DNA from: Candidatus Terryibacteriota bacterium
GTDB lineage: Bacteria; Patescibacteriota; Minisyncoccia; UBA9983
Assembly: GCA_016208535.1 (NCBI GenBank)
Contig: JACQXW010000020.1
Span: forward strand, 1-33,051
DNA length: 33,051 bases
Direction of reading: 5' to 3'
In this document: one piece after another, positions 1 through 33,051 of the stretch
Position numbering within the stretch: position 1 is the first letter of the stretch
Layout of the letters: every line of letters starts with the position of its first letter
Notes under the pieces: model-generated
The model's input: the letters and a program-made list of their open reading frames with translations, nothing else
What the model was told of the DNA's origin: nothing
The model's database searches: none
Translations under genes and position numbers: made by a program

Positions 1-491
1 GTATTGGTCCAGTATTGGTTGGTGCCCTCTGCCACATCTGTGGTGAGAAGACCGAGAGAGGAAGTGGCAATCGCAGAAGCAGTTCCTGAATACAAATTGA
101 TCAAGCCGCTTGAGGCGGAAAAATTCTGGCCCGTACCGCCAACCTGGGCGCCAATGGCTGTGCCGCTCCAAACGCCGGTAGCGATTGTGCCGAGAGTGGT
201 AATGGTAGTGGAACCTGTATTAGCCTCTACTGCCATTGTTCCCAATCCCAAATTAGTTCGGGCAGCAGCCGCTGTTGCCGCTCCGGTTCCTCCATAAGCC
301 ACGCCAATGGCTGTGCCGTTCCAGGTGCCGGCAGTAATAGTCGCAAGAGAAGCATTTCCGACAACTGTTAATGTCCCGTCAGTGCTGATATTGGTGCTGA
401 TGGTGGTTGCCGCAGAAGCAGCCGCAGCCACAACCATTATTGACAAAACCACTGACAGAATGACTGAAATCAAATTTTTATTTCTGCTCAT
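1..491 (-). CDS. Fibre-like secreted surface protein, N-terminal part (runs off the left edge)
   Basis: An open frame runs leftward from an ATG at 489-491 to the window edge without a stop (163 codons visible). It starts MSRNKN, followed by a hydrophobic signal peptide (ISVILSVVLSIMVVAAAASA). After that comes low-complexity Gly/Thr/Ala sequence with recurring units such as TAGTWNGTAIG, TGVWSGTAIG and VGGTG, ending near EGTNQYWT. Such units are typical of tail-fibre-like or adhesin-like surface proteins of CPR bacteria and phages. No enzymatic motif is visible. It is probably exported and displayed on the cell surface. Its upstream region holds a CCCGTTAC palindromic element. Family assignment is by resemblance only; the C-terminal anchor lies outside the window. 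Confidence 0.7.
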   Translation of the reverse strand, partial: MSRNKNLISVILSVVLSIMVVAAAASAATTISTNISTDGTLTVVGNASLATITAGTWNGTAIGVAYGGTGAATAAAARTNLGLGTMAVEANTGSTTITTLGTIATGVWSGTAIGAQVGGTGQNFSASSGLINLYSGTASAIATSSLGLLTTDVAEGTNQYWTN

Positions 492-530
492 AATTTTACT
501 TTTTAATTATTAATTAATTTTAACAAATAA

Positions 531-637
531 ATCCCGTTACATCTCTCTAAGGAATAAAGTTTATCTATGGTTTTTTAATTTTTATTTACTATTTATTTTT
601 TATCTTATAGACAAAAGTTTTCCAGATGTAACGGGAT
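531..637. repeat. Palindromic element, CCCGTTAC type, with flanking direct repeat
   Basis: ATCCCGTTACATCT (531-544) is the exact reverse complement of AGATGTAACGGGAT (624-637). The interior is very AT-rich. Taking the element as CCCG...CGGG (533-635), it is flanked on both sides by ATAAAT (527-532 and 636-641), a possible 6-bp target-site duplication. It lies in the leader of the fibre-like gene and resembles the CCCGTTAG palindromes elsewhere in the window, differing at the eighth base. Confidence 0.7.
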
Positions 638-718
638 AAATTTTCCCAACACTACGACTTGCGTTGAGTTAGATATTGTATTTATTTTATCAGAAAAATA
701 GTAATTTTTCTTAAAACC

Positions 719-727
719 TGTGGATAA
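719..727 (-). promoter_or_regulatory. Perfect DnaA-box match (TTATCCACA)
   Basis: TGTGGATAA on the plus strand is TTATCCACA on the minus strand, the consensus DnaA box. It sits just past the stop of the peptidoglycan-binding fragment. The same 12-mer, CTGTGGATAACT, recurs at 5136-5147 on the other side of the giant surface gene. The match is exact, but function is inferred only. Confidence 0.4.
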
Positions 728-736
728 CTTTCCGAT

Positions 737-946
737 TTACTGCTTGAATACCTCCCCTAATTTCGCTCTGGTTTTTGGTCCCATATAGCCGTAGGCAGAA
801 TCATCCGGAGTGGTAATGTTATATTTTGTCTGGAATTTCTGAACAGCTTTTTCCGTAAGAGAGCCAAAGTAATTCGTTTCATTACCCGGAGAACCGGCGC
901 CACTGGAAGCGATTTGAGTGTCATGATCTTTGTTAACCTCCTCCAA
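737..946 (-). CDS. Peptidoglycan-binding domain fragment, probably the split-off tail of the giant surface protein
   Basis: The 69-residue frame contains most of a PG_binding_1 domain: a DTQIASSGAGSPGNE loop, YFGSLTEKAVQKFQ, and GYMGPKTRAKL near the end. This domain normally anchors proteins to peptidoglycan and usually forms the C-terminus of large CPR surface proteins. Its first helix is incomplete. The frame begins with TTG and overlaps the end of the preceding 1370-residue reading frame by 14 bp, where that protein ends in a Gly-rich run. The simplest reading is that both were one protein, separated by a frameshift or small deletion near 930-950. GGAGGAGG in the overlap could also act as a ribosome-binding site for separate translation. 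Confidence 0.6.
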   Translation of the reverse strand: MEEVNKDHDTQIASSGAGSPGNETNYFGSLTEKAVQKFQTKYNITTPDDSAYGYMGPKTRAKLGEVFKQ

Positions 947-3900
947 TAATCCCTCCTCCGCCTGTCAAAATACAGCTTCCGCTACTCTCATGATAACCGC
1001 CATTACAGGTTAAAGAACAACTTGCGCCGCTTACAACTCCATTGCTCACCGAAGAACAGGTTGTGGCAGAAACAGTGGTGGTTGCCGCTGATTCTCCATT
1101 GGCATTGCTGGCGCTGACCCTATAATAATAAGCGGTATTGCCTGTTAATCCGGCGCTGGAATACGAATTTGTACTTGCTGTGGCAATGTAAGGAAAACTT
1201 CCGCCTTCAATTGTGTCGCGATAAACAAGATAACTGGTGGCTCCGCTCACTGCTGTCCAAGAAAAATCAATTTGAGTGTTGCCGTTCCTAACAGCAGATA
1301 AACCAACCGGGCTAGTTGGCGCGTTTTCGTTTGTCGGCACAATCGGCGCAAAATCCGTAAGGTGATCTACCCGGGCCGTGATAGTATTGTTTGTCGTGTC
1401 AACAGTGGCTGCCACCGCGTCCCAAGTGTTGGTGGTTGTGTTCCAATAAGCCAATTGCAGATTATTTTCAGAAGAGCCGGCGGGAATATCGCTTTCATTG
1501 TAATTAATTGTTATCTCAATGGAGTTATTCAAACTACTGATAACTGTTCCGTTGCTGTCAGAGGCCACAATGCTTTTTACAGAATTCGCCAAGGGAGCGG
1601 CATTGAGCGTGGCTGGCGGAACATTTGTGGGCGCGCTGACACTGAAAGAGACATTGCTGGAACCGGTTCCCAAGGCATTGGGCGGAATATTGACTGTCAT
1701 ACTGCTGGTGGCCACAGTGCCGCCGCTGGAAGGCACAATACTCTGAATTTCAGGTTTGGAAAAGCCGCATCCGGAAATAACGATAAGAGTGATATTGACA
1801 GTGCCGCTGCCGGTCTGAGATATTCCATTGGAAGCGCTGTGGCAAGGCGCGTTGGCATAAACAGTCCAAGTGCCGGAATCAATATTAAGTGCATAAGTGC
1901 CGTTAGCATTGATTTCGCTTCCGGCCCAGCCGGTATTATTGGCTTTAGTTGCCCAGACAAATCCTTCGGCAATGCTACCGCTACCAGAAGAACTAATTGC
2001 GCCGGTAATTGAGTATTGAGAAATACTTAAAGTTAAATCTTGAGTGGCAGTGGCAGTAAAATTCAAATTGACAGGCGTATTCACATATCCCGGCAAAGAG
2101 GCGCCTACCATATAAGTGTAGCCAGTGGGAATTTTCATTGAATAGGCGCCGCTGCTGTTGGCAGTAACGCTGTACTTGCCCGGACCGTCTGTGCGGGAAG
2201 CCCAGACAGTGGCATTGGGAGCGGTGGTGCCGCTTAAGGTTGCCATTGCCGGCAGGATGATGGTTAAACTTGAAGTATTCCCTGCGGTAATTGTTGTGGT
2301 AGTGGCATCTATGTTTGCCACCAAAGAAGTGAGATTGCCAAAACCGGGCGTGCCCACATCAAGTCTGTAAGAACCGGCTGGCAGAGAAAATTTTGTTATT
2401 AAATCGGCATTGCTGGAAGTGGCAGTCCATGTGTCCGAACCATTGCCCTTGCCTGTGGAGGCGTTGTAAGCCCAGGCAAAAACCCGGTCCAAACCATAGG
2501 TATTGCCACCGGTAATTGTAATTTGCAAATAACCCTGGGCCGCAGGCTTGAAATCTTTATCAGAAACATCGTTGGAAACATCCACATTGGCAAGCAACGT
2601 TCCCATCATGCCCAAATCTTTTGACCAAGCTTCAATGGTGTAGCCAGTCCCTCCGGGAACCCTGAGGCTGTATGTGCCGTCTCCCCGGCTCATGGCAAAA
2701 TTCATTCCATTGGGACCAAAGGCGCGAATATGCACATCAGCATAAGTGGTCTCGCCCGAGTCCCATTGATTGTTAGTATTTGTATCAGTATAAACCCTGC
2801 CAATGATTTTTTTGAATGAGGCGGCGCTGATGGTGAAATTCTGGCCCGTGGCATTGGAACCAGAGGCAACAGTAACATTGGTTTTAGGAGTCAAGGGACC
2901 GTAACTTGGGGCAAACGCCTCAACCCGATAAACGCCCGGAGAAACATACAAAGTATATTGGCCGCTGGAATTGGTAAGAGTCTGACTGAAACTTCCGTTA
3001 GAGCCCTGAGCCATCACAGTCACGCCCTGAATGGGGAAGGTGTCAGGGTCGGTGACCGCGCCGCTGATATAGGTTGTCGGCTTGGCGATAATGATTGTCT
3101 GGTTCACGGTTGTGTCAGCGCTGGTAATTGTCACCGGATATTCTTTGAACCCGGCTCCTGGCAGCATAATCTCCACTGCAAAGGCGCCGGTGGGAACTTT
3201 CATTTGGTAAACCTGAATTCCATTGACATTGGTGGTGGTACAAACACCCATACCGCCCGGGCCCCTTATATCAGATCCTGCCCGTCTGATATTGATGCAA
3301 GGCTGGGGACCGCCTCCGGATTCGGTTATGAGATTGCCGCTGGAGTCGCGCAAGGTGACATTCAATGTCTTATTGGCAACAACAAATGAAAAGGCGGTTA
3401 GAGTGGTTGTGGCTGTGCCGGCTTCAACAAAAACAGGACTGACATCAGGCGTCCAGTATTGCGCCCCTCCGCTGGTCAAAGTGGAATTGGTCATAATGTT
3501 GAAATTCCAGGTTTGGCCGGTCTTTATCGGCAACTCAAAATATCCGATGCCGCTGGCGTTAAGCCCTTCTACGCTGTAGGCCGTGGAAGTAAAAACCGGA
3601 GAAAAAGTCTCTGAGGCGTTGGTGTAGGCGCGGACAAAAATTCCCGTGGCGCTGGCCGGGCCGTTGGTGATGGAACCCTGAATGACGCCATTGGGAATTT
3701 CAAAAATCGGCGTGACAGTGGCGGTTTCGCCGCCAGTCACATTAATCATTGTCATGTTCGGCTGAAGATAATTGTCAAAGAAATCTTTATCAGAAGTATT
3801 GTCCGGCATCACGCCCATCATATAGGTGGCGTCCAAAAGATTGCTGTAAGTAAAACCATAGACAGAACCGGACAGACTCAATCTTTTGGTGCCGGCAAAA

Positions 3901-5045
3901 AACATCAAATCAGGAGAGCCCATTCCCACTTTTATCTGCAGGGCCTCGCCTGACGTGAGATTGCGAAGGCTTCCGTTGCTTTGCCTGATTTTTATCTGGC
4001 CGATAACAGTATTGGCGCCGCCAATCTGGATGCCGTCTAAGGGCGGAGGCCTGAAATCATTTCTTTGTTCTATGCCATAGACTGAGCCATCAACTAAACC
4101 GTTATTGCTGGCGCTGGTCCAAACTCTTACTCCCTGATAAGAGCCCTTAGCCGGGTTGGTGATATTTCCGACTATCACGGTCACAGTGGATGTTGAAGCC
4201 GGATCAATGGCGCCGTTACTGGTTGTCAGAATAATTTGGTTCAAGCCATAAGCGGTGGAGGTGGCAATGGCACTAGCCGCCACTTGCGCCGTCCCCCCCT
4301 CAACAATGGTCTGCAAGGAGGTGGTGGCGTTGGTAATATCAAAGCCAATGGGAAAATTGATATGAATTTTTTCTCCGATATTCAAGGTGGTGCTGGCCGT
4401 AAAACTGAAAGTGTATTGAACGCCGGTGGCGGCAGCGGAATAATTGCTGGCCGCGTAGGTCCAATCGTCAATCAATCCCCCTCTTCTCGCGATACTCGCC
4501 GAGCCAGTGGCGCTAGAATCAATGTCTGTCGCGCAGCCGGAGCTGGGATTGCCTACTTGACTCAAGGTGCAAGTTCGCGCAGACCAGGTTTTATTTCCCA
4601 AAATACTTAAATCGCCAATCGGATTAACGATTCCCTTAATGTCAATAATAAAATTGTTGTCAGCGCTGGTCTGGGTGCTTGTGGCAGCTAAAATAATTTT
4701 TCTGGCGCCGCCATCAATATATAGAGTGGTGGTGGCAAAATTCAAAAGGTCTCCTCCAAGGGCTGTGCTGGAAGCAGAGACGCCGGAAAAATCCCAATTA
4801 GGCCCGCCAGTAATTTCCGGAAAGGTTATTTCCACCGCGTCAGTGGAAGTGGAAAGCGCGGTGACATTATTAATGATAAATCTCCAGGTGGCGTTTGTTT
4901 GACCCAAAAGATTATCAACATTATTTGTCGCTGGCGCAACTGTTGCAGACGTCAAAGCCGCGGCATTGGCCAAGGACGGAGAAACTAATAATAGGCCTGA
5001 CACAAAAATCAAGCCAAAAACAACGAGAGAAAATTTTGTTTTCAT
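933..5045 (-). CDS. Giant secreted multidomain surface protein (carboxypeptidase-regulatory-like repeats, FN3)
   Basis: The frame is open from 5102, but the ATG at 5045 is preferred because it directly precedes a signal peptide (MKTKFSLVVFGLIFVSG ending ANAA). The mature part has an N-terminal Thr/Ser-rich beta region. It is followed by several carboxypeptidase-regulatory-like beta-sandwich repeats, for example around ISGAVTDPDTFPIQGVTV, IIGRVYTDTNTNNQWDSGE and YSITGAISSSGSGS. Next come a ZU5-like segment (SIVPSSGGTVATSSMTVNIP) and a fibronectin type III domain (SPVGLSAVRNGNTQIDFSW). A Cys-rich stretch (CSSVSNG...CSLTCNGGYHESSGSC) and a poly-Gly tail end the protein. It is likely exported and cell-wall attached, perhaps an adhesin. 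The peptidoglycan-binding domain expected at the end is in another frame just downstream (737-946). Confidence 0.75.
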   Translation of the reverse strand: MKTKFSLVVFGLIFVSGLLLVSPSLANAAALTSATVAPATNNVDNLLGQTNATWRFIINNVTALSTSTDAVEITFPEITGGPNWDFSGVSASSTALGGDLLNFATTTLYIDGGARKIILAATSTQTSADNNFIIDIKGIVNPIGDLSILGNKTWSARTCTLSQVGNPSSGCATDIDSSATGSASIARRGGLIDDWTYAASNYSAAATGVQYTFSFTASTTLNIGEKIHINFPIGFDITNATTSLQTIVEGGTAQVAASAIATSTAYGLNQIILTTSNGAIDPASTSTVTVIVGNITNPAKGSYQGVRVWTSASNNGLVDGSVYGIEQRNDFRPPPLDGIQIGGANTVIGQIKIRQSNGSLRNLTSGEALQIKVGMGSPDLMFFAGTKRLSLSGSVYGFTYSNLLDATYMMGVMPDNTSDKDFFDNYLQPNMTMINVTGGETATVTPIFEIPNGVIQGSITNGPASATGIFVRAYTNASETFSPVFTSTAYSVEGLNASGIGYFELPIKTGQTWNFNIMTNSTLTSGGAQYWTPDVSPVFVEAGTATTTLTAFSFVVANKTLNVTLRDSSGNLITESGGGPQPCINIRRAGSDIRGPGGMGVCTTTNVNGIQVYQMKVPTGAFAVEIMLPGAGFKEYPVTITSADTTVNQTIIIAKPTTYISGAVTDPDTFPIQGVTVMAQGSNGSFSQTLTNSSGQYTLYVSPGVYRVEAFAPSYGPLTPKTNVTVASGSNATGQNFTISAASFKKIIGRVYTDTNTNNQWDSGETTYADVHIRAFGPNGMNFAMSRGDGTYSLRVPGGTGYTIEAWSKDLGMMGTLLANVDVSNDVSDKDFKPAAQGYLQITITGGNTYGLDRVFAWAYNASTGKGNGSDTWTATSSNADLITKFSLPAGSYRLDVGTPGFGNLTSLVANIDATTTTITAGNTSSLTIILPAMATLSGTTAPNATVWASRTDGPGKYSVTANSSGAYSMKIPTGYTYMVGASLPGYVNTPVNLNFTATATQDLTLSISQYSITGAISSSGSGSIAEGFVWATKANNTGWAGSEINANGTYALNIDSGTWTVYANAPCHSASNGISQTGSGTVNITLIVISGCGFSKPEIQSIVPSSGGTVATSSMTVNIPPNALGTGSSNVSFSVSAPTNVPPATLNAAPLANSVKSIVASDSNGTVISSLNNSIEITINYNESDIPAGSSENNLQLAYWNTTTNTWDAVAATVDTTNNTITARVDHLTDFAPIVPTNENAPTSPVGLSAVRNGNTQIDFSWTAVSGATSYLVYRDTIEGGSFPYIATASTNSYSSAGLTGNTAYYYRVSASNANGESAATTTVSATTCSSVSNGVVSGASCSLTCNGGYHESSGSCILTGGGGIIGGG

Positions 5046-5090
5046 TTTCTTAGTATTTAAAAAAATTATAAAAAACGGCCGACTTATTTT

Positions 5091-5096
5091 ATTATA
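5091..5096 (-). promoter_or_regulatory. Candidate -10 box for the giant surface protein gene
   Basis: TATAAT on the minus strand lies 45 bp before the ATG at 5045. No good -35 hexamer is visible at the expected spacing. If used, transcription would begin downstream of the 5102 ATG, which supports the shorter start. Confidence 0.3.
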
Positions 5097-5136
5097 AATC
5101 AATATTAAAAAAATAGGGTAATAAAAATATAAAAGC

Positions 5137-5145
5137 TGTGGATAA
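5137..5145 (-). promoter_or_regulatory. Perfect DnaA-box match (TTATCCACA)
   Basis: TGTGGATAA on the plus strand gives TTATCCACA on the minus strand. It lies in the short divergent region between the giant surface protein and the flippase gene, within a 12-mer identical to that around 719-727. Confidence 0.4.
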
Positions 5146-5159
5146 CTATAGAAAAATAA

Positions 5160-5165
5160 TATAAA
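5160..5165 (+). promoter_or_regulatory. Candidate -10 box for leaderless transcription of the flippase gene
   Basis: TATAAA ends 8 bp before the ATG at 5174, and no Shine-Dalgarno is present between them. This spacing recurs before many genes in the window. It supports 5174 as the real start, which would mean that the inserted palindrome is translated. Confidence 0.4.
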
Positions 5166-5173
5166 ATCAAAGA

Positions 5174-6499
5174 ATGCGAAAAATAAACCCCGTTAGAAGT
5201 AGTCAATCAAAGATTGGCGCCGAAATGTCAAAGACATTTCGGACTTCTAACGGGGTAAAGGAAAAAGCCCATCGCCTCCTCCGCTGGAGCGAAAAATACT
5301 TCAAAACCGACATGGTCTACCTCGCCCATGGCGGCTTCTGGCTGACCCTGGGGCAGATATTTTCCGCCCTAATAAGTCTTGGTCTTTCCATTGCTTATGC
5401 CAATCTCTTAACCCAGCAGACATTCGGAACTTATAAATATATTTTATCCGCCTATGGAATTATTTCTTTATTTGTAATACCAGGACTTTCCTCTGCAGTC
5501 ACCCGTTCTGTCAGCAGAGGATTTGAAGGATCGATAAAAGAAGGGTTTAAAAAGAAAATAAAATGGGGAACAATCGCCGGCATCGCCAGTTTTCTTATAA
5601 GCATCTATTATCTTCTGAATAATAATTTAATTCTGTCTATCGGGTTTTTAACCATCGGCTTATTTCTCCCATTAATGGAGTCTTTCGGCCTTTACTCCAG
5701 TTTTCTGGAAGGGAAAAAACTTTTTAAAGAAAGGGTTTTATATGAAATAGGATTAAATTTAATATTTGCGGCCGCAATACTGCTGACTATTTTCCTGACA
5801 AAAAATCTGTTTATAATCTTGGCTGTTTATTTTATATCAAATATTACAGGCAGAATAATATTTTATTTCTTAACTGTAAAGAAATTTAAAACAAACAATC
5901 TGGCTGACGAAGAAATGGATAGTTACGGCAGATCATTAAGTTTTTTTCAGATAGTTTCCAATGCAAGCCAATATTTGGACAAAATTCTTTTATTCACCAT
6001 GCTGGGCGCGCCCCAGGTGGCAATCTTCACTTTTGCCAGCGCCCTGCCGGACAGGATAAAATATCTGTTCAGATTCACCGGCACCATCTCGTTCCCGAAA
6101 TTCGCCGGCCGGCCGGCTGAAGAAATCAAAAAAAATCTGCCGAAAAAATTACTCCTGCTCGGCCTGATTATTTCTTTTGCGATAGTCGCCTATATCCTTG
6201 CTGCCCCCCTTATCTTTAAATACATCTTTCCGCAATATAAATCAGCCGTATTTCTCTCGCAGATAATAAGCCTTACCTCCATCTACGCCATCACCTATCC
6301 GATCGGCTCCTATCTCTCCGCCCATAAAAAAGTGAGGGAATTATTTATGATTTCCGGTTCCAGTTTTTTATTGGGATTAATTTGCCTGCTCGTCTTTATA
6401 CCCTTCTACGGAATCTGGGGGGCGGTCATCGGCGCCGCCGCCAACCGCCTCACAATCATCACCACTTCGTTTTATTTTTTAAAGAAAATAAAAGATTAA
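5174..6499 (+). CDS. Polysaccharide flippase (Wzx/MOP superfamily)
   Basis: The 441-residue protein is strongly hydrophobic, with about 12-14 predicted membrane segments starting at GGFWLTLGQIFSALISLGLSIAYANLL. This matches the length and organisation of PST/MATE-type Wzx flippases, which move lipid-linked sugar repeat units across the inner membrane. It opens the polysaccharide cluster and is convergent with the methyltransferase gene 3 bp downstream. The N-terminus is unusual: residues 5-28 (NPVRSSQSK... to TSNGV) are encoded by an inserted CCCGTTAG palindrome, and the usual flippase N-terminus seems to begin near AHRLLRWSEKYFKTDM. Translation from 5174 includes the insert. A later start inside the insert (ATG 5225) is possible. 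Confidence 0.85.
   Translation: MRKINPVRSSQSKIGAEMSKTFRTSNGVKEKAHRLLRWSEKYFKTDMVYLAHGGFWLTLGQIFSALISLGLSIAYANLLTQQTFGTYKYILSAYGIISLFVIPGLSSAVTRSVSRGFEGSIKEGFKKKIKWGTIAGIASFLISIYYLLNNNLILSIGFLTIGLFLPLMESFGLYSSFLEGKKLFKERVLYEIGLNLIFAAAILLTIFLTKNLFIILAVYFISNITGRIIFYFLTVKKFKTNNLADEEMDSYGRSLSFFQIVSNASQYLDKILLFTMLGAPQVAIFTFASALPDRIKYLFRFTGTISFPKFAGRPAEEIKKNLPKKLLLLGLIISFAIVAYILAAPLIFKYIFPQYKSAVFLSQIISLTSIYAITYPIGSYLSAHKKVRELFMISGSSFLLGLICLLVFIPFYGIWGAVIGAAANRLTIITTSFYFLKKIKD
5187..5256. repeat. Palindromic element, CCCGTTAG type, translated in frame at the flippase N-terminus
   Basis: ACCCCGTTAGAAGT (5187-5200) pairs perfectly with ACTTCTAACGGGGT (5243-5256). A second nested stem, CCGAAATGTC/GACATTTCGG, lies at 5220-5242. 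The element is flanked by TAAA (5184-5187 and 5256-5259). It carries no stop in the flippase frame and adds an NPVR...SNGV peptide. Confidence 0.8.
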
Positions 6500-6502
6500 A
6501 AA

Positions 6503-7285
6503 TTATTTTTTCTTACAAAGAGAAATAAGTATATCTCCGCTCTTTTTAAAAAGATTTGCACGAATTGCAATTCTTTCAAGAAAATCAGCAATATTTCTTG
6601 CAAATTTTAATTTGTAAAAAGGAAACGGCGCTGAAAATCTAAATGTTGATATTTCTTCAATTTTAAATTGAGTAGAATTTATTAAATTTTTAAATTCCTT
6701 TATTGAATAAGATTTATGAGGAAAATATTTATCACTTTTCTTAAAAAATATTGCCTTAATTATTTTATAAGGAACAGAGAAGATAGTATTTGGTAAATTT
6801 AATAATTTAGAAATAAAATTGTGCTTATTGTCTGTGCTAATAACCAAATATCCTCCTTTTTTAAGCACGCGGCATAATTCCGCCATGCCTTTTTTATCGT
6901 CTAAAAGATGTTCTATAACCTGTGTGCACAAAATAATATCAAATTTGTTGTTTTCAAAAGGAATTTCTTCTAAATTGCCTTTTATAATGCTTGAAACCCC
7001 GGTATTATTTACAGCTACTTTTACTATTTCTTCAGAAAAATCGAAGCCATATATTTCTATATCAAGGTAATTATCTTTTATGTATTTTATATAAATTCCG
7101 TTGCCGCAACCAGCATCGCAAAAAATAATTTTATCTTTCGCGTGTCGCAAATTTTCAATCGCCTTATCTAAATACCGAGCAACACCTTCATGTTTTCTGT
7201 TAAAAACCAAGTATTTTCCGTCTTTATATTTTATTGAACGAAAATAATAAGCCTGTTTTAAATCATTCCATTTTTTATTTAACAT
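6503..7285 (-). CDS. Class I SAM-dependent methyltransferase
   Basis: The protein is about 261 residues from the ATG at 7285, which overlaps the stop of the upstream methyltransferase. The frame stays open to 7381, but that extra part only shadows the end of the neighbour. Motif I is FCDAGCGNGIYIKYI, followed by the acidic strand end IEIYGFDFSEE and the post-motif segment FDIILCTQVIEHLLD. This is the Methyltransf_11 pattern. The Lys-rich C-terminus has no transmembrane segment. It is the last gene of the minus-strand glycan operon and probably methylates a sugar or lipid-linked glycan; the substrate cannot be read from sequence. Confidence 0.8.
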   Translation of the reverse strand: MLNKKWNDLKQAYYFRSIKYKDGKYLVFNRKHEGVARYLDKAIENLRHAKDKIIFCDAGCGNGIYIKYIKDNYLDIEIYGFDFSEEIVKVAVNNTGVSSIIKGNLEEIPFENNKFDIILCTQVIEHLLDDKKGMAELCRVLKKGGYLVISTDNKHNFISKLLNLPNTIFSVPYKIIKAIFFKKSDKYFPHKSYSIKEFKNLINSTQFKIEEISTFRFSAPFPFYKLKFARNIADFLERIAIRANLFKKSGDILISLCKKK

Positions 7286-8202
7286 TTTTTTTGCGCCATG
7301 ACGTATAAGCTGATATATTTTTTCTGCGTAGGAAATAAAACAAGCCAGATAATAAATGCCGGCAAACCAAATAAAATCCAATCTTTAATTTTCGCCAGAG
7401 AATGCACTATATTAATTTTTCTTTCTGTTTCTGTTTTTTTTATTTTTTCCACTATATTAAAAGAAACACGCCTGCCGAATTTAAATCTTAATTTCATCAA
7501 AATATGCTTTACATCCACAATTTTTCTTTTAAGATATAAAATTTTTAAACCGCGGCTTTCCAAAAATCTCTTAAGAGAATCTTTGTCCCATCTGGTAAGG
7601 TGCCTTGGCGGAACATCGTGCGGATTAAGCCAGTGCGCCATATCGCGGCACGGCACACTAGCGGCAATATACCCCTTTTCTTTTAGAATGTTTTTGACAA
7701 TACCAATAAATTCGCTTGGATTATCCAAATGCTCCAAGACCTCAAAAAAAGTCACCAGGTCAAATTTTTTATCATAGTTGATTTTATAATATCCCGTCAA
7801 ATCATTCACCATAATGTTTTCAAGATGAAAAATATTTTTGGCGACATTAACCGCGTCTCTGTCAAAATCAAAACCGGCAATCTCCCACCCGCCCTTTTTC
7901 GCCCAATAAAGAAAACTGCCTGTGCCGCAGCCGATATCCAAAACTTTCCCTTTAAGCGGCTTTAAAAAATCAAGAATTTTTGTATAATGTTTTCCGAATT
8001 TTAAATCATGCTCAATGTTCCTGCCCGCATATCTTTCGTCTTTCTTATACCACTCCGCCCCGGGATTTTTGAGTGGCTCCCAAAACTGCGCGCGGCAATT
8101 TCCGCATTCATATAATTTATATTCTTGCCCGCTATCAATATGCGAGTTTAAATAAATAAACTCAGAATCTTTTCGGCAAATTGGACAAATATTATTTTCC
8201 AT
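7279..8202 (-). CDS. SAM-dependent methyltransferase with N-terminal zinc ribbon
   Basis: The 307-residue protein starts with a four-cysteine zinc ribbon (CPIC at 6-9 and CGNC at about 33-36). The methyltransferase fold follows, with motif I VLDIGCGTGSFLYW and post-motif FDLVTFFEVLEHLDNP. The HDVPPRHLTRWD segment is typical of Methyltransf_23-type enzymes found in glycan clusters. The C-terminus is hydrophobic (WILFGLPAFIIWLVLF), suggesting membrane association. Its ATG overlaps the end of the upstream glycosyltransferase by 11 bp, so translation is probably coupled. Likely role: methylation of a polysaccharide intermediate. Confidence 0.8.
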   Translation of the reverse strand: MENNICPICRKDSEFIYLNSHIDSGQEYKLYECGNCRAQFWEPLKNPGAEWYKKDERYAGRNIEHDLKFGKHYTKILDFLKPLKGKVLDIGCGTGSFLYWAKKGGWEIAGFDFDRDAVNVAKNIFHLENIMVNDLTGYYKINYDKKFDLVTFFEVLEHLDNPSEFIGIVKNILKEKGYIAASVPCRDMAHWLNPHDVPPRHLTRWDKDSLKRFLESRGLKILYLKRKIVDVKHILMKLRFKFGRRVSFNIVEKIKKTETERKINIVHSLAKIKDWILFGLPAFIIWLVLFPTQKKYISLYVMAQKKC

Positions 8203-9334
8203 TTTTCATTAAATTGAAATAAATTTCTTTTGTTTTTTGGGCAGTTTCTTTCCATATAAACTTTTTCGCCCTCTCCAATCCTCTTTTTATTAAATTCTGC
8301 CTTAATTTTTCGTCAGATAAAACTTTATTCATTTCATGTGCAATTTGTTCAATATTCAAAGGATCAACTAAAATCGCCGCATCTCCAGCAACTTCCGGTA
8401 AAGATGTAACATTAGAAGTTATCACCGGAGTACCGGAAGCCATTGCCTCAACAACGGGCAAACCAAACCCCTCATTCAAAGAAGGAAAACAGAACAATTC
8501 GGCTGCCGAATAAAAAGCGTTTAAATCTTCTTGTTTTACAAAGTCTACAAAAAAAATGTCTTCTTTATATTTAGAGTTTTTTGCTAATTCACAGATATTT
8601 TCACAACCAGGGAATAAACTGCCAACAATTACTAATTTTTCTTTTCTTTCAATAAACAATTCTTTCATTAAAATATATGCCTTGATTAAGGTATCAATAT
8701 TTTTATGGGGGGCCAACCTTGCAACATCTAAAATAAACGGCGCCTTGATCTTATATTTGTCAACTATCAATTTACACGCGATCGATTTTTCAATAATTTT
8801 GTAATCTTCTCCTCCAAGATATGTTATTTTTATTTTTTTAGGTTTTATTTTATAGTATTGGATTATTTCTTTTTTTCCATATTCAGAATCAGCAATAACA
8901 ACATCAACCCATTTGTTAAAATATTTCAAAACTATTCTAAAAATTCTATTACTTAATGGAAGAACAACTGCTGCCGTATATTCTCCGGCCGCATGTGCGG
9001 TAACGATAATATTTTTTGCCGGCGCCAGCCAGTAAAAAGGATAGACGCGCGGCTGAAACCAATGAATAATATCAAATTTATTTTTACGATATTTCCAAAA
9101 AAACAAAAGTTGAGAAACAAATCTGCCGCCGTAAGGCAATTTAATTTTAGGCATCAATATCTCGCTCGCCCGCGAGTACGCAGGGTCATTGACTTTATCA
9201 TAATGAACAAGATAAATTTCAAATCTATCGTCCGCCAATAAATTTTCTATCAATTTCCGCGCGCATAAAGCCGTTCCCTTGTTCGGTCTGTTATCAATCG
9301 TATAGCTCATCATGGCAATTTTTATCTTTTTCAT
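8192..9334 (-). CDS. GT4-family glycosyltransferase (GT-B fold)
   Basis: This 380-residue protein has the usual GT4 architecture. The N-terminal acceptor half ([17 protein letters not shown]) includes [12 protein letters not shown]. The nucleotide-sugar half contains [32 protein letters not shown] and the retaining signature [20 protein letters not shown], with both Glu of E-x7-E intact. It transfers a sugar from a nucleotide donor, probably at the cytoplasmic face of the membrane. Its start overlaps the upstream methyltransferase stop as ATGA, and its end overlaps the next methyltransferase by 11 bp. Confidence 0.88.
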
Positions 9335-10113
9335 ACTTTTTTGCGGAGAATCAACATAATATGAGGAAAAAAAACCCGATAGGAAATATGAAAAAATCCC
9401 AGAATTGCCTTTATTATTTTTTTGACGATGTTTCTGCTTCTCCCTTTCTCAAACATTATATCCCAGCCCCCGCTTTTTTTTAATATCTTCTTTAAACCCC
9501 AATAATTATAAAAGTGCAGATTATTTTCGCTTAAAGGATTCCTTTTAAACATCAAAACAATTTTTTCTGCTAGTTTATATGGTAACCAATGAACAAACCA
9601 CAAAAGTGTGTGTGTTTCTCTCGGCCAAAGCCTGTTGGGAAAAGCCAAATACAAATATCCTCCCGGCTTGAGAACGCGCAAAATCTCGCTTAAATAATTT
9701 ACAGGGTCAGAAACATGTTCCAAAACGCTGATTGACAGCGCCGCGTCAAAAACATTGTCGCCGAAGGGTATTTTTTTGCCATCATATAAAATAAACTCCG
9801 GCTTGGCATTATTAACGGCAGCGAATCTCTTAGAAATATCAATCAATTCTTTACTAACCTCTATCCCAAAAACATTGGCTCCGGCTTCGGCGAAAGCAAT
9901 TGCGGTTCCACCATTCCCACTGCCGGCATCTAATATTTTCATCCCTCTCGGATCAGTTATTCGCAATTTAAAATCGCTAACAATTTTTCTGGCAACATCC
10001 AGCTTTCTAATCCAATCCTCAATTAATTTTTCGTTTTCTTTCTTGGTTGCTAAAGGAAATTTAGAATAAGCATACTCCCGCGCGACTTTTTTAATGTCAA
10101 AATTATCGCTCAT
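9331..10113 (-). CDS. Class I SAM-dependent methyltransferase
   Basis: The 260-residue protein shows motif I MKILDAGSGNGGTAIAFAEAG, then the acidic residue of GIEVSKEL and the post-motif FDAALSISVLEHVSDPVNYL. The segment VLKPGGYLYLAFPNRLWP confirms a Methyltransf_11-type enzyme. A basic C-terminus (ILRKKV) follows an amphipathic stretch that may touch the membrane. It overlaps both neighbours by ATGA-type 4-bp overlaps, so it is part of a translationally coupled operon of glycosyltransferases. The substrate is unknown, probably a glycan. Confidence 0.82.
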   Translation of the reverse strand: MSDNFDIKKVAREYAYSKFPLATKKENEKLIEDWIRKLDVARKIVSDFKLRITDPRGMKILDAGSGNGGTAIAFAEAGANVFGIEVSKELIDISKRFAAVNNAKPEFILYDGKKIPFGDNVFDAALSISVLEHVSDPVNYLSEILRVLKPGGYLYLAFPNRLWPRETHTLLWFVHWLPYKLAEKIVLMFKRNPLSENNLHFYNYWGLKKILKKSGGWDIMFEKGRSRNIVKKIIKAILGFFHISYRVFFPHIMLILRKKV

Positions 10114-11240
10114 TTGTTTACTACTTCCAAAATTAAATTCTCGTACATTTTTGCCACCTTATCAACCGAATATTTTTCCACTGTTTTTCGCGCGTTCTCG
10201 CCCATTGTTTTAATATCTGAATTATGCATTTTTTCCAATATTCCCGCCATCTCATTTACGGAAAAACCATCCATTAAATAACCATTATATCCGTTTTGTA
10301 TATACTCATCTGGGCCGGCTGTTTTGGTGGAAACAACCGGTATACCGCATGCCATTGCTTCCACAGCACTCAAACAAAATCCCTCCATGAACGAAGATAT
10401 GGCGAAAAAATCGCTGACTAAATAATATTTGTAAATATTATCCACCAATCCTAGAAAACTAACCTTATCGGATATTTTCAAGTCACTGGTTTGTTTCAAC
10501 AGCTCATTCTTTAGGGTCCCCTCGCTGATAATAATCAGTTTATATTCAGGATGTTTTTTTACGAATTCGGCAAATCCGTCAATCAATAATTTGTGATTTT
10601 TCTGATGAGTGAGACGGGCTACATTGATTATTATCTTGTTTTTTTCGTCAAATCCTATCTTTCTTAAAATTTCTTTACGATTGAAATTCTTTTTTGCATT
10701 TTCTATTTTTTCTAAATTCACGACACCGGGAATTATTTTTATTTTTTCTCTTTTAACTCCCTCTGTCTTTACCGTGAAATCAGCGACCGTCGGCGCTTCG
10801 GCAATAATGCTATCGGTAATTAAATTTAATATCCTATCAACCCATTCCTGCCACTTACTTCGAAAAATTTCCGTGTTATGCTTAATCACTGCTATTTTAT
10901 AACCCGTAAACGGTTTTAATATTCTAAAAATCGTGCTTGTCAAAAATATATTGGTGATGACAATATCTAGTTTTAATTTTCTAAGTTTTTTTAATAATTT
11001 AAAAATTTCTATAACATCCTTTCCTCCGCGAAAATTAAATTTATGAATTTGAACATAATTTGGCAATAAATCGTAAAATTCCCATTTTTCCGGAAACTGA
11101 AAAAGTGTTATCAAGTGCCATTCAAATTTATCAGAATCAAATTTTTTAAATAATTCCGTAATCAATTTCTGCGCTCCGCCAACGACAAAATCATTAATAG
11201 CAATCGCAACTTTAATTTTCTCATTTTTTATTTCCTCCAT
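10110..11240 (-). CDS. GT4-family glycosyltransferase
   Basis: The 376-residue GT-B protein contains the N-terminal AINDFVVGGAQKLITELF, typical of GT4 acceptor domains. The donor domain has IINVARLTHQKNHKLLIDGFAEF, YKLIIISEGTLKNEL and SSFMEGFCLSAVEAMACGIPVVST, with an intact E-x7-E. It probably adds a sugar during polysaccharide assembly. It lies 6 bp after the stop of a radical SAM gene. A TAGAAT box 8 bp before its ATG (11249-11254) might give an extra leaderless promoter. The 3' end overlaps the next methyltransferase start by 4 bp. Confidence 0.87.
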   Translation of the reverse strand: MEEIKNEKIKVAIAINDFVVGGAQKLITELFKKFDSDKFEWHLITLFQFPEKWEFYDLLPNYVQIHKFNFRGGKDVIEIFKLLKKLRKLKLDIVITNIFLTSTIFRILKPFTGYKIAVIKHNTEIFRSKWQEWVDRILNLITDSIIAEAPTVADFTVKTEGVKREKIKIIPGVVNLEKIENAKKNFNRKEILRKIGFDEKNKIIINVARLTHQKNHKLLIDGFAEFVKKHPEYKLIIISEGTLKNELLKQTSDLKISDKVSFLGLVDNIYKYYLVSDFFAISSFMEGFCLSAVEAMACGIPVVSTKTAGPDEYIQNGYNGYLMDGFSVNEMAGILEKMHNSDIKTMGENARKTVEKYSVDKVAKMYENLILEVVNK

Positions 11241-11246
11241 ATATAT

Positions 11247-12599
11247 CTATTCTAAATCCGTCCTTAAAAATTTTTTCCGCAGAAACATGAAAAATTTGAC
11301 ATCCCAGCCGCCGAACCAGCGCAATTCCCAGTGCCACTTAAATAAAAGGCCAATCAATCTCTTTATTAAATTTTTTGAATTGCTGTAATTCAGACCATAA
11401 TGGGAAACTACCCAAACATAGGGCAACGTTTTATTTTCCTTTTTACTCAACCAGGGATAATGAACATCGGTGTCAAAAACATCGCCTACTGGACTCTCGT
11501 CATAATAATTTATCCATCCCTCAAAGGTATCTGGCAATTTGTAGCCGGATTTTTTCACCTCTTCGTATAATAATCCGCCCGGATACGGCCTGTATATTTG
11601 CGGGCCGAGAATATCAACCAATGAACCATAACTGCTCAAAACGTCTATTAATTTGTAAGTTTCTTCTCTCTCCTCTGTTGTTTCCGTAGGAATACCGGTC
11701 ATAATAGAACAGGTTGCATGAATGCCGTATTTTACACATTGGCTGACGGCGAATTTCACTTTCTCCGGCGTCTGGCCCTTGCGCAGGAAATTCAAAACCC
11801 TCTGAGATCCGCTCTCCACTCCAAAACGCAATTGGCGGCATCCGGATTCCACCATCTTCGGCAAAAAATCATCATCAATCCTTCCAGGCATAAAATGAGT
11901 TACTCTAGAAGAAGTATCCCATGTAAATTTATATTTTTTCTTTATGATGTGGTCTATTATCGCTTCCGCCTTATCTATGTCCTGAAAAAAATCCTCGTCT
12001 CGAAAATAAATTTTTGGCGGATTAAATTCTTTTGTCACATAATCAATGTCAGCCAGCACTTTTTCCACTGGCACGCCCTCGTATCTTTTATTCCTGACGC
12101 TGTTTATACAGAAAGCGCATTTGTAGGAACAGTTAAAGCCCGTCACCACTTGCGCGCGCTTTTTTCTATAAACGTCTTTCACCTGCTCCGGCAAAAGAGA
12201 ATAATCAAAAGTGTCTTTCGGCAATTCCGTTGTCACCACCTCGTCAAAATAATTACCGTAATCTTGATCTGGAAATAAAATAGGGTGGATTCCGCCGGCA
12301 ATAATTTTAATTTTTGGATAATTTTCGCGGATATATTTCACTAAAGGCACGGTGTATTTTATTTGCATTGAGGTTAAAGAAAATCCCACCAACTCAATAT
12401 TTTTTACCGCCTCTTTAAATTTTTCTAAAAAATCGTCTTCGTTATTTTCATCTAAAAATTTAACATTAGAACCCTTAATGGTTTTCTTGTAATAACTGGC
12501 AACAGCCCACGCGCCCCACATCACCATGCCCGCAAGCTTCCTATCACTGGAACGAGTGTTAACAATTAATATTTTTTTAATATTTAATAAATCAATCAT
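11247..12599 (-). CDS. B12-binding-domain radical SAM protein
   Basis: The 450-residue protein has a Rossmann-like cobalamin-binding region at the N-terminus (VGFSLTSMQ, then KIKIIAGGIHPILFP). A radical SAM core follows with the cluster motif CSYKCAFC, the Elp3-like DEDFFQD and FGVESGSQRVL. No DxHxxG is evident in the B12-like domain, so base-off cobalamin binding is uncertain. Such enzymes perform radical methylations or rearrangements and are frequent in CPR glycan clusters. It has a paralogue at 13983-15473 with the same order of domains. Likely role: modification of a sugar or lipid carrier of the surface polysaccharide. Confidence 0.85.
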   Translation of the reverse strand: MIDLLNIKKILIVNTRSSDRKLAGMVMWGAWAVASYYKKTIKGSNVKFLDENNEDDFLEKFKEAVKNIELVGFSLTSMQIKYTVPLVKYIRENYPKIKIIAGGIHPILFPDQDYGNYFDEVVTTELPKDTFDYSLLPEQVKDVYRKKRAQVVTGFNCSYKCAFCINSVRNKRYEGVPVEKVLADIDYVTKEFNPPKIYFRDEDFFQDIDKAEAIIDHIIKKKYKFTWDTSSRVTHFMPGRIDDDFLPKMVESGCRQLRFGVESGSQRVLNFLRKGQTPEKVKFAVSQCVKYGIHATCSIMTGIPTETTEEREETYKLIDVLSSYGSLVDILGPQIYRPYPGGLLYEEVKKSGYKLPDTFEGWINYYDESPVGDVFDTDVHYPWLSKKENKTLPYVWVVSHYGLNYSNSKNLIKRLIGLLFKWHWELRWFGGWDVKFFMFLRKKFLRTDLE

Positions 12600-12629
12600 A
12601 AAACTTATTTAAAATAAGACCGATATTTT

Positions 12630-13661
12630 TCATAATGCTTTTTCCCAACTTTCTTTATATAACCTCAAAGTTTCCTCTTTGTTTGGTAATTTTTCTATTG
12701 TGCTCCGCGCCCTTGCTCCCAAGTTCTTTCTTAAATCATCGTCTTCCATTACTTTCAGCATTGCTTCCGCCAATTTTTTAGAATCGCTCACGGGAATAAC
12801 GATTCCGCTCTCGTTATTTTTTATAATCTCTCCAGCGCACCCCACATCAGTCATAATTATCGGCAAACCATAACTTGCCGCCTCAATAACCGCCATTCCC
12901 CATCCCTCATAATCAGAAGTCAACAAAAACGCGTCCGCCTCTTGGTAAAATTTTGAAACATCCTCCTGCCAGCCAAAAAGTTTTATATTATCTTGTAATT
13001 TGTAATTAGTAATTAGTAATTCGTAATTTTTTCTCTCCGGCCCTTCGCCGACAATCCATAACTCCAGTTGTAAGTTGTTGGTTGTAAGTTGTTTGTTAAT
13101 TATCTCCCCCATCGCCTCTATCTGCATCTTTATATTCTTCACCACTACCAACCTTCCCACCGTCAAAAAAACAAACTTGTTAATTTGTTTCGGATTTCGG
13201 ATTTCGGATTTCGTGCTTATCTCTACATATATCGGCACCACCGTAATCTTCCCCTCACCAACCCCGAATTCCTCAACCAATTGCCTTTTTAATCTTTGAC
13301 TCACCACCCTTATTGAATCTGCCCGCGGAATCACGAACTTCGCAAGCAGTTTTCTGATACCGCGATATTTTTCAAACCCGTGAATCTGTAAATTAAGCCC
13401 GATGCCGAACCTTCTCGCCAAAAACCACCCCAAAAAAGCCAAGTAATACGCGTCCTGAACGGTGATAACATCATATTTTTCTTTTTTTAATATCTTTTTG
13501 GATTGAAAAAAAATCCTGATCAACCCGATTATTTTATTTTTTGAATCAGGAACAACCACATCGTATTGCTCAACGATTTTTTTATATTCGCTTATTCTTT
13601 TGGACAAGTTGGAATTTTTATCCAAAGCCGATCTGTCCAACCCCAAACTTAAAATCCTCAT
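12630..13661 (-). CDS. GT4-family glycosyltransferase with short repeat-encoded loops
   Basis: The 343-residue protein contains VFLTVGRLVVVKNIKMQIEAM, LWIVGEGPE and LTSDYEGWGMAVIEAASYGLPIIMTD, a full GT4 donor domain with E-x7-E. Three surface-loop segments (KSEIRNPK, KQLTTNNLQ and NYELLITNYKLQ) are encoded by short tandem DNA repeats at 13191-13211, 13067-13094 and 12994-13028. These look like microsatellite expansions accepted in frame. Its ATG (13659-13661) abuts the CCCGTTAG inverted repeat of a GIY-YIG element that has been inserted between this gene and the upstream radical SAM gene, perhaps separating it from its original promoter. The function is sugar transfer in polysaccharide synthesis. 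Confidence 0.87.
   Translation of the reverse strand: MRILSLGLDRSALDKNSNLSKRISEYKKIVEQYDVVVPDSKNKIIGLIRIFFQSKKILKKEKYDVITVQDAYYLAFLGWFLARRFGIGLNLQIHGFEKYRGIRKLLAKFVIPRADSIRVVSQRLKRQLVEEFGVGEGKITVVPIYVEISTKSEIRNPKQINKFVFLTVGRLVVVKNIKMQIEAMGEIINKQLTTNNLQLELWIVGEGPERKNYELLITNYKLQDNIKLFGWQEDVSKFYQEADAFLLTSDYEGWGMAVIEAASYGLPIIMTDVGCAGEIIKNNESGIVIPVSDSKKLAEAMLKVMEDDDLRKNLGARARSTIEKLPNKEETLRLYKESWEKAL
12994..13028. repeat. Five tandem 7-bp units (NGTAATT) inside the GT4 gene
   Basis: Units TGTAATT, TGTAATT, AGTAATT, AGTAATT and CGTAATT follow one another directly. On the coding (minus) strand they encode NYELLITNYKLQ, since three 7-mers make 21 bp, or seven codons. Confidence 0.85.
13067..13094. 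repeat. 14-bp direct repeat, two copies, inside the GT4 gene
   Basis: GTTGTAAGTTGTTG is followed directly by GTTGTAAGTTGTTT, with one mismatch. It encodes KQLTTNNLQ on the minus strand. Confidence 0.85.
13191..13211. repeat. Three tandem 7-bp units (CGGATTT) inside the GT4 gene
   Basis: CGGATTT occurs three times in a row and encodes KSEIRNPK on the minus strand just before the conserved VFLTVGRL segment. Confidence 0.85.
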
Positions 13662-13973
13662 CCCGTTAGAGACAGGAAACGCTTTAATCTGTTTTTGATA
13701 TAGCGCTTACCCATGCCTGATTTTAAATATTTTTCTCTCGACCTTGTGTCTTCTTCATTTAAACATGTTCACCACGTTAGAAAATATTATTTTCTAACGT
13801 GGCAAGTAATATATTAAATTCCATGGACCCTTATTTTTTGTCCAAGTTGATTTTCCTTCATTGTGCTGATTAAAGCGTTTCCGTAGATTATTTGTGCTTC
13901 CAGTATACCATTTCCCGTCTTTCTTGCTTCTTATCACATATGCGTAAAACATAAGGTTGGGGTCTCTAACGGG
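13662..13973. mobile_element. GIY-YIG-carrying palindromic element, inactivated copy
   Basis: CCCGTTAGAGAC (13662-13673) and GTCTCTAACGGG (13962-13973) form a perfect 12-bp terminal inverted repeat around the GIY-YIG pseudogene. The flanks are CCTCAT (13656-13661) and ACTCAT (13974-13979), five of six identical, as expected for a target-site duplication. The insertion separates the radical SAM stop from the start of the next glycosyltransferase gene. The duplicated CTCAT contains the ATG (minus strand) on both sides. Confidence 0.7.
13772..13802. repeat. 31-bp perfect palindrome nested in the GIY-YIG gene
   Basis: CCACGTTAGAAAAT (13772-13785), loop ATT, then ATTTTCTAACGTGG (13789-13802). The ends resemble the CCCGTTAG family with CACG in place of CCCG. 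It introduces a TAG into the nuclease frame. Confidence 0.85.
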
Positions 13974-13982
13974 ACTCATAAT

Positions 13983-15473
13983 TTATTTTGTTACAAATCT
14001 TTTCGCTAATTTAAATTCTATCGGCCATTTGAAAAATTTCAGCTTCCATCTTAATTTACACAATAAAATAAAACCGAGCTTCAATAATTTTTGCGCCTTG
14101 ACGCTTGAACCCATGGCGCTCTTCACGCTGTGCGCGCCGAATCGCACGTACGCCTCCATTGATTCCACAAAATCCTTGTCCTTCACCCAGGGAAAATTTT
14201 TCACCGCCAGATAACTTAATTCATTTTCCGCCAAACTCGCCCATTCCTCAAGCGACTGCGGCTCCTTCCAGCCGGCCTGAATGCATTCTTCATAAAGTTC
14301 TGAACCCGGATACGGCCGAAAGGCTTGCGGACCTAAAATCTGAATTTCCGGGCTCAATTTTATCAATTCATCTATCAAATCCAAAGTCGCCATCATATCA
14401 GAACGCTCCTCCCCGGGCAAACCTATCATAAAAGAATATTGGGGAATAATGCCGCGCCTCAGCGCCATCTTTGCCGAACGCAGAATGTCTTGTGGATTAA
14501 TGTCTTTTTTGATTTTTTTTAAAATTCTCGGGCAGCCGGATTCCGCTCCAAATGACAAAAGATAACATCCTGATTTTTTCATTTTTTCCAAAAAATCGTC
14601 ATCAACTTTTCCCCGCCCGACTGAACGATTATCATCATTCAGTCGTTCGGGCGGGCCTTCTGCAACATAATTCGCCCTGATGGTCGTCTCCCATGGAATT
14701 TCCAATTTTCTTTCTATCATGCCGTCAATTATCGCCCGGCTGCGCCTTAGATCGACAAAAAAATTCTCATCCCAAAAACGCAAATTTTTGCCGCGGAAAT
14801 ATTCTTTTTCTTTGATAATTTTTAGGTCTTTCAAAACCTGTTCCACTGTCCTACCTCTCCAATTATTTTTTAAAATGGCATTTATACAGAAAGTGCACCT
14901 GTGCGGACAGCCACGAGAGGTTAAAGACGGAATCAAGGTCAATTTTTCCAAAACTTCTTTCGGCTCCAAATCCCATTTGAATAAAGGCATTTGCGCCGGA
15001 TTATGGAGAGCCTGCGGAGAATTAGCGACAATACGGCCGTCTTTTTTATAAACAATACCCTTTATTTCCGCCAAATCTTTTTCTTGCGCCAAATCAAGCA
15101 TGGTAAGTTCTCCTTCGCCGAAACAAACAATGTCAACCAAAGAATGTTCGGCTGTTTTCTCCGGGAAAAAAGTCGGGTGCGCTCCGCCCCAAACTATTTG
15201 GCATTGCGGATTGGTTTTTCGTATCAGTTTGCTTATTTCCAGGGCGCCTGGAATCTGAGTGGTCATTACGGACAATCCGGCTATATCATAATTCTTAATT
15301 TCATTTTTAAGCAAATCAAGATAATTTTCCTGCCGAGCGCCGTCAATAATTTTCACCTTAATTCCCTTGCTATCTAAATATGTGGCAATACTCAAAAGCC
15401 CCACCGAAATAGATGTATCATATTTTTCTTTAGAGACATTAAAGGGCGGATTGATTAAAAGGGTTTTTTGCAT
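13983..15473 (-). CDS. B12-binding-domain radical SAM protein with an in-frame palindrome insert
   Basis: The 496-residue protein resembles the 450-residue one at 11247-12599. It has an N-terminal cobalamin-like domain (YDIAGLSVMTTQIPGAL, then IVWGGAHPTFFPE). The radical SAM motif CPHRCTFC follows, then FWDENFFVDL and LSFGAESGCPRIL. Relative to its paralogue it carries an insert of about 18 residues around GPPERLNDDNRSVGRG, encoded by a stem-loop at 14612-14655. The insert lies just before VDDDFLEKMKKSGC, between the DENFF strand and the GAESG strand. It likely modifies a glycan or its carrier. A TATATT box 4 bp before the ATG (15478-15483) may drive leaderless transcription. Confidence 0.85.
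   Translation of the reverse strand: MQKTLLINPPFNVSKEKYDTSISVGLLSIATYLDSKGIKVKIIDGARQENYLDLLKNEIKNYDIAGLSVMTTQIPGALEISKLIRKTNPQCQIVWGGAHPTFFPEKTAEHSLVDIVCFGEGELTMLDLAQEKDLAEIKGIVYKKDGRIVANSPQALHNPAQMPLFKWDLEPKEVLEKLTLIPSLTSRGCPHRCTFCINAILKNNWRGRTVEQVLKDLKIIKEKEYFRGKNLRFWDENFFVDLRRSRAIIDGMIERKLEIPWETTIRANYVAEGPPERLNDDNRSVGRGKVDDDFLEKMKKSGCYLLSFGAESGCPRILKKIKKDINPQDILRSAKMALRRGIIPQYSFMIGLPGEERSDMMATLDLIDELIKLSPEIQILGPQAFRPYPGSELYEECIQAGWKEPQSLEEWASLAENELSYLAVKNFPWVKDKDFVESMEAYVRFGAHSVKSAMGSSVKAQKLLKLGFILLCKLRWKLKFFKWPIEFKLAKRFVTK
14612..14655. repeat. GC-rich palindromic insert of a second type, coding in frame
   Basis: CCCGCCCGA (14612-14620) pairs with TCGGGCGGG (14647-14655). Inside it CTGAACGAT (621-629) pairs with ATCATTCAG (634-642) with one mismatch, leaving a 4-base bulge. 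The sequence is unlike the AT-rich surroundings and encodes a loop absent from the paralogous radical SAM protein. Confidence 0.75.
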
Positions 15474-15519
15474 AAAAAATATAAATTAATTTTACGATAC
15501 TAAAGAAAATTAAGAAATC

Positions 15520-15548
15520 TTGACAAGTAATACCAAAAATGCTAATCT
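15520..15548 (+). promoter_or_regulatory. Promoter of the orphan 243-residue gene
   Basis: TTGACA (15520-15525), a 17-bp spacer ending in TGC, and TAATCT (15543-15548) form a perfect -35 with an extended, weak -10. It lies about 70 bp before the start codon, giving a normal leader, unlike most genes in the window. Confidence 0.55.
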
Positions 15549-15606
15549 AAAATAACTCTTTGATATCCTTGATATTAAAGAGGCAGCACTTTAAAAAAAT
15601 TTTAAT

Positions 15607-15613
15607 AAGGAGG
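15607..15613 (+). promoter_or_regulatory. Strong Shine-Dalgarno that sets a TTG start
   Basis: AAGGAGG lies 5 bp before the TTG at 15619. It is the clearest ribosome-binding site in the window and fixes this non-ATG start. Confidence 0.75.
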
Positions 15614-15618
15614 ATAAA

Positions 15619-16350
15619 TTGGAGCCAAAAATCGCTGTTATTTTTCGGTCGTATGCAAAGACGCCCGATAATCTGCAAGAAATGCTGGACCGCGCTCATA
15701 AAAGCGCAGTTGCAGCATTTAATTGCGGGTGCGTGCCGTATTTCTGTATCCCAATAGACTATGACTGCGGAAAAACAAAAGATTTTTTCAAGAAGGGTTT
15801 CCTTAAATTCAAGGATATAAGTCAGCCCGACATTTTAGAGTGCCCTGGGTATCATAGCTCAGGCGCTCTTAACAAGGCTATCGCCGTGATTCAGAAGAGT
15901 GGCGATTATACGCATGTGGCCATCGTCTCAAACAAGGCCAGCGGGTATCTGGTGCCTGAAACAATAAAAGCGATTACCGACGCCATTAATACTGGTGCGA
16001 AAGTTGTCGGCGTCATAGTAGACGAAATCATTTGTGAAAGCCGGATCCAGAACACCTTTGCTGTCTGGGATATTGAAGCCTTGATGACACTTGATATCCC
16101 CGGTTTTGACAACGAAACAGGCATTGAGGAAATCGCTCCCATAGTAAGGCTCATCAGGAAGTACGGACCTTGTATCGCTGTTCTTAATCCTACTGTCGGT
16201 AAGTTGAACATCCGCACAGACGGAAAAGACCGCCATCACGAGGTTATAACGACAAAACAGGAACGCCAAGAAATAGAGGTCAAGCGCGTCAACACTGACT
16301 TCGATTTTATCCAAAAGGGTATTATGAAAGGATACCCGAAAAAAATCTGA
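15619..16350 (+). CDS. Orphan 243-residue protein, possibly GT-A-like
   Basis: The start is TTG, chosen because AAGGAGG lies 5 bp upstream. The protein begins with a beta strand (KIAVIFRSYAKTPDNLQEMLDRA). It later shows HSSGALNKAIAVIQKSGDYTHVAIVSNKASGYLVPETIKAITDAI, which is reminiscent of GT-A glycosyltransferase folds, where a strand ending in S/D is followed by a donor loop. No clear DxD is present. AKVVGVIVDEI and RIQNTFAVWDIEAL follow. It is soluble, with no signal peptide. It has its own TTGACA promoter and its own terminator, so it is a single-gene unit set apart from the glycan operon. I do not recognise the family with confidence; a nucleotide-sugar-handling role is a guess from the fold-like pattern. 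Confidence 0.7.
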   Translation: MEPKIAVIFRSYAKTPDNLQEMLDRAHKSAVAAFNCGCVPYFCIPIDYDCGKTKDFFKKGFLKFKDISQPDILECPGYHSSGALNKAIAVIQKSGDYTHVAIVSNKASGYLVPETIKAITDAINTGAKVVGVIVDEIICESRIQNTFAVWDIEALMTLDIPGFDNETGIEEIAPIVRLIRKYGPCIAVLNPTVGKLNIRTDGKDRHHEVITTKQERQEIEVKRVNTDFDFIQKGIMKGYPKKI

Positions 16351-16355
16351 ATCTA

Positions 16356-16393
16356 CCCCCTACGGAATTTTAGGTCCGTGGGGGATTTTTTTT
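16356..16393 (+). terminator. Rho-independent terminator of the orphan gene
   Basis: CCCCCTACGGA (16356-16366) pairs with TCCGTGGGGG (16375-16384) with one bulge. It is followed by A and eight T (16386-16393). It lies 6 bp after the TGA. Confidence 0.88.
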
Positions 16394-16407
16394 ATTTATG
16401 ATATAAT

Positions 16408-16467
16408 CCCGTTAGAAATCTATTAATAATATATTAGCCATAGTTTTGCTAAAAAATTTCTAACGGG
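16408..16467. repeat. Palindromic element, CCCGTTAG type, with 7-bp flanking direct repeat
   Basis: CCCGTTAGAAAT (16408-16419) and ATTTCTAACGGG (16456-16467) are perfect inverted repeats around an AT-rich centre. ATATAAT occurs immediately on both sides (16401-16407 and 16468-16474). This is the best target-site-duplication signature in the window. The duplicated sequence contains TATAAT. Confidence 0.8.
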
Positions 16468-16468
16468 A

Positions 16469-16474
16469 TATAAT
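16469..16474 (+). promoter_or_regulatory. -10 box for leaderless transcription of the phosphatase gene
   Basis: TATAAT lies exactly 7 bp before the ATG at 16482, with no Shine-Dalgarno. It forms part of the right-hand direct repeat of the adjacent palindromic element; the left copy is at 16402-16407. Confidence 0.55.
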
Positions 16475-16481
16475 CAAAAAT

Positions 16482-17297
16482 ATGAATACTACAAATTATC
16501 GCGATTTTTCCATTTATTTGGTTAAAGAGGCAGGAGAAAAACTTAAAAAAACTAGAAATAAAAAAATTGAAGTATCTTTTAAAGGAGAAGACACAAAAGA
16601 CCTTATCACAAAAGTTGATATTGAAATCAATGATTTTTTTGTGTCAGAAATTAATAAAACATTTCCAGAACACCAGATATATTCGGAAGAGGAAAAATTT
16701 TTAGACTCTGTTAAAAAAAACCAGTATGAGTGGGCACTTGACCCAATAGACGGCACTTCAAATTTCAGCCGAAACATCCCGCATTTTTCAACTTGCGTCG
16801 GGCTTCTTTATGAAGAAGTTCCCATTGCCGGCGCGGTCTATAATCCCATTACCAATGAATTATTTAGTTTTGAGAAAGGAAAAGGATCGTTTCTTAATGA
16901 TTTGCCGATTCGCGTATCAGATGTCAACAAAGCAATTGACGCTTATGCTATTTTCCGCATCGGACACAAAGAACCTTTGTTTAAATGGGGAGAGAAAGCG
17001 CAAATATCTTTTCTTGCGTCAATGAAAAAAGTAAGCAATTTCGGCTCATCGGCTCTTGATTTATGTTTCTTAGCAGCCGGCCGGGTTGACGCGGTTATTT
17101 ATGGCACTTTTACCACGCGCGATGTCGCTGCGGCAATCGGCATCCTGCGGGAAGCCGGAGGAGAAATTTACACGCCAGCCGGCCAGCCGGCGCCACTATC
17201 AAAAAAACGCCAAACAATCATTGCCGCCGCAAACAGAAAACTTTTTGAAGAAATTCAACCTTTGTCTTACCTAGAACTTTTGCCGCCTTCTTTATAA
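16482..17297 (+). CDS. Inositol-monophosphatase-family phosphatase
   Basis: The 271-residue protein has the family's metal-binding motifs: IYSEEE (Glu of the first motif), WALDPIDGTSNF (the DPIDGT signature) and a later acidic motif in TTRDVAAAIGILREAGGEI. Members are Mg2+-dependent, Li+-sensitive phosphatases acting on inositol phosphate, histidinol phosphate, PAP or sugar bisphosphates. Substrate choice is not readable, but the neighbourhood of sugar genes suggests a sugar phosphate. Length is normal. The 3' end overlaps the convergent kinase-like gene by 31 bp. Expression probably starts at the ATG from the TATAAT 7 bp upstream. Confidence 0.85.
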   Translation: MNTTNYRDFSIYLVKEAGEKLKKTRNKKIEVSFKGEDTKDLITKVDIEINDFFVSEINKTFPEHQIYSEEEKFLDSVKKNQYEWALDPIDGTSNFSRNIPHFSTCVGLLYEEVPIAGAVYNPITNELFSFEKGKGSFLNDLPIRVSDVNKAIDAYAIFRIGHKEPLFKWGEKAQISFLASMKKVSNFGSSALDLCFLAAGRVDAVIYGTFTTRDVAAAIGILREAGGEIYTPAGQPAPLSKKRQTIIAAANRKLFEEIQPLSYLELLPPSL

Positions 17298-18427
17298 AAA
17301 AATCTGCTGGCGGAATGCCCTATTTCTTTTTGGCGTTTTTTTTCTTCCTCGGAACGCAATAATTCCCTTTTTTGGTTAAACAGCCGGATTTTTTCTTCTG
17401 GCAAGACTTCATTGTCAATAATCGACTGGAGCGCATCTGTCCAAAATTCAACACCCAAGCGCGCAATCTCATGCAAATCACCGGATGTTTTTGTAAGCGC
17501 CTCTGTGTAATACTTTAAAAGAAAACATATTTTATACATGCGCATCAGACGAAGAACTAAATATTCTTCCTCACCGCGATTCTGGCGCACATAATCAACA
17601 AGAGCTATTTCCAAGGGCTGGTTAAAGATAACCATAAAATTAAGAAAACGCGCCCATCCCTCATATTTGTTTCCGAAATGCATTGAGGTGTAATCAAGTA
17701 AATAAATGTCTTTTACGGAAACACGAAGATTGTGCGGAGCACAGTCGGCATGAGTGAGAAAACTGGAATACCGTTCTATTGCAACATGATTTTTAAAAAT
17801 AATTTCTTTCGCCCTACCTATAACCTCAGCCACTCTCTTATTATCAGGATCGTTTGCCAACACGCTTTTCTCAAATTTCTCAAATGAAAGCATATATTCG
17901 CGCGCATTAGAAGCGAACAATTCATGGACGTTTGATTTGCGGAACTTACCTTTGATTTTCTTTATATGCGACGAAGCAGTCGCATGAAATCCTTCCTGGG
18001 CCTCAAAAATACGCAAAGCCAAAAAAAACTGCTCCTCAAGCGAACGGCCCAAAAACGGATTTTCTTGTTCGATATAAGCCGTGGCATAAATTACATATTT
18101 GCCGCGCCTGGCAAAAACAAGCTCCTCAGGAAACAAAAATGTTTTATAAGAAAAATTAAGATTGAGCAAAATTTCGCGCAAATTCCGTTCACGTTCAATC
18201 TCATTCTTTTCCAATGGATCGCTGCTGATTTTTATAATTGCCTTTTTCCCATCGCTTTTGCGATAACCGATAAGAATAATTTTGCGGCCGCTCATAAGAT
18301 ATCTCTCACCGCCGACGTGCGGCTGCTCCACATCAAGCACAAAGCCAAGTTCTGTTAAAAAAGGAGTAATTTCCGCTATCTCCTTTTTTAAATACATATC
18401 CCATTCTTGTTTATATTCCGCTTTCAT
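17267..18427 (-). CDS. Aminoglycoside-phosphotransferase/choline-kinase-like protein
   Basis: The ATG at 18427 (MKAEYKQEWDMYL) is preferred over the upstream in-frame 18466, which would enter the divergent epimerase gene. The 386-residue protein shows the kinase catalytic loop HADCAPHNLRV (HxDxxxxN) and the metal-binding strand DIYLLDYTSM. An N-terminal Lys region (KAIIKIS) probably binds ATP. These are APH-fold features. Such enzymes in non-resistance contexts phosphorylate small alcohols or sugars. It lies between a sugar phosphatase and an epimerase, fitting carbohydrate metabolism. A resistance role is not suggested by the context. It ends in a very basic tail (RSEEEKKRQKEIGHS). Confidence 0.7.
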   Translation of the reverse strand: MKAEYKQEWDMYLKKEIAEITPFLTELGFVLDVEQPHVGGERYLMSGRKIILIGYRKSDGKKAIIKISSDPLEKNEIERERNLREILLNLNFSYKTFLFPEELVFARRGKYVIYATAYIEQENPFLGRSLEEQFFLALRIFEAQEGFHATASSHIKKIKGKFRKSNVHELFASNAREYMLSFEKFEKSVLANDPDNKRVAEVIGRAKEIIFKNHVAIERYSSFLTHADCAPHNLRVSVKDIYLLDYTSMHFGNKYEGWARFLNFMVIFNQPLEIALVDYVRQNRGEEEYLVLRLMRMYKICFLLKYYTEALTKTSGDLHEIARLGVEFWTDALQSIIDNEVLPEEKIRLFNQKRELLRSEEEKKRQKEIGHSASRFFYKEGGKSSR

Positions 18428-18441
18428 GATAAATTTAACAC

Positions 18442-18447
18442 TATAAT
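18442..18447 (+). promoter_or_regulatory. Candidate -10 box of the epimerase gene
   Basis: TATAAT is 4 bp before the ATG at 18452, in the 24-bp gap between divergent genes. There is no Shine-Dalgarno. Confidence 0.4.
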
Positions 18448-18451
18448 AACA

Positions 18452-19444
18452 ATGACTAAAAATCAAGAAATTAAAAAGATTTTAGTAACCGGAGGCGCAG
18501 GTTTTATCGGTTCCCACCTTATTGAAACCATCCTTAAAAAAACCTCCAGCCGCATTGTTTGTATTGATAATTTTGACGATGCATATGACCCGCGCTTAAA
18601 GCAACGCAACATCGAACCCTTCTTAAAAAATCTCCGCTTCATTCTTTATAAAAATGACATTCGCGATCTAACAAAAATGAAACAGATATTCAAGAAAGAA
18701 AAACCGGATGCAATTGTCCATCTGGCGGCAAAAGCAGACACCCGCAAAGCAGTGCTTTCCCCTTTTGAATATATTTCCGTCAATATTGAAGGCACACTTA
18801 ATCTTCTTGAATGCTCGCGCGAATTCGGAATAAAAAAATTCGTCTTTGCCTCATCTTCCTCAGTGTATGGCAATAAAAACTCCGCCCCATTTTCCGAAGA
18901 AGATCAGACAGACTTTCCGCTGTCTCCGTACGGAGCGTCAAAAAAGGCGGCGGAAATTCTTATTTATACCTACCATCACAATTTTAATCTTCCGGCAATC
19001 TGCCTGCGCGTTTTCAACGCCTATGGCGAACGCATGCGCCCGAATTTAGTCTTGCCTTTATGGCTTAAAAAAATGCTGAATGGAGAACCGATAGAAATGT
19101 CAGGAGATGGAACGCGGCGCCGCGACTTCACTTATGTCGGCGACACGGTAAACGCCATAATGCTTGCCCTTAAAAAACCTTTTGATTTTGAAATTATAAA
19201 TATCGGAAATTCGCGACCTTTAACTTTAAATCAGCTTTTACATGTACTTGAAAAAGCTGCTGGCATAACCGCAACTGTTTATAAGCGACCAAGCCACCAT
19301 GCCAGCGTGGAACAAACACACGCCTCCACCAAAAAAGCAAAACATCTTCTCGGCTGGAAACCGCTTATGCCGATTGAAAAAGGAGTCAAACGTTTCGTGT
19401 CATGGGCGCGAAATGGCGGACTTGAAGATATTCATAAGAGATGA
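18452..19444 (+). CDS. NAD-dependent nucleotide-sugar epimerase/dehydratase
   Basis: The ATG at 18452 (MTKNQEIKKILV) is chosen because the conserved fold begins there; the in-frame 18407 start would run into the divergent gene. The 330-residue extended SDR protein has the NAD motif VTGGAGFIGSHL and the acidic VCIDNFDDAYDPRL. The catalytic Ser region is FASSSSVYG and the YxxxK is SPYGASKKAAE. The pattern RPNLVLPLWLKKML with GDGTRRRDFTYVGD is typical of UDP-glucuronate or UDP-GlcNAc 4-epimerases. It would supply activated sugars to the glycosyltransferases. The 3' end overlaps the convergent GT4 gene by 45 bp. Confidence 0.87.
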   Translation: MTKNQEIKKILVTGGAGFIGSHLIETILKKTSSRIVCIDNFDDAYDPRLKQRNIEPFLKNLRFILYKNDIRDLTKMKQIFKKEKPDAIVHLAAKADTRKAVLSPFEYISVNIEGTLNLLECSREFGIKKFVFASSSSVYGNKNSAPFSEEDQTDFPLSPYGASKKAAEILIYTYHHNFNLPAICLRVFNAYGERMRPNLVLPLWLKKMLNGEPIEMSGDGTRRRDFTYVGDTVNAIMLALKKPFDFEIINIGNSRPLTLNQLLHVLEKAAGITATVYKRPSHHASVEQTHASTKKAKHLLGWKPLMPIEKGVKRFVSWARNGGLEDIHKR

Positions 19445-20545
19445 AATGTGCGCCTCCCAGGAAAATTTTTCTCTGAGAATTTTTTTCCCTCCTGCAATTA
19501 AACGCTTGGTTAATTTATCATCAGTCAATAAACGGGAAATTGCTTCTGCTAGCGCTTTATCGTCTCCCAATGAAACAAGTAATCCTGTTTGTTCATGATA
19601 CACAGCCTCGTTTGTACCAAAAATATTTGTCGCCACAACCGGAATTCCCGCAGCAAAACTGGTTAAAACAGTATGAGGCAGCCCTTCGTAAGTCGAATTC
19701 AAAACATAAACTGATGATTGTTTACGCAGTTTCCATGTCTCCAAACGCGTCACGCGACCGACAAACACAACATTGTTTTCAACTCCAAGCTCCTTGGTAA
19801 GTTTTTTTAAATTTTCTTCTTCCGGTCCATCGCCAGCGACAAAAAATTTTATTTCCGGAAGACGACTTTTGAGAATGGCAACAGCCCGAATAATACCATC
19901 AATGCCTTTATGCGGAACAAGGCGCGCGGTTGTCAAAACTTGAAATAGAGACCGTTTCTCTGTTGTTTCATTTTTTTCTTTTTCATCAGCCGCATTGTAA
20001 TTAATAATGACGCGCTCTGGTTTCAAGCCATAAGCGCGGATAATGGTTTCCTTAAGATAAAAAGAGGGTGTTGTGACGATAGAAGCACGATTTAAAACAA
20101 ATTTTTCCACCGCCATAATTATTTTAACTTTTAATCCCCCTTCTGGTTTTTGCAAAAATTCTTCTAATTGCTTTTTTGTCTGGCGGAATTGCACCGCCCG
20201 TTCCCACGCCTCGTCGCCGACAAATTTAACCACAAACGGAATTTTACGAAACATGGCCGCAATCGCTGTCGGCAAACCGGATGCCACAGCGCTTTGCACG
20301 TAAATAAGGTCGGCTCCACGACTAGCCTTCCAAAGAGCAAAAAAATATTTAAAAAGGCGAACAATAAGAGGCTGTTTTTTACTGACAGCGATTAATTCAG
20401 CGCCAGATTGAGCTATTGCGTCATCAGCGTAAGCAACAATAATTATTTTATGTTTTCCGCTTATTTGTTCGCAAAGTTCTTTGACATATGTCGCCGGCCC
20501 GCCTATTTCCGGCGGATAAAGCGGCGTTGCCAAAATAATTTTCAT
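19400..20545 (-). CDS. GT4-family glycosyltransferase
   Basis: The 381-residue protein starts MKIILATPLYPPEIGGPATYV, a common GT4 acceptor-domain opening. The donor domain has VLTTARLVPHKGIDGIIRAVAIL, IKFFVAGDGPEEENLKKL, FVGRV and NSTYEGLPHTVLTSFAAGIPVVAT. The second Glu of E-x7-E is replaced by Thr, which is uncommon. It is paralogous to the protein at 22559-23590, with the same start and the shared GDEAWERA/EDEAWKRA block. It is transcribed divergently from the next GT with only 19 bp between starts, where both have -10-like boxes. Confidence 0.85.
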   Translation of the reverse strand: MKIILATPLYPPEIGGPATYVKELCEQISGKHKIIIVAYADDAIAQSGAELIAVSKKQPLIVRLFKYFFALWKASRGADLIYVQSAVASGLPTAIAAMFRKIPFVVKFVGDEAWERAVQFRQTKKQLEEFLQKPEGGLKVKIIMAVEKFVLNRASIVTTPSFYLKETIIRAYGLKPERVIINYNAADEKEKNETTEKRSLFQVLTTARLVPHKGIDGIIRAVAILKSRLPEIKFFVAGDGPEEENLKKLTKELGVENNVVFVGRVTRLETWKLRKQSSVYVLNSTYEGLPHTVLTSFAAGIPVVATNIFGTNEAVYHEQTGLLVSLGDDKALAEAISRLLTDDKLTKRLIAGGKKILREKFSWEAHISSLMNIFKSAISRP

Positions 20546-20551
20546 AATCTA

Positions 20552-20558
20552 TATTATA
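20552..20558. promoter_or_regulatory. Overlapping divergent -10 boxes in a 19-bp intergenic region
   Basis: TATTAT (20552-20557, plus) is 7 bp before the ATG at 20565. TATAAT (20553-20558, minus) is 7 bp before the ATG at 20545. Both point to leaderless transcripts from one shared AT-rich core. Confidence 0.5.
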
Positions 20559-20564
20559 TATTAA

Positions 20565-21635
20565 ATGGACGAATTCGCAAAAAATAAAAGTCTTCTCATC
20601 TGCACGCAAGTGATGGATCGCAAAGATTCCACTCTTGGTTTTTTTTGCAGATGGGTTGAGTTGTTGGCGGAAAAATTCGGCCGTGTCAATGTAATTTGCC
20701 TAAAAAAAGGATCCTTTGATCTTCCCTCCAATGTTTTTGTGTATAGTCTTGGAAAAGAATCTGCCACAGGAAATAAATTTTTTAAAAAAATTATTTTTGC
20801 GTTGCGTTTCTGTTATCACGCGTGGCGATTGCGAAAAGAATACGATGTTGTCTTTGTGCATATGAACGAAGAATATGTTCTTTTGGGAGGATTGTTTTGG
20901 CGGCTGCTTGGCAAAAAAGTTTTTATGTGGAGAAACCATTATGAGGGAAGTTTTTTAACTGACATCGCGAGTATTTTTTGCAACACAATTTTTTGCACAT
21001 CAAAATTTTCATACACCAGCCGCTACAAAAAAACGATTTTAATGCCTGTCGGAGTAGATGAGGAATCTTATAAATTAAACGAACCGATCGCCCGCATTCC
21101 TCACTCAGTGCTATTTTTAGGAAGAATCAGCAAATCAAAAAGGCCAGAACTCTTAATTAAAGCTTTGACGGAAATCGCCCGACAAGGAATAAAATTTACC
21201 GCCACGTTTGTCGGCGGACCGGTGGATGCGGAACCGGATTATCTCAATCAAATGCGCGCTCTTGCAGAATCGCTTGGCATTGCGAACCGCGTAGTTTTTA
21301 CTGGAGCTATCCCAAACACCGAAACTTATCGTTATTATCGTTCTCATGACATATACGTAAATTGCAGCCCGTCTGGAATGCTGGACAAGACAATGTTTAA
21401 GGCCGTAGGTTGCGGATGTTTAACTCTCGTGTCAAGCCGAGATTTCGAGGAGCTTGTCGGTCCAGATTATATTTTTCCAGACAATGACCTTAATGGCCTT
21501 GTAGAAAAACTCGCCAAATTTTTGACAATTTCTTCAGAAGAACGAACCCGCCTCGCAAACGCGCTTCAAGAACCGATAAAACGCAACAGCCTGAAAATAT
21601 TAATAGATCGTCTTGATGATTTATTGCATCAATAA
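20565..21635 (+). CDS. Glycosyltransferase, GT-B fold with atypical catalytic loop
   Basis: This 356-residue protein begins KSLLICTQVMDRKDS and has the GT4-like donor half. SVLFLGRISKSKRPELLIKAL is followed by ITATFVGGP-like and VVFTGAIPNTETYRYY segments, then INCSP-type VNCSPSGMLDKTMFKAVGCGCLTLVS. The usual E-x7-E is absent (SGMLDKTMF), so it may be an atypical or divergent member. The AWRLRKEYDVVFVHMNEEYVLLG segment corresponds to the acceptor-binding half. It is convergent with the EamA-type gene, overlapping by 7 bp. Sugar transfer in surface glycan synthesis is the likely role. Confidence 0.78.
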   Translation: MDEFAKNKSLLICTQVMDRKDSTLGFFCRWVELLAEKFGRVNVICLKKGSFDLPSNVFVYSLGKESATGNKFFKKIIFALRFCYHAWRLRKEYDVVFVHMNEEYVLLGGLFWRLLGKKVFMWRNHYEGSFLTDIASIFCNTIFCTSKFSYTSRYKKTILMPVGVDEESYKLNEPIARIPHSVLFLGRISKSKRPELLIKALTEIARQGIKFTATFVGGPVDAEPDYLNQMRALAESLGIANRVVFTGAIPNTETYRYYRSHDIYVNCSPSGMLDKTMFKAVGCGCLTLVSSRDFEELVGPDYIFPDNDLNGLVEKLAKFLTISSEERTRLANALQEPIKRNSLKILIDRLDDLLHQ

Positions 21636-22501
21636 GATTTTGTGAATAAAATCAAAATAACTCCCATAACCATAATAACTGCCCCTAAAAGCCTCTCTTT
21701 TAATCCCTTTTCTTTAAAAATTAGCGCGCCGAACAAAACGCCCATTATCACACTCGTCCTTTTTATAGAAATCACATAAGCAACCAAGGTCATATTTATA
21801 GCTGTCATCTGGAAAATCTGAGCTACGGCATTAAAAAATCCAACTGGCATAAGCGACTTAAAATTAGAAATAATTTGTTTTGTGCCCCCATTTTGTTTCA
21901 TCATTATCGGCAGTAATACTAACGCCATTAAAGTATTGGTAGAAAAAACCCAAAATATCGGCGAAGAATTAATTACTCCAATTTTGTCAAAATTCGAAGT
22001 AATGCTCCAAATAAAAGCGACCAGAAGCATCAATCTGGCGCCTCTTTCTTTTATTAATGCTTTAAATGGAGCAAAATATCCGTCTTTTTTTTCTTTGATA
22101 TGCAGGATATATGACCCTAAAACAATAAGTAAAATTCCCATTACGCCCCAGAAATTTGGCCACTCTCCCAACATTAAAGGAGATGTAAGCAGCAGAAATA
22201 CTGGCGTGAAAGCAATCATTGGCACAACCAAAGACATATCAGAATATTTTAATGCCTTCATTATAAGCACTGCTGCCACAACATTAAGGCTTCCTCCTAC
22301 CAATAAAACCCACCAGAAATCATTTCCGATTTGCGGAATTTTAAAGAATAAAAACAAAACAGGAGTTAAAAGCACGACAGCAAAAAATTTCATCGACCAG
22401 GCGACTACATACTCGTTAACATTATTTTTTAAATTCTTTTTACTGACGACATCCTTAAGAGATTCAAAGAATGCTGTTAGAAATGAAAACAAAAACCACA
22501 T
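21629..22501 (-). CDS. EamA/DMT-family transporter
   Basis: The 290-residue protein has about ten hydrophobic segments arranged as two EamA halves. Typical turns are seen: MKALKYSDMSLVVPMIAFTPVF in the first half and TAINMTLVAYVISIKRTSVIMGVLFGALIFKEKGL in the second, where (I/F)KE at the end of a helix pair is characteristic. These transporters export or exchange metabolites, including nucleotide sugars or lipid-linked amino sugars. Placement between glycosyltransferase genes suggests a role in surface-glycan precursor movement. A TATAAT exactly 7 bp before its ATG is present. Confidence 0.85.
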   Translation of the reverse strand: MWFLFSFLTAFFESLKDVVSKKNLKNNVNEYVVAWSMKFFAVVLLTPVLFLFFKIPQIGNDFWWVLLVGGSLNVVAAVLIMKALKYSDMSLVVPMIAFTPVFLLLTSPLMLGEWPNFWGVMGILLIVLGSYILHIKEKKDGYFAPFKALIKERGARLMLLVAFIWSITSNFDKIGVINSSPIFWVFSTNTLMALVLLPIMMKQNGGTKQIISNFKSLMPVGFFNAVAQIFQMTAINMTLVAYVISIKRTSVIMGVLFGALIFKEKGLKERLLGAVIMVMGVILILFTKSY

Positions 22502-22508
22502 ACGCTAT

Positions 22509-22514
22509 ATTATA
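22509..22514 (-). promoter_or_regulatory. -10 box for leaderless EamA transporter gene
   Basis: TATAAT (minus strand) is followed by 7 bp (ATAGCGT) and the ATG at 22501. No Shine-Dalgarno is present. Confidence 0.5.
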
Positions 22515-22545
22515 TTTTAACACTGGAATTATGATAAATCTATGG

Positions 22546-22551
22546 TAAACT
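22546..22551 (+). promoter_or_regulatory. Candidate -10 box of the GT4 paralogue
   Basis: TAAACT is preceded by TGG and followed by 7 bp before the ATG at 22559. It fits the TANNNT-N7-ATG pattern of the neighbours. Confidence 0.35.
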
Positions 22552-22558
22552 GGTATTT

Positions 22559-23590
22559 ATGAAAATTGTAATTGCCACTCCCTTGTATCCTCCGGAAATA
22601 GCCGAGCCGGCGCCTTATGTCAAAGAACTTGCTGAGCGCCTTAGCGGTGAACATGAAATTATTATTGTCGCCTACGCAAGCACTTCGGAAAAAATCAAAG
22701 ATACCAAACTTATAACAATAGATAAAAGGCGGCCGCTTTTTATTCGTTTAATAAAATACCTTATTGAAATTTTTAAGGCTTCAAGAAATGCCGATGTTAT
22801 TTATATACAAAATTCCCTTGCCGTCGGACTGCCAGCAATAATCGCAGGTTTTTTGCAAAAAGTACCAGTCGCAATTAGATTTACCGAAGACGAAGCGTGG
22901 AAACGAGCAGTCTACGCGCGCCTGACAAAAAAGAAACTGAATGAATTTTTAGATGAGCCGGATATTGGTAATTTAAAAATCCGCCTTATTATGCGCGCGC
23001 AAGGATTTATTTTGCGCCAAGCACAGACAGTTATAGTCCCGTCTGAATACCTTCGCGACGCGCTTATTAAAGCCTACCATCTTCAAAATAAAAAAATTAT
23101 CGTCAATTGCAATCCGGCCAAAAAAGAAGTAATCCTGCCTTTTTCTGCTGTTAAAATTCCCCGGCAAATCGTCGCCATTACTGACAAGAAAAATAAAATT
23201 AATAAAATTATCAATGCGGTTTCTCTTCTTAAAAAAGAATTCCCGGATATTCAACTGATTGCTGCCGAACAAGAATCAACACGGGCGGAAATGTGGCATT
23301 TATATAAAACATCCCAAGTATGTATTTTGAATTCAACTGAAGAATTTTCGGAAACTGCGATAGATTGCTTCAATGCCGGAATACCAGTAGTCTTTACCGG
23401 CGCTCCGGACGCAAGCGAAAAAAATATCGCGGATGCGATATTAAAACTGCTTAAAGATCATGATTTGCGGGAACGCCTTGTTAAAGACGGACAAAAAACA
23501 ATCGCTGAAAAATTTTCATGGGATGTTCATTCCCACGCCTTGCTAAAAACTTTTTTCCGCATATCTTTGGCTATAAAGTCCCAATTGTAA
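22559..23590 (+). CDS. Degenerate GT4-family glycosyltransferase paralogue
   Basis: The 343-residue protein begins MKIVIATPLYPPEIAEPAPYV and shares its N-terminal half with the GT4 at 19400-20545 (about half the residues identical by eye). The C-terminal half is shortened. The ARLVPHKG block is replaced by VAITDKKNKINKIINAVSLL, the GDGPEE loop is missing, and the catalytic loop reads NSTEEFSETAIDCFNAG. It may have lost donor binding or become an accessory or regulatory subunit. The frame is intact, with no stop, so it is probably still translated. It overlaps the convergent GT4 by 64 bp. Confidence 0.7.
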   Translation: MKIVIATPLYPPEIAEPAPYVKELAERLSGEHEIIIVAYASTSEKIKDTKLITIDKRRPLFIRLIKYLIEIFKASRNADVIYIQNSLAVGLPAIIAGFLQKVPVAIRFTEDEAWKRAVYARLTKKKLNEFLDEPDIGNLKIRLIMRAQGFILRQAQTVIVPSEYLRDALIKAYHLQNKKIIVNCNPAKKEVILPFSAVKIPRQIVAITDKKNKINKIINAVSLLKKEFPDIQLIAAEQESTRAEMWHLYKTSQVCILNSTEEFSETAIDCFNAGIPVVFTGAPDASEKNIADAILKLLKDHDLRERLVKDGQKTIAEKFSWDVHSHALLKTFFRISLAIKSQL

Positions 23591-24696
23591 TCTCTGACAG
23601 CAAGATTATACGCATTCTCGACAACTTTTTTGACTTGCTCGGGATGAGTAAGAATATCTTTAACCGCTTCTGCAATCTGCTCCGGACTGTCTTTGTCCAC
23701 TGCCCAACCAGTTGTCGGTTTGTCTGGATTCCGTCTTGCGTCAAAAAGAAAATCAGCAATGCCGCCCTCTTGGGTTGTAATAATGGGAAGTTTTGCCACC
23801 ATTGTTGATATAAAAGAATTGCCCATACCCTCTGAACGGCTCGGCCGAATAAAAATATCCGATATCTTTCTGTATTTTGCCGTTTCCGTACGGTCAACCT
23901 GGCCAATAAATTTTACGCGCTTCGCAACACCAAAATCTTTCGCAAGATTTTTAAGCATCTCTTCATCCGGTCCTCCGCCAACAACTATAAAATAAATATT
24001 TGCTGGCAAAAATTGCATTGCCCGAATAACATCGTCAACAGCATTTTTATGCACCAGCCGCGACACAGTAACTAAATACACATCATCTTTCTTTTTACCA
24101 AACTTCTTTTTAAGTTCTTCGACTTCTTCTACAGAATATTTATCAAAAAACGACTCTTTACTGAAACCATTGGGAATAAATTCAATGGGCCCATTAAATC
24201 CCATTCTTCTCGCCCAATCCCCTAAAAAATTGGATATGACTTGTATTACATCGGCCTTTGTAAAAATCATCCTGAACAACGGATAAACAAACCGCACCTT
24301 CTTTTTTATGTAATCAATGGGGTCGCCTTCTTGAAGCGTCAAAAGATACGGCACTTTCGGATGAGTTAATTTAAAAAATAGCGCCGCGAATCCGGCGTAA
24401 GCCGCCATCATCGCCCAAATCGCGTCATATTTATTTTTTTTATGAAGTTGCCTCGCCTTCAGAAAAGCGAGAAATGGAAAAGATAATTTATTTCCGCCCA
24501 CGCGATGAACGCCGACATTGCCTATTTTTTCAATCTTAGGAAGATTTGAATCAAAACGAAGCGTAACCATATGAAATTCAATATCTTTTGGATCAATCCT
24601 ATCAGTAATCTCTTTTATCGCCACCTCTGCCCCGCCAATAGGATTGGGATAATACACAAGAGAAAAAATAAGAATCTTTTTTCTATTTTCTGCCAT
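23527..24696 (-). CDS. GT4-family glycosyltransferase
   Basis: The 389-residue protein shows the acceptor-half start KILIFSLVYYPNPIGGAEVAIKEI, then FIPNGFSKESFF. The donor half has YLVTVSRLVHKNAVDDVIRAMQFL, IYFIVVGGGPDEEMLKNLAKDFG and RPSRSEGMGNSFISTMVAKLPIITT. The second Glu of E-x7-E is Ser. It begins 14 bp before the end of the upstream epimerase, so it is the last gene of a four-gene operon with the two epimerases and the dehydrogenase. The operon would make a nucleotide sugar and transfer it. Confidence 0.85.
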   Translation of the reverse strand: MAENRKKILIFSLVYYPNPIGGAEVAIKEITDRIDPKDIEFHMVTLRFDSNLPKIEKIGNVGVHRVGGNKLSFPFLAFLKARQLHKKNKYDAIWAMMAAYAGFAALFFKLTHPKVPYLLTLQEGDPIDYIKKKVRFVYPLFRMIFTKADVIQVISNFLGDWARRMGFNGPIEFIPNGFSKESFFDKYSVEEVEELKKKFGKKKDDVYLVTVSRLVHKNAVDDVIRAMQFLPANIYFIVVGGGPDEEMLKNLAKDFGVAKRVKFIGQVDRTETAKYRKISDIFIRPSRSEGMGNSFISTMVAKLPIITTQEGGIADFLFDARRNPDKPTTGWAVDKDSPEQIAEAVKDILTHPEQVKKVVENAYNLAVRDYNWDFIAKDMRKKVFSKAWE

Positions 24697-25576
24697 TTTC
24701 TAATGAAACAATAAACTCTTTAATATAATCCTTAAGTGTTTTTGTTTCCTTCCATCCTAATGCTTTTATTTTTGTAATATCCACCGCTGATGACGGACGG
24801 CTGGTTTTTCTTGCCGGCAACATCACTATTTCGCTTCCAAAAAGCTCTGCCACTTCACGAATGGAATAACTTTTTTCCGAGCCGATGCCATAACCGTCTC
24901 CCCTGCCTTTTTCTCCGACAAGAATCAACCCGCTTACCGTATCATCAACATGAGTATAATTACGGCTTTGGGTACCTGGAAGCCTTACCTCAAGCGGCTC
25001 TCCTTTCAAATATTTTTGCTTAAAAATCTCAATCACGGTGCCGTATTCACCAGCCAATTCACGAGGGCCATAAACATTATAAAAATATGTAATGGCATAA
25101 GAAAGGCCGTACCATTTTCCATAATTGCACACAAGATCGGAGTTGATTGTTTTTGACCAAGTGTAGGGAGAGAGATCTTTCCCCTCTATTCCGTCTGGCC
25201 GCCTCTCGGAAAATTTTGTGGAAGAACCGGCGTAAACTATCTTGCATCCTCGTTTCCGGCAAAATTCCAGCACTGCAGGCGTGCCAGTTATATTTAAATC
25301 CCATACCATCTCCGGCTCTTCCATGCTTTTAGCCACCCGCGAATACTCGCCAAGATGATAAACAATATCAGGTGTTTCTGGCACATATTTTTCTATATCT
25401 TTAGTATGCCCCTCGCGATATTCAACTCCAACTATATGATTATTTTTTGAGCCACTAAAATAATTATCAAGCGAGATGACCTTATACCCATCTTTAAAAA
25501 GCCGCTCGCACAGATGCGAACCGATAAACCCGGCTCCGCCGGTGACTAAAATTGTTTTATTTTTTAATTCTTTCAT
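24683..25576 (-). CDS. NAD-dependent nucleotide-sugar epimerase
   Basis: The ATG at 25576 (MKELKNKTILVTGG) is chosen; the in-frame start at 25609 lies deep inside the upstream gene. The 297-residue extended SDR protein has VTGGAGFIGSHLCERL, SLDNYFSGSKNN, VYAGSSTKFSE and the YxxxK motif in SPYTWSKTINS. GTQSRNYTHVDDTVSG is a typical substrate-binding region. It resembles UDP-glucose 4-epimerase or dTDP-glucose dehydratase relatives; the precise reaction is uncertain. It overlaps the upstream epimerase by 20 bp and the downstream GT4 by 14 bp. Confidence 0.85.
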   Translation of the reverse strand: MKELKNKTILVTGGAGFIGSHLCERLFKDGYKVISLDNYFSGSKNNHIVGVEYREGHTKDIEKYVPETPDIVYHLGEYSRVAKSMEEPEMVWDLNITGTPAVLEFCRKRGCKIVYAGSSTKFSERRPDGIEGKDLSPYTWSKTINSDLVCNYGKWYGLSYAITYFYNVYGPRELAGEYGTVIEIFKQKYLKGEPLEVRLPGTQSRNYTHVDDTVSGLILVGEKGRGDGYGIGSEKSYSIREVAELFGSEIVMLPARKTSRPSSAVDITKIKALGWKETKTLKDYIKEFIVSLENGRK

Positions 25577-26501
25577 AATGATCAATAAGTTTTTTAAGAC
25601 CTTCTTCAATCATTACAATAGGCTTGTAACCTAATAATTTCTTGGCTTTGCTGATGTCAGCCAAAGAATGTTTGACATCACCAGCTCTTTCATCTTGATA
25701 AATAGGCTTAATATTTTTCCCAAGATATTTATTAATTATCTCAACCAGTTGATTAAGAGAAATCATTTCTCCGCAGGCGATATTAATCACCTCTCCGGAA
25801 ATATCAGATTCCATTGCCAGAATATTCGCCTCTACCGTATTGTCAATATAAGTGAAATCCCTTGTTTGCTCTCCGTCACCATAAATTACCGGCTGTTTTC
25901 CTTGCAACATCAATTTTATAAATTTGGGAATCACCGCGCTGTACTCAGAATCAGGGTCTTGATTAGGTCCAAAGATATTAAAATATCTCAAGGAAATTGT
26001 GGGGAGGCCGCATAATTTGGAAAAAAGCTGGCAATATTTTTCACCGGCATATTTTGTCAGGGCGTAAAAAGAAAGCGGATTGGGTGGAAAATTTTCTTCT
26101 TTGGGAAGTTCTGGACTGCCGCCGTAAATGGAAGAAGACGAGGCGTAGATAACTTTTTTTACATTGTTTTCTTTGGCTGCCAACAAAACATTGAGAGTGG
26201 CATTAAGATTGCTGTTATGGGAGTCTAACGGATTTTTTATGGAATGCGCCACAGACGGAATGGCAGCCTGATGCAAAATATAATCTACCCCTTTTACCGC
26301 ATTTTTAACTGTTTCAAGGTCGATTAAATCTCCTTCTATAAATTCAATCTTATTCAGAAACGGCTCAATATTTTTAATGTTTCCAGTGGAAAGATTGTCT
26401 ATAACGCAAACCTGATAGCCGCGCCCCAAGAGTTCTTTAATCAAATTAGAACCGATAAACCCCGCTCCACCAGTTATTAAAATTGTTTTAGAAACTTTCA
26501 T
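25557..26501 (-). CDS. NAD-dependent epimerase, UDP-glucose/UDP-GlcNAc 4-epimerase-like
   Basis: The 314-residue extended SDR has ILITGGAGFIGSNLIKELL, CVIDNLSTGNIKNIEPF, VIYASSSSIYGG and the YxxxK FYALTKYAGEKYC. RYFNIFGPNQDPDSEYSAVIPKF and GDGEQTRDFTYIDNTV follow, matching WbpP-type UDP-GlcNAc/UDP-glucuronate C4 epimerases. It converts one UDP-sugar to its C4 epimer, using bound NAD. It is 18 bp downstream of the UDP-sugar dehydrogenase gene, a frequent pairing for uronic-acid supply. Confidence 0.87.
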   Translation of the reverse strand: MKVSKTILITGGAGFIGSNLIKELLGRGYQVCVIDNLSTGNIKNIEPFLNKIEFIEGDLIDLETVKNAVKGVDYILHQAAIPSVAHSIKNPLDSHNSNLNATLNVLLAAKENNVKKVIYASSSSIYGGSPELPKEENFPPNPLSFYALTKYAGEKYCQLFSKLCGLPTISLRYFNIFGPNQDPDSEYSAVIPKFIKLMLQGKQPVIYGDGEQTRDFTYIDNTVEANILAMESDISGEVINIACGEMISLNQLVEIINKYLGKNIKPIYQDERAGDVKHSLADISKAKKLLGYKPIVMIEEGLKKLIDHYERIKK

Positions 26502-26518
26502 TAATATATTTTATTAAA

Positions 26519-27841
26519 CTATCTCCTGCCTATCCCCTCGTAATAAAATCCCAATTCTTTCATCTCTTTAGGATCAAGGATATTTTTTCCGTCAATAACA
26601 TAATAATCTCTCATTAATTCTTTAATTCTTTTTTTATCGGTTTTGGAAAAACCGGACCAGCGATTGGATATGATAATAGCATCGCTTCCTTTCACTGATT
26701 CATACGGATCAATATAAAATTCAATGCTTCCGTCGTCGTTATATTCCGAAAAATAATCTTTCATAAAATCTTTAATCAGGGGATCGCAAATCTTGATTGT
26801 TTCAACTCCTTCTTTTTTTAAAAATTTTATCAATTCCACAGCCTGAGACTCTCTTAAATCATCGGTTTCCTGCTTAAAAGTAAGGCCCCAGACCGTTACA
26901 TTCTTTCCTTTAATTTCACCAAGCTTGGACTTTATTTTTTGGAAAAAATAAGTTGTCCTCTGATAATTATTAACGTCAGTAACAGCCTTTAAAAGATAAG
27001 GGTGGCAATCGTTAGCTTCGGCAATATGATAAAGCCCGAGAGTATCCTTAGGTAGGCAGGAGCCGCCAAAACCGATTCCTATCCGCCAATACTTATCTCC
27101 TATTCTTGGATCTAAAGTCATTCCCTTAACAACCTCAAAAACATCAGCTCCTATCTTGTCGCAAATTTTAGATATCTCGCTGATATAGGAAATTTTTGTG
27201 GCTAAAAAAGCATTGGAAGCGTATTTAATCATTTCCGCGTTTTCTAAACCTGTAAATATTTTTGGGCAATCAAAATCTTTATATAAAAAATCCATAATTT
27301 CTTTAGCGGCTTCTGAATCCGTCCCCACCACAATCCTGTAAGGATTCATAAAATCTTTTATAGCTGAATTCTGACTGAGAAATTCCGGATTTGACACAAC
27401 TTCAAATTTTTTATTAGGATATTTGTTTATAATATCTTTTAATTTTCTAGTCGTACCTGGTGGAACAGTGCTCCTGGTTACTATTATCGTCGGATGATTA
27501 ATATATTTGCCAATATCATCAACAGCTTGATATAAATAACTTAAATCAACTTCTCCGCTTTCCTTTGAAGGAGTTCCTACGGCAAGAAAAATAATATTAC
27601 TTTTTTCCACAGCCTCTAATAAATCAGTAGTAAAAGTTATTCTGTTTGAATTTTTATGAAGCAATTCATTAAGGCCGGGTTCATATATCGGAAGTTCGCC
27701 GTTTTTTAATTTATCAATTTTTTCTTTATTATTGTCAACGCAAATGACATTAAAACCCTTGTCCGCCAAACAAATACCTGTAACCAAACCAACATAACCG
27801 GTCCCAATTACCCCTATATTTAAATTTTTGGGAATCTTCAT
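26519..27841 (-). CDS. UDP-glucose/GDP-mannose 6-dehydrogenase family
   Basis: The 440-residue protein has the NAD motif GVIGTGYVGLVTGICLADKG and the conserved RSTVPPGTTRKL. The catalytic cysteine lies in GIGFGGSCLPKDTLGL, and NVTVWGLTFKQETDDLRESQ marks the C-terminal UDP-binding domain. It oxidises the C6 hydroxyl of a nucleotide sugar to a carboxylate in two NAD-dependent steps. Length and motif order match Ugd/TuaD proteins. It heads an operon with two epimerases and a glycosyltransferase, so it probably makes UDP-uronic acid for the surface polysaccharide. A TATCAT box is 7 bp before the ATG. Confidence 0.92.
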   Translation of the reverse strand: MKIPKNLNIGVIGTGYVGLVTGICLADKGFNVICVDNNKEKIDKLKNGELPIYEPGLNELLHKNSNRITFTTDLLEAVEKSNIIFLAVGTPSKESGEVDLSYLYQAVDDIGKYINHPTIIVTRSTVPPGTTRKLKDIINKYPNKKFEVVSNPEFLSQNSAIKDFMNPYRIVVGTDSEAAKEIMDFLYKDFDCPKIFTGLENAEMIKYASNAFLATKISYISEISKICDKIGADVFEVVKGMTLDPRIGDKYWRIGIGFGGSCLPKDTLGLYHIAEANDCHPYLLKAVTDVNNYQRTTYFFQKIKSKLGEIKGKNVTVWGLTFKQETDDLRESQAVELIKFLKKEGVETIKICDPLIKDFMKDYFSEYNDDGSIEFYIDPYESVKGSDAIIISNRWSGFSKTDKKRIKELMRDYYVIDGKNILDPKEMKELGFYYEGIGRR

Positions 27842-27848
27842 AAAACAG

Positions 27849-27854
27849 ATGATA
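27849..27854 (-). promoter_or_regulatory. -10 box for the dehydrogenase operon
   Basis: TATCAT (minus strand), 7 bp, then the ATG at 27841. No Shine-Dalgarno is present. It fits the leaderless pattern. Confidence 0.4.
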
Positions 27855-27873
27855 AAATAGAATAACTAAAAAA

Positions 27874-29190
27874 TCAATGACTGCGGATGAAAACAAATCC
27901 CACGCCGCTGAAAATTCCCAGGCCGAGGATTATCCAAAGCCATTTTTTCGCGCCCGGAAAATTGTTTTCGGTCGCAGTAATGACACTTGCCCCGTTAGAA
28001 ACATTGTTTCTAACGGGGTTCGCAACTTGATCTTCTGTTGAAGTGGATAAATCAAAACTTTCTGTTTTTACTTCTGATTTTTTTATTTCCACTGGCTTTG
28101 ACTCGACAACGGTTGTCGAGTTTGTATTGGTATTGATATATGAATAAGCCACTGAGCCGTTTGGATATAAAATTTCAATATTTTTATTTATCTCAAGTTT
28201 TGAAATTTCTGCCGGAATAGGTAAAGATGATTTTGCTTTTATTAAAGTTGTTTCCGGAAATCTGAAAGTGACATTATTGCCTCTTAAAAACCAACCTGAA
28301 ATATCCAAGGTGATGCCGGAATCGTTTTGCAGTTTTATAAAATCTTTATTGGCTTGGGAAATTGTCAATTGATTGGGAATGATTTTTACAAGAACAATAT
28401 CAGAGGCAGAATATTCTCCTGAGGAAACATTTAAAACCGCGATGTATTCACTTGGATATTTATAGATATGTTTGACGCTCTTGCCTTCAGCCCTTCCGCC
28501 GTCGCCAAAACTCCAAACATAGCGCGCGTTTTCCAATAGCTCTTTATTCAGCCCGAGCGCTTGTCCGGAAAATATAACATCCGCGCCAGCCACACTGGTT
28601 TTATCCGACCCGGCATTGGCAAAAATCTGCGGCTCAACCGGCCAAGAAGAACTACCTTGATTTACTTGTTCTTCTGAAGATGATTGAGTGTTTTGACTCT
28701 GGTTATTTTGAGCGCCAGGAGTCGGACTTGCCGCAATCCATTGATTATCTATCTTTTGAAGAGAATTGCCATCGCCGTTTGCACCCAAATCTGACGAGTA
28801 AGCAACCTGATCCGCGATAATATCGCCGTTTTTTAACGCCAAAGTTTCACCTGTATTGCTAAAAGAAGACCAACTGCTGTCAAAAATAATCCCCTGGAAT
28901 CCCGGCCAATCATTTAAGAATTTTGCAGGGTCGCTGACAATCACGGCATAGGCGCCAGCCGGCAAAGTATCCCCGCCCTGATAGGCAGTGAACCCGTGAT
29001 TGGTGTCTGCCTCAAAAAACTTCCAACTTAAAAAATTAACTGTCTCTGTCCCAGAATTAAAAATTTCAATCCACTCTCGGCCAGTATCTAACCCATCTTT
29101 TAAATCATACATTATCTCATTAATAACAACCGCCGCATGAGTGAAAAGAGGAATTATAAATAAAATTAAAATTAATCTGACTACTAACAT
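27874..29190 (-). CDS. Membrane-anchored lamin-tail/PKD surface protein
   Basis: The 438-residue protein starts with a signal peptide (MLVVRLILILFIIPLFTHAA). A lamin-tail domain follows (VVINEIMYDL, REWIEIFNSGTETVNFLSWKF, ISDQVAYSS-like repeat core). A PKD domain comes next (FANAGSDKTSVAGADVIFSG, then YVWSFGDGG and HIYKYPSEYIAVLNV). A second LTD-like stretch (FIKLQNDSGITLDISGWFL) precedes a linker and a C-terminal membrane helix (WLWIILGLGIFSGVGFVFI). It is likely displayed outside the membrane. Within the linker, residues NPVRNNVSNGA are encoded by a 29-bp CCCGTTAG palindrome inserted in frame. It follows the ATPase gene by 12 bp and is probably co-transcribed with it. Confidence 0.82.
   Translation of the reverse strand: MLVVRLILILFIIPLFTHAAVVINEIMYDLKDGLDTGREWIEIFNSGTETVNFLSWKFFEADTNHGFTAYQGGDTLPAGAYAVIVSDPAKFLNDWPGFQGIIFDSSWSSFSNTGETLALKNGDIIADQVAYSSDLGANGDGNSLQKIDNQWIAASPTPGAQNNQSQNTQSSSEEQVNQGSSSWPVEPQIFANAGSDKTSVAGADVIFSGQALGLNKELLENARYVWSFGDGGRAEGKSVKHIYKYPSEYIAVLNVSSGEYSASDIVLVKIIPNQLTISQANKDFIKLQNDSGITLDISGWFLRGNNVTFRFPETTLIKAKSSLPIPAEISKLEINKNIEILYPNGSVAYSYINTNTNSTTVVESKPVEIKKSEVKTESFDLSTSTEDQVANPVRNNVSNGASVITATENNFPGAKKWLWIILGLGIFSGVGFVFIRSH
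27990..28018. repeat. 29-bp palindrome, CCCGTTAG type, coding in frame
   Basis: CCCCGTTAGAAAC (27990-28002), loop ATT, GTTTCTAACGGGG (28006-28018). It is translated on the minus strand as NPVRNNVSNG inside the linker before the membrane helix. No flanking direct repeat is evident. Confidence 0.85.
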
Positions 29191-29202
29191 ATTGGTTACT
29201 AA

Positions 29203-30864
29203 TTACTCAAACTTAATTTTCTCGCCCGGTTTGAGGGTGCCTTTTTTCTCAGTGGAACTCGGCCTTATCACATCGTTCAAAACCTTTCTTAATTCATCTA
29301 TTTTTGGACCGGGTCTTTTATTCTCCAGTTCTTTAAGAGAAATTGGTTTTTGAGGGGGCGGCTGAAACCCCGTCTGTCTCCGGTGAATCTTGCAAAAAGT
29401 GGGTCTGATGCCGTCGGGTTTAAAGGGAACATAGGTTTTTTTCCCGCACACCGCGCAGATTGCCTCGTAAAGTTCCGGCTGAGGCTCAAAACGCTCTTTT
29501 TGAACTCCCATATGAGGAATTGACCTTTTGATGCCAGTGATGCCGGCAGCACTCGCAGCACTCAAAGCACCTAAAGGAGCGACCGGTTTATGCCATTTGA
29601 CAATTTTTTCTTCAATTTCTGTTTTTGCCGTGGCGTATTTTTCTCTTGAGGTCTCAATAATTTTTTCGGCAAAAGATGGACCCTTGACTACCATTGGCGA
29701 AAGAGTGGTTGCGGAAAAGGGCCTGGAGGCAACGCCGTCAATCATCAATTTCAAATAGATATTGGCAAAACCGAGATTGACAATATCTTGAACGTAAAAT
29801 TCCGGAGCAAATTCTTTTTCTATCTCCTCAGCGTCAGCCGCACCCACCCTGAAAGCAATCAGCGTGCCCACATTGCCAAAAACCGCGTCCCGCACTTTCT
29901 CGTCCATTTGCATAATATACTGATGGGCCAAAACAAGATTGAGCCGGTATTTTCTCGCCTCTGACAAAATATCCTTGAATGATTCTGTGGCAAAGTTCTG
30001 AAATTCATCGACATAAAGATAAAAATCCGACCGCTCCTCCATCGGCACATCAACTCTGCTCATGGCAGCCAGATAAATTTTGGTGATGAGCATGGCGCCG
30101 ATGAGCCGCGAATTTTCCTCGCCGATTCTTCCCTTGGAAAGATTCATGATGAAAATTTTCTTCTGGTCCATTATGTCGCGGATGTCAAAGGCGGATTTTG
30201 GCTGGCCGATGATGTTTCTTACCAAGGGATTGGAGATAAACTGGCCAACCTTGTTTTGAATGGCCGCTCCTGCCTCGGTCATGTAACGGTCGGTGTATTT
30301 TGCGAATTCATCGGTCCAAAAGGCCTTGATCACAGGATCGGTGATTTTGGAAACCACTTCCTTCCGGTAATCCTTGTCGGAAATCATCCGGTTTATGCCC
30401 AAGAGCGTTGATTCCGGATATTCCAAAAGCGCCAAGATGCAGTTGTTTAAAATATATTCCATTCGCGGGGACCAGACATCAGGCCAGATTTTTTTGAACA
30501 CACCCAGGAGGCCGTTGGCAATGAGATGGCGCTGAGTGGGGTCGACGTTTTCCATCACATTAAAGGCAATGGGCCAGTCAATGTCATGGGGAGCGAAATA
30601 AAGCACGTCGTCAATGCGATTCTCGGGAATAAAATTGAGCATTTTTTCGGCAAATTCTCCGTGCGGGTCGACAATGCCCACGCCCTCGCCGTTAAGAATG
30701 TCCTGAATGGCCATATTCTCCAGCAGAGTGGTCTTGCCCATGCCGGTCTTGCCGATGATATACATGTGCTTGGTCCTGTCCTGCCGCTTGACGCCAAACT
30801 TCTTCCTTTCATTCCTGAAATTCGCCTCAGCAAAATAAGTGATATTGTTGGATTTTTCAGCCAT
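29203..30864 (-). CDS. VirD4/TraG- or HerA-like ATPase with C-terminal zinc ribbon
   Basis: The 553-residue protein has Walker A GKTGMGKTT at residues 38-46, followed by GVGIVDPHGEFAEKML. Walker B is FYLYVDEFQNFA, then the sensor-like LVLAHQYIMQM. These are hallmarks of type IV secretion coupling-protein-like ATPases widespread in CPR genomes. A Cys4-type ribbon (CAVCGKK, then FCKIH) lies near the C-terminus. No N-terminal membrane helix is visible, unlike classical VirD4, so a HerA-like soluble DNA-pumping role is also possible. The ATG (30862-30864) touches the inverted repeat of the adjacent GIY-YIG element, which separates it from any upstream promoter. Confidence 0.85.
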   Translation of the reverse strand: MAEKSNNITYFAEANFRNERKKFGVKRQDRTKHMYIIGKTGMGKTTLLENMAIQDILNGEGVGIVDPHGEFAEKMLNFIPENRIDDVLYFAPHDIDWPIAFNVMENVDPTQRHLIANGLLGVFKKIWPDVWSPRMEYILNNCILALLEYPESTLLGINRMISDKDYRKEVVSKITDPVIKAFWTDEFAKYTDRYMTEAGAAIQNKVGQFISNPLVRNIIGQPKSAFDIRDIMDQKKIFIMNLSKGRIGEENSRLIGAMLITKIYLAAMSRVDVPMEERSDFYLYVDEFQNFATESFKDILSEARKYRLNLVLAHQYIMQMDEKVRDAVFGNVGTLIAFRVGAADAEEIEKEFAPEFYVQDIVNLGFANIYLKLMIDGVASRPFSATTLSPMVVKGPSFAEKIIETSREKYATAKTEIEEKIVKWHKPVAPLGALSAASAAGITGIKRSIPHMGVQKERFEPQPELYEAICAVCGKKTYVPFKPDGIRPTFCKIHRRQTGFQPPPQKPISLKELENKRPGPKIDELRKVLNDVIRPSSTEKKGTLKPGEKIKFE

Positions 30865-31163
30865 CCCGGTTAGTACAAATTCGAATTATTCTTATAATAA
30901 CTCTTCAACCTTTTTGCTAAAAATCTACGCCCGCCAGTGACTTTAAAATACTCCTCGCGCCTTTTGGCGTCCTCTTGGCTTAAACAAGCTTCATAATACA
31001 CGAGTTTTAAGGGCGTTCTGTATTTTGTGGAAATATTTTTACCCGAATTATGTTCTTCTAATCTTCTTCTTAAATTATTGGTATAACCAATATACTGCCT
31101 TTTGTCTTTTAAGCTTTGCAGTACATATACATAGAAGAACACATTCGAATTTGTCCTACCGGG
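30865..31163. mobile_element. Intact GIY-YIG-carrying palindromic element
   Basis: The left end starts CCCGGTTAGTACAAATTC (30865) and continues into GAAT. The right end, read from 31163 on the minus strand, starts CCCGGTAGGACAAATTC and continues GAAT. The two agree over about 21 bp with one gap and one mismatch. They surround the complete GIY-YIG gene almost exactly. CAT flanks both sides (30862-30864 and 31164-31166), so an ATG occurs at each edge on the minus strand. The ends resemble CCCGTTAG of the short palindromes but with an extra G. Confidence 0.7.
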
Positions 31164-31166
31164 CAT
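30870..31166 (-). CDS. GIY-YIG nuclease (UvrC-N/YhbQ-like), carried by a palindromic element
   Basis: The 98-residue protein matches small single-domain GIY-YIG proteins. The first motif is FYVYVLQSLKDKRQYIGYTNNL, then the catalytic Arg region RRRLEEHNSGKN. YRTPLKLVYYEACLSQEDAKRREEYF holds the metal-binding Glu, and the basic tail is GGRRFLAKRLKSYY. GIY-YIG domains cut DNA with one metal ion, and in mobile introns they act as homing nucleases. The first six codons and the last ones are formed by terminal inverted repeats, so gene and element coincide. ATG 31166 lies just outside the repeat. A TATAAT box 8 bp upstream overlaps the reverse transcriptase stop. A cellular YhbQ-like role is possible. 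Confidence 0.85.
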   Translation of the reverse strand: MPGRTNSNVFFYVYVLQSLKDKRQYIGYTNNLRRRLEEHNSGKNISTKYRTPLKLVYYEACLSQEDAKRREEYFKVTGGRRFLAKRLKSYYKNNSNLY

Positions 31167-31171
31167 TTGGA

Positions 31172-32206
31172 TTAATTATACAATAAAACAGATTTCTTTA
31201 ACATATTAACTTTCAATTTATAACTATTCCCCCACCCAATCAATCCTAAATATGATTGGATAGTTTCTGCTTTGCCTCCATTCTTTTTGATATTTCTAAA
31301 CATTTTTCTCTTTGTTGTGGTTCTCAAAATTCTATGGTTAGGAAAATTTACCCAACCAAGAAAATCAACGCCAGAAGATATGGTTTTTATGGAAACCTTT
31401 TTAGAATGCAGTTCCAGCTTAAGTTCTTTGTTTAGGAATTCCTTAACAGGCGGAATTAATTTTTGCGCGTAATCTTTACTTTCCGAAAAAATAACAAAAT
31501 CGTCGCAATATCTGATGTAATGTTTTACTTTTAATTTGTGTTTTGCAAACTGGTCAAATTTATTCATGTAGATATTCACAAAAAGCTGGCTGGTAAGATT
31601 GCCAAGCGGCAGACCAATGCCTTTTTGATTTGATGAAAAGCTTCCGATAATGTTTTTGAGAAGTTTTATCAAGTTTTCGTCTTCAATATGTTCGTGCAGA
31701 ATATTGATTAAAATTTCGTGGTCAATGTTGGCAAAAAACTTCCTGATGTCGCATTTCAAAATCCAGCAAGTTTTTGTGTTGTTTTTGCCAACTTTGTAAG
31801 AAAAATTCCTGAATCTGTTGATTGCCTTGTGCGTCCCCTTTCCTAATCGACACGAGAAAGAATCCGCTATAAATTTCCTATCAAAAAACGGATATAAAAT
31901 CCTATAAATCGCGCGATGCAATAATCTGTCCCGCACGCTCGCTTTATGGATATCTCTCGGTTTCGGGTCGTTTATCTTGAACGCCTCGTATCCGCCGTGA
32001 ATGTAAGTTCGGCTGGTTAGGTCGCTATGAAGAGTGAGAATGTTGTCCATAAAATTAAGTGAAAACTCCGCCACATCTTTCCGTTTTCTCTTTCCACGCA
32101 AAAATTCCTGCCAGGAAACAAGTAAGTTTTCCACGGATATGATATTATTGAAGATATGACGAAGCCTTCCTCTCTCTCTCTCTCTCTCTCTCGATAACGC
32201 ATCCAT
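31172..32206 (-). CDS. DGR-type reverse transcriptase
   Basis: The 344-residue protein has fingers-palm RT motifs: CDIRKFFANIDHE at 152-164 with the first catalytic Asp, GLPLGNLTSQLFVNIY at 198-213, and the active site YCDD at 233-236, followed by VDFLGWVNF. LGNLTSQ, in place of the QGxxxSP of other RTs, is typical of DGR enzymes, which copy the template repeat with errors at adenines. About 18 residues at the N-terminus (MDALSRERERERGR) are extra relative to DGR RTs and are encoded by a (GA)11 tract. Conserved sequence starts near LRHIFNNIISVENLLVSW. The ATG at 32206 has no good Shine-Dalgarno. A second ATG at 32202 is in another frame. Confidence 0.92.
   Translation of the reverse strand: MDALSRERERERGRLRHIFNNIISVENLLVSWQEFLRGKRKRKDVAEFSLNFMDNILTLHSDLTSRTYIHGGYEAFKINDPKPRDIHKASVRDRLLHRAIYRILYPFFDRKFIADSFSCRLGKGTHKAINRFRNFSYKVGKNNTKTCWILKCDIRKFFANIDHEILINILHEHIEDENLIKLLKNIIGSFSSNQKGIGLPLGNLTSQLFVNIYMNKFDQFAKHKLKVKHYIRYCDDFVIFSESKDYAQKLIPPVKEFLNKELKLELHSKKVSIKTISSGVDFLGWVNFPNHRILRTTTKRKMFRNIKKNGGKAETIQSYLGLIGWGNSYKLKVNMLKKSVLLYN
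31175..31180 (-). promoter_or_regulatory. -10 box for the GIY-YIG gene
   Basis: TATAAT (minus strand) lies 8 bp before the ATG at 31166. It is formed by the last codons of the reverse transcriptase gene (TTG TAT AAT TAA). Confidence 0.45.
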
Positions 32207-32444
32207 CCTTCAACGAATCAAAGAGGGATATTTGATGTGGATTAGTATTATCCAACATATACCCAGAAGCAGCCGTTATACAATCGGCGCGCGAATTGAA
32301 AATAAATTCCTTGACCTTCTTGAATTATCATATACCGCTTATTTTACAGAAAAAGAAAATAAAAACGACAAAATATCGAAATGCATGCATTGTCAACGGA
32401 ATTCGCGTTCACATTCCAGCCGTCGTCGTTCCAGTTGCAGTTGA
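32156..32444 (+). pseudogene. Avd-like DGR accessory protein, truncated and out of frame
   Basis: After the TC tract, one plus-strand frame reads DNASILQRIKEGYLMW, IIQHIPRSSRYTIGARIEN and FLDLLELSYTAYFTEKEN, closely resembling the helical Avd/four-helix-bundle proteins that accompany DGRs (IPR...RY.LG.RIE). The ATG at 32156 (MTKPSSLSLS) is in the wrong frame with 11 TC units and would be in frame with 12. Alternative starts are TTG 32232 and ATG 32235. After KISK (about 32379) the homology ends and the frame continues as the antisense of the template repeat to a stop at 32442-32444. The last helices are therefore missing. It is either a remnant or a phase-variable short form. Confidence 0.6.
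32171..32192. repeat. (TC)11 dinucleotide repeat overlapping the RT and Avd 5' ends
   Basis: Eleven uninterrupted TC units, preceded by a C. On the minus strand they encode RERERER in the reverse transcriptase N-terminus; on the plus strand they encode SLSLSL of the Avd-like frame. Such tracts are prone to slippage. Confidence 0.95.
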
Positions 32445-32464
32445 CCATCCACAGCACATCATCG
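32386..32464 (-). repeat. DGR template repeat (TR)
   Basis: The segment aligns without gaps to 32837-32915 (offset 451). Of 79 positions, 11 differ, and all 11 are adenines on the minus strand of this copy (21 adenines in all); none of the 58 other bases differs. As coding sequence it would read DDVLWMVNCNWNDDGWNVNANSV with AAC/AAT codons at the variable sites, the usual TR design. Beyond 32464 similarity falls away with non-adenine mismatches; on the other side it ends abruptly at about 32385 near ATGCATGCAT. Confidence 0.92.
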
Positions 32465-32707
32465 CTATCGTGCAAAAAACCATCCGCACCACCGCCCTTT
32501 GAATACTCTAAGGGTTGAATCTTACTTGGGACATAGAAGTCCGCCAGTTTTTTGCACCAATTCCTGTATTTTTTGGAGATTATTTCTGCACTCTCACGCA
32601 AGCCATAACCGGCGCGACTCTCGCGAAAAATATCCCGAAATCACGGCGCAAAAGCCGTAACCGTTGCGTTCTTATGATTCCAATTTTATTTTATCATTTT
32701 TCAAGAT
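32465..32707. other. TR-upstream region with fragmentary target-like frame
   Basis: On the minus strand a frame from 32601 (MRESAEIISKKYRNWCKKL, then VPSKIQPLEYSKGGGADGFL) runs straight into the template repeat, as if it came from an old target gene, but it lacks a recognisable start signal. No plus-strand gene is seen here. It is probably the 5' part of the TR-containing RNA. Confidence 0.4.
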
Positions 32708-32747
32708 AAAAAACCCTTGAAAACTTTTCAAAGTTTCCAAGGGTTTT
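32708..32747 (-). terminator. Rho-independent terminator after the DGR target gene
   Basis: AAAACCCTTG (32710-32719) pairs with CAAGGGTTTT (32738-32747), extended by AAACTTT-like inner pairing. Read on the minus strand the stem is followed by TTTTTT. It separates the target gene from the template repeat, so TR is likely transcribed separately or by readthrough. Confidence 0.7.
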
Positions 32748-32791
32748 AGGGTTTAAGCCTCCTTTCTTAAAGATTTAAAGATTTAAAGTTT

Positions 32792-33051
32792 TCAGGAATT
32801 GCAAGAAAAGACAAGATAGCCAGCGTTCCAGTCAAGCGCATAGTCAACGGAATTCGCGAACACAATCCAGCCGTCGTCGTGCCAGAAGCAGTAGACCATC
32901 CACAGCACAGCAACGAAATCGCGAACATAGAAGATGTTGGCGTAGCCGTTGGCAAGCAGTGTTCCGGTTTCACCGTTCGGCTGTTTCTCCATAAGGGCGA
33001 ACATTGCGGAAAGCGTTGTTTCCACCTTGTCTTCGCCGCCAAGCTCGTTGA
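32792..33051 (-). CDS. DGR target protein, C-terminal part with variable region (runs off the right edge)
   Basis: The frame enters from the right edge (NELGGEDKVETTLSAMFALMEKQ) with no start inside the window; a GTG at 33025 is internal. It ends FVAVLWMVYCFWHDDGWIVF, then ANSVDYALDWNAGYLVFSCNS, stop at 32792-32794. The Trp/Gly/Asp-rich tail fits C-type-lectin-like variable domains of DGR targets. At the sites where the template repeat has Asn codons, this gene has Tyr, Phe, His, Ile, Phe and Tyr. It probably makes a variable ligand-binding surface protein. The N-terminus, which would show export or anchoring, is outside the window. Confidence 0.85.
   Translation of the reverse strand, partial: NELGGEDKVETTLSAMFALMEKQPNGETGTLLANGYANIFYVRDFVAVLWMVYCFWHDDGWIVFANSVDYALDWNAGYLVFSCNS
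32837..32915 (-). repeat. DGR variable repeat (VR)
   Basis: Counterpart of the template repeat at 32386-32464. On the coding strand the changes are A to T (8), A to C (2) and A to G (1), all at template adenines. It lies near the 3' end of the target gene, as in known DGRs. Confidence 0.92.

Follow-up and report, generated by a model that had tools for sequence, protein, structure and literature searches.

A palindrome read in frame at the start of a flippase gene, a probable short derivative of very small GIY-YIG-bearing mobile elements

The start of a flippase gene in the window (the whole 33,051-nucleotide stretch of DNA that was analysed) contains a palindrome that is an in-frame insertion by a small mobile DNA element, accompanied by a 4-bp target-site duplication (Table 1). 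The preferred explanation, to which we assign a probability of about three in four, is that very small mobile elements bearing a GIY-YIG nuclease gave rise to the palindrome as a MITE-like, non-autonomous derivative, with the nuclease as the presumptive mover.

The original prediction had the palindrome translated as the N-terminus of the flippase, from a start upstream of it that was suggested by a TATAAA motif 8 bp before the ATG at 5174. The first point is confirmed and the second supported; the TATAAA is present at the stated distance and is a putative promoter. The reading frame is open through the complete palindrome (CCCCGTTAGAAGTAGTCAATCAAAGATTGGCGCCGAAATGTCAAAGACATTTCGGACTTCTAACGGGG, with the termini CCCCGTTAGAA...TTCTAACGGGG) and gives the peptide listed in Table 1. 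The 68-bp element and one TAAA together amount to 72 bp, i.e. 24 codons placed after codon 4 of the flippase, and their removal leaves the N-terminus MRKIKEKAHRLLRWSEKY, in agreement with relatives such as MEKLKNKIYNLLKWSEQ. Protein N-termini were used for this empty-site evidence because the relatives are too distant for a comparison at the DNA level. Among nine relatives no homologue was found to share the N-terminus without a palindrome: the alignment starts at query residue 21 or later, and the NPVR..SNGV peptide is absent. As single-stranded DNA the element folds into a three-way junction (-26 kcal/mol, z -10.7), and none of 200 shuffles folded as well.

Table 1. Positions of the palindromic and GIY-YIG-bearing elements in the window and of the genes that they adjoin
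Feature	Position	Strand	Remarks
Flippase ORF, Polysacc_synt PF01943	5174..6499	+	codons 5-28 derived from palindromic element
Target-site duplication, left copy TAAA	5184..5187	+	abuts element
68-bp non-autonomous palindromic element	5188..5255	+	outer pair C..G, two inner hairpins; translation NPVRSSQSKIGAEMSKTFRTSNGV
Target-site duplication, right copy TAAA	5256..5259	+	abuts element
Glycosyltransferase (MRILSLGLDRS), start rebuilt by 314-bp element	12630..13661	-	
314-bp GIY-YIG-bearing copy, outer pair T..A	13661..13974	-	target-site duplication TGAG on coding strand
Nested 31-bp palindrome CCACGTTAGAA...TTCTAACGTGG inside 314-bp copy	13772..13802	.	
62-bp palindromic copy, outer pair T..A	16407..16468	.	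upstream of inositol-monophosphatase-like gene 16482-17297
Lamin-tail/PKD protein, host of 29-bp copy	27874..29190	-	
29-bp perfect palindrome, same family, NPVRNNVSNGA (residues 391-401)	27990..28018	-	no perfect duplication left
ATPase-like gene (MAEKSNN...), product by sequence appearance	29203..30864	-	start = right copy of duplicated ATG
Divergent intact GIY-YIG element, imperfect TIRs CCCGGTAGGACAAATTCGAAT / ATTCGAATTTGTACTAACCGGG	30868..31163	-	boundaries approximate to base or two
GIY-YIG ORF of divergent element, PF01541, 98 aa	30870..31166	-	start ATG = left copy of host ATG

The palindrome belongs to a dispersed family. In the 518,588-bp genome the pattern HCCCGTTAGA occurs 55 times, far above chance, and its reversed form twice; 54 of the 55 sites pair up into 27 elements of 29-314 bp. 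The short palindromes possess terminal inverted repeats, with ends that read (C/T)CCCGTTAG..CTAACGGG(G/A). Of 69 palindromes drawn from this genome and a further ten, 30 have a perfect direct repeat of 4 bp just outside (C/T)CCCG..CGGG(G/A) (30/48 without genome G018), the flippase copy among them, compared with 0-1 at neighbouring offsets and 3.7% in cross-pairs. The repeat is found at exactly one offset and marks insertion with target-site duplication. The copies of G018 have common flanks beyond the palindrome and lack the duplication. Palindromes that differ between genomes (CCCCGTTAGAT.. and CCCTGTTAAAT..) are likewise found without duplication between similar flanks, AAACCTTA on the left and TGCTCA on the right (loci L176-L194 in G018, L350, L357, L359 and L362); these common flanks are perhaps a shared target motif or part of a larger repeat.

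Eighteen copies are listed within ORFs of at least 100 aa, and 15 of them are read in the NPVR/SNG frame; for all 15 the element length plus 4 is a multiple of three. The remaining three are read in another open frame (PLE..LTG), one being the same element counted on both strands. The host genes include those for FtsK (inserted between its motor domain and its gamma domain), RelA/SpoT (upstream of the HD domain), SecA, a glycosyltransferase, an O-antigen ligase-like protein and a XerD-type recombinase. The SecA of G002 carries an insert of 11 residues relative to solved SecA structures, exactly (29+4)/3, and its empty site is seen at the nucleotide level in the congener G008, which reads LRDNLAYDISQISQ where G002 reads LRDNLVYPVRNEISNGAYDISQISQ. 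The peptide recurs in unrelated ORFs of the same genome. One recurrence had been foreseen, namely that in the lamin-tail protein, where the 29-bp copy uses the same frame. The view that the element contributes NPVR..SNGV needs an amendment at the ends of the peptide, which is laid out as (..AA)C CCC GTT AGA ... TCT AAC GGG G(TN..). The outer N and V derive partly from the duplication, as the duplicated targets (TAAA, TTTA, TGAA, TCAA and others) supply the flanking letters.

An ordinary structural motif of local origin, such as a terminator or attenuator with a merely coincidental in-frame peptide, has a negligible probability. GC-rich hairpins near gene starts can indeed act as terminators, but the duplications, the in-frame insertion in SecA, FtsK and RelA, and the conserved ends at unrelated loci speak against it, and the empty sites refute it. 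A self-splicing RNA was also rejected: the window has no Rfam match, and the frame is open through the listed genic copies.

The palindromes could also be REP sequences mobilised by RAYT (Y1) transposases. Their palindromic form and moderate copy number would suit such an origin, and five Y1_Tnp genes are present in this genome (G000). However, palindromes of other kinds flank the Y1 genes of G000 and of the relatives examined, a CCCGTTAG element lies near just one of 17 Y1 loci examined (L342), and the genomes G017, G019, G028 and G033 contain the palindromes but no Y1 match. Target duplications, moreover, are not expected of HUH transposition. REP/RAYT systems have been divided into two super-families tagged by a GTAG/CGTC tetranucleotide (PMC3733652), and this tetranucleotide is absent from the palindrome ends described above. 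The RAYT/REP origin is therefore mostly refuted, the Y1 genes being paired with other palindromes, and we consider it very improbable. The lamin-tail gene contains a second palindrome (ACTCGACAACGGTTGTCGAGT, 28101-28121), identical to one beside a Y1 (RAYT) gene on contig 16, and is thus host to both a REP-like and a GIY-type palindrome.

The short palindromes contain no transposase gene, and their CCCGTTAGA ends are common to a 280-bp GIY-YIG element. Two 280-bp copies in this genome have an intact 86-aa GIY-YIG ORF that fills the element. Full-length elements measure 268-288 bp, are bounded by the inverted repeats of the palindromes and carry a UPF0213-like GIY-YIG nuclease of 86-95 aa as their sole gene. 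In the window, the 314-bp copy has a GIY-YIG ORF that is broken by the nested palindrome, and the right end of this copy restores the start codon of the glycosyltransferase. The same nested palindrome is present in a second broken copy on contig 28 (G000:C28), which indicates that the element had already been broken when it was copied to a further site. The divergent element lies between two copies of ATG, and a related one is found at the folD start of G002 (L111). The flanks of the 62-bp copy (..GATATAA and TATAATC..) have TATAA in common. The window also holds a diversity-generating retroelement, with a reverse transcriptase (PF00078) at 31172-32206 (minus strand) and an 84-nt template/variable repeat pair (32387-32470 and 32838-32921); read on the minus strand, the 32387-32470 copy has an adenine at 11 of the 12 positions that differ.

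A scan of 84,980 species for CCCGTTAGAG and CTCTAACGGG at a distance of 256-286 bp, without any ORF criterion, returned at least 112 distinct elements, and 111/112 among the matches listed encode GIY-YIG. Perfect 4-bp duplications flank 47/112 among the matches listed, where 16 are expected and the maximum in 5000 shuffles was 26. The other 65 of these 112 full-length CCCGTTAGAG copies among the matches listed have no perfect 4-bp duplication, several showing one of 3 or 5 bp (TGA, TGCAA). Some full-length copies among the matches listed pair TTCA with TAAA, or TTTA with TGAA; recombination between copies is one possibility for such mismatched flanks. The hosts among the matches listed are mostly Patescibacteria, including Saccharibacteria; Omnitrophota, Planctomycetota, Elusimicrobia, Desulfobacteraceae, Syntrophaceae and Thermodesulfovibrionia also occur as bin labels, with contamination possible. 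In an even sample of the phylum, the exact CCCGTTAGAG full-length form was present in 11/380 genomes. Across 37 genomes, short and full-length CCCGTTAG elements co-occur too weakly for this to serve as evidence, with three of the five genomes that have full-length elements also having short ones. Three loci of one Omnitrophota bin (L216, L255 and L278) hold GIY-YIG copies with near-identical flanks, GAAGCCAG on the left and TAAAGGAGG on the right, which suggests that the target is a repeat or that the copies belong to a larger unit present several times. In L219, two GIY-YIG elements (1533-1805 and 2291-2563) bracket 486 bp, with TTTA/TTTA as outer and TTCA/TTCA as inner flanks, an arrangement as in a composite transposon.

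The nuclease ORFs are under purifying selection: 108 of 116 are intact, and the median dN/dS is 0.25. The GIY-YIG residues Y3, Y5, Y16, G18, R26, H30 and E50 are conserved at 94-100%. For the element ORF of L036, GIY-YIG (PF01541) was the sole Pfam match, and the nearest solved protein to the element ORF is 1zg2, UPF0213 BH0048. When single-domain GIY-YIG ORFs of relatives were considered, 51/93 were located inside inverted repeats scoring at least 12, compared with 14/1860 shuffled controls. Subfamilies of the nuclease are associated with distinct repeats (CCCGTTAGAG, CCCTGTNAAATAA, CCCAGTAACAC, CCCGGTAGGACAAATTCRAAT, CCCCCACACC and CCCCTCACC). For a second GIY-YIG family, with CCCTGTNAAAT ends, the matching palindromes predicted from a descent of short palindromes from such elements do exist (32 in 11/93 genomes; none for the control pattern), and these CCCTGT palindromes are mostly without a 4-bp duplication.

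These observations also bear on a different mover. An unrelated transposase, of the host or foreign, could mobilise both the palindromes and the GIY-YIG elements in trans, the GIY-YIG gene being a passenger kept for the translation of the downstream gene. The 4-bp duplications are typical of DDE transposases, GIY-YIG enzymes are nucleases and not known transposases, and the purifying selection on the ORF could result from coupling to essential genes alone. However, copies away from start codons keep the ORF too, and the 111/112 elements among the matches listed, defined by their TIRs, carry GIY-YIG and nothing else. The different TIRs of the different subfamilies fit recognition by the encoded enzyme, and a search that covered the Y1 family revealed no further transposase bearing these ends. 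Such a transposase is regarded as unlikely, and the GIY-YIG nuclease is kept as the candidate mover.

Mobility itself is documented by reciprocal empty sites and by the 3-4 bp duplications that the elements create. A CCCAGT..ACTGGG element at the ruvB start is present in G077, while the site is empty in the congeners G033, G094 and G093, all of which continue across it without interruption (in G033 as ..TTAATATGCTAACA..). Conversely, G033 has the same element (89% identical) at another start codon, where G077 is empty over 749 bp. The filled sites of the pair read TATG-element-TATG, so that G077 and G033 are reciprocally empty and the insertions are accompanied by a duplication. In G094, the start codon that the element occupies in G033 is associated with ~85 additional bp containing an extensive hairpin (L384, ~1903-2017), which may be another small element at the same gene. 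A GIY-YIG protein has been listed among the genes that Patescibacteria donate to others (PMC12455944), and this fits mobility. On vectors, GIY-YIG homologues are rare (1 plasmid and 3 phage records).

Many full-length copies occupy start codons. In 66/112 full-length copies among the matches listed, the right end and its flank restore the ATG at which an ORF of 60 aa or more begins, while a start with such an ORF was found at 3.5% of random positions under a slightly different criterion. For the outer pair T..A, the right flank begins with TG in 70/73 among the matches listed. At least 21 copies are open from the left host ATG through the entire nuclease ORF (typically MNPVRD... or MSPVRD...) to a stop just past the right end; with the T..A outer pair, the nuclease TGA overlaps the rebuilt ATG. 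Other families use ATG followed by CCC..GGG and then (T)ATG, as at ruvB (L106), folD (L111), groES (L133) and hrcA (L144), and CCCGTTAGAG copies are found at the starts of pyrG (L231, L292) and murG (L100, L242), all six names being read from N-terminal sequences. The GIY-YIG elements at the putative pyrG start in two genomes (L231 and L292) may reflect either shared ancestry or independent insertion.

The start-codon location may result from targeting or from survivorship. Under survivorship, a T..A end at ATGN would leave the downstream gene with an ATG, whereas copies placed elsewhere may be lost. T..A palindromes of the short kind are also found away from ATG, and this speaks for survivorship, or for expression needs, as the cause of part of the effect. 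Occupied sites that are mostly of one kind (ATG), together with the homing-endonuclease fold of GIY-YIG, could suggest site-specific homing, in which the nuclease cuts uninterrupted start-codon sites and the element is copied in by double-strand-break repair. The targets, however, are found in unrelated genes (ruvB, folD, groES, pyrG, murG) and have only ~3-4 bases in common, so that repair would lack homologous flanks as a template. Homing, furthermore, is not characterised by inverted repeats and duplications, which makes this explanation highly doubtful.

A mechanism in which the GIY-YIG nuclease is the mover can be proposed. The nuclease would recognise the inverted repeats or the branched structure that they form, would cut element and target with a stagger of ~4 nt, and would mobilise the short derivatives in trans, although joining of DNA ends is not known from GIY-YIG enzymes. 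At the start codons occupied by T..A copies, and by other families such as CCCAGT..ACTGGG, the host ATG on the left leads into the nuclease frame, and the ATG of the host gene is rebuilt from the right end together with the duplication. The host gene would be expressed by termination-reinitiation at the overlapping ATGA, or where the stop precedes the rebuilt ATG by a few bases, and such coupling would also give the host a reason to keep the nuclease ORF. Within genes the short derivatives are tolerated, since their two ends can be read through in the NPVR/SNG frame and, in these copies, the lengths of element and duplication add up to a multiple of three. The original prediction saw a neutral, frame-preserving peptide as the explanation of the spread. 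A tolerated in-frame peptide is supported, but neutrality covers only half of it, because the full-length relatives carry a GIY-YIG gene and many of them sit at start codons. The 280-bp GIY-YIG element is putatively autonomous. That a new class of autonomous bacterial elements is involved, of ~280 bp, with a single-domain GIY-YIG protein as sole enzyme, entering at start codons with coupling and having ORF-less in-frame derivatives in essential genes, is judged fairly probable.

Rickettsia has been known since 2000 to contain in-frame palindromes. These Rickettsia palindromic elements (RPE) and the protein-coding palindromes of Wolbachia are likewise inserted in frame in unrelated, often essential genes, with a tolerated peptide (PMC10969869, PMC2229807). 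RPE measure ~105-150 bp, and the reviews give neither an autonomous partner nor a mobilising enzyme nor a definite target duplication for them (PMC10969869, PMC2229807). The palindromes described here have in common with RPE the in-frame insertion and the frame that is open through the palindrome. They differ in their size (genic copies of 29-68 bp), in the 4-bp duplication, in the full-length GIY-YIG partner that shares their ends and in their hosts, which are mostly Patescibacteria. As ends and duplication length are common to the GIY-YIG-only elements, a candidate enzyme for in-frame palindromes becomes available. Bacterial MITEs (NEMIS/Correia, ERIC, RUP) are similarly short, with inverted repeats, target duplications and no transposase, and are sometimes fused to ORFs (PMC2229807). 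Where known ones have a partner at all, it is an IS transposase (that of IS630-Spn1 for RUP), whereas the partner here is a candidate GIY-YIG nuclease. REP/RAYT systems also combine dispersed palindromes with a small single-gene partner, but RAYT is a HUH (Y1) transposase, and the RAYT genes of this genome use other palindromes.

Single-domain UPF0213/YhbQ-like GIY-YIG proteins (BH0048, PDB 1zg2) have the same domain and size as the element nuclease; no description of them as the gene of a mobile element was found. Free-standing GIY-YIG homing endonucleases and Penelope-like elements are selfish elements that use a GIY-YIG nuclease. The former, however, lack inverted repeats with duplications, the latter encode a reverse transcriptase, and we know of neither at start codons. 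In the full-text literature, with subscription papers and preprints lying outside this scope, neither a GIY-YIG-only inverted-repeat element nor a start-codon-inserting element was found. Insertion at start codons with a rebuilt ATG would be a new harmless lifestyle for selfish DNA in very compact genomes, and such elements would account for some of the numerous GIY-YIG genes of Patescibacteria. Like insertion sequences, the full-length elements have inverted repeats and a target duplication around a single gene. Unlike in insertion sequences, that gene is no DDE, HUH, serine or tyrosine transposase, encoding GIY-YIG in 111/112 among the matches listed. If the nuclease is the transposase, a new enzyme fold would join the transposition catalysts, and the element would, to our knowledge, be the smallest autonomous DNA element in bacteria, below the known insertion sequences.
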